A DNA stretch of 64,000 nt from Myxococcota bacterium (GTDB lineage Bacteria; Myxococcota; XYA12-FULL-58-9; JALHOP01): contig JALHOP010000002.1 in the NCBI GenBank assembly GCA_022842935.1, forward strand, positions 186,001 through 250,000, in the 5' to 3' direction. Numbering within the stretch: position 1 is the stretch's first letter; each line of letters opens with the position of its first letter. Both the position numbers and the translations under genes were made by a program. The notes below the pieces were generated by a model, which ran no database searches, had not been told where the DNA came from, and worked only from the letters and a program-made list of their open reading frames with translations. Below are positions 1 to 64,000 of the stretch, in pieces.

Positions 1-2
1 TG

Positions 3-440
3 CGGGTGACCGAGCAAATCGACGCAATGGAAGTCATGGCGGTGAACCCGGTGCAGTATTTGGCGTCGCCCCGGATCGTCGCGTCCGCCATCATGGTGCC
101 CTGCTTGTCCATGTTGTTCGTCGCGGTCGCGTACGCTGGCGCGTACATCATGGCCGTGCCGGTCCTTGGCATCGACGAAGGCGCATACATCTCGCGCATT
201 CAGGAATACGTCGCGAGCTACGACGTCATGCACGGCTTCTACAAGTCGATTATCCTTGGTGTCCTCTTGGCCACGGTTGGCTGCTACAAGGGCTACAACG
301 CCGCCGGCGGTGCACGCGGCGTCGGCAACGCAACCACCCAGGCCGTCGTCATCAGCTCGATCTCGGTCTTCGTCTTGGACTATGTCCTCTCCGCGCTGCT
401 CATGAAGTTCGAGCCGACCTACAACGCGGTGTCGTATTGA
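3..440 (+). CDS. mlaE: MlaE-type ABC permease, 3' part only
   Basis: Inner-membrane permease of an Mla-type phospholipid transporter, cut by the left edge of the window. Reading is open from base 3, and the first residues (RVTEQIDAMEVM, then NPVQYLASPR) match the conserved motif of MlaE permeases, so the true start lies upstream. About 145 residues remain, with hydrophobic segments around SAIMVPCLSMLFVAVAYAGAYI, GFYKSIILGVLLATVGCYKG and a final AVVISSISVFVLDYVLSALL helix. It is followed by the ATPase mlaF with a one-base overlap (TGATG) and then mlaD, the usual E-F-D order. Family assignment is firm; the substrate (glycerophospholipid) is inferred from the family. Confidence 0.93.
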   Translation, partial: RVTEQIDAMEVMAVNPVQYLASPRIVASAIMVPCLSMLFVAVAYAGAYIMAVPVLGIDEGAYISRIQEYVASYDVMHGFYKSIILGVLLATVGCYKGYNAAGGARGVGNATTQAVVISSISVFVLDYVLSALLMKFEPTYNAVSY

Positions 441-1216
441 TGACCGACACCACCGTGGTGAGCGTCCCCGATTCGCCTTACGCCATCGAAGTGAAGAACG
501 TCTGCAAGTCGTTCGGGCCGAATCCCGTGCTCAAGAACGTCAACCTGAAGGTGCGTCGCGGCAAAACCCGGGTCATTCTTGGGCCGTCGGGTTCGGGCAA
601 GACCGTGATCATGAAGCACATGATCGGGCTCTTGAAGCCTGATAGTGGCAACATCTTGGTCGATGGAGTGGACATCACCACTCTGCCGCACAATGAGCTT
701 TTGAATGTTCGCCGAAAGTTCGGCATGGTATTCCAGCAAGCCGCCCTTTTCGACTCGATGACCGTTGGCGAAAACGTCTCTTTCCCTTTGCGTGAGCACA
801 GCGTGCTCTCGAAGGAAGCCATCGCGGAGAAGGTGCGCGAGAAGCTGGGCGTCGTCGACCTCAAGAACATCGAGCACAAGTACCCTGCGGAGCTGTCAGG
901 CGGCATGCGCAAGCGCGTTGGCCTTGCACGCGCCATCGTCCTCGAACCGTCGATTGTCCTCTACGACGAGCCGACGACGGGCCTCGACCCGCTTACCACC
1001 GATAGCGTCGATAAGATGATCCTCGATGCCTCCAAACGCCTGAACGTTACTAGCGTCGTCATCTCGCACGATGTCGGCAGCGCTTTGCTCGTCGCCGACG
1101 ACATCGCGGTGATTCACGAAGGTGTCATCGTCGAAGACGTACCGGCCAAGGAGATTCGCGACAGCACGCATCCGTTCGTGCGCGAGTTCCTGCATACCTG
1201 GTTTCGCAAGCAATGA
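440..1216 (+). CDS. mlaF: MlaF-type ABC transporter ATPase
   Basis: Cytoplasmic ATPase that powers the MlaE permease. About 258 residues, the usual size. Visible motifs are Walker A GPSGSGKT (about residues 48-55), the signature LSGGMRKR with Walker B IVLYDEPT after it, and a switch His in VVISHD. The start is ATG at 440, sharing its A with the mlaE stop; a TTG three bases earlier would add one residue. The gene ends in an ATGA overlap with mlaD, so the three genes are translationally coupled. The assignment is clear; the direction of lipid transport cannot be read from sequence. Confidence 0.95.
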   Translation: MTDTTVVSVPDSPYAIEVKNVCKSFGPNPVLKNVNLKVRRGKTRVILGPSGSGKTVIMKHMIGLLKPDSGNILVDGVDITTLPHNELLNVRRKFGMVFQQAALFDSMTVGENVSFPLREHSVLSKEAIAEKVREKLGVVDLKNIEHKYPAELSGGMRKRVGLARAIVLEPSIVLYDEPTTGLDPLTTDSVDKMILDASKRLNVTSVVISHDVGSALLVADDIAVIHEGVIVEDVPAKEIRDSTHPFVREFLHTWFRKQ

Positions 1217-2766
1217 ACGCTCGCACCCCACTCCTCGTTGGTCTCGTCATCGTCGCGGCGGTCGTGTCGCTCACTTACTTCTTGACGCAATCGAGCAACG
1301 GTAAGCTCGACAAGAGCAAGAGTTACGTCCTCTACGGCGACTTTTCGGACGCTGCGGGCATTCGCTGGAAGACGCGGGTGCAGGTCAACGGCCTCGATGT
1401 TGGCCGCATCGAAGGTATCGAACATGTCCGTGACAGCGACGGCAGACTCCTCGCCCGAGTGCAGCTGCGCATCGACAGGAAATACGACGTCTACGAAAAC
1501 GCATTCTTGAGGAAGGTCGCGGAGTCTTTGCTCGGCGACTTCAGACTCGACCTCGACCCAGGTACGCCCGGCCACAGGAAGCTCGAAGAGGGCGAAGTCA
1601 TACCCAACGTCCAGAGCACCTCCGACCTCGAGGCCATTCAATCCGAGCTGCGCCAGGTCGCCACCAACGTCAATCGCGTCACCGATAGTGTCGCGAAGGT
1701 GCTCGCCGGGCCCGAGGGAGAAGGAGCGTTGCGGCAGATCTTGGCGTCGGTCGAGCGGTCCGTCGTAGCGGTCGAGCAGACCACCTACGCGGTACGCGAG
1801 ACGGTGCAGAGCAATCAGGCGCTCGTCAACCAAATGATCGCCGACGTCCATCGCTTCACCAACACACTCTCGGACGTCAGCGGTCGCGAAGGCGAGATCC
1901 GCAAAATCACGGGTAACCTCGCGCAGCTCACCGAGCGCTTGAATACATTGGCAGGCCGTCTCGCCGAGGGCGAAGAAGGCGGCGAGATCACCGAGACGGT
2001 CAAGAACCTGCGCGAGACCACCGAGAACCTCGCGTCAGCCACACGCAAGATCGACCAGGGGGACGGGACGATGGGGCGTCTCGTCAACGACAACGAGCTC
2101 GTCGACAGCGTGCAAGAGACCGTCGATGGCGCCAACACGCTCATCGGCTCGCTCGCACGCCTGCAGACCCAGGTCGAGCTACGCACAGAATACATCGTCC
2201 CCTTCAACGGTAACTCGCCTTACGTCGACTCGGGCGTCCGCACGTCGCTTGGCTTGCGACTCATCCCGAGGCCCGACAAGTATTACTTGCTCGAAGCCGT
2301 TTCCGACGTACGCGGCGACCAGTCGCGACGTCAGATTTCGCGCGAATTTCGCGACGGCCGTACTGGCGAGCTCATCCGCAGTGAGACTGAAGACAACGCT
2401 GACACCAACTTCCGCGCCCTGAAGTTCTCGGTCCAGTTCGCCAAGCGCTACTACTTCAGTACGTTCCGTTTCGGCATCATCGAGAACACGGGCGGCGTCG
2501 GCGCGAACTTCCACTGGTTGAACGACAGGCTCGAGCTACGTGTCGACGCCTTCGACTTTACGCGGCGCGTTCCCGACCAGGTGAGCGAGCTCGTGAACCC
2601 GCGCTTCCGCGCATTTTTCCTCTACGAGTTTTACGACCACTTGTTCGCGCAAGCAGGCCTCGACGACCCGTTCAATGCCGACCTGCGCACTTGGTTCTTG
2701 GGAGCGGCTTTGCGCTTCACGGACGAGGACCTCAAGTCGATCCTTCCGTTCGCGCCGACCCCCTAA
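1213..2766 (+). CDS. mlaD: MlaD-type MCE protein with C-terminal beta-barrel-like domain
   Basis: Substrate-binding MCE protein of the Mla transporter, anchored in the inner membrane. At 517 residues it is far longer than E. coli MlaD (about 180). Order of parts: one N-terminal membrane helix (about residues 6-26), an MCE domain (about 36-118, with GIRWKTRVQVNGLDVGRIEG), a long helical, Thr/Asn-rich stretch (about 120-320), then about 190 residues of alternating polar and aromatic strands ending in LGAALRF. That last part looks like an outer-membrane barrel. The same plan is known for MlaD of diderm Firmicutes, where one protein spans the envelope. Start is ATG inside an ATGA overlap with mlaF. 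The MCE call is firm; the barrel is my reading of strand patterns. Confidence 0.9.
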   Translation: MNARTPLLVGLVIVAAVVSLTYFLTQSSNGKLDKSKSYVLYGDFSDAAGIRWKTRVQVNGLDVGRIEGIEHVRDSDGRLLARVQLRIDRKYDVYENAFLRKVAESLLGDFRLDLDPGTPGHRKLEEGEVIPNVQSTSDLEAIQSELRQVATNVNRVTDSVAKVLAGPEGEGALRQILASVERSVVAVEQTTYAVRETVQSNQALVNQMIADVHRFTNTLSDVSGREGEIRKITGNLAQLTERLNTLAGRLAEGEEGGEITETVKNLRETTENLASATRKIDQGDGTMGRLVNDNELVDSVQETVDGANTLIGSLARLQTQVELRTEYIVPFNGNSPYVDSGVRTSLGLRLIPRPDKYYLLEAVSDVRGDQSRRQISREFRDGRTGELIRSETEDNADTNFRALKFSVQFAKRYYFSTFRFGIIENTGGVGANFHWLNDRLELRVDAFDFTRRVPDQVSELVNPRFRAFFLYEFYDHLFAQAGLDDPFNADLRTWFLGAALRFTDEDLKSILPFAPTP

Positions 2767-2816
2767 GGGTTACCGCGCATCGCTTGCGATGAGGGCCGCA
2801 GCGGGTCGCGGTCGTC

Positions 2817-3173
2817 TCAACGTCGTGGGCCGAGAAATCCTTCGGCTGCGCCGAGGGCGCCGGTCCAGAGGGCGGTCACGGCCGTCCCAATGAGTACGGT
2901 CGCGCCTGCGGCTTCGGCGGTGCCAACCTGCGAGGCGACGAACGCGGTCAGAATCACTCCGGTGCCGATGGTCCAGGGAGCCATCTTCTTGAGCCCGGCC
3001 ACGAAATCAGCGCCCAACCCGGTTCCTCGGCCTTGCACACGAGCGTCGATGGCGTCCGCGGTTGCGGTTGCGGTTGCGGTTGCGGTTGCGGTTCGCTGAG
3101 CCGCCGCACCTCCCGGCAGCTGCGGCAAGGGGGCGAGTCGAATGTTTCTTCCAGCCAACGGGCCATTAACCAT
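2817..3173 (-). CDS. Small hydrophobic protein of unknown function with a Thr-Ala repeat
   Basis: About 118 residues. The start at 3173 (ATG) is chosen because the ORF upstream of it looks non-coding and a G-rich stretch lies just ahead of this ATG. The N-terminus (VNGPLAGRNIRLAPLPQLPGG) is short, Pro-rich and without a signal peptide. A (Thr-Ala)n run follows, produced by a GTTGCG hexanucleotide repeat (3061-3090). Two hydrophobic segments come next (WTIGTGVILTAFVASQ and ATVLIGTAVTALWTGALG), like a membrane hairpin. It is convergent with mlaD. I do not recognise a family. The plan resembles the two proteins at 12.7-15.7 kb. It could be over-called, but coding-like composition and the hairpin favour a real gene. 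Confidence 0.5.
   Translation of the reverse strand: MVNGPLAGRNIRLAPLPQLPGGAAAQRTATATATATATADAIDARVQGRGTGLGADFVAGLKKMAPWTIGTGVILTAFVASQVGTAEAAGATVLIGTAVTALWTGALGAAEGFLGPRR
3061..3090. repeat. Hexanucleotide tandem repeat (GTTGCG)x5
   Basis: Five perfect GTTGCG copies followed by an imperfect sixth. The repeat lies inside the minus-strand small hydrophobic gene and encodes alternating Thr-Ala. Because the unit is six bases, copy-number change keeps the frame and would alter only linker length. Confidence 0.9.
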
Positions 3174-3278
3174 GACAACCCCCGGTCGTTTGTACGTTCC
3201 CAATCTTCGGCAAGTGCACCGGGCCCGTTGCCTAGGAGTCGCGGTGAACACCCGTCACCGCGTATGGTGACTGGCGAC

Positions 3279-3746
3279 ATGGACATGCTCATCAAGCTGT
3301 ATGACCTGCCGGCCGCGCCCCCACCGCTAGCCTCCGACATCACGGTCCGCAAGCCGATTGGCCCAGAGCACGATCTGGTCACCACGTGGATCACCGAGCA
3401 CTTCAGTCGCGGCTGGGCGAGCGAGGCGGGTGTAGCCCTGGCCAACCGCCCAGTGAGTCTGTTCATCGCAACGCGCGCCGACGCCCTGCTCGGGTTCTGC
3501 TGTTACGACGCCACCGCACGGGGCTTCGTTGGCCCGATTGGGGTGCTTGAAACGACCCGCGGCACGGGGGTCGGCGCCCACCTGCTACGGGCCTGTGTCA
3601 CCGACATGCGCACGATCGGCTACGGCTATGGTGTCGTCGGGTACGTAGGCGCAGCGGACTTCTTCCGTAAGGTTGCCGGCGCGGTCGAAATCGAGGGCTC
3701 GTCGCCTGGGGTCTACGGCGGGATGTTGCGCTTTCCACGTCAGTGA
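3279..3746 (+). CDS. GNAT-family N-acetyltransferase
   Basis: About 155 residues. The acetyl-CoA binding signature is visible: GPIGVLETTRGTGVGAHLLRAC (motif A, of the R/Q-x-x-G-x-G/A type), preceded by the strand LLGFCCYDATARGFVGPIGV. The end (YVGAADFFRKVAGAVEIEG) is typical of GNAT C-terminal strands. Start ATG at 3279 has GGTGA eight bases upstream; ATG at 3264 would add five residues. The substrate is unknown. Its 5' region lies head-to-head with the small hydrophobic gene, so about 105 bases hold both promoters. Family confidence is good, and the specific role is open. Confidence 0.82.
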   Translation: MDMLIKLYDLPAAPPPLASDITVRKPIGPEHDLVTTWITEHFSRGWASEAGVALANRPVSLFIATRADALLGFCCYDATARGFVGPIGVLETTRGTGVGAHLLRACVTDMRTIGYGYGVVGYVGAADFFRKVAGAVEIEGSSPGVYGGMLRFPRQ

Positions 3747-3831
3747 CGCGCCGTCATGCAACGTGCAGCGCAACACTTCGGGGGCGACGCCGATGATAAA
3801 CTTCGAACGCGATAATCATGGCGGTTTCTTT

Positions 3832-4242
3832 ATGAGCAGTATCTTGAATCCAGCCGAGCTCCCGACCCGAACCCCTGGCGCCCTTGCCGACGAGCCCAGC
3901 CACAGCAAGGCTGAAGACGTGTTGAACCTCGTCAACACCATCGTCGATAGCCCGCAATACGGAGGCGTCTTTCGCGCCATCGGCCAGCGCTGTACCAGCG
4001 ACGCCGAAGCCTACGTCGGCTTCCCCGCCTATCGCAGCACGGTCAACGACGGCATCTTCTGCGTTACCAAGCACGGCTTCCGCGTGATGGAGGTCTACGG
4101 CGAGAGCAACCTTCGTCTGCGCGACCTTACGCTCGACGACCTGCAAACGCTCGACACCGAATCGATCTACTGCATGGCGCGCGAAGCCAAGTCACGCGTC
4201 ATGGACGGCCGCGTCGGCCGCGCCCGTCGCTCCTTCCACTGA
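3832..4242 (+). CDS. Unknown soluble protein, about 136 residues
   Basis: No recognised family. The start is ATG at 3832 or in-frame ATG 3793 (149 residues). The first 30 residues (SSILNPAELPTRTPGALADE) are Pro-rich and probably disordered, with no signal peptide. The rest looks like a compact alpha/beta domain (AEDVLNLVNTIVDS, DGIFCVTKHGFRVMEVYGE, LRLRDLTLDDLQTLDTESIY). The leaderless disordered N-terminus is shared in style with the unknown proteins at 20.1, 26.5 and 12.7-15.7 kb. It follows the acetyltransferase by 85 bases on the same strand. An inverted repeat (4253-4269) lies just after its stop codon. Confidence 0.6.
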   Translation: MSSILNPAELPTRTPGALADEPSHSKAEDVLNLVNTIVDSPQYGGVFRAIGQRCTSDAEAYVGFPAYRSTVNDGIFCVTKHGFRVMEVYGESNLRLRDLTLDDLQTLDTESIYCMAREAKSRVMDGRVGRARRSFH

Positions 4243-4252
4243 GCTGACTAAG

Positions 4253-4269
4253 CCTGACGTCACGTCAGG
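4253..4269. promoter_or_regulatory. 17-base perfect palindrome, possible operator
   Basis: CCTGACGT-C-ACGTCAGG: two 8-base arms around one central base, in the 150-base gap before the YfaS-type gene. It has no T-run after it and a one-base loop, so it is a poor terminator. A dimeric regulator site is more likely. No regulator gene is adjacent. Confidence 0.4.
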
Positions 4270-4392
4270 AATGATCTTGTCCGCCATCGCGGTTTCCTCG
4301 TGGCGATAGTACCGCGGCTTGCGTTGCGGTAGCGTCGCAGTCTCGTAACCTCGTGACCGAGGTTGCGAGCTCGCTCGAGGTCTTGCCGCCCC

Positions 4393-7300
4393 ATGTCCAA
4401 GCTCCGCTCTCTCCTGTCGCGGTTCTTTGCCTTCATTTTCGGAACGTTCGATTGGGATCCGCCCCCGTGGCTCGAGGCAGTGGGCCGCGGAATGGGCCGC
4501 TTCTTGCGCGGCCTGCGCTCGTTGCACTTCGGGCAGATCATGGCCCTGGTGGTCGGGGTCTCGGCACTCGGCAGCTTGGGCACGTGGCTCGCCCTTCGAC
4601 CAAGACCGCCCGAGCCACTGCGCGCGACGCTGACTGCATACGCACCAAACCCGCCGCCACCCCGGAAGGGACGCGACCCGGTACCAGCGCCCGAGCCCGC
4701 ACGCCTCGTCTTTGATCAGTCGGTTGCAGCGATGGAGCTGGTCGGCAAACCGGTGACCGCCGGTATCAGCATCAAGCCGCAGGTCGCAGGTGCATGGCAG
4801 TGGGTGAGCGACCGCGAGCTCGTTTTCACCCCCGAGGCACACTGGCCCGTTGGTGTTACCTACGACGTCCACGTCGCGCGGCCGGCGATCGCACCGCAAG
4901 CCAAGCTCGCCAACGACGATTGCGAGATCGCGACCCAGCCGTTCAAGGCGACCATCAACGATTTCAGCTTTCAGCAAGATCCGGTCGATCCCGACGGCAA
5001 ATATGTCTTCGGAACCATCGCCTTCAACTATCCGGTGCAGCGCACCGATTTCGAGAGTCGTGTGGTTGCGGAGCTGGTCGACCCGAAGAGCGGCAAGACC
5101 ACACCTCTCGAGCTCACCGTGAGCTACGACGACCTGCGCTTCGAAGCCTACGTGAAGAGCGCCGCCATCTCGACCCCCAACGACGACCTCGTAGCGCGCC
5201 TCATCGTCCGCGGTGGCGTCCGCGCAGAAGCCGGAGGTGATGCAGCGAAGGAACCACAGCAACAGGAGACGCGAGTGCCTGGTCGCTATGGCGTCTTCAG
5301 CATCTCGGACGCGTCAGCGACCGTCGTGCGCGACGAGAAGTTCGATCCAGAGATCGTCCTGATCGTCGGCACTGCGTCGGGCATCGACGAGAAGAAGATC
5401 GCCAAGGCCGTTCAGGTCGTCGAGCTACCCGCAAACAAGCCCGGCGAAGACGGCGACGAACCCATCAAGAACTACGCCTGGAGCAATGCGGGCGAGGTCA
5501 GCAAAGACGTCGTCAAGAAAAGCCCCAAGGTGAACCTCACTCCGGTCCCAGCCGAGCGCGAGATCACGACGCAACATACCTTCAAGCTTGCCTCCGTAGG
5601 GACGCAGCAGCGCGATATCACGCCTGGACGGTATCTCTTGGTTCGCATCCCCAAGGGACTCGAAGCACACGGCGGCTACATCGCCAAAGACGACTTCGAA
5701 ACCATCGTACGCGTGCCTCGCTATCCCCAGGAAGTGCGCATCATGCACGAGGGCGCCCTGCTCTCGGTGGCGGGTGACAAGCGCCTGAACGTCATGGTGC
5801 GCGGGGTACCCTCGGTGAAGATCGAGCTCGCGCGCGTGCTGCCTGGCGAGCTCAACCACGTCATCAGTATGACCTCGGGCCCCTTTGCCACGGCGTCGTT
5901 CAACAACTACCGCTTCGACGAGCAGAACGTCTCCGAGATCTTCAGCGAAATACGCGACCTCGATACGAACAACCCGCGCATCGCGCAGTATACGGTGCTC
6001 GACTTCTCGCAGCGGGTTCAGCCCCAGCAAGGGGGGCGCCGTGGTTTGTTCATCGTCAAGGTTACCGCGTGGGACAAAGAGAAGAACGCTCCAGCGGACC
6101 TCACGACCACCTACCAGACTGTCGGCGGCGACCAAGGCGACGGGGACGAAGGCGAAGAGGACAGCGAGCGCTACGGCAGCGACGAAAGCGACTACGAGTC
6201 GCCGGCAGCCTACGACCAGGCCGCTGACCGCCGCTTCGTGTTGGTGAGCGACCTCGGTCTGCTGGTGAAGACCGACCCTCAGAAAAACGCGAAGGTCTTC
6301 GTCCAATCGATCGCCCGTGGCGAGCCTGTGGACGGCGCGACGGTCGAGGTCATCGGCAAGAACGGTCTGCCCATCGTCAGTCGTCGAACCGATGGAGGTG
6401 GCATCGCCGACATCCCCGCGCTCACGGGCTTCAAGAACGAAGAAACTCCGATCGCCTGGGTCGTCCGCGATGGCGGTGACCTGGCCTTCATGGCCATGGA
6501 CCGCGACGACCGCGAGCTCGACATGTCGCGCTTCGAGGTGGGGGGGGTGCGCACGAAAGGCAACGCCGATGCGTTGACCGCGTACGCGTTCTCCGATCGC
6601 GGCATCTACCGACCGGGCGACACCTTTCACGCCGCGTTCATGGTGAAGCCCGTCGACTGGTCGAAGCCAGTCGCCGGTGTGCCATTGCAGCTCGTCGTCG
6701 TCGACCCGCGTGGGATCGAGGTGAAGAAGCAGAAGCTCGCCTTGCCTGCGAGCGGCTTCATCGAGCTCGCGTACACCACCTTCGAAACGGCCCCAACCGG
6801 CGACTACACCGTCAACGCCTACATCGTGAACGACAAGCGAGGAAACGCGTTGCTTGGGAGCGTCAGCGTTCGCGTCGAAGAGTTCTTGCCCGACCGGCTA
6901 CGCATCGAGACACGTATCGGCGACGGCAAGCTCGGCGGCTGGATGGCGCCCGAGGATCTCGCAGCCCATATTGGCCTCTACAACCTCTTCGGCACCGCCG
7001 CAGCAGAGCATCGCGTCGCCGCGAACATGTATCTGTCGCCACAAGCCGTGTCCTTCGCGGCGTTCAAGGATTACGCCTTCACTGACCCTGCGGCTGCCGA
7101 CGAGAGCTACGAGGAGTCCCTCTCGGAGTGCACCACTGACGGCGACGGCCATTGCGATTTCGCGCTCGACCTCAAGCGCTTCGCAGGCAGCTCCTACATG
7201 GTGTCGGTTTACGCGACTGGTTTCGAGCTCGACGGTGGGCGAGGTGTGTCGGGTTCGGCACGGGCGCTTGTGTCACCGCGACCCTACTTCGTTGGCGTCA

Positions 7301-10281
7301 AACGCGAGGGAGATCTCGCGTTCGTAAATAAGGACGGAGAGGTCGGTGTACGCTTCATCGCTGTCGACAAGAACGTCAAAGCGGTCGACGTCGAAGAGCT
7401 TCGCGCCGTGCGTATCGAAGAACGCTACGTGTCGGTATTGCAAAGGCAAAACAACGGCTCATTTGCGTATCAGTCGGTACGTAAGGAAATCACGCGTGGC
7501 GAAGAAAAGCTCGCCATCAAGGCTGCGGGCACCCGCATGAAGCTCGACACCCGCGAACCCGGAACCTTCATCGTTTCCGTCCGCGACAAGCGTGATCTCG
7601 AGGTGTCACGCGTTCGCTATAGCGTCCAAGGAGAGGCTAACCTCTCCCGCAGTGTCGAGCGCAACGCTGAGCTCGAGCTGGTACTCGACAAACGCGACTA
7701 CGCAACGGGCGAACCGATAAACGTCGCCATCAAGGCGCCGTACGCGGGGAGCGGCCTCATCACCATCGAGCGCGACAAGGTGTACGCGCACAAGTGGTTC
7801 AAGACCGGGACCAACGCGACCGTACAGACCATCACTTTGCCGGCGGGTCTCGAGGGCAACGGCTACGTAAGCGTCGCCTTCACGCGTGACTCCGAGTCGC
7901 CGGAGATCTTCATGAGCCCACTGTCCTACGGTGTCGTTGGCTTCTCGGTGAGTCAAAAGACGCGCACGGTCGCGATTCAGCTCGACAGCCCCGAGCTCGT
8001 GAAGCCGGGCGACAAGCTCAACGTACGCTATAGCGCCGACCGCCCAACCAAGATGGTGGTCTGGGGAGTCGATGAGGGAATCTTGCAGGTGGCCCGCTAC
8101 GAGACACCAACCCCCCTCGCGTTCTTCTTCGAAAAGCGGGCCCTCGAGGTTCGCACCAAGCAGATCCTCGACCTCATCTTGCCGGAACATCACGTGGTCG
8201 CGGCGCTCATGAAACAAGGCGGCGACGGCGATGGAGGCGCGAGCAAGAACCTGAACCCATTCCGTCGCAAGCACGACGCTCCAGTCGCTTTCTGGTCGGG
8301 CATCATCGATGCAGGCACCGAGAGCAAGACCTTCACCTATCAGGTGCCGGACACCTTCAACGGGACGATGCGGGTCATGGCGGCGGCCCTTGCGCCAGAC
8401 GCGGTCGGCGTCGCTCAGAAAAAGACCACCGTTCGCGGACCGTTTGTCATCTCACCGAACGCACCTCTCTTCATCGCGCCGGGTGATACCGCCGAAATAA
8501 GCGTCGCGGTCGCCAACAACGTCGAGGGCTCGGGGAAAGACGCGAAGGTCGAGGTGGCCCTTCAGGCTGGCGACGGCGTCAAGGTGATGGGCGAAGCCTC
8601 GCAGACCGTAACCATCCCCGAGGGTCGCGAAAGCGCCGTCCGCTGGAAGCTCCAGGGCACGACCAAGCTGGGAGCGGCAACTTTGAAACTGACCGCGCGC
8701 AGCGGCAGCGCCTCGGCAACGTTGACGACCGACACGAGCGTGCGCCCAGCGAGCGCCTTCGCGAGCCAGGTGTTGTCGGGCATCGTTGCGTCCGGAAGCG
8801 TGGACGTCCCGCTCGCCCGCCGCCTGTTACCGGAATACGCAAAGCACGAGGTCACGGTCTCGTCGGCGCCGCTCGCTCTCGCGCGCGCCCTGCAAACCTA
8901 TGTCGAGAACTTCCCGCACCTGTGTACCGAGCAAGTGGTGAGCGCCGCGGTGCCGAGTCTGCTCTTGCGTCAGTACCCCGAGCTCGCCAGCAAGACGAAG
9001 CATTCGAAGCCAATCGTCGAGAACGCCCTCGACGTCCTGCAGTCGCGACAGAATGACGACGGTTCGTTCGGCTACTGGACGGCGTCCTCACGCGTGTCCG
9101 ACTACGCCTCGCTGTACGCGACGCACTTCATGCTCGAGGCAACGGAGCGCGGTCTTCCCGTGCCAGCCGAGCTCAAGAAGCGCGCGCTTGCGAACGCACG
9201 GGAGCTCGCGCGCCGTCCGCTCGCGGCGATGTCGTCCGCGCGGCTGCGTGCTTTCGCGGTCTATCTTCTGGCACGCGCCGGCGAACACTCGGCCCGCGAG
9301 CTCGCAGAGCTGCGCGACTTCCTACGTAAAGACCAGAGCGGCGCTTGGAAGAGCGACATCACGGTAGCGTTCCTGGCGGCTGCATACCGCCTGGCCCGTG
9401 ACGAGAGCGAAGCTTCGGTGCTCATTCGCACCGCAGAGCTCGCGCGTGAAGTGCCACGCGACCCTGGGACGCTCTACGACGAGCAAACCTACGCGGCGCA
9501 GCTCTTCTACCTACTCGCACTGCACTTCCCGGAACGTATCGCTGACTTCGACAAGAGGCTCATCGAGCGCTTGGTGCAGAGCGCCGGTAGTGGCCGCGGC
9601 AACACGATCGGTTCGGCCTGGACGCTGTACGCTTTCGCCGCGTACGCGCGCTCGGACGCGGCGAAGTCGGCCACGGGGAAAGCGACCGTGACCGCGACAG
9701 CCGACTCTGGTGCAAAGCAACCGCTGACGCTTCTGGGTGCGAGCTTCCCGACCAGCGAGCTCGCCCTCGACACCAAGAACCTGCGGATCACCAACGACAG
9801 TGACCTACCTCTGTTCTACGCGATCACAGTGTCGGGCTTCGACCGCGAGCCCGCAACGACGGCCGAGACGCGGGGCATCGAGATCATCCGCTCCTTCGAG
9901 GACGACAAGGGCAAAACGCTCACCGAGGTCCCCCTCGGGGAGACCGTAAACGTCCATGTGAAGATGCGCGCGATCGAAGGAACGGTGCATGACGCGGCGG
10001 TGGTCGAGCTGCTCCCGGCCGGGTTCGACCTCGTGCTCGATGGGAGCGGAGGTCGCGTCATGACGCCGGCAAGTACTTGGCAGCCAGAATACGTCGACGC
10101 ACGCGAAGATCGAGCCGTCTTCTACGGCGACATCACGAAAGACATGAAAGAGGTCGTCTATCGCCTACGCGCGACGACACGTGGCACCTTCATCGTCCCG
10201 CCCACGCACGCAAGCGCGATGTACGTGCCCGAGGTTCGCGGCAGCGCAGCGCGCGGCTCCATCGCGGTCGTCGGTCAATGA
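4393..10281 (+). CDS. yfaS: Bacterial alpha-2-macroglobulin (YfaS/ECA2M type)
   Basis: About 1,962 residues, a giant periplasmic protease inhibitor. One membrane helix near residues 46-66 (FGQIMALVVGVSALGSLG) is followed by a Pro-rich linker (PNPPPPRK) and a long array of beta-rich macroglobulin domains. The thioester motif CTEQ is at residues 1511-1514, in FPHLCTEQVVSAAVPSLL. The Cys and Gln that form the thioester are present; E. coli has CLEQ at this place. A helical thioester domain (NDDGSFGYW, YATHFMLEA) follows, then a receptor-like C-terminal domain. There is no lipobox, so it is anchored by the helix and not as a lipoprotein. It overlaps pbpC by ATGA, the known yfaS-pbpC partnership: trapped proteases outside, wall repair beside. 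Start ATG 4393; a TTG at 4363 is possible but less likely. Confidence 0.93.
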   Translation: MSKLRSLLSRFFAFIFGTFDWDPPPWLEAVGRGMGRFLRGLRSLHFGQIMALVVGVSALGSLGTWLALRPRPPEPLRATLTAYAPNPPPPRKGRDPVPAPEPARLVFDQSVAAMELVGKPVTAGISIKPQVAGAWQWVSDRELVFTPEAHWPVGVTYDVHVARPAIAPQAKLANDDCEIATQPFKATINDFSFQQDPVDPDGKYVFGTIAFNYPVQRTDFESRVVAELVDPKSGKTTPLELTVSYDDLRFEAYVKSAAISTPNDDLVARLIVRGGVRAEAGGDAAKEPQQQETRVPGRYGVFSISDASATVVRDEKFDPEIVLIVGTASGIDEKKIAKAVQVVELPANKPGEDGDEPIKNYAWSNAGEVSKDVVKKSPKVNLTPVPAEREITTQHTFKLASVGTQQRDITPGRYLLVRIPKGLEAHGGYIAKDDFETIVRVPRYPQEVRIMHEGALLSVAGDKRLNVMVRGVPSVKIELARVLPGELNHVISMTSGPFATASFNNYRFDEQNVSEIFSEIRDLDTNNPRIAQYTVLDFSQRVQPQQGGRRGLFIVKVTAWDKEKNAPADLTTTYQTVGGDQGDGDEGEEDSERYGSDESDYESPAAYDQAADRRFVLVSDLGLLVKTDPQKNAKVFVQSIARGEPVDGATVEVIGKNGLPIVSRRTDGGGIADIPALTGFKNEETPIAWVVRDGGDLAFMAMDRDDRELDMSRFEVGGVRTKGNADALTAYAFSDRGIYRPGDTFHAAFMVKPVDWSKPVAGVPLQLVVVDPRGIEVKKQKLALPASGFIELAYTTFETAPTGDYTVNAYIVNDKRGNALLGSVSVRVEEFLPDRLRIETRIGDGKLGGWMAPEDLAAHIGLYNLFGTAAAEHRVAANMYLSPQAVSFAAFKDYAFTDPAAADESYEESLSECTTDGDGHCDFALDLKRFAGSSYMVSVYATGFELDGGRGVSGSARALVSPRPYFVGVKREGDLAFVNKDGEVGVRFIAVDKNVKAVDVEELRAVRIEERYVSVLQRQNNGSFAYQSVRKEITRGEEKLAIKAAGTRMKLDTREPGTFIVSVRDKRDLEVSRVRYSVQGEANLSRSVERNAELELVLDKRDYATGEPINVAIKAPYAGSGLITIERDKVYAHKWFKTGTNATVQTITLPAGLEGNGYVSVAFTRDSESPEIFMSPLSYGVVGFSVSQKTRTVAIQLDSPELVKPGDKLNVRYSADRPTKMVVWGVDEGILQVARYETPTPLAFFFEKRALEVRTKQILDLILPEHHVVAALMKQGGDGDGGASKNLNPFRRKHDAPVAFWSGIIDAGTESKTFTYQVPDTFNGTMRVMAAALAPDAVGVAQKKTTVRGPFVISPNAPLFIAPGDTAEISVAVANNVEGSGKDAKVEVALQAGDGVKVMGEASQTVTIPEGRESAVRWKLQGTTKLGAATLKLTARSGSASATLTTDTSVRPASAFASQVLSGIVASGSVDVPLARRLLPEYAKHEVTVSSAPLALARALQTYVENFPHLCTEQVVSAAVPSLLLRQYPELASKTKHSKPIVENALDVLQSRQNDDGSFGYWTASSRVSDYASLYATHFMLEATERGLPVPAELKKRALANARELARRPLAAMSSARLRAFAVYLLARAGEHSARELAELRDFLRKDQSGAWKSDITVAFLAAAYRLARDESEASVLIRTAELAREVPRDPGTLYDEQTYAAQLFYLLALHFPERIADFDKRLIERLVQSAGSGRGNTIGSAWTLYAFAAYARSDAAKSATGKATVTATADSGAKQPLTLLGASFPTSELALDTKNLRITNDSDLPLFYAITVSGFDREPATTAETRGIEIIRSFEDDKGKTLTEVPLGETVNVHVKMRAIEGTVHDAAVVELLPAGFDLVLDGSGGRVMTPASTWQPEYVDAREDRAVFYGDITKDMKEVVYRLRATTRGTFIVPPTHASAMYVPEVRGSAARGSIAVVGQ

Positions 10282-12620
10282 AGTGGCGCGGGTTGTGGCG
10301 AGCCATCGCCGCGACCTGCGTCGTCGTGGCCGTCGCGCTTTTCGTCGCTGGCAAGCCGCCGTTGCTCGACGATGTGAGCTTCGGCGTCGCCATCACCGAT
10401 CGCGACGGTAAGCTCCTGCGGCTCGCGCTCGCGGCGGACGATCGCTACCGTGTCTACACGACTCTCGATGAGATCGCGCCCGCGCTCGTCGATGCAACGC
10501 TCCTCTACGAAGACCGCTGGTTCTATCGACACCCGGGCGTGAACCCAGTGGCCGTGCTTCACGCGCTGTTCGACGCGGCGGCAGGCGCGCATCGGCGCGG
10601 CGCATCGACGATCACCATGCAGGTGGCGCGACTGCGCTATGGGCTGGTGACGACGACGCTCACCGGGAAGCTCTGGCAAATGCTGCGCGCGCTCCAGATC
10701 GAGGTGTTCCACGACAAGCGCGAGATTCTGGAGGCGTACCTCAATCTCGCCCCGTATGGAGGCAACGTCGAAGGCATTGGCGCGGCGAGCCTCGTCTACC
10801 TCGGCAAGCCAGCGCGTGAGCTCTCACGGGCAGAGAGTATGGCGCTCGCCGTCATGCCGCAGAGCCCGAACCGCAGGGCGCCTACCCGCGAGGGCCTGAC
10901 ACCCGCCGACATGCGAGCCGCCCGCCAACGCTTGATCGAACGCTGGCGCGAACAGGTTCCCGAAGACGACGCCGAGGTCCTCGCGGCTGGCGCCGACCTC
11001 GCGGTCCGACCCCGCTCGGACCTGCCGTTCCTCGCGCCGCATGTCTGCGATAGCGTTGTCGCTCAGCGCCACGATATACTGGGGCCGTCGCCAGGCGAGA
11101 TCCGCACCACCATCGACCGCGGCCTACAAGACCTCCTCGAGCGCAGACTGTCTGGGTGGGTCGAGCGCGGCAACGACCGGGGCATCGAAAACGCCGCTGC
11201 GATGCTGGTCGATCGCCACACCATGGAGGTTCTCGCGAGCGTTGGCTCGGCGTCGTTCACGAATGATGCAATCGCGGGACAGGTCGACGGCACGCGCGCT
11301 CGCCGCTCGCCCGGGTCGACACTCAAGCCGCTCATCTATGCGCTGGCGCTCGAACAAGGACTCATTCACCCCCGCACGCTCCTCACCGACGCCCCGGCCC
11401 GCTATGGCATCTATGAGCCCGAGAACTTCGACGGAACGTTCGCTGGACCGATCAACGCGACCGACGCCTTGGTGCGCAGCCGCAACGTGCCCGCAGTCGA
11501 GCTCGAGTCACGACTGCGGTCGGGCGGGTCAACGAGCTTGTTCGATGTCTTGACCCGCTTAGGGGTCGTTAGCGCCAGCAGCCGCGAACGCTATGGCTTG
11601 TCCTACGTCCTCGGCAGCGCTGAAGTATCCATGCGCGAGCTCGTCGTCCTCTACGCGGCCCTCGCGAACGGTGGCATGCGGCGTGAGCTTCGCGACCGCG
11701 TAACGATGAACGGTACGGCCGAGGAGCGGCTCACCAGCCCAGAGGCCGCCGAGCTGACGGTGGCTATGTTGCGCAGCCAAGAGCGTCCGAACGCATCCCC
11801 CTTCGCCCCTGTCCGTGATCGCGTCGACGTCGCTTGGAAGACCGGCACCTCCTACGGCTTTCGCGATGCCTGGACGCTTGCCATTGCCGGTCAGTACGTT
11901 TTGGCGGTGTGGGTTGGAAACTTCGACGGTCGCGGCAACCCCGTCTTCGTCGGTCGCACTGCGGCTGCACCCTTAGCGTTCGAGATCATCGATGCGCTAC
12001 GCCCGAAGCTGCGCAACCCGGCGCCACCGAGCTTCACCACGATTCACCAAGGTGAGGTCTGCGGCGTCTCGGGTATGGTGCCTGGAGCCCATTGTCCCCG
12101 CACGCAGCGCACCACGTTCATCGCTGGAGTGTCACCGATCGCGGCATGCGACATCCACGCTCCGATCGTCATCGACGATGCCACCGGCGAGCGTGCGTGT
12201 CCCGGTGAAGAAGCGGGGCCTGGCCGCCACCTCGAGGTCTACGAGCTCTGGCCGAGCAACGTCGCCCGCGTTTTCGAGCGCGCCGGTCTCCGCCGCCGGG
12301 TGCCGCCGAAGTACGCGTCCCGCTGCAAGCTCGACGACACGAGCAGCACGGGCAAGCCGCCGCGCATCACCTCGCCGCAGTCCGTCCTCACCTACAGCCT
12401 CCGCATCGACGACCCGCGCTCGTCGGTGGTGCCTTTCGCGGCCGTGACCGACGCCGACGCGCGCGAGCTACGCTGGTTCGTCGACGACCGCTACGTCGGA
12501 CAAGCCGCCGCTGGCGAGACCTTCATGTGGCCGGCTCACCCTGGCAACTTCGTGGTGCGCGCCGTCGATGACAACGGGCGCGCCGATAGTCAGCAGCTCT
12601 TGGTTGAACGGGTCGAGTAG
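10278..12620 (+). CDS. pbpC: Penicillin-binding protein 1C
   Basis: Bifunctional peptidoglycan synthase, about 780 residues. It has an N-terminal membrane helix (about residues 9-27) and a GT51 glycosyltransferase domain with EDRWFYRHPG (catalytic Glu78) and GASTITMQ. The transpeptidase domain has all three motifs: S347-T-L-K350, S401-R-N403 and K521-T-G-T. The C-terminal part (PRITSPQSVLTYSLRIDD to the end) is the BiPBP_C domain that marks PBP1C. The start is chosen at the ATGA overlap with the alpha-2-macroglobulin gene. A strong hairpin follows the stop. No catalytic residue is missing, so an active enzyme is expected. Confidence 0.96.
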   Translation: MKWRGLWRAIAATCVVVAVALFVAGKPPLLDDVSFGVAITDRDGKLLRLALAADDRYRVYTTLDEIAPALVDATLLYEDRWFYRHPGVNPVAVLHALFDAAAGAHRRGASTITMQVARLRYGLVTTTLTGKLWQMLRALQIEVFHDKREILEAYLNLAPYGGNVEGIGAASLVYLGKPARELSRAESMALAVMPQSPNRRAPTREGLTPADMRAARQRLIERWREQVPEDDAEVLAAGADLAVRPRSDLPFLAPHVCDSVVAQRHDILGPSPGEIRTTIDRGLQDLLERRLSGWVERGNDRGIENAAAMLVDRHTMEVLASVGSASFTNDAIAGQVDGTRARRSPGSTLKPLIYALALEQGLIHPRTLLTDAPARYGIYEPENFDGTFAGPINATDALVRSRNVPAVELESRLRSGGSTSLFDVLTRLGVVSASSRERYGLSYVLGSAEVSMRELVVLYAALANGGMRRELRDRVTMNGTAEERLTSPEAAELTVAMLRSQERPNASPFAPVRDRVDVAWKTGTSYGFRDAWTLAIAGQYVLAVWVGNFDGRGNPVFVGRTAAAPLAFEIIDALRPKLRNPAPPSFTTIHQGEVCGVSGMVPGAHCPRTQRTTFIAGVSPIAACDIHAPIVIDDATGERACPGEEAGPGRHLEVYELWPSNVARVFERAGLRRRVPPKYASRCKLDDTSSTGKPPRITSPQSVLTYSLRIDDPRSSVVPFAAVTDADARELRWFVDDRYVGQAAAGETFMWPAHPGNFVVRAVDDNGRADSQQLLVERVE

Positions 12621-12651
12621 TAGACCACGCTCTCAGGTGGTTTGCTGCTCT

Positions 12652-12683
12652 GCCACCCAACGATGGTGCACATCGCGGGTGGC
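12652..12683. terminator. Hairpin between convergent pbpC and the 12.7 kb gene
   Basis: GCCACCC pairs with GGGTGGC (7 bp); inside, CGATG pairs with CATCG around a GTGCA loop, with a small internal loop between. It lies 31 bases after the pbpC stop and 19 bases after the opposing gene's stop. There is no clear T-run on either side, so termination is likely but not certain. Confidence 0.55.
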
Positions 12684-12702
12684 AACTCAGCGCCGTCAAA
12701 AC

Positions 12703-14460
12703 CTACGGAGCCACCTTCACATTGCGCCCAAGCAGGCCTTCGATGAACGGCTTGTGGTAGATGAGCAGAGACTCTTTGTCGGCCCCGAACTTCTCCAGGC
12801 GCTTCATCACCTGCCCAGCAAGCTCTTCACGCTGCGCCACAGTGATGCCGTCGAAGTACGGCCCCAGGCGGTCGTAGGTGTAGTGCATGACCTTGGTGAA
12901 CGGCCAGAAGTAGAAGAACGTGGTGTGCGCAACCTTCAGCATGCCCGCGATCAGCGCGGCCGCCTCATCGATATGGCCCTGTTTGGCCGCCGCTGACGCT
13001 TCAACAACATACCGCTGGCAGCTGGTGACGAAACCGGCGCGCAAACCAAACCACGATGAGGCGCGTCGGTCGATCATGGCTGTGCGAATACGCATGTTGC
13101 GAAAATCGCGATCGATGTTCTTGCCGAGTGACGGACGGGTCGCACCCGCCCAGCCCAGAGCGCGACCGAAGGCGAGGAACTTCTCCAAGCCAAACCGCGC
13201 GGTGACCGTCAAATAGCTGATGAGCGTCGGGATGACTTGAGCAAAGCCCGCGACCGACCAAGCCGGCGCCAGCGGCAAGAGCTTCGCGTACCCGAAGGTC
13301 GCTCCACCAGCCACTACGACGAACGCTCCAACCGACAGGAGGGCCGCCTTCAGTTCACCGCTCTCGCCGGCGTTCTTGGCCATCGCGCTATTCATCATGC
13401 GCCAAAGCTCGTCGCTCGTGGCAGGGCGGCGCTTCTCTTGCTCGAAGACGCGCAGGTCTTCGAGAACATCTTTCATGCCCTTGCTGAAGGCCTTTCGGAT
13501 CTGGTCCGACTCCTTGTAGCCCTTGCCCTTGACGACTTCCTCGAGGCCGGCCTTGATCAACTCTCGCGCCCAGACATCGGGATCTTTTTGGCTGCGATCC
13601 GAGATCGCAAGCGCGCCCGCCTCATCACCCCACGGAAGCCTGAGCTCTCTTGGGGGTTTGTCAGTCGTAAGCCCGGCCATCATGGCTTCGACATACTTCT
13701 CGAGGCCCTTGTCGGCGCCACCGTCGAGTCGCAGCGCCTCGGCGATGGTGGCCTTTCTGAGCTCGGCAAGCGTTGCCTCGGGGTATCCCACGAAAAGCAC
13801 GCGCATCTCGTTGAACAAGAGCTCGTAGGGGTTCGCGGCCTCGGGCTGATGTTGCGGCCAGAGGCGACGGTCATCGACCAGGGTTGCCCCAAGAATACGC
13901 GCCGCGCCCGCGACGTCGTTGGATTTCAAGCGATCGGAAGCCGCTCTGCAGGGTTTACGCATGGCGAGGCAATACGAGCCGAAGTCCGACAGTGGCCCTG
14001 CCACCCAGCCATCGAGCCCACTGCGGGTTGCGAAGACGCGAACGAAGTCGGCCTCGTAAAGCGGGTCGATGCCGCGGAGGACTTCGCCCTGCTTGTCGCC
14101 TTCGACCCATCGCGCTGCGCGAACGCTGAGCGGCGCGGTAATGAACTGAATGGCGGGCTGGCCCGGCGACATGGCGATCTGGGTGCCAATGTTGACCAAG
14201 GGGTTCGCGGCGGTGGCGTAGGTTGGCAGCCACTCCCGGATCCCAAGCCGCGCCAAACCACCCGCGACGCCACCGGCGATGTAGAGACCAGTGGAGATCC
14301 AGCGTGACCGATTGCGCGATTTCGCGTCGGCCGCGGCGACTTCGACATCGACCGGTCTGCCGATCGGCGCACCAACTTCCGGTGGTGTCGCACTACCCGC
14401 CTGCAAGCCCTGGAAGTTCGGTAGCCCCTGGGGGCCAATGAACGGTCCGGTCGCTGTCAT
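12703..14460 (-). CDS. Unknown protein with hydrophobic hairpins, 585 residues
   Basis: Second gene of a two-gene operon; it starts in an ATGA overlap with the gene upstream. I recognise no family. The N-terminus (TATGPFIGPQGLPNFQGLQAG) is Pro/Gly-rich, disordered-looking and lacks a signal peptide. A hydrophobic region follows (about residues 55-110, STGLYIAGGVAGGLARLGI then ATAANPLVNIGTQIAM). A mostly helical middle holds several charged segments. A second hydrophobic region (about 375-440, LLSVGAFVVVAGGATFGYAKLLPLAP and beyond) precedes a helical tail. Layout and parts of the first hydrophobic region resemble the neighbour at 14457-15713. It could be a membrane-inserting secreted protein or an internal membrane scaffold; neither is shown by sequence. 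Confidence 0.72.
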   Translation of the reverse strand: MTATGPFIGPQGLPNFQGLQAGSATPPEVGAPIGRPVDVEVAAADAKSRNRSRWISTGLYIAGGVAGGLARLGIREWLPTYATAANPLVNIGTQIAMSPGQPAIQFITAPLSVRAARWVEGDKQGEVLRGIDPLYEADFVRVFATRSGLDGWVAGPLSDFGSYCLAMRKPCRAASDRLKSNDVAGAARILGATLVDDRRLWPQHQPEAANPYELLFNEMRVLFVGYPEATLAELRKATIAEALRLDGGADKGLEKYVEAMMAGLTTDKPPRELRLPWGDEAGALAISDRSQKDPDVWARELIKAGLEEVVKGKGYKESDQIRKAFSKGMKDVLEDLRVFEQEKRRPATSDELWRMMNSAMAKNAGESGELKAALLSVGAFVVVAGGATFGYAKLLPLAPAWSVAGFAQVIPTLISYLTVTARFGLEKFLAFGRALGWAGATRPSLGKNIDRDFRNMRIRTAMIDRRASSWFGLRAGFVTSCQRYVVEASAAAKQGHIDEAAALIAGMLKVAHTTFFYFWPFTKVMHYTYDRLGPYFDGITVAQREELAGQVMKRLEKFGADKESLLIYHKPFIEGLLGRNVKVAP

Positions 14461-15713
14461 GGGCGCACGCCCCCGTTCGCGATCACCTGCAGGATGGGTC
14501 GGAAGTACGACTTGATTGCGGCCTCGACTTCCGGAGTCCGGGGGTCAGTCGGCGGTGGGCGGTGCGTCTTGATGCGCGCGAGGGTGGCGTCAATGAACGC
14601 ATTGCGAACGGCCTCGGGCACGCGCTCGAACCATCCACCCAACCCCTGATTCAGGATGAGCATCGCGGCCTTGAACTCTGGCCGTATCGCAAAACTGAAG
14701 ACCTCGGCGTTGATCATGGAACCCGCGTAGATCATCGCGGCTTCCTCCACCTTCGCGCCAGCCTCGTCGATGTCCGCTTTGGTGCCGCGAGCGAGCAGCT
14801 CCGTCGCCTCTTTGAGCAGCTTGGTGGCGTCGATGGTCGGCTCTTGCAAGCGCGTGATCATCGCCTGCACCGAGAGGCCACCGTTGAGCGCGAGGCCGTT
14901 GACGCCGTTCGCAGCAAGGTTGACGTCGACGAGCGACTTGATGGTCTCGGCGCTATGGCTCGCCTTGATGGGACTCGTCTTGAGCGACCAGGTCGTCACC
15001 CAAGCGCTGAACGGCTCGATGATGCGTTGCGTGAGCAGGAACGTGACCGCGCCTGCAACTGCGTTGGTGAAGCCCCAGAGCGCCGGGCCGATCGCTGTGT
15101 TGATCGTCGCTGCGTAGGCGGGCGCCACTGCCTTCAAGCCAAGGTCGACACCAATACCAAGCGCGCCTGTCGCAAGTAGCGCTCCACCGAAGAGCAAGCT
15201 CGCCTTCGCGAGCGCTGCCGAGTTGGAGGACGCCATCGCGCGGTTGTAGCCGTCCTGGTCGACGATCGGGCCCGTGCTTCCGGGAGTCATCACCTTCTGC
15301 GTGATGGCGGTGACTCCATAGCCGGCGATCGCTGTCGCAGCGCCGAGCACTGCTGGCCCAACGGTCCAGCTGCCGACCGTCAACGAGGCGAGGGATGGAA
15401 AGAGCGCGGGCAACCCGAGGTAGACGCCCACACCTGCCGCGGCGCCCATCAAAACCGGGACGCCAGCGCGCAACCACTTCTTGTATTTCTTCTCTTCGGG
15501 GGGCGCGGCCTGCGTGGTGGCGGAACTGACCAGCGCCTGCGCGGCCAAGGTGTCCTGAGGCGCCATCCACGGCAACGTCGTCTGCCGAACGCTTTCCGGC
15601 AGCTGGACCGCGGGTTCGGGGAGCTGCGGAAGCTGCCCAGGCGATGAAGCACGAGTACGCTGACCGCCGACCTCTGGGGATTGCATCAATGTCTCCGCTG
15701 AATGGCGAGACAT
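14457..15713 (-). CDS. Unknown protein with an internally duplicated membrane hairpin, 418 residues
   Basis: First gene of the operon with the 585-residue protein. The first 75 residues are disordered and Pro/Gln-rich (SPGQLPQLPEPAVQLPES), with no signal peptide. Two hydrophobic modules of about 60 residues follow and align with each other. The first has GVGVYLGLPALFP, GPAVLGAATAIAG and ITQKVMTP. The second has GIGVDLGLKAVAP, GPALWGFTNAVAG and LTQRIIEP. A helical C-terminal domain of about 180 residues ends in a Pro-rich segment. Start ATG 15713; TTG at 15725 would add four residues, and neither has a good ribosome site. No family is recognised. A pore-forming or translocator-like role is only a guess from the hairpins. 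Confidence 0.72.
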   Translation of the reverse strand: MSRHSAETLMQSPEVGGQRTRASSPGQLPQLPEPAVQLPESVRQTTLPWMAPQDTLAAQALVSSATTQAAPPEEKKYKKWLRAGVPVLMGAAAGVGVYLGLPALFPSLASLTVGSWTVGPAVLGAATAIAGYGVTAITQKVMTPGSTGPIVDQDGYNRAMASSNSAALAKASLLFGGALLATGALGIGVDLGLKAVAPAYAATINTAIGPALWGFTNAVAGAVTFLLTQRIIEPFSAWVTTWSLKTSPIKASHSAETIKSLVDVNLAANGVNGLALNGGLSVQAMITRLQEPTIDATKLLKEATELLARGTKADIDEAGAKVEEAAMIYAGSMINAEVFSFAIRPEFKAAMLILNQGLGGWFERVPEAVRNAFIDATLARIKTHRPPPTDPRTPEVEAAIKSYFRPILQVIANGGVRP

Positions 15714-15877
15714 CGTATCGTTCAAATCCAGAGATGGTTCTCTAAACCGTACACGCTCGGCGATGACGAACGCGTCAGGTGTCCGCCATGACGCTCACAA
15801 GGAAAGAACGTGGCGTAGCGCTTCTTGCGTTCACCTTTATCGGTCTGGCGTCGGAAAGGTTGCGTCGGGGGTGACGA

Positions 15878-16201
15878 TCATTCGAGCCCTTTGTCTCGAC
15901 GGTAGGTCAGGCAAAGCTTACTGCCCGCCTGGACCCGCCGGCAGGGGCTCGGACGGTCACTGTAGATGACACACCAGACGTTGCGCCCAAGCGCGCCTCG
16001 GAGGGCGGCGCAGCGACCGTCGGCGTCCAGTTTCAGGTGCGCCTCACCGGCCTCGTTGAAGATGACGAAGCGCTTCATGAGGTCCTTGCGCTTGCGAATG
16101 CCGTCGCCCAGCTCGACCGCTACGTAGTCACGATAGCCTTCACTCGCGTTGGCGGTGGTGTTGGTGCAGCAAGCACCACAACGCTGGCAGTCATAGTCCA
16201 C
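15878..16201 (-). CDS. YkgJ-family cysteine cluster protein
   Basis: About 107 residues. Begins MDYDCQRCGACCTNT, the CxxCxxCC motif of the YkgJ family (predicted zinc or iron binding), with further Cys in GRCAAL, VWCVIYSDRPSPCR and KLCLTYRR. The SDRPSPCR segment fits the family's second Cys patch. Small soluble protein of unknown biochemical role. It is divergent from the damaged SIMPL gene with 22 bases between start codons, so their promoters must overlap. The gap before the next minus-strand gene (15714-15877) shows no gene; it holds only a small AGAGA/TCTCT hairpin at 15730-15743. Confidence 0.85.
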   Translation of the reverse strand: MDYDCQRCGACCTNTTANASEGYRDYVAVELGDGIRKRKDLMKRFVIFNEAGEAHLKLDADGRCAALRGALGRNVWCVIYSDRPSPCRRVQAGSKLCLTYRRDKGLE

Positions 16202-16223
16202 CCGAATGTTATAACCTCAACCT

Positions 16224-16417
16224 ATGCCACAGGTCCTCACTCTCGCACTCATCGGAGCGGCGCCCATGCACAACTCCTCGCGAAGCATCACGGTCACTGG
16301 CAGTGCTGACGTTCGCGTCGCACCCGACACCGACAACATGCAGATGGCACCGAGGGCTTCGCGCCAGGGCAAATCAAGGTGAGCTCTAGCGTCTCGGTGA
16401 CGTTCGACCTCGAGTGA
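16224..16417 (+). pseudogene. SIMPL (DUF541) gene remnant with central deletion and frameshift
   Basis: ATG at 16224 opens a 52-codon frame containing RSITVTGSADVRVAPDTDN, the conserved N-terminal strand of SIMPL/DUF541 proteins (usually about 230 residues). It stops at 16382. In another frame, the overlapping bases encode TEGFAPGQIKVSSSVSVTFDLE, the conserved C-terminal strand, ending with TGA at 16415-16417. So the two ends of the family survive and the central 150 or so residues are gone, with a frame change at the junction near 16345-16360. The stop overlaps the GTG start of the MFS gene (GTGA), which suggests an intact SIMPL-MFS operon once existed. An assembly error is the main alternative. 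Confidence 0.75.
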
Positions 16418-17622
16418 GCCTCGCGGGCGGCTACCTCTCGACCTACCGCGGGCTGTCCTCGCGCGTTTGGATCCTCGCGCTCGTGTGCCTGGTGAACCGG
16501 GTCGGCTCGATGGTGATCACCTTCCTCTCCCTCTACGTGGCGAACGAAATGGGAGCCGATGTCGAGGTCGTCGGCCGCGTCCTTACCGCGCACGGAGCCG
16601 GGGCGGTGGTCGGCGTCACGGCGGGCGGTGCGCTCGTGGACAAGCTGGGCGCCAAGCGCATCATGGTCGCGAGCCTCACCAGTAACGCCGTCGGCTTCGC
16701 ACTCATCAGCCGCATCAACGACGTCCATTGGCTGATGGCCGCGATGTTCACCCTCGCCGCCTTTGGTGAAGCGGTGCGGCCCGCCAACACCGCGGCGCTC
16801 GCTGGCGCGGCTCGCGCTGAGGACCTGGGCCGCTCTTTCGGCCTCATGCAGCTGGCGGTGAATCTAGGGGTGAGCATTGGCGCTGGCGTCGGTGGCCTGC
16901 TCGCCGCGGTGTCCTACACCGCGCTCTTCTATGTCGATGCCGTGGCCGCTTTGGCGGGTGCGCTGCTCGCCGCTTTTTTCGTGCGTGACGCGCAGCAAAC
17001 GCCGCGCGCCGCGAAGACTGGGACAGAGGCGAGCCGCCCCTCGGGCATGGCGCTCCTCATCGGCGGACAGGTCATCGTCTCGGCGCTACTCATCCAGATG
17101 TTTACGACGGCACCGCTGTACCACAACACCGTCAACGGCTTCTCCGAGCGACGCGTCGGTATGCTGGTGGTCGTCAACACGTTGATCATCGCGTTTTTAC
17201 AAGTCCCCGTGGCGGCGCGACTCGCCCACAAGCGAGCACTTCGCGTCATCGCTACGGGGTTGATTGGCTTTGCGGGAGGCTACCTGCTCTTGCCGTTCAC
17301 GGCGCGCTATTCAATGGCGGTGGTCGCGATGATTGTGCTGACGCTCGGCGAGCTGGTTATCTTTCCGGCTCTCAATACCCACGTCGCGAGCACCGCGCCG
17401 CCCGGCGAAACCGGCCGCTACATGGGCATGACCTTCGCTGCCCACGCGAGCGGACGACTGCTCGCTCCGCTCATCGGAACGCTGGTCTACCAGCGCCTAG
17501 GGCCCATCTACCTGTGGTGGGGATGCGCGGTGGTCGGCCTTTTGCTGGCGCTCGCCTACGTGCTCGCCGAGAATGGTGACCGCCGTAGCGGACATGGCGC
17601 GCACCTTGGTCAGAGTGCCTAA
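16414..17622 (+). CDS. Major facilitator superfamily transporter
   Basis: About 402 residues with 12 predicted membrane helices in two halves, split by a polar loop near residues 190-210 (DAQQTPRAAKTGTEASRPS). The loop between helices 2 and 3 carries GGALVDKLGAKRIM, the MFS G-x-L-a-D-r-x-G-r-[R/K] motif. Substrate unknown; drug or metabolite efflux is a family-level guess. GTG start at 16414 overlaps the stop of the SIMPL remnant. Its 3' end overlaps the 3' end of miaB on the other strand by 126 bases. Both reading frames look real there: the last helix of this protein and the end of the MiaB TRAM domain. Confidence 0.88.
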   Translation: MSLAGGYLSTYRGLSSRVWILALVCLVNRVGSMVITFLSLYVANEMGADVEVVGRVLTAHGAGAVVGVTAGGALVDKLGAKRIMVASLTSNAVGFALISRINDVHWLMAAMFTLAAFGEAVRPANTAALAGAARAEDLGRSFGLMQLAVNLGVSIGAGVGGLLAAVSYTALFYVDAVAALAGALLAAFFVRDAQQTPRAAKTGTEASRPSGMALLIGGQVIVSALLIQMFTTAPLYHNTVNGFSERRVGMLVVVNTLIIAFLQVPVAARLAHKRALRVIATGLIGFAGGYLLLPFTARYSMAVVAMIVLTLGELVIFPALNTHVASTAPPGETGRYMGMTFAAHASGRLLAPLIGTLVYQRLGPIYLWWGCAVVGLLLALAYVLAENGDRRSGHGAHLGQSA

Positions 17623-18984
17623 GAGCGAGCGGGGACCGTCGAAAGCGACGATCTCGTCACCCTCGGTGCGGCCGATGAGGCGCGTGGTGTCTTTCTTGGC
17701 CCAACCCACGACCACTCCGTCGATTGGCGCGCTCTCGCGACGCAACTTGCTTTCGCCCTCGACGATCACGTCGAGCACCTGCCCTACGAGCGACTGGTTG
17801 TGAGCGAGGCAAATGCGGTTCTGGAGCTCGAGCATGCTTTGGTTGCGCTCGCGCTTCACGGCGTCGGGGACATCGTCCTCGAAGCGACGCGACGATACGG
17901 TGCCTGGACGCGGCGAATACTTGAAGATGTAACAGCCCTTGTAGCGCGCCCGCTCGATGAGCCGCAGGGACAGGTCATGGTCTGCGTCGGTCTCGGTGGG
18001 GAAGCCGACGATCATGTCGCCCGCGAGTCGAATGTTCGGCATGCGCGCGCGCGCTCGGTCGAGCAGGTCCGTGTACTCCGCGAGGGTGTATCCACGGTTC
18101 ATGATCTTGAGCATACGATCCGAGCCGCTCTGCGCCGGCACGTGCAGGTACTTGCCAATGCGGTCGCACGCGGCCATGACGTCGAGCGCCTCGTCGGTGA
18201 AGTCGCGGGGGTACGAGGTGACGAAGCGCAGACGTGCGAGGTCGGGCACCTCTTCGTGAATGCGATAGAGTAGACGCGCGAAGCTCGTCCCCTCATGCTG
18301 GTAGTGGTTGATCGTCTGACCGATGAGCGTCACTTCCAGGACGCCCGCCTCGACGAGACGCTTCACCTCGTCGATGATGTGTTGCGCTGGCCGGTGAACT
18401 TCGGGTCCGCGGGTGTAGGGCACGACGCAAAAGCTACAGAACTTGTTGCAGCCGCGCGTGATACGCACATACGCCTGGCGCCTTACATGTCCACTTTCGC
18501 GGTCATTGGCATATGGCGAGAAGGCGCGCGACAGGTCCATCGCTTCGATGCCGTCCATAGCGGCGTCGAGAGTGGCGCTACGGCGGGCCGTGTGGCCGGT
18601 GAGCGCGCTCTGGCGCGACTTCGACTGGACGACGTTCTCGAGAAGTGACGGCAGCTTGTCGAGCATCGACGGACCGCAAACGAGATCGACGTGTGGCATA
18701 CGGGTGAAGATGTTGCTGGCTTCACGCTCGGCCATACACCCGAGCACCCCCACGACGACTTCGCGACCCTCGTCGCGCTTTGCGTGCCCAAGGCGCCCGA
18801 GGTACGACCACACCTTGTGCTCGCTGTGCTCGCGGACAGAGCAGGTGTTGAGCAGGACGACGTCGGCTTCGTCGGCTTTGGTGGTAAAGCCGTACCCCAA
18901 CGCCTCGAGCTGACCCTGGACGAGCTCTGAGTCGAGCTCGTTCATCTGGCAGCCATAGGTTTCGATGTAGACCTGGCGCGACAT
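17497..18984 (-). CDS. miaB: tRNA-2-methylthio-N6-dimethylallyladenosine synthase MiaB
   Basis: Radical SAM enzyme that adds the methylthio group to i6A37 of tRNAs reading UNN codons. 495 residues. The N-terminal UPF0004 domain has its cluster Cys in YIETYGCQMNELDSE, LLNTCSVRE and VLGCMAERE. The radical SAM motif ITRGCNKFCSFCVVPYTRG is near residues 175-190. The C-terminal TRAM domain has ARLIGRTEGDEIVAFDG-like strands near 440-470. The protein is somewhat longer than E. coli MiaB because of a charged tail of about 20 residues (GERQQKADHRASPPQ), which lies in the overlap with the convergent MFS gene. GPSMLDKLP and RGPEV also match MiaB and not MtaB or RimO. Confidence 0.94.
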   Translation of the reverse strand: MSRQVYIETYGCQMNELDSELVQGQLEALGYGFTTKADEADVVLLNTCSVREHSEHKVWSYLGRLGHAKRDEGREVVVGVLGCMAEREASNIFTRMPHVDLVCGPSMLDKLPSLLENVVQSKSRQSALTGHTARRSATLDAAMDGIEAMDLSRAFSPYANDRESGHVRRQAYVRITRGCNKFCSFCVVPYTRGPEVHRPAQHIIDEVKRLVEAGVLEVTLIGQTINHYQHEGTSFARLLYRIHEEVPDLARLRFVTSYPRDFTDEALDVMAACDRIGKYLHVPAQSGSDRMLKIMNRGYTLAEYTDLLDRARARMPNIRLAGDMIVGFPTETDADHDLSLRLIERARYKGCYIFKYSPRPGTVSSRRFEDDVPDAVKRERNQSMLELQNRICLAHNQSLVGQVLDVIVEGESKLRRESAPIDGVVVGWAKKDTTRLIGRTEGDEIVAFDGPRSLLGTLTKVRAMSATAVTILGEHVGERQQKADHRASPPQVDGP

Positions 18985-19037
18985 GGGGCGGGCCGGATAG
19001 CGTCTTCGCGACGCAACTGTCTAGATCTCATCTGGGT

Positions 19038-19066
19038 TTGGGGACGCAGCAGTAAACCCCTATAGT
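19038..19066 (+). promoter_or_regulatory. Sigma-70-like promoter with an overlapping inverted repeat
   Basis: TTGGGG (19038-19043) and TATAGT (19061-19066) are 17 bases apart, 16 bases ahead of the ATG at 19083. GGGTTT (19034-19039) and AAACCC (19054-19059) form an inverted repeat across the promoter spacer, which could be an operator. Only sequence resemblance supports this. Confidence 0.4.
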
Positions 19067-19082
19067 GCGGCGAGCTCCACAC

Positions 19083-19919
19083 ATGAGCGAAAGCAACCCT
19101 TACCAGACGCCACGCGCGGATCTTGGCGCCGACCAGAGCGCAACCGACTTTGCCCCCGTGTTGGCGGACTTCACGGGGTCGCGCGCTCCGCTGCTCGCGG
19201 TCGCCGTCTTGCTGCTCGCCATGACGCTCATTGGGGTTGGCTCGACGGTCTACACGCTCGCGCGCGTGGGCGGCGACCTCGGCGGCGCCTATGCCATCAC
19301 ACTCGTCTTCTTGGGAGTGTCGATAGGCGGAAATCTGCTCGGGGCTGGGGCGGTGTTGTGGCTGCGGCAAGCCGTCACGGGTCTCGGGCCCACCACATCC
19401 GTCCGCCAAGTCACGACGGTGTTGCAGCGACTCGGGAGCTTCTGGTTGCTCGCGGCCTTCCTCTGGTGCGTGCCGGTGCTCGCTAACTTGGCGATGAGCG
19501 TCGGCATGTGGTTCGTTCCGCTCTTGGGGGCGGCCATCGCCGGGCAGGCGCGAGACGGCGAGCTCATGACCGCTGCTCGGCGCTGGCGCGACATGGTGCG
19601 CGTCTGCGTCGTGGCTGGCGGCGCGGTGGTCCTTCTCAAGGTCGCGGGCCAGGTCGTGTCGTCCATGGGGGCGTCGGGCATGGTGGCCATCGAGGCGCGC
19701 GTCTGGTTGTTCGGCGGTGTCCTCGCCCAAGTCGCGTTCGGCGCCATGGCCTGGACGCAAGTACCGGCGCTCGAGGCGTTCGTCGCGGAACCAAGCCCGG
19801 CCAAGCTCGCGGCAGTCGCGGCCGCGCATCGACTCTTCTGGCGGGTCGCCGCGTGGGGTGCGCTCGCCGTGCTCGTCTTCAACCTGCTGTCCGGCCTACT
19901 CATGAGCTTCATGTTCTGA
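19083..19919 (+). CDS. Multi-pass membrane protein of unknown function
   Basis: About 278 residues. The cytoplasmic N-terminus SESNPYQTPRADLG is the NPYQxP start seen on many uncharacterised membrane proteins. Six to seven hydrophobic helices follow (for example LLAVAVLLLAMTLIGVGS, AITLVFLGVSIGGNLLGAG, FWLLAAFLWCVPVLANLA and the last, AWGALAVLVFNLLSGLLM). There are no catalytic motifs and no signal peptide. It is divergent from miaB with 98 bases between starts, and has its own promoter-like sequence. Function unknown. Confidence 0.72.
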   Translation: MSESNPYQTPRADLGADQSATDFAPVLADFTGSRAPLLAVAVLLLAMTLIGVGSTVYTLARVGGDLGGAYAITLVFLGVSIGGNLLGAGAVLWLRQAVTGLGPTTSVRQVTTVLQRLGSFWLLAAFLWCVPVLANLAMSVGMWFVPLLGAAIAGQARDGELMTAARRWRDMVRVCVVAGGAVVLLKVAGQVVSSMGASGMVAIEARVWLFGGVLAQVAFGAMAWTQVPALEAFVAEPSPAKLAAVAAAHRLFWRVAAWGALAVLVFNLLSGLLMSFMF

Positions 19920-20020
19920 GGCGCTACGCACGCGTCGCAGATTGCGTCACGCGTTCGCGATCAGGGCGCGCCTATGCCTCGCAATCGCCGAATAGTCGGC
20001 TCTCTCGGCCTGTCGGCCCT

Positions 20021-20036
20021 TGGCACACCACCTGCT
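20021..20036 (+). promoter_or_regulatory. Sigma-54-type promoter
   Basis: TGGCACACCACCTGCT matches the -24/-12 consensus TGGCACrNNNNTTGCW at every fixed base but one (C for T before TGC). The GG and GC dinucleotides are exactly ten bases apart. It lies 26 bases before the ATG at 20062, leaving a short leader with an AGCGGAGG ribosome site. It implies control by an enhancer-binding activator. Confidence 0.65.
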
Positions 20037-20061
20037 TTAGACAGCAGCGGAGGTCACACCC

Positions 20062-20568
20062 ATGGCAGCGCCCATTTCGTACAACAACACCACGACCCAG
20101 CTCCCCGAAACGCCCAAGACCGTTACGCCGCCCGACCGGTCCTATGTACTAAAGCCCCTCGCCCACGGCGGCATCCGCTTCGTGATGGGCAAACACGACA
20201 CCGCGACCAGCTTGTTCAAGACGCTCTATCCGGTTGGCCGGCACTACGAAGGTGGCGCGTCACACTTGCAGGCCTACCTCGCGAGTCGGCCCGGCGGTTA
20301 TCCCAAGCCTGGCGATGTCGTCGAGGTCCCGAACTTCGACGACTACATCGGCAAGGCGTCACCCACCGCGCTCGAGCGCGCGGTCGAGCTCATCGAGCGC
20401 CAAGAGGCGCGACGCTGCAGGGAACACGGCAGCCGCCCGGGGAACACCAACGAACGCGTGGCCGCGACCATCGCTCCTCGCGGCGCGGTGCAAAGCGGTA
20501 TCATGCTCCATCATCGCGAACATCGTCTTTTCGCCATGGGCGCGCTCGCGAACGGGCGCCTCTGGTGA
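20062..20568 (+). CDS. Unknown soluble protein behind a sigma-54-type promoter
   Basis: 168 residues, ATG start with AGCGGAGG about eight bases upstream. No family recognised. The N-terminal 25 residues (AAPISYNNTTTQLPETPKTVTPP) look disordered and there is no signal peptide. The middle (VLKPLAHGGIRFVMGKHDTATSLFKTLYPVG, then GDVVEVPNFDDYIG) looks like a small alpha/beta domain, and ALERAVELIERQEARR is a helix. The gene stands alone between its own promoter and a strong hairpin, so it is a single-gene transcription unit. In myxobacteria sigma-54 with activators often drives developmental or stress genes. That context is inferred, not shown. Confidence 0.7.
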   Translation: MAAPISYNNTTTQLPETPKTVTPPDRSYVLKPLAHGGIRFVMGKHDTATSLFKTLYPVGRHYEGGASHLQAYLASRPGGYPKPGDVVEVPNFDDYIGKASPTALERAVELIERQEARRCREHGSRPGNTNERVAATIAPRGAVQSGIMLHHREHRLFAMGALANGRLW

Positions 20569-20587
20569 AAGTAACCACCAGGGCGCC
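20555..20587. terminator. Long hairpin between convergent genes
   Basis: GGCGCC-T-CTGGTG (20555-20567) pairs with CACCAGGGCGCC (20576-20587): 12 base pairs with one bulged T around an 8-base loop. It covers the stop codon of the plus-strand gene and sits 11 bases beyond the stop of the minus-strand gene, fitting a two-way terminator. Confidence 0.6.
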
Positions 20588-20598
20588 GCGCCAACCAG

Positions 20599-23574
20599 TC
20601 AAGACGCCAGGGCGTCGGCGGGCGGTGGGGGCGGCTGGTTCTCCTCGAGGCGAATAACGTAGCGTCGGCGCTCTTCGGGCGAGCTGAGCGTATCGCGGGC
20701 CCTGCGGAGCAAGCCGTCGATCTCCCGCGCGCGTCGCTGCACGTCATCTGGTAGCCCGGGCAGCAGATTCTCGACTTTGAAAGGCCTTGCCAGGCGGTCG
20801 TAGGCCGCGAGCACGTCTCTTTCGGTTGCCTGCCGCTCGAGCTCGAGCATCGCAAAATAGTCACGTCCCTTGAGGGCCAGATACGTGCGCGCGACCTCTT
20901 CGCAGGCGTGCGTTAGCTCACGGTAGTCAACAGGCTTCGATGGGCGGGCGGCCCCCTGTGCGTCGGGGAACTTGGCCGCTTCGCCGGGCTTCGATTGCGC
21001 CCTGATCATCTCGGTAACGATCAGCACATAGAGAGTGTGCGCGATGGTCAAAGCGTGACTGTCGTCGCTGCGCAGCGCTTGTTCGAAGGTGGTCTTGCCG
21101 TTCAGTAGGTGCGCGACGCCGACACTCCGCAGAAACGGACCGAGACTTTCGTAGTGAATGGGAAAGACCTCGGTAGCCACGATGTAACGCGCCCGTAAGG
21201 GCGAGAAGAATGCGAGCAAGGAGCCCACATCGTAGTGTTCGCAGACACCGCGCCAGATGATTTTGACGGGGTGAACTTCGGACAGGACCACGCTGTCGGG
21301 CGGCGCGCGTGATGGCGTGATCTTATAGGTACCGTCCCGCCACGAAAACGACGCGGCCAGTCGCAGCTCGGTCTGCTCGCGAATGCAATCGAGGAGGTCA
21401 CGCTCGTCGATGACGCCCAGAGCCACCAGCAGCTGCGCGGCGCGACTACCAGCGCGACGTTTGGCGTCAGCGTGTTGCTCTGGCGTGATGCGTCCGTGAT
21501 CGCGGAGAATTGTCGCGATATCATCGTCATCTTCGTCGGGCGTTACGGTGACGGCGACCGGGAAACCATTCCAGACGTCGATGATACGATCGGCGCCGCT
21601 GCGGCTGAGACGCAACGTGCCGCAATAGGTGCCCCCGTACAGCTCGAAAAGGAGGCGAGGGAGTGGCGTCGTCGCGAGGTCGCCCTCGGGCGGCACGCTC
21701 GGCGGCAACGTGGTGCGCGGCTCGGCACCAACGGGAGTGCGCTGGACGATGGCCTCAAACGGCAGCGCAGGCGGCTCGTGCAGGGCCTCACGCGGGGGTG
21801 GAGGAGGCTCGTGCGCGGCAACGGGCGGAGGTGGAGGAGGCGTGACGGCCGCGACCCGTGCAGGGAGAGAGACAGCCGGGGCAGGAGGCGACCACGTCGA
21901 CGCCCCCGTCGCTTTCCATGCGCTCACCCCGGTGACGGCTTCGACAGGCGGAGGAGGAGGCTCGACGACACCTGCTTCGACCGGTGGAGGCGGCGGTTCG
22001 ACGGGAGGCTCCGCGATAACAGGCTCGTCGGCTACGTTCGAGGTCACCCCGTGCCCGGCGGCGACATGTTCCGCGATTACGGATAACGGAGCGGCAAGCG
22101 AGCGCGGCTCATCCATCTCCCACGCCGCGGGAATCGAGTCGCGATACGCTTCCACGACAGCCGGTCGAACACTTTCGCCACGAGAGGCCCCCGGCTCGGT
22201 CACTTCCCAGGCGGCTGGCTGAATCTCGACGGTCTCGGTGTCGTGGGCGGACAGCGCGAGCAGATCGGCCTGCGGAGGTGTAGCAATGAGCGTACCTTCG
22301 GACGCGGCGGAAGCAGGCAACACGGGCGGGGGCTCGCTGAGTCCAGCTCCGAGCTGAGGTAGCTCGGGGACCGGATCGACCGGCCCAGACAGTGTGGGCT
22401 CGTCGTCGAAACCAAGTGCTTCAGCGACATAGGCTTGCACGGCCATGGCCACGGAGCGCGCAGCGTCGTCGGGCAGAGCTTCGAGGCGAGCGGTGGGAGT
22501 CTCGCCAAGGGCACTGTCGAGAGCGCTATCTAGCGCGTTGTCGAGACCGGAGCCGAAGTCGAGACCGGCGAACCCGTCACGCGGAGCATCGGCCGAGGGG
22601 CGCGCGAGGAGCCAGTCACCTGCGGGAGCTTCCTTTGGAGGAGACGGTGGAGGCGCGGCGGCAATCGGCACCTCGGCAATCGGCGGCTCGGCAGTCGGCG
22701 ACTCGGCGATCGGCGGCTCGGCAATCGGCAGCTCGGCAATCGGCAGCTCGGCAATCGGCAGCTCGGCAATCGGCAGCTCGGCAATCGGAGACTCGGCAAT
22801 CGGAGACTCGGCGATCGGCGGCTCGGCAATCGGCACCTCGGCAATCGGAGGCTCGGCGATCGGCACCTCGGCAATCGGCAGCTCGGCAATCGGAGGCTCG
22901 GCAATCGGCGACTCGGCAATCGGAGGCTCGGCGAGCATCGCAGCGCTCGCCATCGGCGAACGTTGATCCACAGTTGGCTCATCATGAATCGCCAACGGCA
23001 TCGGCAGCACCGGAATCGGGATCGGCATCAACTCTGCGCGCGGCTCGGCGGTGACGACCCGGCTCTCCCGCGCGACCTCAAGAACGTTTGGCGGCGGCGG
23101 CGGCGGGGCCACGTCCACTCCAACGGACGGCGGCGCGACGAGATTCGTCACATCGGGGACCGGTACGGCGAAAGACATCACCGCCGCCGCTGCCCTTGGA
23201 GGCGCGGCGAAACCCCACTCCCCCAGGAACTTCTTCAAGGCGTCATATCGAAAAGGAGACGGCAAGACGGCGTCACAGCCTGTCCGCGATAGAAGAACAG
23301 CACGCGCATCGGGGTCGTTCCCCGAGGGATGCAAGATGATGAAGCGTGTCGCGGGCTTTTGCTTCTTGACCTCGGTGCACAACGCCGCGCCACCGCCACG
23401 TCCCGACACGTCGGACGCCGCGATGACCAGCAGCACCTCTTCGCTCGCGAACAAGCTCATCGCCTGCTCGCGTTCGAGTGCTTGCAACACGCGAAAGCCG
23501 TCGCGCGCGAGTACCGTCGCGATCAGCTCCAGCTCGGTCGGGTCGCTCTCGGCCACCAAAACACAGCGACTCAA
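20599..23574 (-). CDS. Pseudo-receiver / PIAE-repeat / DUF4388 / J-like domain protein
   Basis: 991 residues, starting with TTG in a TTGA overlap with the nadD stop. The receiver-like domain (1-120) keeps the acidic pair (E9, D11). It has Ala53 where the phospho-Asp is expected and PSPF for the conserved KP, so it is probably not phosphorylated. A long Pro/Ala/Glu linker (about 120-620) includes 18 copies of a xPIAE pentapeptide. DUF4388 (PATAN-like) follows from about residue 630 (GDLATTPLPRLLFELYGGTYCGTLRL). The last 100 residues resemble a J domain (RDYFAMLELERQATERDVLAAYDRLARPF), but the HPD tripeptide is missing. It faces an Hsp70 gene across nadD. The role is probably in signalling or protein-complex assembly. 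Domains are my reading of motifs. Confidence 0.82.
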   Translation of the reverse strand: MSRCVLVAESDPTELELIATVLARDGFRVLQALEREQAMSLFASEEVLLVIAASDVSGRGGGAALCTEVKKQKPATRFIILHPSGNDPDARAVLLSRTGCDAVLPSPFRYDALKKFLGEWGFAAPPRAAAAVMSFAVPVPDVTNLVAPPSVGVDVAPPPPPPNVLEVARESRVVTAEPRAELMPIPIPVLPMPLAIHDEPTVDQRSPMASAAMLAEPPIAESPIAEPPIAELPIAEVPIAEPPIAEVPIAEPPIAESPIAESPIAELPIAELPIAELPIAELPIAEPPIAESPTAEPPIAEVPIAAAPPPSPPKEAPAGDWLLARPSADAPRDGFAGLDFGSGLDNALDSALDSALGETPTARLEALPDDAARSVAMAVQAYVAEALGFDDEPTLSGPVDPVPELPQLGAGLSEPPPVLPASAASEGTLIATPPQADLLALSAHDTETVEIQPAAWEVTEPGASRGESVRPAVVEAYRDSIPAAWEMDEPRSLAAPLSVIAEHVAAGHGVTSNVADEPVIAEPPVEPPPPPVEAGVVEPPPPPVEAVTGVSAWKATGASTWSPPAPAVSLPARVAAVTPPPPPPVAAHEPPPPPREALHEPPALPFEAIVQRTPVGAEPRTTLPPSVPPEGDLATTPLPRLLFELYGGTYCGTLRLSRSGADRIIDVWNGFPVAVTVTPDEDDDDIATILRDHGRITPEQHADAKRRAGSRAAQLLVALGVIDERDLLDCIREQTELRLAASFSWRDGTYKITPSRAPPDSVVLSEVHPVKIIWRGVCEHYDVGSLLAFFSPLRARYIVATEVFPIHYESLGPFLRSVGVAHLLNGKTTFEQALRSDDSHALTIAHTLYVLIVTEMIRAQSKPGEAAKFPDAQGAARPSKPVDYRELTHACEEVARTYLALKGRDYFAMLELERQATERDVLAAYDRLARPFKVENLLPGLPDDVQRRAREIDGLLRRARDTLSSPEERRRYVIRLEENQPPPPPADALAS
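22661..22930. repeat. 15-base tandem repeat, about 18 copies
   Basis: Units of the type GGCAATCGGCAGCTC, with variation mostly in the last triplets, run through the linker of the pseudo-receiver gene. On the coding strand they encode xPIAE, where x is Pro, Ser, Leu or Val. Four adjacent copies are identical, a sign of recent slippage or unequal crossover. Confidence 0.92.
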
Positions 23575-24140
23575 GTGTACAGCCCTCGTCGTTCGATCCG
23601 TCGCGCTACGTTGCTGGGCACCAGGCCGCGAATCGACTCCCCTCGTCGTCTGAGGTCGCGAACGTGTGAGCTCGACACCTCTGGCAGCTCGACCGGGAGC
23701 GCCCGGGGGTCGGAATAACCAGCGCGGCCGACGATCACCAGAGGCACCATCGCCACGATATCGTCCCAGCGATACCAGCGGTCCGTCTCGCCCAAAATGT
23801 CCGCTCCAACGGACAAGACCAATTTTGCCCCCGGCATGCTCGTCCGTAAGTGTATCAGCAAATCGTAGGTGCGCCCGGTCGCGGGCAACTCGTCTTCGAC
23901 CCTAGACACCTGCACACGTTCGCCGAATGGTTCCGCCATGAGCTCGCACAGGGCAACCCGTTCGTCGAACGCAGCGAGCTCCTTGCCTAGGGGATGTGTG
24001 TGCGCGGGTATGACCAACACCCGTGCGGCATCAAGAGCATAGAGCAGATACTGCAGGGTCATCTGGTGCGCGATGTGCGGCGGATTGAAGCTTCCACCGT
24101 AAATCACCGTGCAGCCTGCTAGATCCGGCGCCGCGCTCAC
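23571..24140 (-). CDS. nadD: Nicotinate-nucleotide adenylyltransferase NadD
   Basis: Makes deamido-NAD from nicotinate mononucleotide and ATP, cytoplasmic. Motifs: YGGSFNPPHIAHQ (the nucleotidyltransferase GxFxPxHxGH signature) and SSSHVRDLRRRGESIRGLVP (the SSxxR motif and C-terminal helix). About 189 residues from GTG 24140, which leaves 63 bases for promoters shared with the divergent Hsp70 gene. An in-frame ATG at 24197 would give 208 residues but leave only six bases between the two genes, so I prefer the GTG. Its stop overlaps the TTG start of the 991-residue protein, so the two are probably co-transcribed. Confidence 0.9.
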   Translation of the reverse strand: MSAAPDLAGCTVIYGGSFNPPHIAHQMTLQYLLYALDAARVLVIPAHTHPLGKELAAFDERVALCELMAEPFGERVQVSRVEDELPATGRTYDLLIHLRTSMPGAKLVLSVGADILGETDRWYRWDDIVAMVPLVIVGRAGYSDPRALPVELPEVSSSHVRDLRRRGESIRGLVPSNVARRIERRGLYT

Positions 24141-24203
24141 CCGACGAATGTACCTCAACTTGCGCGCAAACCGCGAATCCTGCGATGCTTTGTTCATCAG
24201 CCC

Positions 24204-25718
24204 ATGACCGCGCCCATCCTCGGTATCGACCTCGGAACCACCAATTCTTGCGCGGCTCTCGCGGACGATACGGGAAACGTCCGTCTCATCCCCTACCGAG
24301 GCGGCGAGTTCACGGTCCCCTCGATCTACGCCATCGACGACAAGGGCAACGAGCTGGTCGGCTACGAGGCGAAGCGGCAGTGGCAGCTCAATCCGAAGCG
24401 CACCGTTCACGGAGCCAAGCGGGTCATCGGGATGCGCTACGCTTCCGAGGTCGTCCAGCGCATGCGTTCCGCCGTGAGTTACGAAATCGCAGCCGGCCCC
24501 GATGGCGAGGCGTTGGTCGTCCTCGACGGTAAGACACTCAAGATTCACGAGATCTCGGGGAAGATCCTGGCAAAGGTCCGCGACGTCGCGAGCGCCAACC
24601 TGAACGTGAAAATCACCCGAGCCGTCGTCACCGTCCCGGCCTACTTCAACGATCGGCAGCGCCAGGCGGTCTACGAAGCCGGCAAGAGCATCGGCCTCGA
24701 GGTCGTCCGCATCATCAACGAGCCGACGGCCGCGGCCCTCGCGTACGGCGCGCGCCGCAACGTCAACGAGATGGTTGCTGTCTACGACCTCGGTGGCGGC
24801 ACCTTCGACATCAGCGTCATCTCCATCCGCGACCGGGTCTTCGAGGTCAAATCGACGGGCGGAGACGTGTTCCTGGGTGGGCTCGATTTCGACGATGCGA
24901 TTATTCGCTACGTGCTCAGTGATTTCCGCGCCAAACACGACCTCGACCTTTCGGTCGACCCCATCGCCATGCAGCGTCTGCGCGACGTGAGCGAGCGCAT
25001 CAAGATCGACCTGTCGAGCCGCTCGGAGGTGCCTCTCCTCATTCCGTTCGTCACCACGAACCGCGTGGGCAAGCCGCTCGACATCAACATGGTCATGCGG
25101 CGTGAAGAGCTCGAGACTCTGACCCTACCGCTGGTCGATCAGACTTTCGAGACCTGTGCCCGCGTCATCGAAGAAGCCGGTACCACGCCCGACAAGCTCG
25201 ACCAGGTCATCCTCGTCGGTGGCCAAACCCGCATGCCAGCGATCCAAAATCGCATCGCCAACTTCTTCGGACGGCCTCCGTCGAAGATGGTTCACCCCGA
25301 TGAGTCGGTGGCGATCGGCGCCGCGCTCTACGCTTGGTCACTAGAGTCGCAGTCACCGCTCAAGCTGACGCTGCTCGACGTTTTGTCGATGGCGATCGGC
25401 ATCGAGACCGCACACGGTACTCTGCACAAGTTGTTCGAGCGCAACAGCGCAGTGCCCAACCGTAAGGCCTTCGTTTTCACGACGCACAAGAACAACCAGA
25501 AAGATCTGGTGATGCGCTTGTACCAAGGCGACAAAGAACGCGCTCGCGAGAACGTACTGCTTGGCGAGTTCACCTTCGCTGGCCTGCGACCGGGGGAGGC
25601 TGGCAGCGTTCGCGTCGAGGTCGTATTCGATGTCAGCCTCGAGGGCACGCTATCGTTGAATGCGCGCGACGTCGCGACCGGCCAGGTGATGCAGCAGTCC
25701 GTCCGCTTTCGCGAATGA
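24204..25718 (+). CDS. Hsp70-family chaperone, short, without lid domain
   Basis: 504 residues against about 640 for DnaK. The nucleotide-binding domain is complete: ILGIDLGTTNSCAA (phosphate 1), VVTVPAYFNDRQRQAV, IINEPTAAALAYG, VYDLGGGTFDISV (phosphate 2) and ILVGGQTRMP (adenosine). The beta substrate-binding domain is present but divergent (LTLLDVLSMAIGIETAHG for the usual LLDVTPLSLGIET). The chain ends shortly after VFDVSLEGTLSLNARD, so the C-terminal helical lid and EEVD-like end are absent. It overlaps the next gene by ATGA. No grpE or dnaJ is adjacent; the nearest J-like sequence is in the pseudo-receiver protein across the divergent nadD. Confidence 0.92.
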   Translation: MTAPILGIDLGTTNSCAALADDTGNVRLIPYRGGEFTVPSIYAIDDKGNELVGYEAKRQWQLNPKRTVHGAKRVIGMRYASEVVQRMRSAVSYEIAAGPDGEALVVLDGKTLKIHEISGKILAKVRDVASANLNVKITRAVVTVPAYFNDRQRQAVYEAGKSIGLEVVRIINEPTAAALAYGARRNVNEMVAVYDLGGGTFDISVISIRDRVFEVKSTGGDVFLGGLDFDDAIIRYVLSDFRAKHDLDLSVDPIAMQRLRDVSERIKIDLSSRSEVPLLIPFVTTNRVGKPLDINMVMRREELETLTLPLVDQTFETCARVIEEAGTTPDKLDQVILVGGQTRMPAIQNRIANFFGRPPSKMVHPDESVAIGAALYAWSLESQSPLKLTLLDVLSMAIGIETAHGTLHKLFERNSAVPNRKAFVFTTHKNNQKDLVMRLYQGDKERARENVLLGEFTFAGLRPGEAGSVRVEVVFDVSLEGTLSLNARDVATGQVMQQSVRFRE

Positions 25719-26329
25719 GACCCACGCTTCTTCTGATGGCGCTGCTCGCCGCGGCGTGTGTACGGAAGGTGGCGAACGGAGAGGCGTGCGCCGAGACCAG
25801 AGCGTGCGGCAACGGAGCTGACTGCTATCGTGGAGTATGTACACCGCTGTGCGCGGATGACGGCGAGTGTGACGGCGAGCTCGTCTGTGCGAGGCACCAC
25901 TGTCTGCTCGCGACCGGAGAGCCGAGGCGGAGCGGCGAGGCGGCGACCGATGGCCGATCGCAGAACGCCGATAGCCGAGTACCGACAGCCGATGGCCGAC
26001 TGCCGAACGCCGATGGCCGATCGCCGAACGCCGATGGCCGAGCACCGATGGCCGATGGCCGACTGCCGAACGCCGATAGCCGAGTACCGACAGCCGACGG
26101 CCGACTGCCGAACGCCGATAGCCGAGTACCGACAGCCGATGGCCGACTGCCGAACGCCGATGACCTGCCGATACGACCTGGTCTACGTCGCGGTGCGTCA
26201 GCGAATCCGCCGCCGGACACCGCCGCGCTAGCCTCCGAGCTAAGGGCCATCCGCGTCGAGCTCGAGAATCTTCGCAAAGAACAACAGCGATTGAATGACG
26301 CGATCGATGCGCTCAAATCGCGTCGTTAG
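25715..26329 (+). CDS. Repeat-containing lipoprotein, unknown function
   Basis: 204 residues. The lipobox LLAAAC puts the lipidated Cys at residue 15, after a short hydrophobic leader. A Cys-rich segment follows (GEACAETRACGNGADCYRGVCTPLCADDGECDGELVC, eight or more Cys), like small disulfide domains of myxobacterial surface proteins. Next come about ten heptads of the form D-G/S-R-x-P-x-A, then a helix that can form a coiled coil (SELRAIRVELENLRKEQQRLNDAID). Coupled by ATGA to the Hsp70 gene. The Pro-rich heptads may act as a stalk. No family name can be given. Confidence 0.78.
   Translation: MRPTLLLMALLAAACVRKVANGEACAETRACGNGADCYRGVCTPLCADDGECDGELVCARHHCLLATGEPRRSGEAATDGRSQNADSRVPTADGRLPNADGRSPNADGRAPMADGRLPNADSRVPTADGRLPNADSRVPTADGRLPNADDLPIRPGLRRGASANPPPDTAALASELRAIRVELENLRKEQQRLNDAIDALKSRR
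25947..26163. repeat. 21-base tandem repeat, about ten copies, with 42-base higher order
   Basis: Units encode the heptad D-G/S-R-x-P-x-A; alternate copies (DGRLPNA then DSRVPTA) give a 42-base period. At the DNA level they are built from the hexamers GCCGAT and GCCGAA. This resembles the GCCGATTGCCGAG core of the 15-base repeat in the neighbouring pseudo-receiver gene. Confidence 0.88.
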
Positions 26330-26451
26330 GCCCCCTTGGGGCGGTTTTAACCGGTTCCACCGAAATCACGGTGGGTAAAGACCTACACTGCCAACCAACC
26401 AACCACCGACCAGGGCGTTTATGTTCACCCAGCACGGAGAGGGTCAGCGCC

Positions 26452-27369
26452 ATGACCTTGGTGACGGGTGATACGACGACAGCGCCTCCGAGTCCCGATG
26501 TCCAGCACGCTGGGCCCATCCGGCCCCCTCCACAGCCTCGGCTGAACGCGCGCTCAGCGTTCCGTGAGCCTGGCGCTGACCGTCGCGTCGTCGACGAGCG
26601 GCGCCTCGACCACGGGGCTGGCGCTGCCGCAGACCGTCGCTTGGGCCACGATCGACCAGTCGATCAGTGGAGCACCCCGGACGCCTCACGACCGCACACC
26701 GACACGCTGGCACCGCCTGCGGCGAGCGGGACAGGTCGGCACGTTGCGTGGCGTTCCGAGCCTGCCCCGGTACCCGGTCGGCGACCGAGCGACCCAACGT
26801 CAGGTGACAAGAACTCCGTTGTGACCCAAAACGGACAGAGCTTGCGTACCGTCGAAGACCAAGTGCCGCAGACTCAGGCCAGGGCTTTCATCCCCAGCGA
26901 GCAACGTCCGCTCGCCGACATGGAGCCGGAAGACGCCGCGCTCTACTTCCAGCATCTCGACACTGCTTTCGCGGACATCGACGCTCACCGCGGCGTCATG
27001 CACGGCCCCATGCAGTGGCCCCAGCCCGACACCCACGAAGGGCAACAGCGGGTCGAGGGTCTGGTTGCCAAATTGTTCCGCCCCAAAGAACGGCCCGAGA
27101 GCGCCTACACGACGCTCATCCTCTACATGCCGGCCCCGGACGATCCGAAACGGCTCGAGAAGATCGCGGGATTTGCCACCGCGGTGTCGCGTCAGCTGCG
27201 CACCATGGTCGAGCATGGTGTGGTGCCGCACGTGACCGCCACGGTGCTGCACCAGTCGCTTGGGCGCCACGCCGCCGCCGGCTCACACCCGAAAGACGCG
27301 CAAAGCATCACACGCATGTTCGAGCGTAAGCGGCTCGAGGTCGTGAGCATCTCAGCGGCGCCTCGCTGA
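26452..27369 (+). CDS. Unknown protein: long disordered N-terminus and compact C-terminal domain
   Basis: 305 residues. ATG 26452 has GGAGAGGG about eight bases upstream. The first 150 residues are rich in Pro, Arg, Ala and Thr (TTTAPPSPDVQHAGPIRPPPQ) and probably disordered, with no signal peptide. The C-terminal 150 residues look folded (EPEDAALYFQHLDTAFADID, YTTLILYMPAPDDPKRLEKIAGFATAVSRQL, HVTATVLHQSLGRH). No family recognised. A CCACCG/CGGTGG hairpin at 26357-26374 separates it from the lipoprotein gene, so it has its own promoter or is read at low level. Confidence 0.65.
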   Translation: MTLVTGDTTTAPPSPDVQHAGPIRPPPQPRLNARSAFREPGADRRVVDERRLDHGAGAAADRRLGHDRPVDQWSTPDASRPHTDTLAPPAASGTGRHVAWRSEPAPVPGRRPSDPTSGDKNSVVTQNGQSLRTVEDQVPQTQARAFIPSEQRPLADMEPEDAALYFQHLDTAFADIDAHRGVMHGPMQWPQPDTHEGQQRVEGLVAKLFRPKERPESAYTTLILYMPAPDDPKRLEKIAGFATAVSRQLRTMVEHGVVPHVTATVLHQSLGRHAAAGSHPKDAQSITRMFERKRLEVVSISAAPR

Positions 27370-27450
27370 GCGCGACCCGTTTCGCCATAGCCAATCGGGC
27401 GGTCCGGACACGAAGAGGACCGCAGGGTTAGCGCGGCCAAATAGGTCACA

Positions 27451-27669
27451 TCAAGGATCCGCGTGAGGGACATGCGAAGCGCGGTGCCGGGCGAATCCTC
27501 TGACCGCTAGCTCCGAGACCACGATGAGCGCGACTCCCCCGATGATCATGTGCCAGCGGTACGGCGCGATCGATGGCCAAAAGAAAAACGTGAGAAACCC
27601 AGCCGTGTTGAGAGTCGCTCCGCAAAACGAGACGACCTTCAGCGCTAGAATGAGAGCAAGTTTTCGCAT
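27451..27669 (-). CDS. Small membrane protein, two helices
   Basis: About 72 residues from ATG 27669 (TTG at 27693 is an alternative). Two hydrophobic helices: LALILALKVVSFCGATLN through FLTFFFW, and WHMIIGGVALIVVSELAVRG, followed by a basic tail (FARHRASH). No family. It is co-oriented with fmdB, 63 bases downstream of the fmdB stop. The hydrophobic pattern with a positively charged end supports a real gene, but there is no good ribosome site. Confidence 0.5.
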   Translation of the reverse strand: MRKLALILALKVVSFCGATLNTAGFLTFFFWPSIAPYRWHMIIGGVALIVVSELAVRGFARHRASHVPHADP

Positions 27670-27732
27670 CGAGACCGCCCATGTGTCCGCCAAGGCGAAT
27701 GTTCGGCGTTATTCGCTCCAGACGAGTGCGTT

Positions 27733-28050
27733 CTAGTCGCTTTTAGCGGGTGCCTTGTTCTTCTTGCCCTCGGGTTTTTCTGCCTTGGCCTCGGCTTTGG
27801 CCTCCGACTTGGACTCGCCAGCGGATTCGCCGTCGCCCTTCGACTTCGACGCCTTCTTCTCTTTGTCCTTGCGCGAGTAGTCGGTGATGTACCAGCCCTC
27901 GCCTTTGAGCTGAAACGAGGTCTGGCTCATCACGCGCTCGATCCGCTTGCTGCCGCACTTGGGGCATTTGGCGGGACCAGGGTCGGACATGCGCTGCATG
28001 ACCTCGGTCAGTTTGTGGCACTTCTTGCACTCGTACTCGTAAATCGGCAT
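27733..28050 (-). CDS. FmdB-family zinc ribbon protein
   Basis: 105 residues. Begins MPIYEYECKKCHKLTEVMQ and continues KCPKCGSKRIERVMSQTSF: two CxxC pairs forming the zinc ribbon of the FmdB/regulatory protein family. The last 45 residues are a Lys/Glu/Ala tail (KASKSKGDGESAGESKSEA), probably disordered. The role is regulatory or nucleic-acid related by family name only. Its start is just 13 bases from the divergent lnt start, so each promoter must lie in or at the edge of the other gene. Confidence 0.9.
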   Translation of the reverse strand: MPIYEYECKKCHKLTEVMQRMSDPGPAKCPKCGSKRIERVMSQTSFQLKGEGWYITDYSRKDKEKKASKSKGDGESAGESKSEAKAEAKAEKPEGKKNKAPAKSD

Positions 28051-28063
28051 AGCGGGCGCATCT

Positions 28064-29731
28064 ATGCGGGACGCGAAACAGCAGCGTCAAGCGCTCCTTG
28101 CGGTTGCGTCGGGCGCTGGTTACGCCATCGCGTGGCCGGGCTACGAGCAGTGGCTGCTCGCCTGGGTCTGTTTCATCCCCCTCCTCTGGGTGCTCGACGA
28201 CCCTGGCCTCGGAAAGGTACGGGCGCTCGCCTTCAGCTGGGTGGCCGGCCTCACGGCGCACCTCATGGTCTACACCTGGATCATCGGCATGCTCCGCGAC
28301 TTCGGGCACCTGCCGTTGCCGCTCGCGGTGCTGGGCTACGTGCTCTTGTGCCTGGCTCAGAGCTCATTGTTCGGGGCCTGGGGCTTCATGACCTATGTGC
28401 TGTCGCAACGACTCCGGGTGCCGCTCGTGTGGGCCGCGCCCGTCGTCATGGTCGTCGTCGAGTGGCTCTACCCGGCCTTGTTCCCGAGCTACTTCGCTGA
28501 CTCGCAGTACCGTCAGCTCGCGCTCATTCAGAGCGCCGACATCTGGGGTGTGCTGGGGATTGGCTTCATCCTGACCTTGAGCTCGGCGGTCTTTTATCAG
28601 GTCGTCGCGCGTGTCGTTCGCAAGCGCGGACAGATGCCGCTCGCATCGGGGATCACCCTGTTGGTGCTCGTGGTCTTCGATGTCGTCTATGGAGCAGCGG
28701 CGCTCTCGAACATCGATGACAGCGTCGCAGTGGCTCCCAAGAAGATCCGCGTCGGCATGGTGCAGACCAACATGGGGATCTACGACAAGACCCAGCGCCC
28801 ATCCGAAGGTCTGCGCCGCCATCGCGAACAGTCGCTCGAGGTCGAGCGCCAGGGCGCCGAGCTCATCATTTGGCCGGAGTCCGGCTACTACTATCCCATC
28901 CGCGAGGGGACGACGAACGTCGCGGGGCAGGTGCTTGGGCCCATCTCGACGCCGCTGATATTCGGTGGCCTGCGCGTCTCGAAAAACGAGCGCGGTGAAC
29001 GCGAGGTTTGGAACACCGCCTTCATGACCGACGCCGGCGGAAACATCCTCGGCACCTATGACAAGACCTACCTGCTGGCCTTCGGAGAGTACCTACCCTT
29101 CGGCGACTGGCTGCCGTGGCTCTACGACTTGTCGCCGAACACCAGCAAGTTCAACCGCGGCGTCCACACCCGGCCACTCGAATACGACGGTGTGAAGTAC
29201 GGCATCCTCATTTGTTATGAAGACATTCTGCCCGGCTTCGTCAGCAAGGTGATGCAGAGCCAGCCCGACGTCCTCGTGAACATCACCAACGATGCCTGGT
29301 TCGGGGCCTCACGCGAGCCGGTCATCCACCTCGCGCTCGCCATCTTCCGCTCCATCGAGCACCGCCGCTTCATGGTGCGCTCGACCAACACCGGCATCAG
29401 CGCCTTCATCGATCCAGCGGGGCGCATCCTTGGTGAGACGCCGGTGTTCGCTCGAGCGAACACTGTCCACGAAGTCGCGGCGTTGCAAGGGCGCACCATC
29501 TACAGCCGCGTGGGCGACTTGCTCGCGTGGGTATGTCTCGCTGTCGTGCTTTACTGGTGCTGGCCGCTGTTCAAGACGGGTTACCGGCGCATCCGCAGAT
29601 TGCCCGAACAGCTCACGAACCCGCGAGAACCCGCTCCGTCTTCAGGGCTCGACGATCCCGACGCGAGCTCGCAAGCTCCGAGCTCGCGACCAGGGCTTCG
29701 GCGACCGCGACGAGCTCGCCGCCGTCGCTGA
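28064..29731 (+). CDS. lnt: Apolipoprotein N-acyltransferase Lnt
   Basis: Adds the third acyl chain to lipoproteins at the periplasmic face of the inner membrane. 555 residues: about six to seven membrane helices in the first 225, then a CN-hydrolase domain. The catalytic triad is visible: Glu272 in IIWPESGYYYP, Lys334 in TYDKTYLLAFGEYLPFGD and Cys384 in GILICYEDILPG. A final helix (LLAWVCLAVVLYWCWPLF) and a low-complexity basic tail end the protein. The tail lies in a 119-base overlap with the convergent truB. The substrate class is consistent with the lipoprotein gene at 25.7 kb. Confidence 0.95.
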   Translation: MRDAKQQRQALLAVASGAGYAIAWPGYEQWLLAWVCFIPLLWVLDDPGLGKVRALAFSWVAGLTAHLMVYTWIIGMLRDFGHLPLPLAVLGYVLLCLAQSSLFGAWGFMTYVLSQRLRVPLVWAAPVVMVVVEWLYPALFPSYFADSQYRQLALIQSADIWGVLGIGFILTLSSAVFYQVVARVVRKRGQMPLASGITLLVLVVFDVVYGAAALSNIDDSVAVAPKKIRVGMVQTNMGIYDKTQRPSEGLRRHREQSLEVERQGAELIIWPESGYYYPIREGTTNVAGQVLGPISTPLIFGGLRVSKNERGEREVWNTAFMTDAGGNILGTYDKTYLLAFGEYLPFGDWLPWLYDLSPNTSKFNRGVHTRPLEYDGVKYGILICYEDILPGFVSKVMQSQPDVLVNITNDAWFGASREPVIHLALAIFRSIEHRRFMVRSTNTGISAFIDPAGRILGETPVFARANTVHEVAALQGRTIYSRVGDLLAWVCLAVVLYWCWPLFKTGYRRIRRLPEQLTNPREPAPSSGLDDPDASSQAPSSRPGLRRPRRARRRR

Positions 29732-30542
29732 CCAGGGCGATGGTAGCGCCTTCACCAAAGGTCGGCGTGTCGAGCGCGCGTAGGTCGGCGACGCAAAGCT
29801 GGTAGCCGCTGGTCACCATCTTCACGACTCCGATAGGCAGCGAAATCGTGGGCAGATCGGCAAGCGCCCGCGATAGCGGCAAGAGACGCGTTTTGGCCAT
29901 GGCAGGGTCGTCGGCGAGCGCCTCGAGGGAGACGGCGTCGTCGATCTTGAAGCTGCCAGCCGCAGTCCGGCGCAACATTTTCAAGTGCGCGCCGCAGCCG
30001 AGAAGCTCACCGATATCGGCAGCGAGCACGCGCACGTAGGTGCCGGCCGAACACAGCACATCGACCGTAACCTCGGGGATCTTCACCTCGAGGACGTCAC
30101 AGCTATGGATGGTGACCCTCTTGGCCTCGCGCTCGATGGTCACGCCTTGGCGGGCGAGCTCATACAGGCGCTGCCCTTCGATCTTCTTGGCCGAATACAT
30201 GGGCGGGGTCTGGTTGATGGTGCCAACGAACTTGGCGACCGCCTCGCGGACCTGCGCCTCGGTGACGTTCACGGGCTTCTCGGACGTCACCGTGCCCTCG
30301 GCATCGAGAGTGTCAGTCGTTTGCCCGAGCTTGAAGGTCGCAAGGTAACGCTTGTCACCGCCGGTCAGGTACCGCGCGAGCTTGGTCGCCTTGCCGAGCA
30401 CCAAGGGCAGCACACCGGTGGCTGCGGGGTCCAACGTACCGGTGTGACCGACCTTCTTCTCCTTGAGGATCTTGCGAACGCTGCTCACGATGTCGTGCGA
30501 CGTCGGGCCGACCGGCTTATCGATGATGAGGATGCCGTCCAT
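29613..30542 (-). CDS. truB: tRNA pseudouridine-55 synthase TruB
   Basis: Forms pseudouridine at position 55 in the T loop of tRNAs. 309 residues. DGILIIDKPVGPTSHD at the N-terminus and GHTGTLDPAATGVLP with catalytic Asp38 are family hallmarks; YSAKKIEGQRLYELAR and CSAGTYVRVLAADIGELLG are also present. It follows rbfA by 14 bases in the same direction, the common rbfA-truB pairing. The last 40 residues overlap the lnt 3' end on the other strand and are low in conservation. Confidence 0.95.
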   Translation of the reverse strand: MDGILIIDKPVGPTSHDIVSSVRKILKEKKVGHTGTLDPAATGVLPLVLGKATKLARYLTGGDKRYLATFKLGQTTDTLDAEGTVTSEKPVNVTEAQVREAVAKFVGTINQTPPMYSAKKIEGQRLYELARQGVTIEREAKRVTIHSCDVLEVKIPEVTVDVLCSAGTYVRVLAADIGELLGCGAHLKMLRRTAAGSFKIDDAVSLEALADDPAMAKTRLLPLSRALADLPTISLPIGVVKMVTSGYQLCVADLRALDTPTFGEGATIALVSDGGELVAVAEALVASSELASSRRDRRALKTERVLAGS

Positions 30543-30556
30543 GGTGGGGAGCTCTC

Positions 30557-31039
30557 TTAGCGCGAACGACGCTTGCCAGCGCCCTTCTTGCGGCCGGGGT
30601 TACGGCTCGGGCGAGCCGCGGGCTTTTCGCTGCGCAGCGTTTGCACGGGCACGGGCGCCAGGTTGATGTGATCGGGAAGGTCGGTCCCGCCGTGCGCGGC
30701 AGCGGACAGGAGCGCGTCGATTCTCGAGGCCTTCTCGAGCGTCGCATCGGTCTCGAAGGACAGGGTCGGGGCGCTGCGCAGATCGAGGCGATGCGCGATC
30801 TCGCGGCGCATGAAGCCAGCGGCGGCGCGCAGGCCAAGCAGCGTGTCCTCACGCACCTTCTCGTCGCCGTAGACGGACACGTAGACGCGCGCGATCTTCA
30901 AGTCGTCGGTCATGCGAACCTCGGTGACCGTCGCGAACCCGATACGCGGGTCCTTGAGCTCGTTCACCAGCATCTGCGCGAGCTCTTTTTGAACGAGCTG
31001 GCCGACGCGCTGGGCACGCTTGTGTGCTTCGCCTGACAC
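30557..31039 (-). CDS. rbfA: Ribosome-binding factor A
   Basis: Helps 16S rRNA maturation of the 30S subunit. About 160 residues from GTG 31039 (SGEAHKRAQRVGQLVQKELAQM). Upstream in-frame sequence back to 31189 looks non-coding and would run into coaE. Conserved KDPRIGFATVTEVRMTDDLKIARVYVSVYG and FMRREIAHRLDLRSAPTLSF are visible. It has a basic C-terminal tail (RNPGRKKGAGKRRSR). Starts 42 bases from the divergent coaE. Confidence 0.93.
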   Translation of the reverse strand: MSGEAHKRAQRVGQLVQKELAQMLVNELKDPRIGFATVTEVRMTDDLKIARVYVSVYGDEKVREDTLLGLRAAAGFMRREIAHRLDLRSAPTLSFETDATLEKASRIDALLSAAAHGGTDLPDHINLAPVPVQTLRSEKPAARPSRNPGRKKGAGKRRSR

Positions 31040-31081
31040 GGCGGGTGCGTAAACCCTGCGAACCGTCGTATTGTCAAGGCA

Positions 31082-31684
31082 ATGCGGATTATCGGACTCA
31101 CCGGCGGCATCGCTAGCGGCAAGTCGACCGTGCGCGAGATGCTCATCGACCTGGGGGCCTCCGTCCTCGACGCCGACGCCATCTATCATGGGTTGATCGC
31201 TCCTAAAGGCGGTACGCCGAGCCCGCTGGCGGCTGCCATAGGCCAGCGCTTTCCCGGGGTCTTGCCTGCGGACGGCTCACTCGACCGCGCGGCGCTCGGC
31301 AAGATCGTCTTTAGCGACGAAGGCCAGCGACGTCAGCTCAACGCCCTCACCCACCCAGCGGTAGCCGCCGCGTTCAAGGAGCAGGTCGATGCGCTCGCCG
31401 CCGCGGGCGTGGAGACGGTCTTCTATGACGTACCGTTACTCTACGAAAACGGCCTCGAAAAGGGCATGGATGGCGTCATCGTCGTTTGGGTCCCACGCGA
31501 GGTGCAGATTCAACGCCTCCGGGACCGCAACCACCTGAGCGAGGCAGACGCCAAGGCGCGCGTCGCCTCACAAATGTCGCTCGACGCCAAGGCGAAGAGA
31601 GCCGATTGGATCATCGACAACAGCGCACGGCCGGCGACGACACGCCGCAGGGTCTCCGAGCTTTATCGCGAGCTCATGAAATGA
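31082..31684 (+). CDS. coaE: Dephospho-CoA kinase
   Basis: Last step of CoA synthesis, phosphorylating the ribose 3' hydroxyl of dephospho-CoA. 200 residues, the normal size. P-loop GGIASGKST (residues 8-16), LDADAIYH, FYDVPLLYENG and the lid segment RDRNHLSEADAKARVASQM are all present. Stands alone on the plus strand, convergent with the next gene with 33 bases between. Confidence 0.95.
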   Translation: MRIIGLTGGIASGKSTVREMLIDLGASVLDADAIYHGLIAPKGGTPSPLAAAIGQRFPGVLPADGSLDRAALGKIVFSDEGQRRQLNALTHPAVAAAFKEQVDALAAAGVETVFYDVPLLYENGLEKGMDGVIVVWVPREVQIQRLRDRNHLSEADAKARVASQMSLDAKAKRADWIIDNSARPATTRRRVSELYRELMK

Positions 31685-31717
31685 CCGCGAAGCTCCGGGA
31701 GGCCATGCCTTCGACGC

Positions 31718-32347
31718 TCACCGATCGTGAGGCTTCGGGGCACGCTTGGCCAGAGGAACGACGTACTTCTCGGCGCTGCGCGTCTCATCGAAGCTCACCA
31801 CTTTGACGTCGACGAGGCCCGCAGCGATGGCTGCTTCGCGCGAGGCGGCCTCGCTCACGACGGAGTCCTTCCCCTTCTCGCGGATGACCCACAGAGCGCC
31901 GTCATCGTGCAGCTGCCCGCGCAGGGAGTGTAGGTGGTCGAGGTCACGCGGCGTGTACGCCATGAAGAACAGGAGGGTCTCCTGGCCTTTGGGCTTTCGG
32001 GTCACACTCGTGCCACGCGCGCCTAGCTCTTCTTCGAAGGCTTGATCCTCGAAGCCCACCACACAAACACGCGCCCCCTTGGTGATGCCGAGCTTGTCGA
32101 GCCGGGTCTTCGGGTTGGCGATGGACCGGCCCCACTTACCAGCCTCGTCCCCCAGCTGGAGCGCCATCGGCCCCGTGCTCGTGGCAAGGGTGAGCCAACC
32201 ACCCTCGATACTCGCGATCTTCATGCCCGCGAGCGGAAGCTTCCTGGGCGGATCGGTGTGGATGACGAGGTGCGTGGACTCGAGATAGACGTCGACGACC
32301 TGATTCGTACCGCTAAAGCGGACACGGCAGCGGGCTTCACGTCCCAT
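31718..32347 (-). CDS. DUF3052-like protein with added N-terminal domain
   Basis: 209 residues. The C-terminal 130 residues (LDKLGITKGARVCVVGFEDQAF, ETLLFFMAYTPRDLDHLHSLRGQL, ALWVIREKG, AAIAAGLVDVKVVSFDET) have the alternating strand-helix pattern of DUF3052, a Rossmann-like family without known activity. The N-terminal 70 residues are beta-rich (CRVRFSGTNQVVDVYLESTHLVIH) and may be a PilZ- or PH-like barrel. It lies 12 bases after the stop of the 399-residue gene, so the two form an operon. Function unknown; the family call is moderate. Confidence 0.6.
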   Translation of the reverse strand: MGREARCRVRFSGTNQVVDVYLESTHLVIHTDPPRKLPLAGMKIASIEGGWLTLATSTGPMALQLGDEAGKWGRSIANPKTRLDKLGITKGARVCVVGFEDQAFEEELGARGTSVTRKPKGQETLLFFMAYTPRDLDHLHSLRGQLHDDGALWVIREKGKDSVVSEAASREAAIAAGLVDVKVVSFDETRSAEKYVVPLAKRAPKPHDR

Positions 32348-32359
32348 GGGTTCCCGATC

Positions 32360-33559
32360 TCAAACGCTGGTACGACTTGGCAAAGCCGCTCTGGCACGGC
32401 GCGCCAGATCAGCTTCGAATTGCTCTCTACTCGTTTGTAGCGCGCGTTGGAACTGCGGCTCTTTCAGAGCCTTGCGCGCATTCACACTGAGCTCCTGGGC
32501 GAGCTGCAGGACGCCACCGTTCACGGCCGCGTTCATCCCGGCAATGGCACGATAATACGCCACCTGGCCACGAACGCGCGCGCAGGCCTCCATCAAGCCC
32601 TGGAGGACGAGAGCCTTGTCGCGCGAGGTCCAGCCTGGCCGGCGCGCAAGACGCGCCCCCCAAGGGTCGAGGAATGGACTCGGCGGCTTCATGAGGTCAG
32701 GGTCGACACGCAGCTCGCGCATGGCGCGCAGGGGATAATTACGATGGCCTTCGGCAGAGAGCAGCTCACGGTAGAGCTTCGCCGCAATGGCATAGGCGCC
32801 ACCGAAGCGCTCTGGTCGCTCGTGCGCAAGCCGTCCAATGGCCTCGCGCGCGGGATGGGGGTGCCCCACCGAAAAGCCCTGATCGATGTCGCCAGCGTTG
32901 TGCGTGATAATGGCGGCGAGCATCAGCATGTCGCGCTCGCGGCCCTTGGTGTCGACGAGGGTCATGAACGCCTCGGACTCGCGCTCGACCTGCCGTAGCG
33001 CGCAAGCCTCGAGCTCACCTGCCCCCTGGGTGTCCCCTGCGTTCATGAGCGCCTGCATTCCGGCAGTGAGGATGGAGAGCTTCTCGCCGTCATGGCCAGA
33101 GAGGGCGCGGCCGTCTTCGTCGGGCACCCAGCTCTGTGTCACAGCGCGTACGTCCCAGGTGTCCGTCGCAAGAGCGATGTCCTTCATGGCGGTCAGCGCG
33201 TCGCGTGACAGCTTGCGATCGAACCACAGATGGTTGCGGATCTTGGTGTCGACGTCCGACGGAACGAACGTCGCGACGGTCGAGAAGTGCGCGCCGACAC
33301 AGAGCTCGAAGTAGCGCACCCATTCCTGCTCGCTGGGCTTTGGAGTACTCTTGAGCTCACCGCCATTGCGGACGATGCGCCAGTAGGGCGTCGTGTCGAG
33401 CGTGAAGCGCAGCCGCTCTTCGGAGTAGGTCGGCGTGATCTCGAGGACGTCGCGGTCGTAGAGAAACGGCGCCGTGTTGCGCACGATGTCGACGAGCGTT
33501 TCGGGGGCGATGAAGTTCGCGAAAGTCTGTTTGGCCACGGTGTGCTGCGCGCAAACCAC
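32360..33559 (-). CDS. Unknown protein divergent from topoisomerase VI
   Basis: 399 residues from GTG 33559. The frame stays open back to 33626 (ISDWQKIVV precedes), but without ATG, GTG or TTG, so a rarer start (ATT or CTG) is possible. No family recognised. No signal peptide or membrane helix is evident. It looks mostly helical, with conserved-looking segments such as FANFIAPETLVDIVRNTAPFLYDRD, HNAGDIDQGFSVGHPHP and a Gln/Arg-rich helical end. It shares a promoter region of about 106 bases with top6B and is followed by the DUF3052-like gene. A link to the topoisomerase is suggested only by position. Confidence 0.7.
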   Translation of the reverse strand: MVCAQHTVAKQTFANFIAPETLVDIVRNTAPFLYDRDVLEITPTYSEERLRFTLDTTPYWRIVRNGGELKSTPKPSEQEWVRYFELCVGAHFSTVATFVPSDVDTKIRNHLWFDRKLSRDALTAMKDIALATDTWDVRAVTQSWVPDEDGRALSGHDGEKLSILTAGMQALMNAGDTQGAGELEACALRQVERESEAFMTLVDTKGRERDMLMLAAIITHNAGDIDQGFSVGHPHPAREAIGRLAHERPERFGGAYAIAAKLYRELLSAEGHRNYPLRAMRELRVDPDLMKPPSPFLDPWGARLARRPGWTSRDKALVLQGLMEACARVRGQVAYYRAIAGMNAAVNGGVLQLAQELSVNARKALKEPQFQRALQTSREQFEADLARRARAALPSRTSV

Positions 33560-33665
33560 GATCTTCTGCCAGTCCGAAATCTGAACGTGCGTACAGCAAT
33601 GTGTTGACGGGATCCCCCAGTACAGCTAATCGGCCGGATAGCCGACTTTTTGGAGGTCGAAAACC

Positions 33666-35732
33666 TTGGCCAAGAAAGCCGCCGCCCGTCGCCCCGCACC
33701 CAAGGCTAAACCCGCGCCCAAGTCTTCGAAGAAGGCCGCTGCAGCGCAGCAGAGTCTCGACTTCGGAGCTACCGCCGCGAAAGGCAAGCGCGCTGCCGCC
33801 GCCCCCGAAGGCGTCGATCTGACCGCCGAAGCGGAAGCCGCGGTCCTCGAGGGTCGCAAGAGCAAGAAGGCTCCGGCCACCGAAGATGCCGACGCGCCCA
33901 AGAAGAAAGAGCGCACCCGCGTCTCCGCCGAGAAGATGAGCGAGATGCAGCGTGAGATCTCGATCAGCGAGTTCTTCACGAAGAATCGCCACCTGCTCGG
34001 CTTCGACAACGCTTCGCGCGCCCTGCTCACCTCCATCAAAGAGGCGGTCGACAACTCGCTCGACGCTTGCGAAGAAGCGGGCATCCTCCCCGACATCAAG
34101 GTGGTCATCGAGCAGCAGAGCGAGACCCGCTACAAGATGCACGTCGAGGACAACGGTCCTGGCATCGTCAAAGCCCAGGTGCCCAAGGTCTTCGGCAAGC
34201 TCCTCTACGGCTCGAAGTTCCACCGCTTGCGCCAGTCGCGCGGCCAGCAGGGCATCGGCATCAGCGCCGCTGGCATGTACGGCCAGCTCACCACCGGCAA
34301 GCCCGTCGTGGTCACCTCGAAGACTGGTAAGGGCAAGCCTGCCTACCACTACCACCTGCGCATCGACACCAACGCCAACAAGCCGGTCATCGTCCACGAA
34401 GACGAGTTCGACTGGGGCGACAAAGACCACGGCACCGAAGTCGCGATCGAGATGGAGGCCTCGTACAAGGGCGGCAAGAAGGGCATCGACGAGTTCATTC
34501 AGCAGGTGGCCTTTGCAAACCCCCACTTGCGGCTCGAGTACTGGCGCCCCGGCAAGCCCCCGCTCGTTTATCCGCGCGTCACCAACGAGCTACCGCCCGA
34601 GGCCAAGGAGATCAAGCCGCACCCGTATGGCGTCGAGCTCGGCATGCTCATGCGCCTAATGCAGGGGTCGAACGAGAACACCGTCGCCGCTCTCTTGCAG
34701 TCGGAGTTCTCGCGCGTCACGAGCAGCGTCTCACAAGAGATCCTCGGCAAGGCCAAGGTGTCCGCACGCAAGCGTCCCCGTGATGTCAGCCAGGCCGAGG
34801 CCGAAGCCATCTACAAGGCCATCTCCGAGACCAAGATCATGGCGCCGCCCACCAACTGTCTCGCGCCTATCGGCGAAGAGGCGCTAGTCGAGGGCTTGAA
34901 AGCGCTGCTCGTGCAGCAGCACTTCGCCGCCGAAGAGGCGCGTCAACGCAAGAAGGCAGAAGACGAGGCCGCAGCGGCAGCGGGCGGCGAAGAGGCGGCC
35001 GCGGCAGCAGCGAGCGCCGCTGAGAGCAAGATCACCGAGGCCTTGTCGGCCGTCACCGAGATCAAGCCCGACGAAGACGAAGAGGACGCCGAGCTCGCGA
35101 AGTTCAGCCTGACCGTTGGGGCGGACGAAGCCGCGGCGGACGCAATCCGCGCCGGCGTCATCAACATCTTCGGTCAGCCTACCTTCATGACCGCGTGCAC
35201 CCGGCCCCCGAAGGTCTACCGCGGTAACCCCTTCCAGGTCGAAGCTGCGATCGCCTGGGGCGGGGAGCTTCCAGCCGACGAGCTGGCGCAAGTCGTGCGG
35301 TTCGCCAATCGCGTGCCCCTGCTCTACCAGCAAGGCGCCTGCGCCATGACGCAAGCAGTCCTGCGCACCAACTGGAAGGGCTACGACGTCGAGCAGTCAC
35401 GCGGCGCGCTGCCTACCGGTCCGCTCCTCGTGATGGTCCACATCGCATCGGTGTGGGTGCCCTTCACCTCCGAGGCCAAGGAGGCGGTTGCGCACTACGA
35501 CGAGATCATCAACGAGCTCAAGTCCGCGCTGCAGGAATGCGGCCGTCGGTTGTCGCGCCACATCCGCCGCAAGCGTCGCGCCGCGGACGAGCTCAAGAAG
35601 GCGAACTACATTCAGAAGTACATCCCCCACATTGGCGAGGCCCTGCAGCAAATCTTGGGTCTGTCGAATCCGCAAAAAGAGACGACCATCGAGAAGCTCA
35701 CCGGCATTCTCGAGCGCTCGCGCAAACTCTAA
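33666..35732 (+). CDS. top6B: DNA topoisomerase VI subunit B
   Basis: ATPase subunit of a type IIB topoisomerase, rare in bacteria. 688 residues. TTG start with GGAGGT nine bases upstream. A Lys/Ala/Pro-rich basic tail (about 1-95) precedes the GHKL ATPase domain. Its N box is EAVDNSLDA (126-134), its G1 box DNGPGI (162-167) and its G2 box [14 protein letters not shown] (about 194-207). A helix-two-turn-helix and transducer domain follow ([60 protein letters not shown]). An Ala/Glu-rich insertion sits near residues 420-460. The end ([23 protein letters not shown]) matches Top6B. Followed after 18 bases by subunit A. Confidence 0.95.
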
Positions 35733-35750
35733 CTTCGCACGAGGTTCACC

Positions 35751-36914
35751 ATGGCAAAGAAGACTCCAAAGAGCGAAGGCACAAGCCGCGTCCGCGGCGA
35801 AGACCAGGCGAGAAAAGACAAGGTCACCAACAAGGCGATCGATGACGTCGCCGAGAACATCTACAAGACGATCTTGAAAGAAGTGAAACCGGATCTCGCG
35901 ATGCCGGTTCGCTCCCTCGCCAACGTCAACTACAACCAGAAGACGGGCTTCTTCAAAATCGGCCGCGGCATGAAGACGCGCACGCTCACGGTCAACACAG
36001 TGAAGACCTTCGCGCAGACGCTGCGCATGATGGCGCTCTCGAAGGAGCTCATCCAGACCAACGACTTCGCCACGAAGCGAGACGCCTACTATCAGTCGAA
36101 GAACTGGCAAGAGGCGAAGTTCGACGAGCAGCCCGAGTCCGACACCGTGATGGACGACATCGAGGCGATGTTCTCGATCCACGGGGTGTCGCGTGAAGAG
36201 ATGCGATTCGTGCCGCAAGAGCACGGCGGCGCCGTCGCTGGTGAGCTCGTCGTCGTCGACCGCGACATGGAGACGGGTCGGCGCATCGAGATCGACTGCA
36301 CGAACTTCGGCTCTGGCGCCTACTCGGTACCCTCGTGGGTCGAGCACCTCGAGTTCCGCAGCAAGGCCAAGTTCATCATGGCCATCGAGACGCACGGTAT
36401 GTTCCAGCGTCTGCAGTCGCACAACTACTGGCGTAAGGCGGGGTGTATCCTCGTCTCCTTGGGCGGCGTGCCGTCTCGCGCCTGCCGCCGCTTCATTCGG
36501 CGCCTCTCTGACGAGCTCAATTTGCCGGTGTATGCTTTCACGGACTGCGACCCGTACGGGATCTCGAACATCTACCGTACGCTGAAGGTTGGCTCCGGTA
36601 ACGCGGCGCACATCAACCAGTTCTTCTGCGTACCGAACGCCCGCTATCTGGGCCTCACCCCCCAGGACATCATCGACTGGGATCTGAAGGACGCAACCCA
36701 CGTGCTGGGCGAGGTCGACATCAAGCGCGCCAAAGACGCTCTGAAGAACGACCCGTTCTTCACCGAGCACAAGACCTGGGCGAAGGCGATGGAGCAGCTC
36801 ATGAAGATGGGCGTGCGCGCCGAGCAGCAGGCGCTCTCGAAGCACGGCTTGAACTTCGTCATCGAAAAGTACCTGCCGGAGAAGCTCAAGAACGTTTCGA
36901 AGTTCTTGCCGTAG
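35751..36914 (+). CDS. top6A: DNA topoisomerase VI subunit A (Spo11-like)
   Basis: DNA-cleaving subunit of topoisomerase VI. 387 residues, ATG 35751. The 5Y-CAP domain has TKRDAYYQSKNW, with Tyr113/Tyr114 as the likely nucleophile site. The Toprim domain has the metal-binding Glu213 (AIETHGMFQRL) and D265-C-D267 (FTDCDPYGISNIYRTLKVGS). GGVPSRACRRFIRRLSDE, LGLTPQDI and the helical tail also match the Top6A/Spo11 family. All catalytic residues are present, so with Top6B this should be a working enzyme. Base composition matches the neighbours, so any transfer from archaea is old. Confidence 0.95.
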   Translation: MAKKTPKSEGTSRVRGEDQARKDKVTNKAIDDVAENIYKTILKEVKPDLAMPVRSLANVNYNQKTGFFKIGRGMKTRTLTVNTVKTFAQTLRMMALSKELIQTNDFATKRDAYYQSKNWQEAKFDEQPESDTVMDDIEAMFSIHGVSREEMRFVPQEHGGAVAGELVVVDRDMETGRRIEIDCTNFGSGAYSVPSWVEHLEFRSKAKFIMAIETHGMFQRLQSHNYWRKAGCILVSLGGVPSRACRRFIRRLSDELNLPVYAFTDCDPYGISNIYRTLKVGSGNAAHINQFFCVPNARYLGLTPQDIIDWDLKDATHVLGEVDIKRAKDALKNDPFFTEHKTWAKAMEQLMKMGVRAEQQALSKHGLNFVIEKYLPEKLKNVSKFLP

Positions 36915-37017
36915 AGTTTCAGCCCTTTTCAGCTCACCGCGATATGCTCCGGCGTGCGCAGCTCGACGTCCTGCGCGACCATTGAGCCGTGGCGGGCGAC
37001 TCTCTCGCCGGTTGCGC

Positions 37018-37842
37018 TCACGGAGCCGTGCGTGGGTCCCAGCCGGTGACGAGGCCCTCTTCGAGCCCGTCGAGCGTCGCCATGTGGACCTCGCCAAGCG
37101 TGAAGTCGAGCGCGGCGAGATTCTCGGCGAGGCGCGCGGGGCGCGTCGATTTCGGCAGCACCACGAGCCCTTTTTCGAGGCCCCAGCGCAGTAGCACCTG
37201 CGCAGGGGTACGCCCGAGCGCGCTCGCTAAGCGAACGAGGGCTGGATGCGCAAGGCGCAGGCCCTTGGTGAGCGGACTGTACGCTTCGACCACGATGCCG
37301 TGCGCCTCGCATAGTAAGCGTAACTCGCGCTGCTGCAGAAACGGGCTCGCCTCCACCTGATTTACGCTCGGTGGTTCGTGACAGACGGCAAGCAGCTCGC
37401 GCAGGTGGTGCGGCATGAAGTTGCTGACGCCAATGGCGCGCACGCAGCCCTCAGCGCGCAGGCGCTCGAGGGCTCGCCAGGAATCGAGGCGCCTTCCGAC
37501 CACCGGCCAGTGGAGCAAAACGAGGTCGACGCGGTCGAAGCGCATGGTCGCAAGCGAGGCATCGAGGGCCCGCAGCGTCTCATCGTAGCCCTGCTCATCG
37601 TTCCAGATTTTGGTCGTGACGAAAACAGCGTCGCGCGGCAGCCCGGAGGCGCGTATCGCGTCGGCAACGTCCGCCTCGTTGCCGTAGAAGCGCGCGGTGT
37701 CGATGTGACGATAGCCACATGCGAGGGCTTCGCGAACCACGCGTCGCGTCTCGGCGCCGGTTGGAGTACGGAACACACCAAGGCCAACCTGCGGAATGTG
37801 CAAGCCGCCGCGCATTGGAATGAGTGGTTGGTTGACGCTCAT
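37018..37842 (-). CDS. Aldo/keto reductase
   Basis: NADPH-dependent carbonyl reductase of the 2,5-diketo-D-gluconate reductase type, 274 residues from ATG 37842. Catalytic residues are seen in order: Asp and Tyr in DTARFYGNE, Lys in TTKIWNDEQGYDE and His in VLLHWPV. NADP-binding ends: LPKSTRPARLAEN. Proteins of this class reduce methylglyoxal and related aldehydes. It is the last gene of a minus-strand run behind the GFA and DJ-1 genes (64 bases after the GFA stop), so a detoxification role is likely. The start site is chosen at SVNQPLIPMRGG, since the upstream frame overlaps the GFA gene. Confidence 0.9.
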   Translation of the reverse strand: MSVNQPLIPMRGGLHIPQVGLGVFRTPTGAETRRVVREALACGYRHIDTARFYGNEADVADAIRASGLPRDAVFVTTKIWNDEQGYDETLRALDASLATMRFDRVDLVLLHWPVVGRRLDSWRALERLRAEGCVRAIGVSNFMPHHLRELLAVCHEPPSVNQVEASPFLQQRELRLLCEAHGIVVEAYSPLTKGLRLAHPALVRLASALGRTPAQVLLRWGLEKGLVVLPKSTRPARLAENLAALDFTLGEVHMATLDGLEEGLVTGWDPRTAP

Positions 37843-37906
37843 GACGCTCCGCTCGGGCGTTCGCGGGGTGACGAGAGCGCGGCACGCCGCTTGGTGGTTG
37901 CCGGCC

Positions 37907-38782
37907 TCACCAGAACGCCGGCCGCTCGGGCATTGGGGCGTGACACGCGCCGCAGCTGGCGTGGTCATCGGAGACATCTTCGAGCGCGCCGCACGCGGCG
38001 CAACGCACCCAGATGCGATTGATGCGCGTCGGCATCCAGACGCTCGTCCAGACCGAGGCGACGAAGCGCTCTCCGAACAGCTCCTTCATCGCAACGGCGT
38101 GGTGCTTTGCGAGCGCACGCTTCATCGACACCTGGTCTTCCCAGGCGGTCACCGTGAAACCGCGTAGGCCCGTGAAGCCCGTAACGATGGAGATGAAGCC
38201 AGGCTCGGCGAGGAAGTCCTTTAGATTCTCGCGTGAGTGCGCTCGGATGCGCTCACGTTCGGGCGCGTCGCTTGCGGTGATCCAGGTGAGCGCGATGACG
38301 CCGGGCGGCCTGGGGTTCCCCGAGGCAGAGCGCATCGCGTAGCCATATTGCGCAGACGCGCTGGCGATCGGCGCTTCGAGCGCCAAGGCGACGAAGTCTG
38401 TCGGGCTCAAGGGACCCACGCGCGGCATATCGTACCAGGCGGGCTTTTGCTCTTCCCACAGGTTCTTCACGACGCGACGCGGAAGGTCACGCGCGAAGAG
38501 CCCCGCTGAAACCATGATCCGCGTGCCCTCGAGTGGACGCTTGGCGAGCCGACTACCGCAGTGGGCGCAGAATCCGCGCTCGTTCTCGGGCGATGATTTG
38601 TACCAACGGATGTACTCCTCACCCTCCCAGTGCACCGCAGACCGTTCAGCGGCGAGCAACGCGAAGAAGTTCCCGTGGAGCTTCTGACAGTCGGCGCAGT
38701 GGCAGGCGATGATGCCAGCGCTCGCGACAGGCATGCGGACCCGTACGCGCTCGCAGTGGCACGAGCCAACGAGCGCGCTCAT
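37907..38782 (-). CDS. GFA-domain protein with a second domain and a zinc ribbon
   Basis: 291 residues from ATG 38782. N-terminal GFA (DUF636) domain with zinc Cys in GSCHCERVRV, CHCADCQKLHGNFFA and FCAHCGSRLAKR. The middle (PPGVIALTWITAS to SVWMP) resembles a ferredoxin-like mono-oxygenase/stress dimer domain. The end (RCAACGALEDVSDDHASCGACH) is a four-Cys ribbon. GFA proteins are linked to thiol-dependent aldehyde handling. The start overlaps the stop of the DJ-1 gene (TGATG), so they are coupled. The domain fusion is unusual. Confidence 0.85.
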   Translation of the reverse strand: MSALVGSCHCERVRVRMPVASAGIIACHCADCQKLHGNFFALLAAERSAVHWEGEEYIRWYKSSPENERGFCAHCGSRLAKRPLEGTRIMVSAGLFARDLPRRVVKNLWEEQKPAWYDMPRVGPLSPTDFVALALEAPIASASAQYGYAMRSASGNPRPPGVIALTWITASDAPERERIRAHSRENLKDFLAEPGFISIVTGFTGLRGFTVTAWEDQVSMKRALAKHHAVAMKELFGERFVASVWTSVWMPTRINRIWVRCAACGALEDVSDDHASCGACHAPMPERPAFW

Positions 38783-39609
38783 CAGCGGCCGAGTGTCGCC
38801 ACGATGAGGCTTGCCGTCTCGGCACCGGAGAAGTTCTGCTGACCGGTGATGAGGTTGCCATCGCGGACCGCAAAACCGCGCCACAAACCGCCCTGAACGA
38901 AGTTGACGCCGAGCTTCTTCAGCTCGTCTTCGATGCGCCATGGCATCAAGTGCTTGTCACGCGAGAGCGCGCCCATGCTCCACACTGCGTTATCGGCGAA
39001 GTCTTCTTCGACGTTGGCAAAGCCAGTAACCGTCTTACCCTTTGCGAGCAGCTCGCCGTTCGACAACCGCGCGTAGCGCAACAATGCTACGCCGTGGCAG
39101 AGCGCGGCGGCGATCTTGCCGCTCTCGTAGAACGCTACGAACTTCTTGTGGAGGTCGGTCGCCTTCTCGAAGCTGAACATCGGCGCCTGACCGCCAGCGA
39201 CGACGATGGCGTCGAAACGCGCGACGTCGATCGCGGATGCCGGCTTGGTGTTTTCGACCAAGGCAGCCAGGCTTGGCGTGTGGATGAAGCCCATGCTGAT
39301 GAGGTCGGAGGCTGAGTAGCCACTCGCGTCGCGCGGGTCGCTCATACCGTCGGCCGCGCAACGCCCGCCGCTGGGACTGAAGATCTCGACCTCGTAGCCA
39401 GCCTCGTGGAACGTGAAATACGGATGCGTCAGCTCCGACCACCAGAATCCGACCGGCCACCCGGTCGTGGTCGACGTGGCGGGGTTTGCAATGACGATGG
39501 CGACGCGCTTGGGCTTGCTCTTGTTCGAGGGATTCGGATCTCTGAGGCTCACGACGTTGCGCTCCACGGACGAGGACGATGTGTCCCTGCGTGCAACGAC
39601 TATGGGCAT
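38782..39609 (-). CDS. DJ-1/PfpI superfamily protein (Hsp31-like)
   Basis: 275 residues. Nucleophile elbow AALCHGVALL with Cys171-His172, and the partner Glu in GFWWSELTHPYFTF. The layout VAIVIANPAT, EVEIFSPSGG, FDAIVVAGGQAPMFSFEKA is that of class I Hsp31/DJ-1 glyoxalases and chaperones, which convert methylglyoxal to lactate without glutathione. The 34-residue N-terminal stretch before KRVAIV is disordered. The start lies 40 bases from an inverted repeat with the same half-site as the one at the LysR start. It heads the run DJ-1, GFA, aldo/keto reductase. Confidence 0.88.
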   Translation of the reverse strand: MPIVVARRDTSSSSVERNVVSLRDPNPSNKSKPKRVAIVIANPATSTTTGWPVGFWWSELTHPYFTFHEAGYEVEIFSPSGGRCAADGMSDPRDASGYSASDLISMGFIHTPSLAALVENTKPASAIDVARFDAIVVAGGQAPMFSFEKATDLHKKFVAFYESGKIAAALCHGVALLRYARLSNGELLAKGKTVTGFANVEEDFADNAVWSMGALSRDKHLMPWRIEDELKKLGVNFVQGGLWRGFAVRDGNLITGQQNFSGAETASLIVATLGR

Positions 39610-39648
39610 CGCGTTTCATGCAGACAACGCAGTAGAAATGAAGTCGTT

Positions 39649-39665
39649 GTTGCACTCCGTGCAAC
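39649..39665. promoter_or_regulatory. Inverted repeat ahead of the DJ-1 gene, likely LysR operator
   Basis: GTTGCAC-TCC-GTGCAAC: perfect 7-base arms around three bases. The half-site TTGCA and the 9-mer TGCAACTAT recur in the palindrome at the LysR start codon. The site lies between the LysR stop and the DJ-1 start. Confidence 0.6.
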
Positions 39666-39678
39666 TATCGATGGAGCT

Positions 39679-40671
39679 TCAGCGCTTAGGCGCCTTGCGA
39701 CGCCGACGTCTACTTTGACCTGATGTCGGGTCTGTCGCGTCGAGGCGGGTGCGCGCTTCTTCGTGGCGCTCGCTGGCTACCTCTTTGGCGGCACGCAGGA
39801 AGACCTCGCGCAGGAAGCGATGACCAGCGTCGCGATCGAGACGGGGATGCCAGACGAGGCTCAGCGCGTACGGGCGCAACTTGATGGGGACCTCGAAGAG
39901 CCGCAGACCGAGAGATGCCGCGTAGCGTTTGGCTATCCGCTCCGAGACCGTGAGCACGTAGTCGGTCTCGCCGACGATTTGCAACGCAGTCACGAAGTAC
40001 GGCACTGCGCGGGCGACGGTGCGGGCAAGGCCCCGTTCGGCGAGAACGTCGTCGAGATAGCCGCCGGGTTTGCCGCGTGGCGCGATCTGCACGTGCGGCA
40101 AACGCACGAACTGCTCGAGCGTCAGCCGCCCACTCTCCGCAGGATGCCCGCGGCGAAGGACACAGACAAAGCGATCAGTCAGGAGCTGACGCGTCCGCAT
40201 TTCCTGGGGAAGGTCGCCGTAGATGCCAACCGCGAGGTCGGACCCGTGGTCACGGAGGAGGGAAGGATCGTCCGGAGAGTTTGGCACGAAGCGCACGCAG
40301 ACCCGCGGCGCTTCCTCTCTGAGGATGCGGTCGACCGCTCCCCCGAGGACGGTGAGGACATAGTCAGTCGCGTGGACCACGAAAGTCCGCGCGAGCTCAC
40401 GCGGGACGAACGGCCTTTCAGGCTCGAGTGTGCGTCGTGCCTCGGTGACGACATGGTGCACTTGCGGCTTGAGCGCCTGCGCGCGAGGTGTCAGCAGCAT
40501 TCCGCGTCCGGAGCGCACGAGGATGGGGTCGGCGAAGCGCTCGCGGATCCGCGCTAGGGCATGGCTCATCGCGGGTGTCGATAGCCCGACGCGACGGGCA
40601 GCACCGGTGACGCTGCCCTCTTGGAGCAACGCGTCGAGGGAGACCAACAGGCCGAGGTCTGAAGATTCCAT
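39679..40671 (-). CDS. LysR-family transcriptional regulator
   Basis: About 330 residues from ATG 40671; TTG at 40680 would add three. N-terminal helix-turn-helix (LLVSLDALLQEGSVTGAARRVGLSTPAMSHALARIRERFADPILVRSG) and a co-inducer domain of the periplasmic-binding type. A basic C-terminal tail (QSRRRRRKAPKR). A strong palindrome lies just ahead of the start codon, fitting autoregulation. The same half-site precedes the DJ-1 gene 70 bases downstream, so it probably controls the carbonyl-handling genes that follow. The inducer is unknown. Confidence 0.92.
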   Translation of the reverse strand: MESSDLGLLVSLDALLQEGSVTGAARRVGLSTPAMSHALARIRERFADPILVRSGRGMLLTPRAQALKPQVHHVVTEARRTLEPERPFVPRELARTFVVHATDYVLTVLGGAVDRILREEAPRVCVRFVPNSPDDPSLLRDHGSDLAVGIYGDLPQEMRTRQLLTDRFVCVLRRGHPAESGRLTLEQFVRLPHVQIAPRGKPGGYLDDVLAERGLARTVARAVPYFVTALQIVGETDYVLTVSERIAKRYAASLGLRLFEVPIKLRPYALSLVWHPRLDRDAGHRFLREVFLRAAKEVASERHEEARTRLDATDPTSGQSRRRRRKAPKR

Positions 40672-40672
40672 G

Positions 40673-40704
40673 CGATGCAACTATGAAAAGAACAAGTTGC
40701 ATCG
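40673..40704. promoter_or_regulatory. Inverted repeat at the LysR start, likely autoregulatory operator
   Basis: CGATGCAACT-N12-AGTTGCATCG: perfect 10-base arms with a 12-base spacer, ending one base from the regulator's ATG. Half-site TTGCA is shared with the site at 39649-39665. Confidence 0.65.
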
Positions 40705-40733
40705 GTCAAGATGCTATGAGGCGGGCACTCGCT

Positions 40734-41768
40734 TCAGAGTGGCTTGAGCAGCAAACGCGTCGTGCAGCTGACCTTCATCATGCCAGCGGCGTTCATGTCG
40801 TTCGTCACGCTACCCTCGATGCCTTGCAGCATCCCTTTCTTGACATCGAAGGTCGCAACGAAGGCGCCGTCGGTCTTCACGGTCGTGCTGGGCCCACCGC
40901 CGCCGCCGGGCATGCTCGGCATACCCTCCATGGCCGGCATACCAGGCATCCCAGTCATCCCCGGCATGCCGGTGGTATCGACCGGCTTCGAAGTGTCGAC
41001 CTCGGTGGATACGGTGACGCGGAGCTTCGCGCGATCCGCGGTCGCTTCCTCGACCAGTGTGTCGATCTTGTTCCCACCGACGGCGACCGACGCGCGCTGG
41101 CCCGTCTGCGCATCGCCTTCGGGCAACCGGAGCAGCTCGAGGAACGCGACCGGAAGCAGGTCGACGCGCTGGGCGTCTTGCTCGACCGTGACGGTCTTCT
41201 TGGCCTTCGCGATCTTCTGAACATTGTAACTGGACTTGAGAGCGCCGGTCTTCGGGTCGAACTCGGCTTTGAGGGTCACCTTCTCGTCGCCGATTTGACC
41301 GGACGCTTCGCCGCCCAATGGGGTTGCTTTAGCGGATACAAGCATCGTGTTTCCGTCGTCCTCGTCGATAACGACCTGGACGACTTCCTTGAAGGCGAAG
41401 TTTCCTTTGGCGTCGATCTCGACAGGGGTGACGAGCGCCGCCTTCGGCAAGGCCTCGATACCAGCGACCTTCTGTCCGCTGCTGGTGGTGACATCGAACG
41501 ACTCGATGATGAGCTTGCCCGACGCTTCGCCCGACGGCTTGACCTTGTCGACCACGAACGCGAAGCGCGACTTGGTGACGTAGCTATCCTTGTTGGTGAT
41601 TCCCATGCCTTCGAAGGCGACGTCGTCATTGCTCATGGCCTCGAAGCGATAGGTGACGCCCTTCTTCCACTGGTAGCGAAGCTCGACCGCGGCGGCCGGT
41701 CTACACCAGGCGACGATGATGACAGCGGTGAAGGTCATGCACAGACGCGCGCAGATGGACGCTGACAT
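40734..41768 (-). CDS. Exported protein with Gly-Met-Pro repeat, unknown function
   Basis: About 344 residues from ATG 41768. Signal peptide: MTFTAVIIVAWC then PAAAVE as a likely signal peptidase I site. The mature part is beta-rich with Lys/Thr strands (TYRFEAMSNDDVAFEGMG, KLIIESFDVTTSSGQKVAG), similar in feel to DUF6263-like periplasmic proteins. Near residues 275-300 lies a low-complexity stretch (TGMPGMTGMPGMPAMEG) followed by five Gly. Probably periplasmic or on the surface. The 195-base gap to the next plus-strand gene holds both promoters, and nothing else stands out in it. Confidence 0.75.
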   Translation of the reverse strand: MSASICARLCMTFTAVIIVAWCRPAAAVELRYQWKKGVTYRFEAMSNDDVAFEGMGITNKDSYVTKSRFAFVVDKVKPSGEASGKLIIESFDVTTSSGQKVAGIEALPKAALVTPVEIDAKGNFAFKEVVQVVIDEDDGNTMLVSAKATPLGGEASGQIGDEKVTLKAEFDPKTGALKSSYNVQKIAKAKKTVTVEQDAQRVDLLPVAFLELLRLPEGDAQTGQRASVAVGGNKIDTLVEEATADRAKLRVTVSTEVDTSKPVDTTGMPGMTGMPGMPAMEGMPSMPGGGGGPSTTVKTDGAFVATFDVKKGMLQGIEGSVTNDMNAAGMMKVSCTTRLLLKPL

Positions 41769-41963
41769 GGGCGACTCCTTCGAAGGGGCGCAAGGGCTTT
41801 TGCGGCTCGGCAACGTTCGCGTGAGTGCGACGGCGACTCAAGCACTTTCTGCGCGCTGGGGGCGCCGACGAGGTCGTCGCGGTGGGCACGGCGTGGGGCA
41901 TTTTGCAGCCCTTCCCAAATCGCCGCTCGTTACTAGGCTAGGGCAAAGGATAACGGAGCCACG

Positions 41964-42653
41964 ATGCAACTCGCTTCTCTCGCCGATCACGCCGCGCACC
42001 TCGTGCTCACGCTCGGCAACAGGTTGACTGCGCCGCTCGCCAAGACGAACCACTTTCAGCGCACCTTCCGCATCGAGAAGCCGCCGGCCGAGGTCTACGG
42101 CTTCTGGCGCGACTTCCACAATTTCAAGAAAGTCACGCGCTCAGCCGACAGCATCGAGGTCCACGGACCGCGCGAAGCGCGATGGTTGGTGCGCGGCCCG
42201 TTCGGTGTAACCCTTGCGTGGACCTCCGAGGTCACCGTCGACGACCAGGACCGTTGCATCGGTTGGCGGACCACAGGGCAGCCCGATGTCCCTCACGTGG
42301 GACAAGTCGTGTTTCAGAGTCTAGACGGCGGCAAAGCGACCGAGCTCGCTTTGGCGGTCGACTACAAGATGCCGCTTGGCCCCATCGGCGAGTTGATCGC
42401 TTGGGTCACCAGGGCGGGGCCTAGCACGTTCATCTCAGAAGAGATCGCGCGAGTGAAACTCGCCATTGAAGGGCATCGCCCACGCGCGACGAATGCTGCC
42501 GCGAAGAACAACACTATCGACCGAGCAAAAGGACCGACGAACCCACCGGTGGTGATCGCGCCAAAGAAGAACGGGCAGTCGTTGAAACTTCGCATCACCA
42601 GCGCACGTGGCCCAATCGTGGATGTGCGGCAGAGGTTGAGGACGCAGCACTAG
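41964..42653 (+). CDS. SRPBCC-family (polyketide cyclase/dehydrase-like) protein
   Basis: 229 residues, ATG with GGAG five bases ahead. Central START/Bet v1-like fold: FQRTFRIEKPPAEVYGFWRDFHNFKKVTRSADSIEVHGP, then VTLAWTSEVTVDDQDRCIGWRTTG and ELALAVDYKMPLGPIGELIAW. The family binds hydrophobic ligands; a substrate cannot be named. The C-terminal 60 residues are basic and low in complexity. Convergent with the first polysaccharide gene. Confidence 0.8.
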   Translation: MQLASLADHAAHLVLTLGNRLTAPLAKTNHFQRTFRIEKPPAEVYGFWRDFHNFKKVTRSADSIEVHGPREARWLVRGPFGVTLAWTSEVTVDDQDRCIGWRTTGQPDVPHVGQVVFQSLDGGKATELALAVDYKMPLGPIGELIAWVTRAGPSTFISEEIARVKLAIEGHRPRATNAAAKNNTIDRAKGPTNPPVVIAPKKNGQSLKLRITSARGPIVDVRQRLRTQH

Positions 42654-42678
42654 TGCCGGCGCAGCGCGACGGTGGCCG

Positions 42679-43791
42679 CTATAAGAGTCGCTTGAGCATG
42701 AGGAACGGCTCTCTGACCCACGCCCGTTGGTAGAGTGCTTGGCGGGCTCGCCACACGAGCGATCGACGCAGCAGGGTGAGCTCCGCCCGCAGTGATGCCT
42801 CACTCTGCGACAAGCTCGTCAAACGCGCCGATGCATCCGCCAAAGCGACAGCACAGGCCTCAGTCGTTCTTCGCAGCTCGTCGGCGAGATTTTCCTTGCC
42901 CGCGTTGAGTTCCCGCAATGCATCATGAAGTTCTCCGATGCGCGTTGCCTGTTGCTGCGTGATCCCGCGCAGCTCGGCAGTCTCGAGGGGAGCGGCATCG
43001 AGCTGGGCTCTGTGTTGATCGAGATGGAAGCGACAATCAGATGCCTTGTCATGCCGCTCGACCAGTAGGCGGCGGTCGACGGTGTTGCGCGCGCGCTCGT
43101 CAGTGAGCCCCAATGCCCATGCGGCGAGCTCGCGATGGCGCTCGACGGGGTCACTTGCCCGCGACGGCGTTGGAAACACAAGACAGGTGACGTGTGGCGC
43201 CATAGCAGGAAGAAACGCGGAGTGACCGATGAACTTGCGCCACATGAACAGGTCCGTCCAAACGTCCGCAGGCGCGGGGGACCATCCTTGAGAGAGCTGG
43301 CGATAGAACTTCAGCGTATGCGCAACACCCGTGAGCGGAATGAAGTTGCGTTTCTCGCTCTGCAGAATGGTCTGCCACCACGGACGTGTGATGTCGCCGT
43401 CGTAGTTGCAGACGCCACCGTCCGGGAAGACGAAGCAGGCGCGAGGTGCCATAAAGTTGGCGGTCTTCAAGGTATCGAGGGCGACCTCGACATGATCGGG
43501 GTACAAGAGGTCGTCGTCGCTGAGGTAGGTCACAACCTCCCCCGTCGCGCGCTCGAGCGCCGCGTGCCGGTGCGCCTCGCCGTGCCGCTCACCCTTTGGA
43601 AGATCGAAGAAGCGCACGCGCTCGTCTTCGTGTGCCACCTGCATGACGAGGTCACGGGTCGAGCCTGGGCATCCATCGCCGACGACGATGACCTCGATGT
43701 CACGCACGGTCTGGCGCAACGCGCTTTGCAGCGACAACGCGAGCGTCGGTCGCTCGGCATGCGTCGGCACCAAAATGGTCGCGCGCGTCAT
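42679..43791 (-). CDS. Family 2 glycosyltransferase with coiled-coil tail
   Basis: 370 residues. GT-A fold: ATILVPTHAERPTLALSLQSALRQT, VIVVGDGCPG and the DxD-type TYLSDDDLLYPDH. After the catalytic part comes a long helix (about residues 265-345, rich in Glu, Leu and Arg) predicted as a coiled coil. A basic end follows (WRARQALYQRAWVREPFLMLKRLL) that may touch the membrane. Its ATG overlaps the stop of the Gfo/Idh oxidoreductase by one base. It belongs to the minus-strand operon RmlC-like, oxidoreductase, glycosyltransferase. Confidence 0.85.
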   Translation of the reverse strand: MTRATILVPTHAERPTLALSLQSALRQTVRDIEVIVVGDGCPGSTRDLVMQVAHEDERVRFFDLPKGERHGEAHRHAALERATGEVVTYLSDDDLLYPDHVEVALDTLKTANFMAPRACFVFPDGGVCNYDGDITRPWWQTILQSEKRNFIPLTGVAHTLKFYRQLSQGWSPAPADVWTDLFMWRKFIGHSAFLPAMAPHVTCLVFPTPSRASDPVERHRELAAWALGLTDERARNTVDRRLLVERHDKASDCRFHLDQHRAQLDAAPLETAELRGITQQQATRIGELHDALRELNAGKENLADELRRTTEACAVALADASARLTSLSQSEASLRAELTLLRRSLVWRARQALYQRAWVREPFLMLKRLL

Positions 43792-44717
43792 CAGGGCACC
43801 GCAAGAGCGTGCGGTGAGACACCCGCGTGCTCGTGAATCTCTTCGATGCGCCGCACAACAAGCGCTGCATCGGCGAGTGAGCTCTTGGGAGCCGGACCGC
43901 TGCCGCGAACGAAATCGACGAAAGCCGACAACTCAGCGCGTAGGGGCATGGTCGTATCGATCGGCAAGAGCACCTTCTCGCCCACGGCGCCGCGCGTATG
44001 TCTTCGCACGACAATCGCGTCAGCGTAGCTACCAGATAAGGTGGCTTCCCCCTCGGCGCACACGAGACGCACCTCGCGATAGTGCTTCCCGCGCCGTTCA
44101 CTGAACTCGATGGTGGCCCAAGGAGAGGTCCCGAGAATGACGTGGCAGCCATAGGCCCAGTCGCCCAGTACCGCGGCGGTTGCCGCTCGGACTTCGGGGA
44201 TGAAGCCAAAGACCTCGAGCGTGATGGCGAGATCGTGAGGCGCGAGATGCCATGCCGAGGTCACGGAGCTCGACGTCGAGACACCGCCCACGCGGATGAG
44301 ACTGATACCCTGGAGCGCACCGAGCCGCCCGCTCCTGGCGCAATCGGCTAGCCAGAGCACTCCGGGATGGTAGCGCCATTTGTCCATGCAATAGACGAGG
44401 CGGTCGGCGTTGGGCCCGAGAGTTCGAACATCGGCGCTCGACCAAGTCACCGGCTTCTCGACGAAGATGGGCTTACCCTGGGGGAGCAGCGACCGGATGT
44501 GCGCGGCGTGGAGGACGGTCGGCGACGCCACGACGAAGCCATCTTGTTCGCCGAGCGTGTCGATCGCGGGGCAGATCCGAACCGCCCCTTGAGCCTTAGC
44601 TCGCGCGACAGACGCGGAAGAGCGAGCGAGAGCTGTCACGTCACATCCCAAGGCTCGCAGGTCCCGCAGAATGTGCTGCCCCCAATGGCCGACGCCGACG
44701 AGTCCGATGCGCGTCAT
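43791..44717 (-). CDS. Gfo/Idh/MocA-family oxidoreductase
   Basis: About 308 residues from ATG 44717. N-terminal Rossmann motif IGLVGVGHWGQHILRDLRALG, then FVVASPTVLHAAHI, and the EKP motif with catalytic Lys in KPIFVEKPVTWSS. The C-terminal alpha/beta dimer domain follows. Enzymes of this family in such clusters oxidise or reduce nucleotide sugars; which sugar is unknown. ATGA overlap with the RmlC-like gene and one-base overlap with the glycosyltransferase show an operon. Confidence 0.85.
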   Translation of the reverse strand: MTRIGLVGVGHWGQHILRDLRALGCDVTALARSSASVARAKAQGAVRICPAIDTLGEQDGFVVASPTVLHAAHIRSLLPQGKPIFVEKPVTWSSADVRTLGPNADRLVYCMDKWRYHPGVLWLADCARSGRLGALQGISLIRVGGVSTSSSVTSAWHLAPHDLAITLEVFGFIPEVRAATAAVLGDWAYGCHVILGTSPWATIEFSERRGKHYREVRLVCAEGEATLSGSYADAIVVRRHTRGAVGEKVLLPIDTTMPLRAELSAFVDFVRGSGPAPKSSLADAALVVRRIEEIHEHAGVSPHALAVP

Positions 44718-45280
44718 GACTCTGGCTGCGCCTTCAGGCGTTGGTCGACGACCTGTTGCATTACGGCAAAGCTCCCGGCAAGCGCGTCGCGCTCCGACAG
44801 CTTCGGCGCGTGGGTTGGCCACGTGAGCCCGAGCTCTGGGTCGTCCCAGCGACAGCCCAGCTCGTCGTCCATGTTCCAATAATGCGAGACGCTATACAGA
44901 TGCGTCGCCTCGTTCGGAAAGTAGAAGCCGTGGGCGACACCCGGCGGAATGCATACCGCACGCATGTGCTCAGCATGAAGCTCGAGTCTCTCGGAGGCGC
45001 CGAAGCTTGGCGCGTCGCGACGCATATCGCGAAGCTGCAATAGCATGCTGCCCTGAACGACCATCAGGTAGTCGGCGTGGCGGACATGCACGTGAAATCC
45101 GCGCAGCACGTCACGTCGAGAACGCACCAGATTCCACTGAACGGGCCTTGGCCCCGCGCCCCACGCGTCGCGAAACACCTCGGTGAAGACCCCTCGGTGA
45201 TCCTCGTGACTCACGTGCTCTACCAGAACCACGCCCGCGATCGCGGTCAAGCTACGATGCACCGAATCCGACGAGGCCAT
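44714..45280 (-). CDS. RmlC-like cupin, sugar 3,5-epimerase homologue
   Basis: About 188 residues from ATG 45280 (ASSDSVHRSL). It shows RmlC features: HRGVFTEVFRDAW, LVRSRRDVLRGFHVHVRHADYLMVVQGSMLLQLRD with the catalytic-type His in RGFHVH, and IPPGVAHGFYF. It is divergent from the true RfbC at 56.6 kb (RGLHLQ, YKCTNYYSP). Tyr in YSVSHYWNMDDE may play the acid role. It probably epimerises another nucleotide sugar, or works with the adjacent oxidoreductase. First gene of the three-gene operon. Confidence 0.8.
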   Translation of the reverse strand: MASSDSVHRSLTAIAGVVLVEHVSHEDHRGVFTEVFRDAWGAGPRPVQWNLVRSRRDVLRGFHVHVRHADYLMVVQGSMLLQLRDMRRDAPSFGASERLELHAEHMRAVCIPPGVAHGFYFPNEATHLYSVSHYWNMDDELGCRWDDPELGLTWPTHAPKLSERDALAGSFAVMQQVVDQRLKAQPES

Positions 45281-45337
45281 CAGGGCTGCCGATATGCCCA
45301 TTCCGCAAACCACCGCGCAATCGACGACACGGTCCGA

Positions 45338-47521
45338 CTAGAACTGCAGCTCCACCGGAGCATCTGACTTCGGAGGGTCCTTCTTCTGCTCTTTCTTGGG
45401 CTCGACTTTGGCGGGCTCGGGAGCCTTCATCGGCGTCGACGCGCCAGGCAACTCGATCTCGAAACCTGGGTCGCTGTCCGCCGGTGGCGGTGCGGGCTTC
45501 GGTTGGTCGTCGGTCACGTCTTTGCCGATGGGCTTGAGCTCGGTGATGATGAAGTCGACGCGCCGGTTGATCTCGCGACCCTTGGCGTTCGCGTTCGAGG
45601 CGATCGGCTTGTCGGGACCGTAGCCTTCCGAGGTCAAGCGGCTCGAATCGACTCCCTTGCCAACGAGGTAAGCGCGCACGCTCGCCGCACGCTGCGCCGA
45701 AAGCGCAACGTTACCCTTGCGACTACCGGTGTTGTCGGTGTGGCCCTCGACGCGGACCTTCTTGATGTTCTTGTAGTTGCGCATGACTGCCGCAACTTGA
45801 TCGAGGAGCAAAAAGGACTTCTTCGAGATCTTCGCGCTTCCAGTCGCGAACTGGATGCTCTCCTTGATCTCGATCTTCTCGTCGGTGACGTTGACGAGCG
45901 AACGCGCGAGCTTCTCCGGGCAGCCATCTTCGTCCTGGATGGCGTTGTAGATCTCGGCCTCGTTCGGGCACTTGTCCTGATCGTCCGGAATACCGTCGCG
46001 GTCGTTGTCCTCAGGGCAACCGTCGTCATCGGCGACGCCGTCTTTGTCCTCGGCGTTGTTCGGGCAAAGGTCGTTCAAGTCGGCGAGACCATCTCCGTCA
46101 TTGTCCGCCTCGGGGCAGCCGTCGAAGTCGAGGTAGCCGTCTTTGTCTTCGGCCTCCATCGGGCACTTGTCTTCGATGTCGAGGATGCCGTCGTTGTCGT
46201 TGTCGAGATCCGGGCAGCCGTCGTCATCGGCGACGCCGTCTTTGTCTTCAGGATCGGTCGGGCACTTGTCGGCGGCGTCGAGCAGACCGTCGTTGTCGTT
46301 GTCGGGCTCCGGGCAGCCGTCTTCGTCGCGGAAGCCGTCTTTGTCTTCGGCATCGTTCGGGCACTGATCGTCTTCGTCGAGGACCGTATCCTTGTCGTTG
46401 TCGACCTCGGGGCAGCCGTCGCTGTCTTCGAAACCGTCTTTGTCCTCGGGCTTGTCATCGCAGTCGTCGACGTTGTCGGGCACGCCGTCTTTGTCGTTGT
46501 CGACGAGACCGAACTGGCCCGTGTAAAACATGAGCGTCGCATAGAGACGCGGCGAGGGGGCGCCGTAGCCGCGCACCAAACCGCCGCCGCCACCGAACGC
46601 GAACAACAGGCGATCGAGGATGTTGATACGCAACCCAAGGTCGCCTTCCGCAGTGGTGCGGGACTTCTCGAAGTCGCGCGCGACGCCCGTCGCGCTTCCG
46701 TAGAAGGGATCTTCGACAGGGGTGTGGGCGAAGACCTCGCCAACGAGCTCGATGGGCGTCTGGCGGCCGAACGCCGCTCCGAGGTTCAACGCCAACGCGG
46801 CTTTGGCAAACCACTCATCGTCGACGCGGAGCGTCGAGAAGACGGTCTCGTCGCGGAAACGACGCCCGATATTGATGCCGCCGCGCACCAAACGTCCCTT
46901 GCCGCTGATGGCGATAGCGGGCGCGTAGACCGGTCCGTTTTCGCGGGCAAAGTCCGCGTCGCCCGTGGGCAGCGTAATGTTCGCGAAGAGCGCCACCTGG
47001 AAGCGTCCGCCAGCGAGGTTGACCACACGAAGCTTGGGGAGCAGCCGGATGTCGCCGAGGGTGAACTTCTCGATGTCGCTGGCGTTCGCGGGAAACGCGT
47101 CGTTGCTGATGCCCGCACCGCTGATCGCGTCCGCCTCGAAGCCCCCCTGATAGGTAAAGGGCAGCACCACGCCGATATCGGCGCCAAGCATGCCCCAGTT
47201 GAACAAGCCGAAGGCGGCCATGAGGTTCGCGTCGAGGCGGGTATTGATGACGGCGCCCACGTCTTCGCGCGTGTCGTCGCTGCGGATGATACGGATCGCC
47301 AAAGGCTTGCGGGCGTAGTTGACGTTCAAGCCGACGGACAACCCAAGCGGGCTGTTCACGTCACCCGACTCGGCCGTGATGAAGCTGGTCGCGCCGGGGC
47401 TCGGCTGGAAGATGTTCACGTCGATGGTGGGCTCGGTTGAATCTTGAGCCAGTGCCGTGGACGTGGCCGCCAAGGCGCAAAGGAACGCAAGGCAAGCCGG
47501 AGATGCGCGCAGGGTCCGCAT
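45338..47521 (-). CDS. OmpA-family outer-membrane protein with thrombospondin type 3 repeats
   Basis: 727 residues. Signal peptide (LAFLCALAATSTALAQ) and then a barrel of about 300 residues. About seven calcium-binding thrombospondin type 3 repeats (residues 340-535, for example DNDNDGLLDAADKCPTDPED) follow. The OmpA peptidoglycan-binding domain (about 560-670) has IQFATGSAKI, VRVEGHTDNTGSRKGN and the NRRVDF end. A Pro/Lys-rich tail follows (APEPAKVEPKKEQKKDPPKS). Holds the outer membrane to the wall; the Asp-rich repeats bind calcium. Common in myxobacteria and other delta-like groups. Confidence 0.93.
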   Translation of the reverse strand: MRTLRASPACLAFLCALAATSTALAQDSTEPTIDVNIFQPSPGATSFITAESGDVNSPLGLSVGLNVNYARKPLAIRIIRSDDTREDVGAVINTRLDANLMAAFGLFNWGMLGADIGVVLPFTYQGGFEADAISGAGISNDAFPANASDIEKFTLGDIRLLPKLRVVNLAGGRFQVALFANITLPTGDADFARENGPVYAPAIAISGKGRLVRGGINIGRRFRDETVFSTLRVDDEWFAKAALALNLGAAFGRQTPIELVGEVFAHTPVEDPFYGSATGVARDFEKSRTTAEGDLGLRINILDRLLFAFGGGGGLVRGYGAPSPRLYATLMFYTGQFGLVDNDKDGVPDNVDDCDDKPEDKDGFEDSDGCPEVDNDKDTVLDEDDQCPNDAEDKDGFRDEDGCPEPDNDNDGLLDAADKCPTDPEDKDGVADDDGCPDLDNDNDGILDIEDKCPMEAEDKDGYLDFDGCPEADNDGDGLADLNDLCPNNAEDKDGVADDDGCPEDNDRDGIPDDQDKCPNEAEIYNAIQDEDGCPEKLARSLVNVTDEKIEIKESIQFATGSAKISKKSFLLLDQVAAVMRNYKNIKKVRVEGHTDNTGSRKGNVALSAQRAASVRAYLVGKGVDSSRLTSEGYGPDKPIASNANAKGREINRRVDFIITELKPIGKDVTDDQPKPAPPPADSDPGFEIELPGASTPMKAPEPAKVEPKKEQKKDPPKSDAPVELQF
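45920..46500. repeat. Calcium-binding thrombospondin type 3 repeat block
   Basis: Coding repeat of about 24-36 residues (D-x-D-x-D-G-x-x-D, CP, EDKDG, DGCP) within the OmpA-like gene. The antisense strand is free of stops over most of it, which gives a long false ORF. Confidence 0.85.
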
Positions 47522-47599
47522 TGTGGGAGCGAGGGTAGTCGAAGTCGGGGTTGGGGGCCAGAAAGTCGTTCGGAAGCGACAGGTTCCGCGCTTATGGGG

Positions 47600-49186
47600 C
47601 TAGCGTCTTTGGCCGACCCCGCGAGCAAACCGAATCAGCGGCACGACGAGTGGAACCCGTCGCAAGGCGTTCCCAGCTCGTATAGGTAAGCTGTTCTCGA
47701 GGTGCGAAACAGCGGCTTGGGCGGACGCCAACGCTGCCGCCGTCTCCCGGAGCCGCTCCTGATCCAGCGCCCTTGATGCCTCCAGGGCTCTGATCTGCAC
47801 TTCGCGCGCGCTCAACTCGACTTCTAGCTGGTCACGCGCGCTTCGCAGCGCGTCCCGCTCGATTCGCAACGCTTCCCGCTCTTGTTCAAGGACACGAAGT
47901 TGAGCTTCGATGGCGGCGACCGCCGACCGAGTTGCAGTCAATAAGCCGACCGTTTCCTCGAGTCGTTGCTCGCCTTCGTGCTTGGCACGACGGCTGCGCA
48001 TTGTGAGTAGCCGGCAGGCGTCTCGATTGGCAGCGAACCAATCCGCCAGAGGCTGACCCGCACGGTGCCAGCTGAGGAAGCGGGCCACGCGCGCTGCGAA
48101 AGCATCGGGGTCTTCGATCTCGTCTTCCCACGCAAAGTACTGGAAGAAGAGGAAGTGCAGCAGCCTGCGGGAGAGCGTTCGTTCGCTGGGGGTGAATGGC
48201 TCAGATGGCCCCGAAGACTCGCTGGTGACCGAACGCGTGCAGCCGTCGAGGTCGTATGGCGACGCACCAAACGCGTAGACGGGTTTCTCCGCAGCCAAGC
48301 CTTCGATACCCACCGAAGAGTTGATGGTGCAGATCACATCGGACAGGTCGATGATGTCTTGTGCTCGGCACGGCGGCGCGAGGCACGACAGAAATCTGCC
48401 CAGGCCCACGGGATGCGGATCGCCCGGGTGTGCCTTGATCACGTACTGGAAGCTCGAGGATGGAAAGCGCCGCGCCACACTCTCCATAAGGGCAGCCGTG
48501 TCTTTGACGCGGGACCACAACAAGACATTGGAGTCACGTTGCATTTGCAAGAACACGCCGACAGTGGGCTTCCCGGTTTCCAACGCGCACCTGCGCTTGA
48601 TGCCATCGAGCACCACCTCGTCACGCCGGCCTCTGACGAACTCGTTCACGAACGCGTCGAGTTGCCTTTCCTCGAGGTCGGACAGAACCTTTGAGCGGAT
48701 GTCGCTCCACATCGCAGGAAGGCTCGATACGCCGTTTACGCCACGCGGATCGGAAAAGTAGAGATTTCCCCAAGGCAGGCGTACGGGGCCAAGCTCGACG
48801 TGGAGGAGCGCAACGCCGCGAGCCGCAGCCCTTTTCGCGAGAGGACCATTGACGGTCCACGTCACCACGATGTCGGGCGACGTTTCGTCGAGCAACCGAT
48901 CCACGAAGGGCGACCACAACGGGTGCTCTGGATGGGACATGAGAGCCACCCACTCGGCGTCCTCCCCGCTTTGCTCCGCTGGTGGCACACCAAGATCGCC
49001 CGGAGCGAGGACGCGCCACGCTGGCGCCGGGTTCGCAGCCTTGAGGGCATCGGACACTGCGAAGGCGCAGGTGATGCCGCGCGACCTCAAGCCTGGGGCA
49101 AGCCTCGACCATTTGTCCCATATCCACTGGAAATCCAGCGGTCTGTCCCGGACGGGAAACGGTTCGATGTAGAACAGCAACCTCAC
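47600..49186 (-). CDS. Capsule/KpsC-S-like glycosyltransferase with coiled-coil tail
   Basis: 528 residues. The N-terminal 400 residues look like a GT-B type enzyme: DIVVTWTVNGPLAKRAAARG, LHVELGPVRLPWGNLYFSDPRGVNG, then FQYVIKAHPGDPHPVG and VICTINSSVGIEGLAAEKPVYAFGASPYD. The HPGDP and SSVGIEGL motifs are those of Kdo transferase-like KpsC/KpsS proteins. Residues 410-500 are a continuous coiled coil (EAQLRVLEQEREALRIERD), ending with a short hydrophobic/basic segment (LVVPLIRFARG). It is divergent from the epimerase at 49.3 kb, with 139 bases between. Confidence 0.75.
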   Translation of the reverse strand: MRLLFYIEPFPVRDRPLDFQWIWDKWSRLAPGLRSRGITCAFAVSDALKAANPAPAWRVLAPGDLGVPPAEQSGEDAEWVALMSHPEHPLWSPFVDRLLDETSPDIVVTWTVNGPLAKRAAARGVALLHVELGPVRLPWGNLYFSDPRGVNGVSSLPAMWSDIRSKVLSDLEERQLDAFVNEFVRGRRDEVVLDGIKRRCALETGKPTVGVFLQMQRDSNVLLWSRVKDTAALMESVARRFPSSSFQYVIKAHPGDPHPVGLGRFLSCLAPPCRAQDIIDLSDVICTINSSVGIEGLAAEKPVYAFGASPYDLDGCTRSVTSESSGPSEPFTPSERTLSRRLLHFLFFQYFAWEDEIEDPDAFAARVARFLSWHRAGQPLADWFAANRDACRLLTMRSRRAKHEGEQRLEETVGLLTATRSAVAAIEAQLRVLEQEREALRIERDALRSARDQLEVELSAREVQIRALEASRALDQERLRETAAALASAQAAVSHLENSLPIRAGNALRRVPLVVPLIRFARGVGQRR

Positions 49187-49325
49187 GACTTCTCCTCAAC
49201 CTCGGCTTGGACGGCCAACGCCCGACCTGTCAAGAAACGCGACGTTTTCGTGAGGCACGGCAGGCGTTTTCGGGCTTTCATCCCCCCTGGCTCTCGGCTA
49301 GACGGGGCTCGGATCGGACAAATTC

Positions 49326-50246
49326 ATGCGCATTGTCGTCACCGGCGGAGCCGGGTTCATAGGATCCCACGTCGCTCGGGCGTTTGCGTCGGCTAAGCAC
49401 GAGGTGCTCGTCATCGACGATCTCTCACGCGGCAAACGCGAGAACCTGACGAACGACCTGGAGCTCGCGCAGCTGAGCATCACCTCTCCAGAGGTGGAGC
49501 AGGTGATCAGCGAGTTCCGACCAGAAGCTGTGTTTCATCATGCCGCCCAGATCGACGTCCGCCAGAGTGTTGCCGACCCAGCGCTCGATGCCATGGTGAA
49601 CGTCGAAGGCACGGTTCGCGTTGCGTCGGCCGCCGCACGCGCCGACTGCAAGGTGTTCGTCTTGGCATCGACCGGCGGAGCCATCTACGGCGAACAAGAA
49701 AACTACCCCGCCGATGAGACCCACGCGACGCGCTCGAAGTCGCCCTACGGAGTCAGCAAGCTTTGCGGCGAGCTCTATCTTGGCTACTTTCAGCGCAGCT
49801 TTGGCATGCGGTGTGTGGCGCTGCGCTACGCCAACGTCTACGGTCCACGACAGGACCCGCACGGTGAGGCAGGTGTCGTCGCCATCTTTGCTCAGAAAAT
49901 GCTGCGCGGCGAGTCGCCGGTCATTCACGGCGACGGCGAGCAAACGCGCGACTACGTGTTCATCGACGATGTCGTGCAAGCCAATGTCCTGGCGCTGACG
50001 AATCACCACGCGCGTGGCTCATACAACATTGGGACGGGTATCGAGACGAGCGTGACGAGCCTGGCTCAACACATCGCCAGGGCGACGGGCTACAAGGGCG
50101 AGATCGCCCACGGGCCTGCGAAGCAGGGAGAGCAGCAGCGGAGCAACCTAGACGCGGGCCGTGCGAAGCGCGAGCTAGGCTGGACCGCGAAAGCGTCCCT
50201 GGAGCATGGCCTCGCGACGACCGTCGCGTGGTTTCGTTCGGCCTAG
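49326..50246 (+). CDS. NAD-dependent sugar epimerase/dehydratase (GalE-like)
   Basis: 306 residues of the extended SDR family. Nucleotide motif [17 protein letters not shown], catalytic STGGAIYGE and YGVSKLCGELY (YxxxK), and RYANVYGPRQDPHGEAGVVAIF. Closest in appearance to UDP-glucose 4-epimerases of the short type. It probably supplies a hexose or hexuronic precursor for the polysaccharide. Single gene on the plus strand, convergent with the WecE-type gene. The exact substrate is not visible. Confidence 0.85.
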   Translation: MRIVVTGGAGFIGSHVARAFASAKHEVLVIDDLSRGKRENLTNDLELAQLSITSPEVEQVISEFRPEAVFHHAAQIDVRQSVADPALDAMVNVEGTVRVASAAARADCKVFVLASTGGAIYGEQENYPADETHATRSKSPYGVSKLCGELYLGYFQRSFGMRCVALRYANVYGPRQDPHGEAGVVAIFAQKMLRGESPVIHGDGEQTRDYVFIDDVVQANVLALTNHHARGSYNIGTGIETSVTSLAQHIARATGYKGEIAHGPAKQGEQQRSNLDAGRAKRELGWTAKASLEHGLATTVAWFRSA

Positions 50247-50307
50247 CCATAGCGCGCGTGCATCAAGCATGCGGGTCTCGGCCACCGAACCCCCGTACCG
50301 CCGGCGC

Positions 50308-51462
50308 TCAGACGTGCTTCGCGCAATACTCGGCGACGACTTGGATGACCCTGTCCTGGTCCGCGCCAGCAAGCGTGCTGTGGAACGGCAACCGGATGAG
50401 CCTCTCGGCCGCGCTTTCCACGACGGGACAGCTCCCCAGCCTGCCCCCGAGCTTCTGGCCCTCGGGCGAGAGGTGCAGCGGCACGTAGTGAAAGACGCTC
50501 CAGATCTTGCGCTCGCGCAGGTACTTGATGAGCGCGTCGCGATGCGCACCGGTTGGCATCTGCATGAAGAACAGATGGTAGGCTGGCTCACAGTACGCTG
50601 GAACGGTCGGTAGCTTGACGTCGTGTTTCGCCGCCACACCGGCAAGCTCGGTCATGTAGCGATTGAAGGCTTGCTTGCGGTGTGCTTGGGCAACCGCCGC
50701 GCCCTCGAGCTGCGCCGTGAGGTACGCCGCGAGCAGATCGGAAATGACGAAGCTCGAGCCGACGTCGACCCAGGTGTACTTGTCGACTTCACCACGGAAA
50801 AAAGCGCTTCGATTGGTGCCCTTCTCGCGCAAGATCTCGGCACGCGCCACGTAGCGGGTGTCGTTGAACGCGAGCGCCCCACCCTCTCCGCACGTGATGT
50901 TCTTGCTCTCATGAAAGCTCTGCGTCGCCATGGCCCCGAGGCTGCCGAGCGGCTTGCCCTTGTAGGTACCAAAGAGACCATGGGCGTTGTCCTCGAGGAC
51001 GACGCTACCGCTCGCCGCGGCTATCGCGTTGAGCGCATCCATTTCGCAACTGATGCCCGCGTAGTGCACGGGCACGATGACCTTGGTGCGCTGGCTAACG
51101 AGCGTCTCGACCTGAGTCTCGTCCAGGTTCAAGGTGTCCGGTCGCGAGTCCGCGAAAACGATCTTGGCCCCGCGTAGCGCGAAGGCGTTTGCGGTCGATG
51201 TAAACGTGAAGCTCGGAAGGATCACCTCGTCGCCGGGACCAACGTCGAGGAGTAGCGCCGCCATCTCGAGCGCATCGGTACAGGACGTGGTGAGCAAGAC
51301 ACGCTTTGCCTGAATGATGTCTTGCAGGAGCTTCTCTGCACGATGTGTAAATGGCCCGCCGCCAGCGACGCGACGCGCGTTGAGGGCTTGCAGGATATAC
51401 TCTGCGTCCTTCGCGGTTTGCGTGGGCCGGTGAAAGTCGATGCCATCGTAGGGCGCGTTCAT
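50308..51462 (-). CDS. wecE: DegT-family sugar aminotransferase, WecE/RffA type
   Basis: About 384 residues, PLP-dependent. LLTTSCTDALEMAALLL, HYAGISCEMDALNAI, VLEDNAHGLFGTYKGKPLGSLG and QSFHESKNITCGEGGAL (Lys of the Schiff base in HESKN) closely match dTDP-4-amino-4,6-dideoxygalactose transaminase. It would act on the dTDP-4-keto-6-deoxyglucose that RfbB makes. Start ATG 51462 lies in an ATGA overlap with the upstream methyltransferase. Last gene of the minus-strand operon glycosyltransferase, WbqC, methyltransferase, aminotransferase. Confidence 0.9.
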   Translation of the reverse strand: MNAPYDGIDFHRPTQTAKDAEYILQALNARRVAGGGPFTHRAEKLLQDIIQAKRVLLTTSCTDALEMAALLLDVGPGDEVILPSFTFTSTANAFALRGAKIVFADSRPDTLNLDETQVETLVSQRTKVIVPVHYAGISCEMDALNAIAAASGSVVLEDNAHGLFGTYKGKPLGSLGAMATQSFHESKNITCGEGGALAFNDTRYVARAEILREKGTNRSAFFRGEVDKYTWVDVGSSFVISDLLAAYLTAQLEGAAVAQAHRKQAFNRYMTELAGVAAKHDVKLPTVPAYCEPAYHLFFMQMPTGAHRDALIKYLRERKIWSVFHYVPLHLSPEGQKLGGRLGSCPVVESAAERLIRLPFHSTLAGADQDRVIQVVAEYCAKHV

Positions 51463-52076
51463 GGGGATGCCTTTCTTACGATGAGCGTGAAGTCCCAATG
51501 GCCGTAATCGTGCAGGAGTGCAACGTTCGGCGAAAGCTTTCGTTTTGCGAAGTCGAACAGATGGAGAGGGTCGGCGTAGAACAGATCGGCACGCTGCTTT
51601 GGCGGGTCCGAATAGCTGGTTAGGAAGGTTGCGGCGATGCCGCGGGTGGCTTTGGCGAACATGCGGCCGAGCTGGTCCTCGACATAAGCCCGCCAAGCGT
51701 CCACGGGCGTTTCCAGCCGGATGTTGAAGACGCCGCTCGCGACCACGAACTCGCACTCGGGGAGCTCGCTCTCGTCGCCGACGAACATTACACCAGGATG
51801 ATTGGTGCGGGCGCGCATGAGCGCGGCGGGCGTAATGTCGAAACCTACGTACGTAAAGGGCAACCCGAAGCGCTTGAGAAAGTCGTAGAGCGCGCCGTAG
51901 CCGCAGCCCCAGTCCGCGATCGTGAACGGTCCGTCATGGTCGCGAACGTTCATCACCTGAGCGAAGCGTACCTCTTGCGCCTGGGCGGTGTTCCAGTCGA
52001 CACCACGCGGCGATGACCCGTGCTCGTTCATGCGTCGTGCGAAATACGCACGCACGGCGTCCATGGGGTCGGTCAT
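51459..52076 (-). CDS. SAM-dependent methyltransferase
   Basis: About 205 residues from ATG 52076. Class I motif FTIADWGCGYGALYDFLKR (motif I), then YVGFDITPAALMRAR (motif II acidic residue) and CEFVVASGVFNI (post-motif). The end DYGHWDFTLIVRK is typical of small methyltransferases of polysaccharide loci. Coupled by ATGA overlaps to WbqC upstream and the aminotransferase downstream. Its target may be the amino group or a hydroxyl of the modified sugar; this is inferred. Confidence 0.83.
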   Translation of the reverse strand: MTDPMDAVRAYFARRMNEHGSSPRGVDWNTAQAQEVRFAQVMNVRDHDGPFTIADWGCGYGALYDFLKRFGLPFTYVGFDITPAALMRARTNHPGVMFVGDESELPECEFVVASGVFNIRLETPVDAWRAYVEDQLGRMFAKATRGIAATFLTSYSDPPKQRADLFYADPLHLFDFAKRKLSPNVALLHDYGHWDFTLIVRKASP

Positions 52077-52768
52077 GTTTCCCCGCCCCATATGTAACGG
52101 GGCGCCTCGGGGCCAGTCATGAAGAGCAGGTCGAAGATGGAAACCTGCGGGTCGAACGGCGGGTGGAGCTGCGGATATTCTGGATAGCCGTACGCTTGGT
52201 ACTCGAGCTCAATGCCCGCTTTCGCAAACAAGTCTTCCTCGACGTAGTCCTTGGCTGATGGCCCACTGATGTAATGGTCGCAACCGAAGTGCTTGACGAT
52301 GTTGACCAATCGCTCGGTCGGTGCGCCACCGATACGTAGCTCGGAGGAGCGCGCGAACTTGGTCTTCGAGCCGAGCTCCCGACAGAGGGCTTCTGTAAGA
52401 CCGATGGTCAAGTCGGCCAGGTACTCGGGGCGGGCCTCGTAGGCCTTCTCGAGGATACCGATATAGCGATCGAAGAAGGGCGCCTTGCGATACGCTTGCC
52501 GGATGGTCGCGAGATGTTTGTCAGCGAAGCGCGCCGTCCAGTCGATGGTGATCTCACGAATCTCGCGGCCCTGATCGATGGTGCCCTTGGCATGAACAGG
52601 CACCGTGAGCCATTGCGTGCCATTTGCGGTCTTGACGCGGTTGCGATTGCGCCAGCCATGTTTGTCGTATTGGACATCGTCGTAAAAGACGAACACGTCG
52701 GCGCGGTGCACCTGGTGGAAGTAGCCCCGCCAAGCGATGAACGAAGGCTGCAGGATGACGCACTTCAC
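52073..52768 (-). CDS. wbqC: WbqC-family protein
   Basis: 231 residues. Opens MKCVILQPSFIAWRGYFHQVHRADVFVFYDDVQYDKHGWRNRN, the clear WbqC signature, followed by TVPVHAKG and HYISGPSAKDYV. The family is common in O-antigen loci and is often next to DegT aminotransferases. A role in acylating or modifying the amino sugar is suspected but not established. Linked by 4-base overlaps on both sides. Confidence 0.9.
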   Translation of the reverse strand: MKCVILQPSFIAWRGYFHQVHRADVFVFYDDVQYDKHGWRNRNRVKTANGTQWLTVPVHAKGTIDQGREIREITIDWTARFADKHLATIRQAYRKAPFFDRYIGILEKAYEARPEYLADLTIGLTEALCRELGSKTKFARSSELRIGGAPTERLVNIVKHFGCDHYISGPSAKDYVEEDLFAKAGIELEYQAYGYPEYPQLHPPFDPQVSIFDLLFMTGPEAPRYIWGGET

Positions 52769-53673
52769 GGCGATTTGCTCTCGCGGCGAACGGCGTAGGG
52801 CACGCGATCCCAGCTGCGTTCGACCAGGCGCCCGACGTATTCGCCGAGGACGCCGATGGCGCAGAGCTGGACGCCGCTAAAGAGAGCGACGGCGGCGACG
52901 ATGGCGAAGACCGGCCAGTTCACCGGCACGAAGAGCGCGGCGATACCGCTCGCGATGCCGACCATGACCGAGAGCAAGCCGAGAACAACCGACAGGCGGA
53001 GCGGCGTGACGCTGTAGCTCGTGATGAGTCGGAAGGCGACGCGGATGAGGGCTGCGATGTCGTAGTTCGACTGGCCGTACTTGCGGGCGGCGTGCTGGAC
53101 CTCGATGGAGGTGAGCTTCGTGGTCCCCGAGGCAAGCATCGCGTCGAGGATGACGAACTGGCCTGGCGCGGGGGGAAAAGCGTCGCGCAGCAACGATCGA
53201 AAGGCGCGGAACGAGCCAACGTCCTGGTGCGAGCCACCACCGGTGAGCCAGGCAAGCGCCCACTTGATGGCGCGTGAGCCGGTGCGACGGACGAAACCAC
53301 GACGGACCTTCTTCTCGCGACCGTAGACCAGGTCGACGTTGTCGTTCAAAGCGGACAGGAGCTTTGGGATCTCCTCAGGCGGATGCTGTAGGTCGTCGTC
53401 CATCGTGACGATGACGTCGTGCTTGGCGGAGTAGACGCCCGCTAGCAGCGCGTTGTGTTGGCCATAGTTGCGCATCAGGTCGATGCCGCGAACGAAAGCG
53501 TACTTCTGCGACAGCTGCTCGATGACCTGCCAGCTGTTGTCAGGGCTACCGTCGTTGACCAACACCAGCTCGTAGTCTTTCGCGACGGTCGGGAGGACCG
53601 CGTTCAAACGCTCGGCAAGCTCGGGAATGGAGGGCGCGCCACGATAGACCGGCACGACGACGGAGACATTCAT
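52765..53673 (-). CDS. Family 2 glycosyltransferase, GtrB/ArnC-like membrane type
   Basis: 302 residues. SVVVPVYRGAPSIPELAERLN, LVLVNDGSPDNSW, RNYGQHNALLAG and VTMDDDLQHPPEEIPKLL are the hallmarks of polyprenyl-phosphate sugar transferases. Two C-terminal membrane helices (LSVVLGLLSVMVGIASGIAALFV and PVFAIVAAVALFSGVQLCAIGVLGEY). It loads a sugar onto undecaprenyl phosphate at the inner membrane. First gene of the four-gene operon; ATGA overlap with wbqC. The 114 bases upstream hold its promoter and a CAGCTAGCTG palindrome (53707-53716). Confidence 0.9.
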   Translation of the reverse strand: MNVSVVVPVYRGAPSIPELAERLNAVLPTVAKDYELVLVNDGSPDNSWQVIEQLSQKYAFVRGIDLMRNYGQHNALLAGVYSAKHDVIVTMDDDLQHPPEEIPKLLSALNDNVDLVYGREKKVRRGFVRRTGSRAIKWALAWLTGGGSHQDVGSFRAFRSLLRDAFPPAPGQFVILDAMLASGTTKLTSIEVQHAARKYGQSNYDIAALIRVAFRLITSYSVTPLRLSVVLGLLSVMVGIASGIAALFVPVNWPVFAIVAAVALFSGVQLCAIGVLGEYVGRLVERSWDRVPYAVRRESKSP

Positions 53674-53787
53674 CGCGTCAGGGGCGATAGCATGAGGAGC
53701 GTCCGTCAGCTAGCTGGCTGCTCAGAGCGGCCGAAATACGGCGATCCAGGCGGCCCAGACGAGCTTTGCACACCAGAATCGCGTTCG

Positions 53788-55128
53788 CTAAGTCAACGCC
53801 GACAGTGCGGAGAGGATCGACACGAAACCACAGATCGCGAGCACGCAGAATCCTATCCAACGAGCGGGTTCATCGGTCGAGTCGCTGATGTCGGCGAGGT
53901 AGAGACTGAGGATGGGGATGACCGCGAAAACATATCGCCCTTGAGCCTGAAAGTCGAATGTCCAGGCTCGCCAAAACGCAGCGCCTACGGTGGCCGCGAT
54001 CATCAGCAGGCTCACTGCCCCGAGGAGCCCGTGACCGGGGAGCTGCATGCGCCTGCGTTTCCTTAACGCCAGCGCGATCAACGCTATAGAGGACAAAGCC
54101 TGAATGCCATTGACGCGCTTAGGACTGAAGATGTCCATCGAGCCGTACACACCGAAGAAGCTGCGGTAGGTCAGCTCGCCCCACTTCCAGGGTCGCGAGA
54201 ACATTGCGCGCGCGGAGACGCCGCGCTCCCGTAAAGCGAGGCCTAGGTAGGCTTTGCCGGAGGCGATGTCGCTGGGCTTGAAGCCCGGCGCCGCGAGCTC
54301 TTCCCGGAGTGCTTCGAAACGGCCATCACGGTCCAAGCCGTTTTTGACCACGTCGGTGACCAGAAATGGGCCGGCAACCACAGCGCCGGCAGCCAAGACC
54401 ATCCCGGTCCGCCGCAGCGCGACCTTGGCCTCGCCGAGGCGCCACAAGATTACGAGACAGTAGACCACCGCAAACAAGGCGAACGTCATGTAGTTCATCT
54501 TGCTGAGCGCTAGTGCGCCGAAACAGACACCCAGCAACACGCCGCCAACGAGAGGCTTGCCCGTTTCCAGGAACCTACGTGCCAAGGTTTTTGGCGCGCC
54601 GAGTTGCAGCACGAGCAGAGAGGCGACCGCGTAACTGAATGCGTCTGCGCTGAAGTACGTGAACACGTACCAAACTTGCGGTGTGAGACCGACAAGCAGA
54701 ATTGCCCACGGCGCGCGGCGCGCTTCCCGAAGAGCGCAAAGCACGAGCAAGGCCCAGAGGCCCACACAGAAGCCGCGGAAAGCGAGCCACCGCGTCTCGT
54801 CGCTCACGAACGTCAGCTTGGACGCTTTAGCAAACAAGAGGTAGGCGGCCTGCGGCGGCCAAAGCATGAAATACGAAACGCCGTGTACACCAGCGTATGG
54901 CGCGAGGCCGGAGCCGATCGGCGGCGGTAACCAATGGTCGAGGTAGTGGCTTGCCGTGGTGACGTGCAGGGTCTCATCGGGGAAGGTGTTGAGCCCCGCC
55001 TTCCAGGCAACCATCGCGACCACGGGAATGGTCAGGGCGACGAGCGCGAGAGCTGCGACGCGCGCCACACCAGTCCAAGGCGAGTCGGCCGAGGTCGTAC
55101 GCAGCCAGAGCTCGGAGATGGGCGCCAA
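53788..55128 (-). CDS. DUF2142-like multi-pass membrane protein
   Basis: 446 residues with about ten membrane helices. The first outer loop carries FPDETLHVTTASHYLDHWLPPP, the PDExxH type motif of DUF2142/GT-C fold membrane proteins. Next come YFMLWPPQAAYLLF and HVFTYFSADAF-like loops (YVFTYFSADAFSYAV). Family members are suspected polyprenyl-phosphate-dependent glycosyltransferases. Divergent from the methyltransferase at 55.2 kb, with 95 bases between. The assignment is moderate. Confidence 0.75.
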   Translation of the reverse strand: MAPISELWLRTTSADSPWTGVARVAALALVALTIPVVAMVAWKAGLNTFPDETLHVTTASHYLDHWLPPPIGSGLAPYAGVHGVSYFMLWPPQAAYLLFAKASKLTFVSDETRWLAFRGFCVGLWALLVLCALREARRAPWAILLVGLTPQVWYVFTYFSADAFSYAVASLLVLQLGAPKTLARRFLETGKPLVGGVLLGVCFGALALSKMNYMTFALFAVVYCLVILWRLGEAKVALRRTGMVLAAGAVVAGPFLVTDVVKNGLDRDGRFEALREELAAPGFKPSDIASGKAYLGLALRERGVSARAMFSRPWKWGELTYRSFFGVYGSMDIFSPKRVNGIQALSSIALIALALRKRRRMQLPGHGLLGAVSLLMIAATVGAAFWRAWTFDFQAQGRYVFAVIPILSLYLADISDSTDEPARWIGFCVLAICGFVSILSALSALT

Positions 55129-55223
55129 GCGGGGGCGGTCATACGTCCACCCGAGAGGGCTCGCAAGCGAAACGCGAGCACGCTTGACGGCGCGAAAGAA
55201 CTCCGGCTCTTGTGCGCCGGCCC

Positions 55224-55811
55224 ATGACCTCGACCGGTTTCGCCTATGCGCACCCTTGGACCTATAGCGCCATTATGCGCGTTCTGCATTGGGGCGAGTT
55301 CGAGACGCGCTACAGCGCAGTCGCCGAGCACGTTCCGGCCGGGGCGTCGGTGGTCGATCTCTGCTGTGGAGACGCCGCGCTCGCAGCCAGGATTCCGCAA
55401 GCAAAGAGCTATCTCGGCCTCGACGCGAATCAGCGCTTCATCGACCACGCCAAACGACGCGGAATCGATGCGCGCCTATGGGATGCGCGCACGATGCCGA
55501 TTCCGCAAGCCGACATCGTGGTCATCCAGAGTAGCCTTTACCAATTTCATCCCGAGGACGCGGACTTGGTGCGCAAGGCGTTCGCCGCCGCGACGCAGCG
55601 TGTCGTCATCGCCGAGCCAGTCGTCAACTGGGCGACGCACGGAAAGCCCTGGCAGAAATTTTTAGCCCGACGTATGACGCGCGTCTCTGGACGCAAGTTT
55701 GATTTCCGTCACGACGAAGCGACCCTCGAAGCACTGGTGCGCACGCTGCCTTCGCGACGGGTCGACATGAAACGGGCGGGTCGTGATCTCGTCATCGCCA
55801 TCGACAAGTAG
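55224..55811 (+). CDS. Small SAM-dependent methyltransferase
   Basis: About 195 residues from ATG 55224. Motif I is VVDLCCGDAALAARI, acidic motif II LGLDANQRFIDHAKRRG and motif III ADIVVIQSSLYQF. A C-terminal cap (RVSGRKFDFRHDEATL). Overlaps the following glycosyltransferase by 29 bases if that starts at GTG 55783. First gene of the plus-strand polysaccharide operon that runs to the window end. The substrate may be a lipid carrier or sugar; unknown. Confidence 0.82.
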   Translation: MTSTGFAYAHPWTYSAIMRVLHWGEFETRYSAVAEHVPAGASVVDLCCGDAALAARIPQAKSYLGLDANQRFIDHAKRRGIDARLWDARTMPIPQADIVVIQSSLYQFHPEDADLVRKAFAAATQRVVIAEPVVNWATHGKPWQKFLARRMTRVSGRKFDFRHDEATLEALVRTLPSRRVDMKRAGRDLVIAIDK

Positions 55812-56538
55812 CAGTGCCCCCGAGGTGTCGCTGATCTTCCCTTGCTACCGGGAGGAGCCGCACCTCGAGCGCAATGTCGAGCGAGTGCTTAAGCTGGCGC
55901 TCGGAACGGGTTGGCGGTTCGAAATCATTCTCGTCGATGATAAAAGTCCGGACGCCACTGCCGAAGTGGCCCAGCGCCTCGTCGATAAGCACCCCGCCTA
56001 TATCCGCGCTGTCTTTCACGACCGCAATCGCGGACGTGGCGCCGCCGTGATGACCGGCGTTGCCGAAGCCAAAGGGACGATCCTCGGCTTCTTCGACATC
56101 GACCTCGAAGTGGCACCGGACTACATGGTCCCTTGCGTTCACGAGGTCCGAGACGGGGGCGCGCTGGTTGTTGGGGCACGCCACTACGCTGCGGCTAAAA
56201 CCCCGGTTCGAACCATCTTGTCGCGTTCGTACAGGATGCTCGCCTACGTGGTTCTCGGTATCCCCACGCAGATCGACTCGGAGAGCGGTTACAAGTTCTT
56301 CTCTCGGGCAGCCATCGAGGCCGTGGCGCCCAGCTTCGAGCACACCGGGTGGTTCTGGGACACCGAGATCGTCTACCGCTTCGTCAAAGCCGGATACGAC
56401 GTCCGCAGCATCCCATGCGAGTTCATCCGCGACGCCTCGAAACGCTCCACGGTCCGCATTGTGCACGACTCGCTGGAGTACGCCCAAGCCTTGCGGAAAT
56501 TCGCCCGCAAACACGGCCGTTTGCGTAGCGCTCAGTAG
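55783..56538 (+). CDS. Family 2 glycosyltransferase, dolichol-phosphate mannose synthase-like
   Basis: 251 residues from GTG 55783; GTG 55825 would give 237 and avoid the overlap. SLIFPCYREEPHLERNVERVL, ILVDDKSPDAT, FHDRNRGRGAAVMTGVAEAKG and FFDIDLEVAPDY (the DxD site) are DPM-like. GYKFFSRAAIEAV and FWDTEIVYRFVKAGYDV close the fold. There are no membrane helices, unlike the 52.8 kb enzyme. It probably makes a polyprenyl-phosphate sugar or adds a chain residue. Confidence 0.85.
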   Translation: MISSSPSTSSSAPEVSLIFPCYREEPHLERNVERVLKLALGTGWRFEIILVDDKSPDATAEVAQRLVDKHPAYIRAVFHDRNRGRGAAVMTGVAEAKGTILGFFDIDLEVAPDYMVPCVHEVRDGGALVVGARHYAAAKTPVRTILSRSYRMLAYVVLGIPTQIDSESGYKFFSRAAIEAVAPSFEHTGWFWDTEIVYRFVKAGYDVRSIPCEFIRDASKRSTVRIVHDSLEYAQALRKFARKHGRLRSAQ

Positions 56539-56591
56539 CCACCTCCGGCTCTCGACGCCGTGCAGAGGCTCTGATAGAGGCGCGCCGGATC

Positions 56592-57164
56592 GTGCAAGTA
56601 ACCGCCCAGGCAATCCCTGACGTCAAGCTCGTGACTCTGCGTCGCCATGGGGACGACCGCGGATTTTTTTCTGAGACCTTCAGCGCCCGCCTGCTCGCCG
56701 AGGGTGGCATCTCAGAGAGTTTCGTTCAGGACAATCATTCCTGGTCGCGCGAGAAACACACCGTTCGTGGGCTCCACCTTCAGCTCGCGCCGATGGCACA
56801 GGGCAAGCTCGTGCGGGTACCGCGCGGGCGCATTCTCGATGTCGCCGTGGACGTCCGTCGCGGTTCACCGACCTTCGGGAAGTACGTAGCGGTGGAGATC
56901 TCGGCCGAGGCGTGGAACGCGCTCTACATCCCGCCTGGCTTTGCCCACGGGCTCTGCACGCTCGAGCCGAACACCGAGGTGCTCTACAAGTGCACCAACT
57001 ACTACTCGCCCGAGCACGAGCGAGGCGTTCTCTGGCACGACCCAGCCCTCGGGATCGCCTGGCCGGTGAAGCCCGAGGAGGCACATCTGTCGGCGAAAGA
57101 CCGCGTGTACCCAAAGCTCGCGGACGCTCCGACCTTCTTCAACTACGTACCGGAGGCTCGCTAG
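56592..57164 (+). CDS. rfbC: dTDP-4-dehydrorhamnose 3,5-epimerase
   Basis: Third step of dTDP-L-rhamnose synthesis. 190 residues, GTG start. DDRGFFSETF, QDNHSWSREKHTVRGLHLQ (catalytic His62), YIPPGFAHGLCTL, YKCTNYYSPEHERGVLWHDPALGIAWP are all RmlC hallmarks. Three bases ahead of rfbB. Order here is C-B-D-A. Confidence 0.96.
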   Translation: MQVTAQAIPDVKLVTLRRHGDDRGFFSETFSARLLAEGGISESFVQDNHSWSREKHTVRGLHLQLAPMAQGKLVRVPRGRILDVAVDVRRGSPTFGKYVAVEISAEAWNALYIPPGFAHGLCTLEPNTEVLYKCTNYYSPEHERGVLWHDPALGIAWPVKPEEAHLSAKDRVYPKLADAPTFFNYVPEAR

Positions 57165-57167
57165 CCT

Positions 57168-58208
57168 ATGCGTATTCTCGTCACCGGCGGCGCAGGTTTC
57201 ATCGGCTCGGCGCTTTGCCGTCACCTGATCAGCGACACCGCCCATGAGGTCGTGAACCTCGACAAGCTCACCTATGCGGCTAACCTCGACTCGTTGAAGT
57301 CTCTGGACGGCAATCCGCGCTACCGGTTCGTCAAAGCGGACATCTGCGATCGGGCCGCGGTCGACGCGGTGTTTCGCGAGCACAAGCCAGACGGCATCAT
57401 TCACCTCGCGGCCGAGTCACATGTCGACCGGTCCATCGATGGCCCGGGCGAGTTCATCAAGACCAACATCGTCGGCACGTATACGCTGCTCGACATCGCC
57501 AACGCCTACGTGCGCGACGGCCACAAGAGCTTCCGCTTTCATCACGTCTCGACCGACGAGGTTTACGGCTCGCTCGGTGACACGGGTGAGTTTACTGAAG
57601 AGACGCCTTACGCGCCCAACTCGCCCTATTCCGCGAGCAAGGCGTCCTCTGACCATCTCGCGCGCGCCTGGCATCACACGTTCCACCTGCCGGTCGTGAT
57701 GACGAACTGCTCGAACAACTACGGGCCCTTCCAGTTCCCCGAGAAGCTCATCCCGCTCGTTCTGCTACGCGGTCTCGAGGGCAAAGAACTGCCGGTCTAC
57801 GGTAAGGGCGACAACGTTCGCGACTGGCTCTACGTTGACGACCATGCGCGCGCGCTGGCGCTCGTGTTCGAGAAGGGCGTCGACGGCGAGAAGTACAACG
57901 TCGGCGGCCACAACGAAGTCGCGAATATCAAGGTTGTCGAGACCATCTGTGCGCTCCTCGACGAGCTTGCCCCGAAGGCCTTCAAGCACCGGGATCTGAT
58001 TCGCTTCGTCCAAGACCGGCCGGGCCACGACAAGCGCTATGCAATCGACGCATCCAAGATAGAACGCGAGCTCGGCTGGAAGCCGCGCGAGACCTTCGAG
58101 ACCGGCTTGAAGGCGACGGTTGCCTGGTACCTGGAGAATCGCTGGTGGTGGGAAGCAATCCAGGCGCGCTACTCCGGCCAGCGGCTGGGGCTTGCGAAGA
58201 AGGCTTGA
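57168..58208 (+). CDS. rfbB: dTDP-glucose 4,6-dehydratase
   Basis: Second step: dTDP-glucose to dTDP-4-keto-6-deoxyglucose. 346 residues, extended [21 protein letters not shown] (NAD site), [24 protein letters not shown] and [18 protein letters not shown] (YxxxK) are clear. [18 protein letters not shown] and [12 protein letters not shown] complete the RmlB signature. The product could feed both rhamnose and, through the WecE-type enzyme, an amino sugar. The stop overlaps rfbD (TGATG). Confidence 0.97.
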
Positions 58209-59086
58209 TGCGGCGCGCCCTCCTGCTCGGGTCCACAGGGCAACTCGGCACATCGTTGCTCCGCGCACGTTGGCCCCAGGGCTGGGAGCCTGTCGTTGCG
58301 CCGCTCGATGTCTACGATATGGCTCTGCCTGAGCGTCTCGAGGGCCAGGTCGCGGAGGCCAGGCCCGACGCGGTCTTGAACGCGGCGGCCTACACTGCCG
58401 TCGACAAAGCCGAAAGCGAGCCGGAGCTCGCGGAGAGAATCAACGCCGCAGCGCCCGCGGCTCTGGCACGCGTGGCGGCGAAGCTTTGCATCCCGCTGCT
58501 GCACGTTTCGACCGACTACGTGTTCGACGGCGAGCTCGAAGGCCGTGAGTACAAGGAAGACGACCCTGTGGCGCCGCTCAGCGTGTACGGTCGCACCAAG
58601 GAAAGTGGCGAGCGCGCAGTGCGCACAGCGCCGAAGCACTTCATCATCCGCACGTCATGGGTCTATTCGGCCACCGGCGCTAACTTCTTGAAGACAATGC
58701 TTCGTTTGGGCCGCGATCGCGCGGAGCTGCGCGTCGTTTCCGACCAGCTTGGCAGACCAACGGAGGCCTTCGAGCTTGCCCGCGTGATGCTCAGCCTGCT
58801 TTCGTTCGCTAAAGATGACGCATACGGAACCTACCACTATGCGGGAGGCAAGGCGCTGAGCTGGCACGCCTTTGCCGAGGCCATATTCGCGTGTGCCGCC
58901 CGCCATGGCTATCGCGCGCCGCGTGTCGTACCGATAGCGACGCACGAATATCCCACCGCCGCGGTGCGTCCGAAGAACTCGCGCCTCGACGGCTCGAAGC
59001 TCTTGGCGCGCTTCGGCATCAAGCAACACGACTTCGACGGTCCGCTCGAACGCTGCGTGACCGAGCTTCTCAAGGAGCAATCATGA
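58208..59086 (+). CDS. rfbD: dTDP-4-dehydrorhamnose reductase
   Basis: Last step of dTDP-L-rhamnose synthesis, NAD(P)H-dependent. About 292 residues from ATG 58208. [46 protein letters not shown] and [12 protein letters not shown] (YxxxK) fit Rml[15 protein letters not shown] and [12 protein letters not shown] near the end are also typical. ATGA overlap with rfbA. Confidence 0.96.
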
Positions 59087-59988
59087 AAGGGATCGTGCTC
59101 GCCGGTGGTACCGGCTCGCGGCTGTTTCCGGTGACCATGGCGGTGAGCAAGCAGCTTCTGCCAGTCTACGACAAGCCGATGATCTACTACCCGCTATCCA
59201 CCCTCATGCTGGCGGGCATTCGCGACATCCTGGTCATCACGACGCCGCACGACCGCGAGCAGTTCGAACGTCTTCTAGGCGACGGTAGCCAGTGGGGCAT
59301 CCGTTTGAGCTACGCGGCGCAACCCAAGCCCAACGGCCTCGCGGAAGCCTTCATCATCGGCGCTGAATTCGTCGCCGGTGAGCCATGCGCGCTCATCCTC
59401 GGGGACAACATCTATCACGGCCACGGCATGCCGACGCTCCTGCGTGAGGCCAAGAAAAAAGCAGTGTCGGGCGCGACCGTTTTCGCGTACTGGGTGCGTG
59501 ACCCCGAGCGCTACGGCGTAGTGAGCTTCGACGCCAAAGGCGTTGCCGACACCATAGAAGAGAAGCCTCAGCAGCCGCGATCGAACTGGGCGGTTACCGG
59601 CCTGTACTTCTATGATGCAAGCGTCACCGCACTGGCGAAGAACCTCAAGCCATCCAAGCGCGGCGAGCTCGAGATTACGGACCTCAATCGCTTGTACCTC
59701 GAATCGAAGAAGTTGCGCGTCGAGCTCCTCGGGCGCGGCTTTGCGTGGCTCGACACGGGTACGACCGAGAGCATGGTCGAAGCGACCGAGTTCGTCCGTG
59801 TCGTCGAGCACCGCCAGGGCTTGAAGATCGCGTGCCTCGAGGAGGTCGCCTATCGCTCGAAGTGGATCACGCGCGCACAGCTCGAAGAGCGCGCCACTGC
59901 GCTCGGCAAGAACTCTTATGCGACCTATGTACGCGAGGTCGCGAACACCGATGAGAGCCGCGCTGCACCTGGCAGCTGGAGCGAGTAG
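59083..59988 (+). CDS. rfbA: Glucose-1-phosphate thymidylyltransferase
   Basis: First step: dTTP plus glucose-1-phosphate to dTDP-glucose. 301 residues. [61 protein letters not shown] and [14 protein letters not shown] are the RmlA signature. ATG 59083 lies inside the rfbD overlap. Length and motifs show an intact enzyme. Confidence 0.97.
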
Positions 59989-59990
59989 CG

Positions 59991-62342
59991 TTGAAGATTC
60001 GCGGCAGAGATGTCGACGCTCTAGACAAGGCACGCAAGGCAGTCCGCCTTGGCGTACGAGCTGTGCGACGCCGTCGCGTTCCTCTTACCGGAAAGCGAGG
60101 CCGTCATGGTGGTGAGCTGGGTCTCGTCCCCGATGTCGGATCGTTACCCGTTGGGTGGGTACTTGTCGACATCGAGCTCGCTGGCCCGGGCGTCCCGGTA
60201 AACGCAACGTTGCAAGTTGAGTACGGTCAAGGTGACGATGTCGATGAACCTATCCATCTATCGTCCGCGGCCGACGGACGCATCGTAGACGTCCTGTACC
60301 TCCACCGGGGAGCTCGCGAGCTTCGGCTGGAGCCCAACCTGCCTGCGGAAAGCATTCGGGTGACCCATGCGGTCTGCATCGAGATAACGAAGTCCGAGGC
60401 CCACGCTCGAATGGCAGCCCGGTTCGCGCAGGCTCGACGGTGGGGTCCGAGAGATGCGCTTCGCTTAGCCAGAAGAGCAATCAGCGTGTGGCGCAGCGAG
60501 GGCTTTGGTCGCGTACTAGAGCTGACGCGTGGTGACACTCGCGCCGGTGTCGATGCGGAGAGCTACGGGAAGTGGATCGAGGCCTTCGACACTCTGAGCG
60601 CGGCCGACCGGGTCGCCATCGAGGGCCGCATCGCGGCAATGACGATTCGGCCTCTGATTTCCATTGTCTTGCCAGTCTACAACGCGCCGCCCGAATACCT
60701 GCGCAAGGCCATCGAATCGGTGCGTACGCAACTCTACCCGCACTGGCAGCTGTGCATCGCTGACGACGCATCTACGAACCCAGAGACGCGCGCCGTCCTC
60801 GATGAGTACGCGACGGCAGACAAGCGCATCGCGGTCGTATTTCGAACGGAGAACGGCCATATCTCCCGCGCTAGCAACAGCGCTCTCGAGTTGGCGACTG
60901 GGGACTTCGTCGGACTACTCGACCACGACGACGAGCTTTCCCCAATCGCTCTCTATATGATGGCCGAAGCAATCCAGGACAACCCCGAAGTCGGGCTGCT
61001 TTACTCGGATGAGGACAAGATCGATGCGGGCGGTTCGCGCTTCGAGCCGTATTTCAAGCCGGATTGGAACCCTGAGCTCTTCCGTGGGCAAAACTTCATC
61101 AGTCACTTCGGCGTGTATCGCAGAGAGTTGGTCCAAGAACTGGGTGGCTTCCGCGTTGGTCTCGAAGGATCGCAGGACTACGACCTCGCATTGCGTGCCA
61201 TCGAGCGGCTGCGTGAGGATCAAATCGTACACGTCCCTTGGATCCTCTATCATTGGCGAGCGATCCCCGGATCGACCGCGCTCGGCACCGGAGAGAAAAA
61301 CTACGCGTTGAGCGCGGCGGCGCGCGCCCTCACCGATCATTTCCAACGCACCGGCACGCCAGCTACCGTCGAGAAGATGCGAGGTGGTCTCGCCTACCAC
61401 CGCATCAAGTACGGTGGGCCACGCCCGTCCGTGTCGATCATCATTCCCACCAAGGATCGCATCGACCTGCTCGCCAGGGCAGTTGACAGCATCAAAACGA
61501 AGACGCAGTACGACGACTACGAAATCGTCATCATAGACAACCGCAGCGAGCTAGACGAAACGCTCGTGTACCTTAGGCAGGTTACCGAGCGTGGCATCGC
61601 TCGCGTGCTCACCTATGATCATCCCTTCAACTACTCGGCTATCAACAACTTCGCGGTTCGCAATTGCACCTCTGCAATCGTCGTGTTGCTAAACAACGAC
61701 GTCGAAGTGATCTCCCCCGGCTGGCTCGACGAGCTCGTGAGTCACGCAGCCCGGCCCGGGGTCGGCTGCGTCGGCGCTATGCTCTACTATCCAGACGACC
61801 GCGTCCAACACGCGGGAGTGCTTCTCGGCATTAGCGGCGTAGCGGGTCACGTTCATCGCCTCCTGCCGCGAGGTGGTCACGGCTACTTCGCACGCGCGAG
61901 CCTCACGCAGAACTACTCGGCCGTCACAGCCGCATGCCTCGCCGTGCGGCGCGAAGTTTACGAAGAAGTTGGTGGTCTCGACGAGAAGCTCGAGGTTGCG
62001 TTCAACGATGTCGATTTCTGTCTGCGCGTTCTTGCCAAAGGGTACCGCAACGTGTGGACGCCCCACGCCGAGCTCTACCACTATGAGTCCGCGAGCCGCG
62101 GCCCCGACACCGAACCCCGGCATCGCGCCCGTTTCGCAGGCGAGATCGCTTTCATGAAACGGCGCTGGAGAAACACGCTGCGGACGGACCCTGCGTACAA
62201 CCCGAACCTCAGCCTCTCGTCCCTTGATTTCGCAATCGCGGCCAAGCCGCGCACGACGAAGCCGTGGCTGGTCTCGCATCGCACGACCCGACGCGATAGT
62301 GAGACGAGCGGAATTCCTGAGGGCAAGCACCGCAACGCATGA
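59991..62342 (+). CDS. Two-domain family 2 glycosyltransferase
   Basis: 783 residues, TTG start two bases after the rfbA stop. The N-terminal 210 residues are a beta-rich region (PVNATLQVEYGQG, IVDVLYLHRG) of unknown type, then helices. GT2 domain one starts near 222 (ISIVLPVYNAPPEYLRKAIESV; ADDASTNPETR; LDHDDELSP; YSDEDKID). GT2 domain two starts near 480 (SVSIIIPTKDRIDLLARAVDSI; IIDNRSELDET; LLNNDVEVISPGWLDELV; FNDVDFCLRVLAKG). Tandem GT2 enzymes beside rfb genes are often rhamnosyltransferases that make alternating linkages. Overlaps wzm by ATGA. Confidence 0.9.
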   Translation: MKIRGRDVDALDKARKAVRLGVRAVRRRRVPLTGKRGRHGGELGLVPDVGSLPVGWVLVDIELAGPGVPVNATLQVEYGQGDDVDEPIHLSSAADGRIVDVLYLHRGARELRLEPNLPAESIRVTHAVCIEITKSEAHARMAARFAQARRWGPRDALRLARRAISVWRSEGFGRVLELTRGDTRAGVDAESYGKWIEAFDTLSAADRVAIEGRIAAMTIRPLISIVLPVYNAPPEYLRKAIESVRTQLYPHWQLCIADDASTNPETRAVLDEYATADKRIAVVFRTENGHISRASNSALELATGDFVGLLDHDDELSPIALYMMAEAIQDNPEVGLLYSDEDKIDAGGSRFEPYFKPDWNPELFRGQNFISHFGVYRRELVQELGGFRVGLEGSQDYDLALRAIERLREDQIVHVPWILYHWRAIPGSTALGTGEKNYALSAAARALTDHFQRTGTPATVEKMRGGLAYHRIKYGGPRPSVSIIIPTKDRIDLLARAVDSIKTKTQYDDYEIVIIDNRSELDETLVYLRQVTERGIARVLTYDHPFNYSAINNFAVRNCTSAIVVLLNNDVEVISPGWLDELVSHAARPGVGCVGAMLYYPDDRVQHAGVLLGISGVAGHVHRLLPRGGHGYFARASLTQNYSAVTAACLAVRREVYEEVGGLDEKLEVAFNDVDFCLRVLAKGYRNVWTPHAELYHYESASRGPDTEPRHRARFAGEIAFMKRRWRNTLRTDPAYNPNLSLSSLDFAIAAKPRTTKPWLVSHRTTRRDSETSGIPEGKHRNA

Positions 62343-63121
62343 GTCGCCCAAACAAGATCTTCGAGATCGTCAAGTACCGGAGCCTGCTCTACAACCTGAC
62401 GGTAAGCGAGCTCAAGCTCCGCTATCGCCGCTCGGTGTTGGGTTTCGTTTGGACGATGCTGAACCCGCTATTGATGATGAGCGTCATGACCTTTGTCTTC
62501 TCCAAGGTCATGCGGTTCAGCATGAAGGACTACTCCGTCCTCCTGCTCGCCGGTCTGCTTCCGTGGACCTTCTTTTCGCAGTCGATCAACCTGTCGCTGA
62601 TGTCGATCGTCGGCAAGGGCCAGCTGCTCAAGAAGGTCTACATCCCGAAGGCGATCATTCCGATTTCGGCGGTGCTTGCGACGCTCATCAACTCGTCGCT
62701 CGCCTTCGTACCATTGCTCGCCCTTACGCTCCTCGTCGGCCACCACCTGAACAGCGCGATTCTGTTCCTTCCGGTTGCCATGATGATTCTCGCGGTCTTC
62801 GCGATGGGGTGGGCGCTGCTATTCTCGTGCCTCTACGTTTACTTTCGCGACTTTGGGCACATGACGGAAGTGTTGCTGCAAGCTTGGTTCTACGCGTCGC
62901 CCGTCATGTACACGCTCGAGATGGTGCCCGAGGCGTACCGCAGCGCGTTCACGTGGAATCCGGTGACCTACTTCATCGAATGCTTCCGGGCGCCGATTTT
63001 CAGTGGCCAACTGCCGGACTCACGCACCATAGCCATTGCCATGGGGTCCGCGATAGCGTCCATTGTCGTGGGTCTTCTCGTGTTCCTGAGATATGAGAAC
63101 CAGTTCGTGTTGAAGGTATGA
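62339..63121 (+). CDS. wzm: Polysaccharide ABC-2 exporter permease (Wzm type)
   Basis: 260 residues, six membrane helices. YRSLLYNLTVSELKLRYRRSVLGFVWTMLNPLLMMSVMT is the standard start of Wzm/TagG/KpsM permeases. QAWFYASPVMYTLEMVPEAYR and NPVTYFIECFRAPIF are the conserved end motifs. It moves undecaprenyl-linked polysaccharide across the inner membrane. One base before wzt. Confidence 0.94.
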   Translation: MSRPNKIFEIVKYRSLLYNLTVSELKLRYRRSVLGFVWTMLNPLLMMSVMTFVFSKVMRFSMKDYSVLLLAGLLPWTFFSQSINLSLMSIVGKGQLLKKVYIPKAIIPISAVLATLINSSLAFVPLLALTLLVGHHLNSAILFLPVAMMILAVFAMGWALLFSCLYVYFRDFGHMTEVLLQAWFYASPVMYTLEMVPEAYRSAFTWNPVTYFIECFRAPIFSGQLPDSRTIAIAMGSAIASIVVGLLVFLRYENQFVLKV

Positions 63122-63122
63122 C

Positions 63123-63869
63123 ATGAGCATCGCTCTCAAGCTCGATAACGTCAGCGTCCATTTTCGGCTGCACTACGAGAGCAGCAGCACGCTCAAGGAG
63201 GCTCTGCTCATCCGCCTCAAAAACAAGCCGCGCTACCGCGAGCTATGGGCGTTGAAGAACGTCTCGCTCGATATCGCCAAGGGAGAGTCGGTTGGCATCG
63301 TGGGCCGCAACGGCTCTGGCAAAAGCACGCTGCTCAAGATCCTCGCCGGGGTCTACACACCATCGAGCGGCACGTGTCGGGTCGACGGCACGATCGCGCC
63401 ACTCATCGAGCTCGGCGCAGGCTTCAACGGCGAACTGACTGGACGCGAGAACGTTTACCTCAACGGGGCCATCTTGGGACGCAGCCGCAGCGACATGGAC
63501 GCGCGTTACGAGAGCATCGTGGCGTTTTCCGAGCTCCGCGACTTCATGGACGTGCCAGTAAAGAATTACTCCTCCGGGATGTACGCACGCCTGGGCTTCG
63601 CCATCGCCACCGACGTCGAGGCCGATATCCTTGTGATCGACGAAATTTTGGGGGTCGGCGACGAGGTGTTCCAGCGCCGGTGCGCCGCCAGGATCGCCGA
63701 GCACATCGCGCGCGGCGGCACGATGGTGTTCGTGTCCCATGACGCCGAAGCCGTGACCAAGCTTTGCACCAGGGCCATCGTCTTGCGCGACGGCGAGAAG
63801 GTGTTCGAGGGCCCGAGTGAGGCCGCTTTGGCCCACTACCGAGCCACATATGCGGGGGACGCCACCTAG
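63123..63869 (+). CDS. wzt: Polysaccharide ABC exporter ATPase (Wzt type), no C-terminal sugar-binding domain
   Basis: 248 residues. Walker A GRNGSGKSTLLK, signature NYSSGMYARLGFAIA, Walker B ILVIDEILGVGD, and switch His in VFVSHD. LELGAGFNGELTGRENVYLNG (as LIELGAGF) is typical of Wzt. Wzt proteins that recognise a capped chain are about 400 residues with a C-terminal carbohydrate-binding domain; this one ends right after the ATPase. So it resembles the KpsT/TagH-like or uncapped O-antigen type. A hairpin begins at the last base of its stop codon. Confidence 0.94.
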   Translation: MSIALKLDNVSVHFRLHYESSSTLKEALLIRLKNKPRYRELWALKNVSLDIAKGESVGIVGRNGSGKSTLLKILAGVYTPSSGTCRVDGTIAPLIELGAGFNGELTGRENVYLNGAILGRSRSDMDARYESIVAFSELRDFMDVPVKNYSSGMYARLGFAIATDVEADILVIDEILGVGDEVFQRRCAARIAEHIARGGTMVFVSHDAEAVTKLCTRAIVLRDGEKVFEGPSEAALAHYRATYAGDAT

Positions 63870-63884
63870 CGGCCTAAAGGCCGC
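63869..63884. terminator. Hairpin after wzt
   Basis: GCGGCC-TAAA-GGCCGC, a perfect 6-base stem with a 4-base loop, starting at the last base of the wzt stop codon. There is no T-run, so it may only attenuate reading into the next gene. Confidence 0.4.
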
Positions 63885-63910
63885 CCTTGCCGGATGCGAA
63901 TAGACGCTAT

Positions 63911-64000
63911 ATGGCGCTCGTCCCAACGAGTCTGGCCCGGAGCTCTCGCGTGGAATTTAGCGGCGAACGGTACATCCCGAAGGAGGGAGATGAGCACCTA
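63911..64000 (+). CDS. Start of a class I methyltransferase gene, cut by the window edge
   Basis: 30 codons from ATG 63911 with no stop. The sequence VEFSGERYIPKEGDEHL matches the conserved opening F-x-G-E-R-x-x-P of methyltransferases common beside Wzm/Wzt in O-antigen loci. The catalytic part lies beyond the window. An alternative start, GTG at the Val of RVEFSGER, is possible. It is 41 bases after wzt, on the same strand. Confidence 0.6.
   Translation, partial: MALVPTSLARSSRVEFSGERYIPKEGDEHL

Follow-up and report, generated by a model that had tools for sequence, protein, structure and literature searches.

A predicted sliding-clamp-binding motif in the topoisomerase VI of Myxococcota that lack topoisomerase IV

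The stretch of 64,000 nucleotides analysed here (hereafter the window), from a Myxococcota genome, carries top6B and top6A in tandem at positions 33666-36914, both open reading frames being intact. From their sequences and from the distribution of their relatives, we consider it fairly likely that a topoisomerase VI tethered to the sliding clamp acts as decatenase in place of topoisomerase IV in this lineage, which keeps gyrase and has no ParC. The clamp-binding part of this proposal relies on a short motif predicted in the N-terminal tail of Top6B, and the replacement part on the mutual exclusion of the two enzymes across the phylum.

The Top6B-Top6A pair and its origin

The first gene, top6B (33666-35732, on the forward strand, as are all the features of the pair given below), encodes a protein of 688 residues with GHKL ATPase, H2TH and transducer domains. 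The second, top6A (35751-36914), encodes 387 residues comprising a winged-helix tyrosine domain and a Toprim domain, and is of a Methanococcales-like type (A-I, see below). A ribosome-binding site GGAGGT (33652-33657) lies 8 bases 5′ of the TTG start of top6B. Upstream of this TTG the frame stays open for only 8 codons, so that the start of the N-terminal tail is well fixed; moreover, the position-wise codon composition of the tail DNA is unlike that of the DNA immediately upstream.

Top6B scores 688 bits against NCBIfam PRK04184 (cut-off 274) and 195.6 bits against the Pfam transducer model PF09239, and is also matched by the GHKL models PF02518/PF13589. Top6A matches TP6A_N (PF04406), Topo_VI_alpha and the Spo11 Toprim model (PF21180). 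The closest solved structures are those of M. mazei and Saccharolobus for Top6B and of M. jannaschii for Top6A, and they align over nearly the whole cores. The predicted model of Top6B, in which the core is confident, the tail disordered and an insertion partly to mostly helical, matches solved Top6B structures with E values down to 1.5e-51; in Foldseek it aligns, H2TH region included, with 9o0g, 2q2e and 1mx0 over about 550-594 columns.

The earlier note had described a complete topoisomerase VI, and every catalytic part that it named was found. These are the GHKL boxes of Top6B (VDN at 128, EDNGPGI at 161 and GQQGIG at 193), the catalytic tyrosine pair Tyr113/Tyr114 of Top6A (36087-36092), aligned with M. 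jannaschii Top6A, and the Toprim acidic residues Glu213, Asp265 and Asp267 (36387-36551), covered by the PF21180 match. We infer that the pair encodes a functional topoisomerase VI, a type IIB enzyme. Its presence in a bacterium is not new, bacterial topoisomerase VI having been described already (PMC11302465). Nor is the enzyme 'only sporadic in bacteria', a statement of the same note that proved too strong: Top6B occurs in 66 of 195 Myxococcota genomes, and a scan across genomes of bacteria and archaea yielded at least 578 confirmed relatives, of which the best 80 were mostly from Myxococcota and Planctomycetota.

The note had also wanted trees of both subunits, in which a contaminant-like archaeal branch would have spoken against its reading. 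In both trees the window pair clusters first with three sequenced members of its order and, beyond these, with other Myxococcota. The 657-kb contig on which it lies carries bacterial housekeeping genes around it, and the genome amounts to 6.28 Mb in 46 contigs. The two trees and this contig context rule out contamination and a recent transfer from archaea. In the Top6A tree M. jannaschii and two DPANN archaea are in the same clade as the window type, which agrees with the published view of an ancient transfer from close to Methanococcales (PMC11302465).

In that tree, of 79 proteins, a single split separates two deep types of Top6A, A-I near M. jannaschii and A-II. Identity between the two types is about 33% for Top6A and about 50% for the Top6B partners, and on the B tree A-II is scattered. 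Exchange of subunits between Top6A types is suggested by the sequences but is not claimed here, because an AU test does not reject a single A-II clade for Top6B (p 0.385). Three loci labelled Vicinamibacteria, Acidobacteria and Blastocatellia (L039, L092 and L103) have Top6 inside Myxococcota clades and are either mis-binned contigs of metagenome-assembled genomes or transfers.

No operon partner is conserved across the topoisomerase VI loci: coaE is shared by 4 of the 59 and rbfA/truB is found at 1. Elsewhere in the window, a gene for a bacterial alpha-2-macroglobulin precedes one resembling penicillin-binding protein 1C (4363-12620), a known pairing, and a gene on the reverse strand (20599-23574) encodes a protein of 991 residues that matches response regulator and DUF4388 models and whose long middle part is rich in proline and extensin-like.

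The N-terminal tail and its predicted clamp-binding motif

Two segments of the window Top6B lie outside the family core, as the earlier note had recognised. The Lys/Ala/Pro tail (residues 1-94; 33666-33947) is disordered, with a pLDDT of about 35-45 over residues 1-80 of the predicted model. Its approximately 94 residues include 27 A, 16 K and 7 P, and 22 K+R against 12 D+E, giving a net charge of about +10. The second segment, rich in Ala and Glu and for the most part helical, is inserted ahead of the transducer (residues 413-506; 34902-35183; 28 A and 14 E); in most other Top6B it measures only 5-13 residues.

We compared the tails of 65 Myxococcota Top6B, the motif statistics being drawn from the 59 complete proteins. 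With start codons as chosen here, the tails range from 0 to over 250 residues and cannot be aligned except for one short motif. It appears as QLGLF in family f7, QLELV/QLSLI in the Anaeromyxobacter family, QGSLF/QGDLF in f23, QLDMF in f24, QMDIF in f25 and QLDLL/QLELL in f18 and f22. Between the start and the RRATAE-type stretch at the entrance to the core, the motif stands out as the main conserved island both in f7 (QLGLF) and in the Anaeromyxobacter family (QLEL). Families f27-f31 have a short tail, and most of their members carry a similar motif in the pre-transducer insertion instead (QQDLF, QLSLV, QMGLL, QLNLL, QLALF, QGDLF, QLGLF). In f3, f8, f10, f12, f16, f26 and f30 there are only near-misses of the motif or none.

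This island matches the motif by which bacterial proteins bind the beta clamp, whose consensus is QL[S/D]LF or QxxLF and which also takes hexapeptide forms, QLSLPL for example (PMC12309361; PMC9690074), and clamp binding is predicted on this ground. A generic regex leaving motif positions 2 and 3 free is matched by 44 of the 59 Top6B, against an expectation of 6.6 when the segments of these proteins are shuffled, and none of 1000 shuffles exceeded 14; these figures are to be read knowing that the regexes were refined after patterns had been noticed in the data and that genomes inside a family are not independent. With one protein per family, the motif is present in 12 of 22 against 3.0 expected. 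Its site follows the architecture of the protein: it is in the tail of 35 of 47 long-tailed proteins, and among the 12 short-tailed ones in the insertion of 8 and in the tail of none. Some Top6B without a tail motif (L050, L069, L098 and L106) have clamp-like C-terminal ends (QGKLFK, QLRLV, QLKLVE and QLKLLD).

DinB, a known clamp ligand, served as calibration; its C-terminal motif is QGELF (QGELFGG) in the window genome and QMSLL, QLELF, QASLF or QAQLF elsewhere. In Planctomycetota topoisomerase VI the motif is at background (5 of 40 against 4.0 expected), from which it follows that clamp binding would be no general need of the bacterial enzyme, and five DPANN archaeal Top6B have short N-termini with the motif in none of the five. 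As judged from these sequences, the trait goes with Myxococcota and some relatives and not with topoisomerase VI itself.

The window protein carries the predicted motif as QQSLDF (residues 28-33; 33747-33764), a weak, hexapeptide-like variant. It follows the hexapeptide pattern QxxLx[FL], its second residue being unusual, and does not match the generic regex (QxxLF). QxxLxF arises in 0.08% (0.0008) of shuffles of the window tail, a frequency that applies to a motif recognised after relatives had been seen. The four other members of the order bearing topoisomerase VI have QPSLF, QQALSF, QLDLGL and QLSF at tail residues 15-36. We regard QQSLDF as a probable clamp motif of the weaker kind; the case for the predicted motif is stronger at the level of the phylum than for the window protein.

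The earlier note had proposed that the tail tethers the enzyme to DNA. Better supported is the reading of the tail as a disordered tether that bears a predicted sliding-clamp motif, and its basic residues may add non-specific contact with DNA. A tether like that of histone H1, whose lysines would bind DNA non-specifically and raise processivity while the Q-rich motif is incidental, accounts for the Lys/Ala/Pro composition, for the predicted disorder and for a net charge that reaches +39 in relatives. However, the window tail is only moderately charged, and in some relatives the charge is close to zero or below it. Moreover, the conserved element is a short hydrophobic motif that shifts into an acidic insertion when the tail is short, which a charge tether by itself does not predict, and we hold this explanation to be unlikely. 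Less probable again is that an ordinary bacterial topoisomerase VI replaced topoisomerase IV and that the tail is non-functional low-complexity sequence, common in high-GC genomes. The great variability of tails and insertions in length and composition is compatible with this, as are the Planctomycetota tails without the motif, but it leaves aside a motif enriched over composition-matched shuffles and conserved in tails that are otherwise unalignable.

Exclusion of topoisomerase IV and a proposed mechanism

The check for gyrase and topoisomerase IV that the earlier note had called for found gyrase only. The window genome, 97% complete, has one GyrA, one GyrB-domain hit, no second copy and no ParC; its sole gene of the GyrA/ParC family is a GyrA by its score (1196 bits to the gyrA model) and by its GyrA box QNRGGRG. 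Across the 195 Myxococcota genomes, a second gene of GyrA/ParC type is found in 0 of the 66 with topoisomerase VI and in 114 of the 129 others. Counting only families with at least one genome 90% complete, 20 have topoisomerase VI and 9 a second type IIA gene (topoisomerase IV), while no family has both and no family lacks both (family-level Fisher p 1e-7, a value that carries no species-tree correction). Thus within Myxococcota topoisomerase VI without topoisomerase IV is so far a rule without exception. A previous survey had noted this state for three Myxococcota families, with a single species examined in each; across bacteria it found no such rule, some bacteria having topoisomerase VI alongside topoisomerase IV (PMC11302465).

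Some genomes deserve a separate mention. In the window's order, G188 and G191, which represent its two families devoid of topoisomerase VI, carry a PRK09631-type ParC, unlike the phylum's ordinary ParC; these proteins have about 650 residues (L191:883-2841 in G188 and L183:856-2850 in G191), and the latter ends in DRQGKLL, which resembles a clamp motif. Four genomes (G177, G175, G192 and G168) have one GyrA and neither topoisomerase IV nor topoisomerase VI. Two of them, G192 and G168, are drafts whose congeners have topoisomerase VI, and a second look with Top6A and with a Top6B profile, one of the two checks including a positive control, still found none in them. The other two, G175 and G177, are very small genomes of the phylum (0.3 and 0.5 Mb).

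Given the exclusion pattern, replacement is the default reading in Myxococcota. Together with the preference for decatenation reported for topoisomerase VI in vitro (PMC8837201), this pattern indicates a decatenase role, and as far as gene content can tell it is very likely that topoisomerase VI replaces topoisomerase IV as decatenase. In addition, M. mazei topoisomerase VI complements an E. coli parE-ts mutant, according to unpublished data mentioned by the authors of the survey (PMC11302465). That gyrase alone segregates the chromosomes while topoisomerase VI serves recombination or break formation in the manner of Spo11 is very improbable: Top6A is homologous to Spo11, some bacteria have topoisomerases VI and IV together and the four genomes above have one GyrA and neither of the two, but the phylum-wide exclusion, the complete GHKL and transducer domains of Top6B, the in vitro preference and the complementation all stand against it.

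A clamp-tethered topoisomerase VI could work as follows. As in archaea, and as the intact motifs suggest, ATP would make Top6B close its GHKL gate around one duplex, and Top6A would cut the other with its active tyrosine and Toprim metal site, allowing strand passage. The tail of Top6B would act as a flexible tether whose predicted motif binds beta sliding clamps (DnaN) remaining on newly copied DNA. This binding would recruit the enzyme behind the fork, near the intertwined sister duplexes, where it would remove the intertwines, a job done elsewhere by topoisomerase IV.

A parallel is seen in the Myxococcota that bear topoisomerase IV. The N-termini of their ParC contain a clamp-like motif in 18 of 38 rows, which are redundant, against 0.84 expected; examples are MSEQLSMFGNGG, MAEQLSMFAAD, QMNMF and QLGLF (loci L186, L188, L189 and L193-L222). 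It is absent from several N-termini of Myxococcaceae-type ParC among the 38 rows. On a narrow balance, we are inclined to think that the Myxococcota decatenase, whether topoisomerase VI or IV, would be recruited by the clamp through a short motif gained separately, in disordered segments that differ between the two, so that decatenation is coupled to the moving replisome.

Comparison with known systems

These observations bear on why some bacteria swapped topoisomerase IV for an archaeal-type enzyme and on how the latter fits into the bacterial replisome. If the proposal is true, this would be the first predicted clamp-recruited bacterial topoisomerase as far as our literature search reached, and unrelated enzymes would have gained the same short recruitment motif. 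In the titles, abstracts and text passages covered by the literature search, we found no report of an interaction of topoisomerase VI or IV with the sliding clamp or DnaN in bacteria. Known beta-clamp ligands (DnaE, PolC, DinB and Hda) present a short motif of the same Q-x-x-L-F type in a disordered segment. A review of bacterial clamp ligands has no topoisomerase among them (PMC9690074). In archaea, a pull-down with NucS recovered topoisomerase VI subunits together with PCNA (PMC4929162), a result that is no more than suggestive.

With topoisomerase IV (ParC/ParE), the window enzyme would share the role of decatenase beside gyrase, and the N-terminus of Myxococcota ParC often has a similar clamp-like motif (QLSMF). 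Yet topoisomerase IV is a type IIA enzyme in which the fold organisation of the cleavage subunit is unrelated, and the two never occur in one Myxococcota genome. The archaeal enzymes (M. mazei, Saccharolobus shibatae and the Top6A of Methanocaldococcus jannaschii) have the same domain order, the same GHKL, transducer, tyrosine and Toprim motifs and tandem B-A genes, and the M. mazei holoenzyme is a structural match to the window Top6B. To this archaeal plan the window Top6B adds the basic N-terminal tail with its clamp-like motif and the 94-residue insertion, and it ends after the transducer, where M. mazei has an Ig-like domain (PMC11302465).

The closest precedents are the topoisomerases VI of Anaeromyxobacter, Vulgatibacter and Pajaroellobacter (Allen and Maxwell 2024, PMC11302465), likewise found with gyrase and no topoisomerase IV. 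Tails with clamp motifs are not described in the accessible part of that study (PMC11302465). Compared with it, the window represents a different order and the Methanococcales-like type of Top6A, and the present analysis adds the phylum-wide count.
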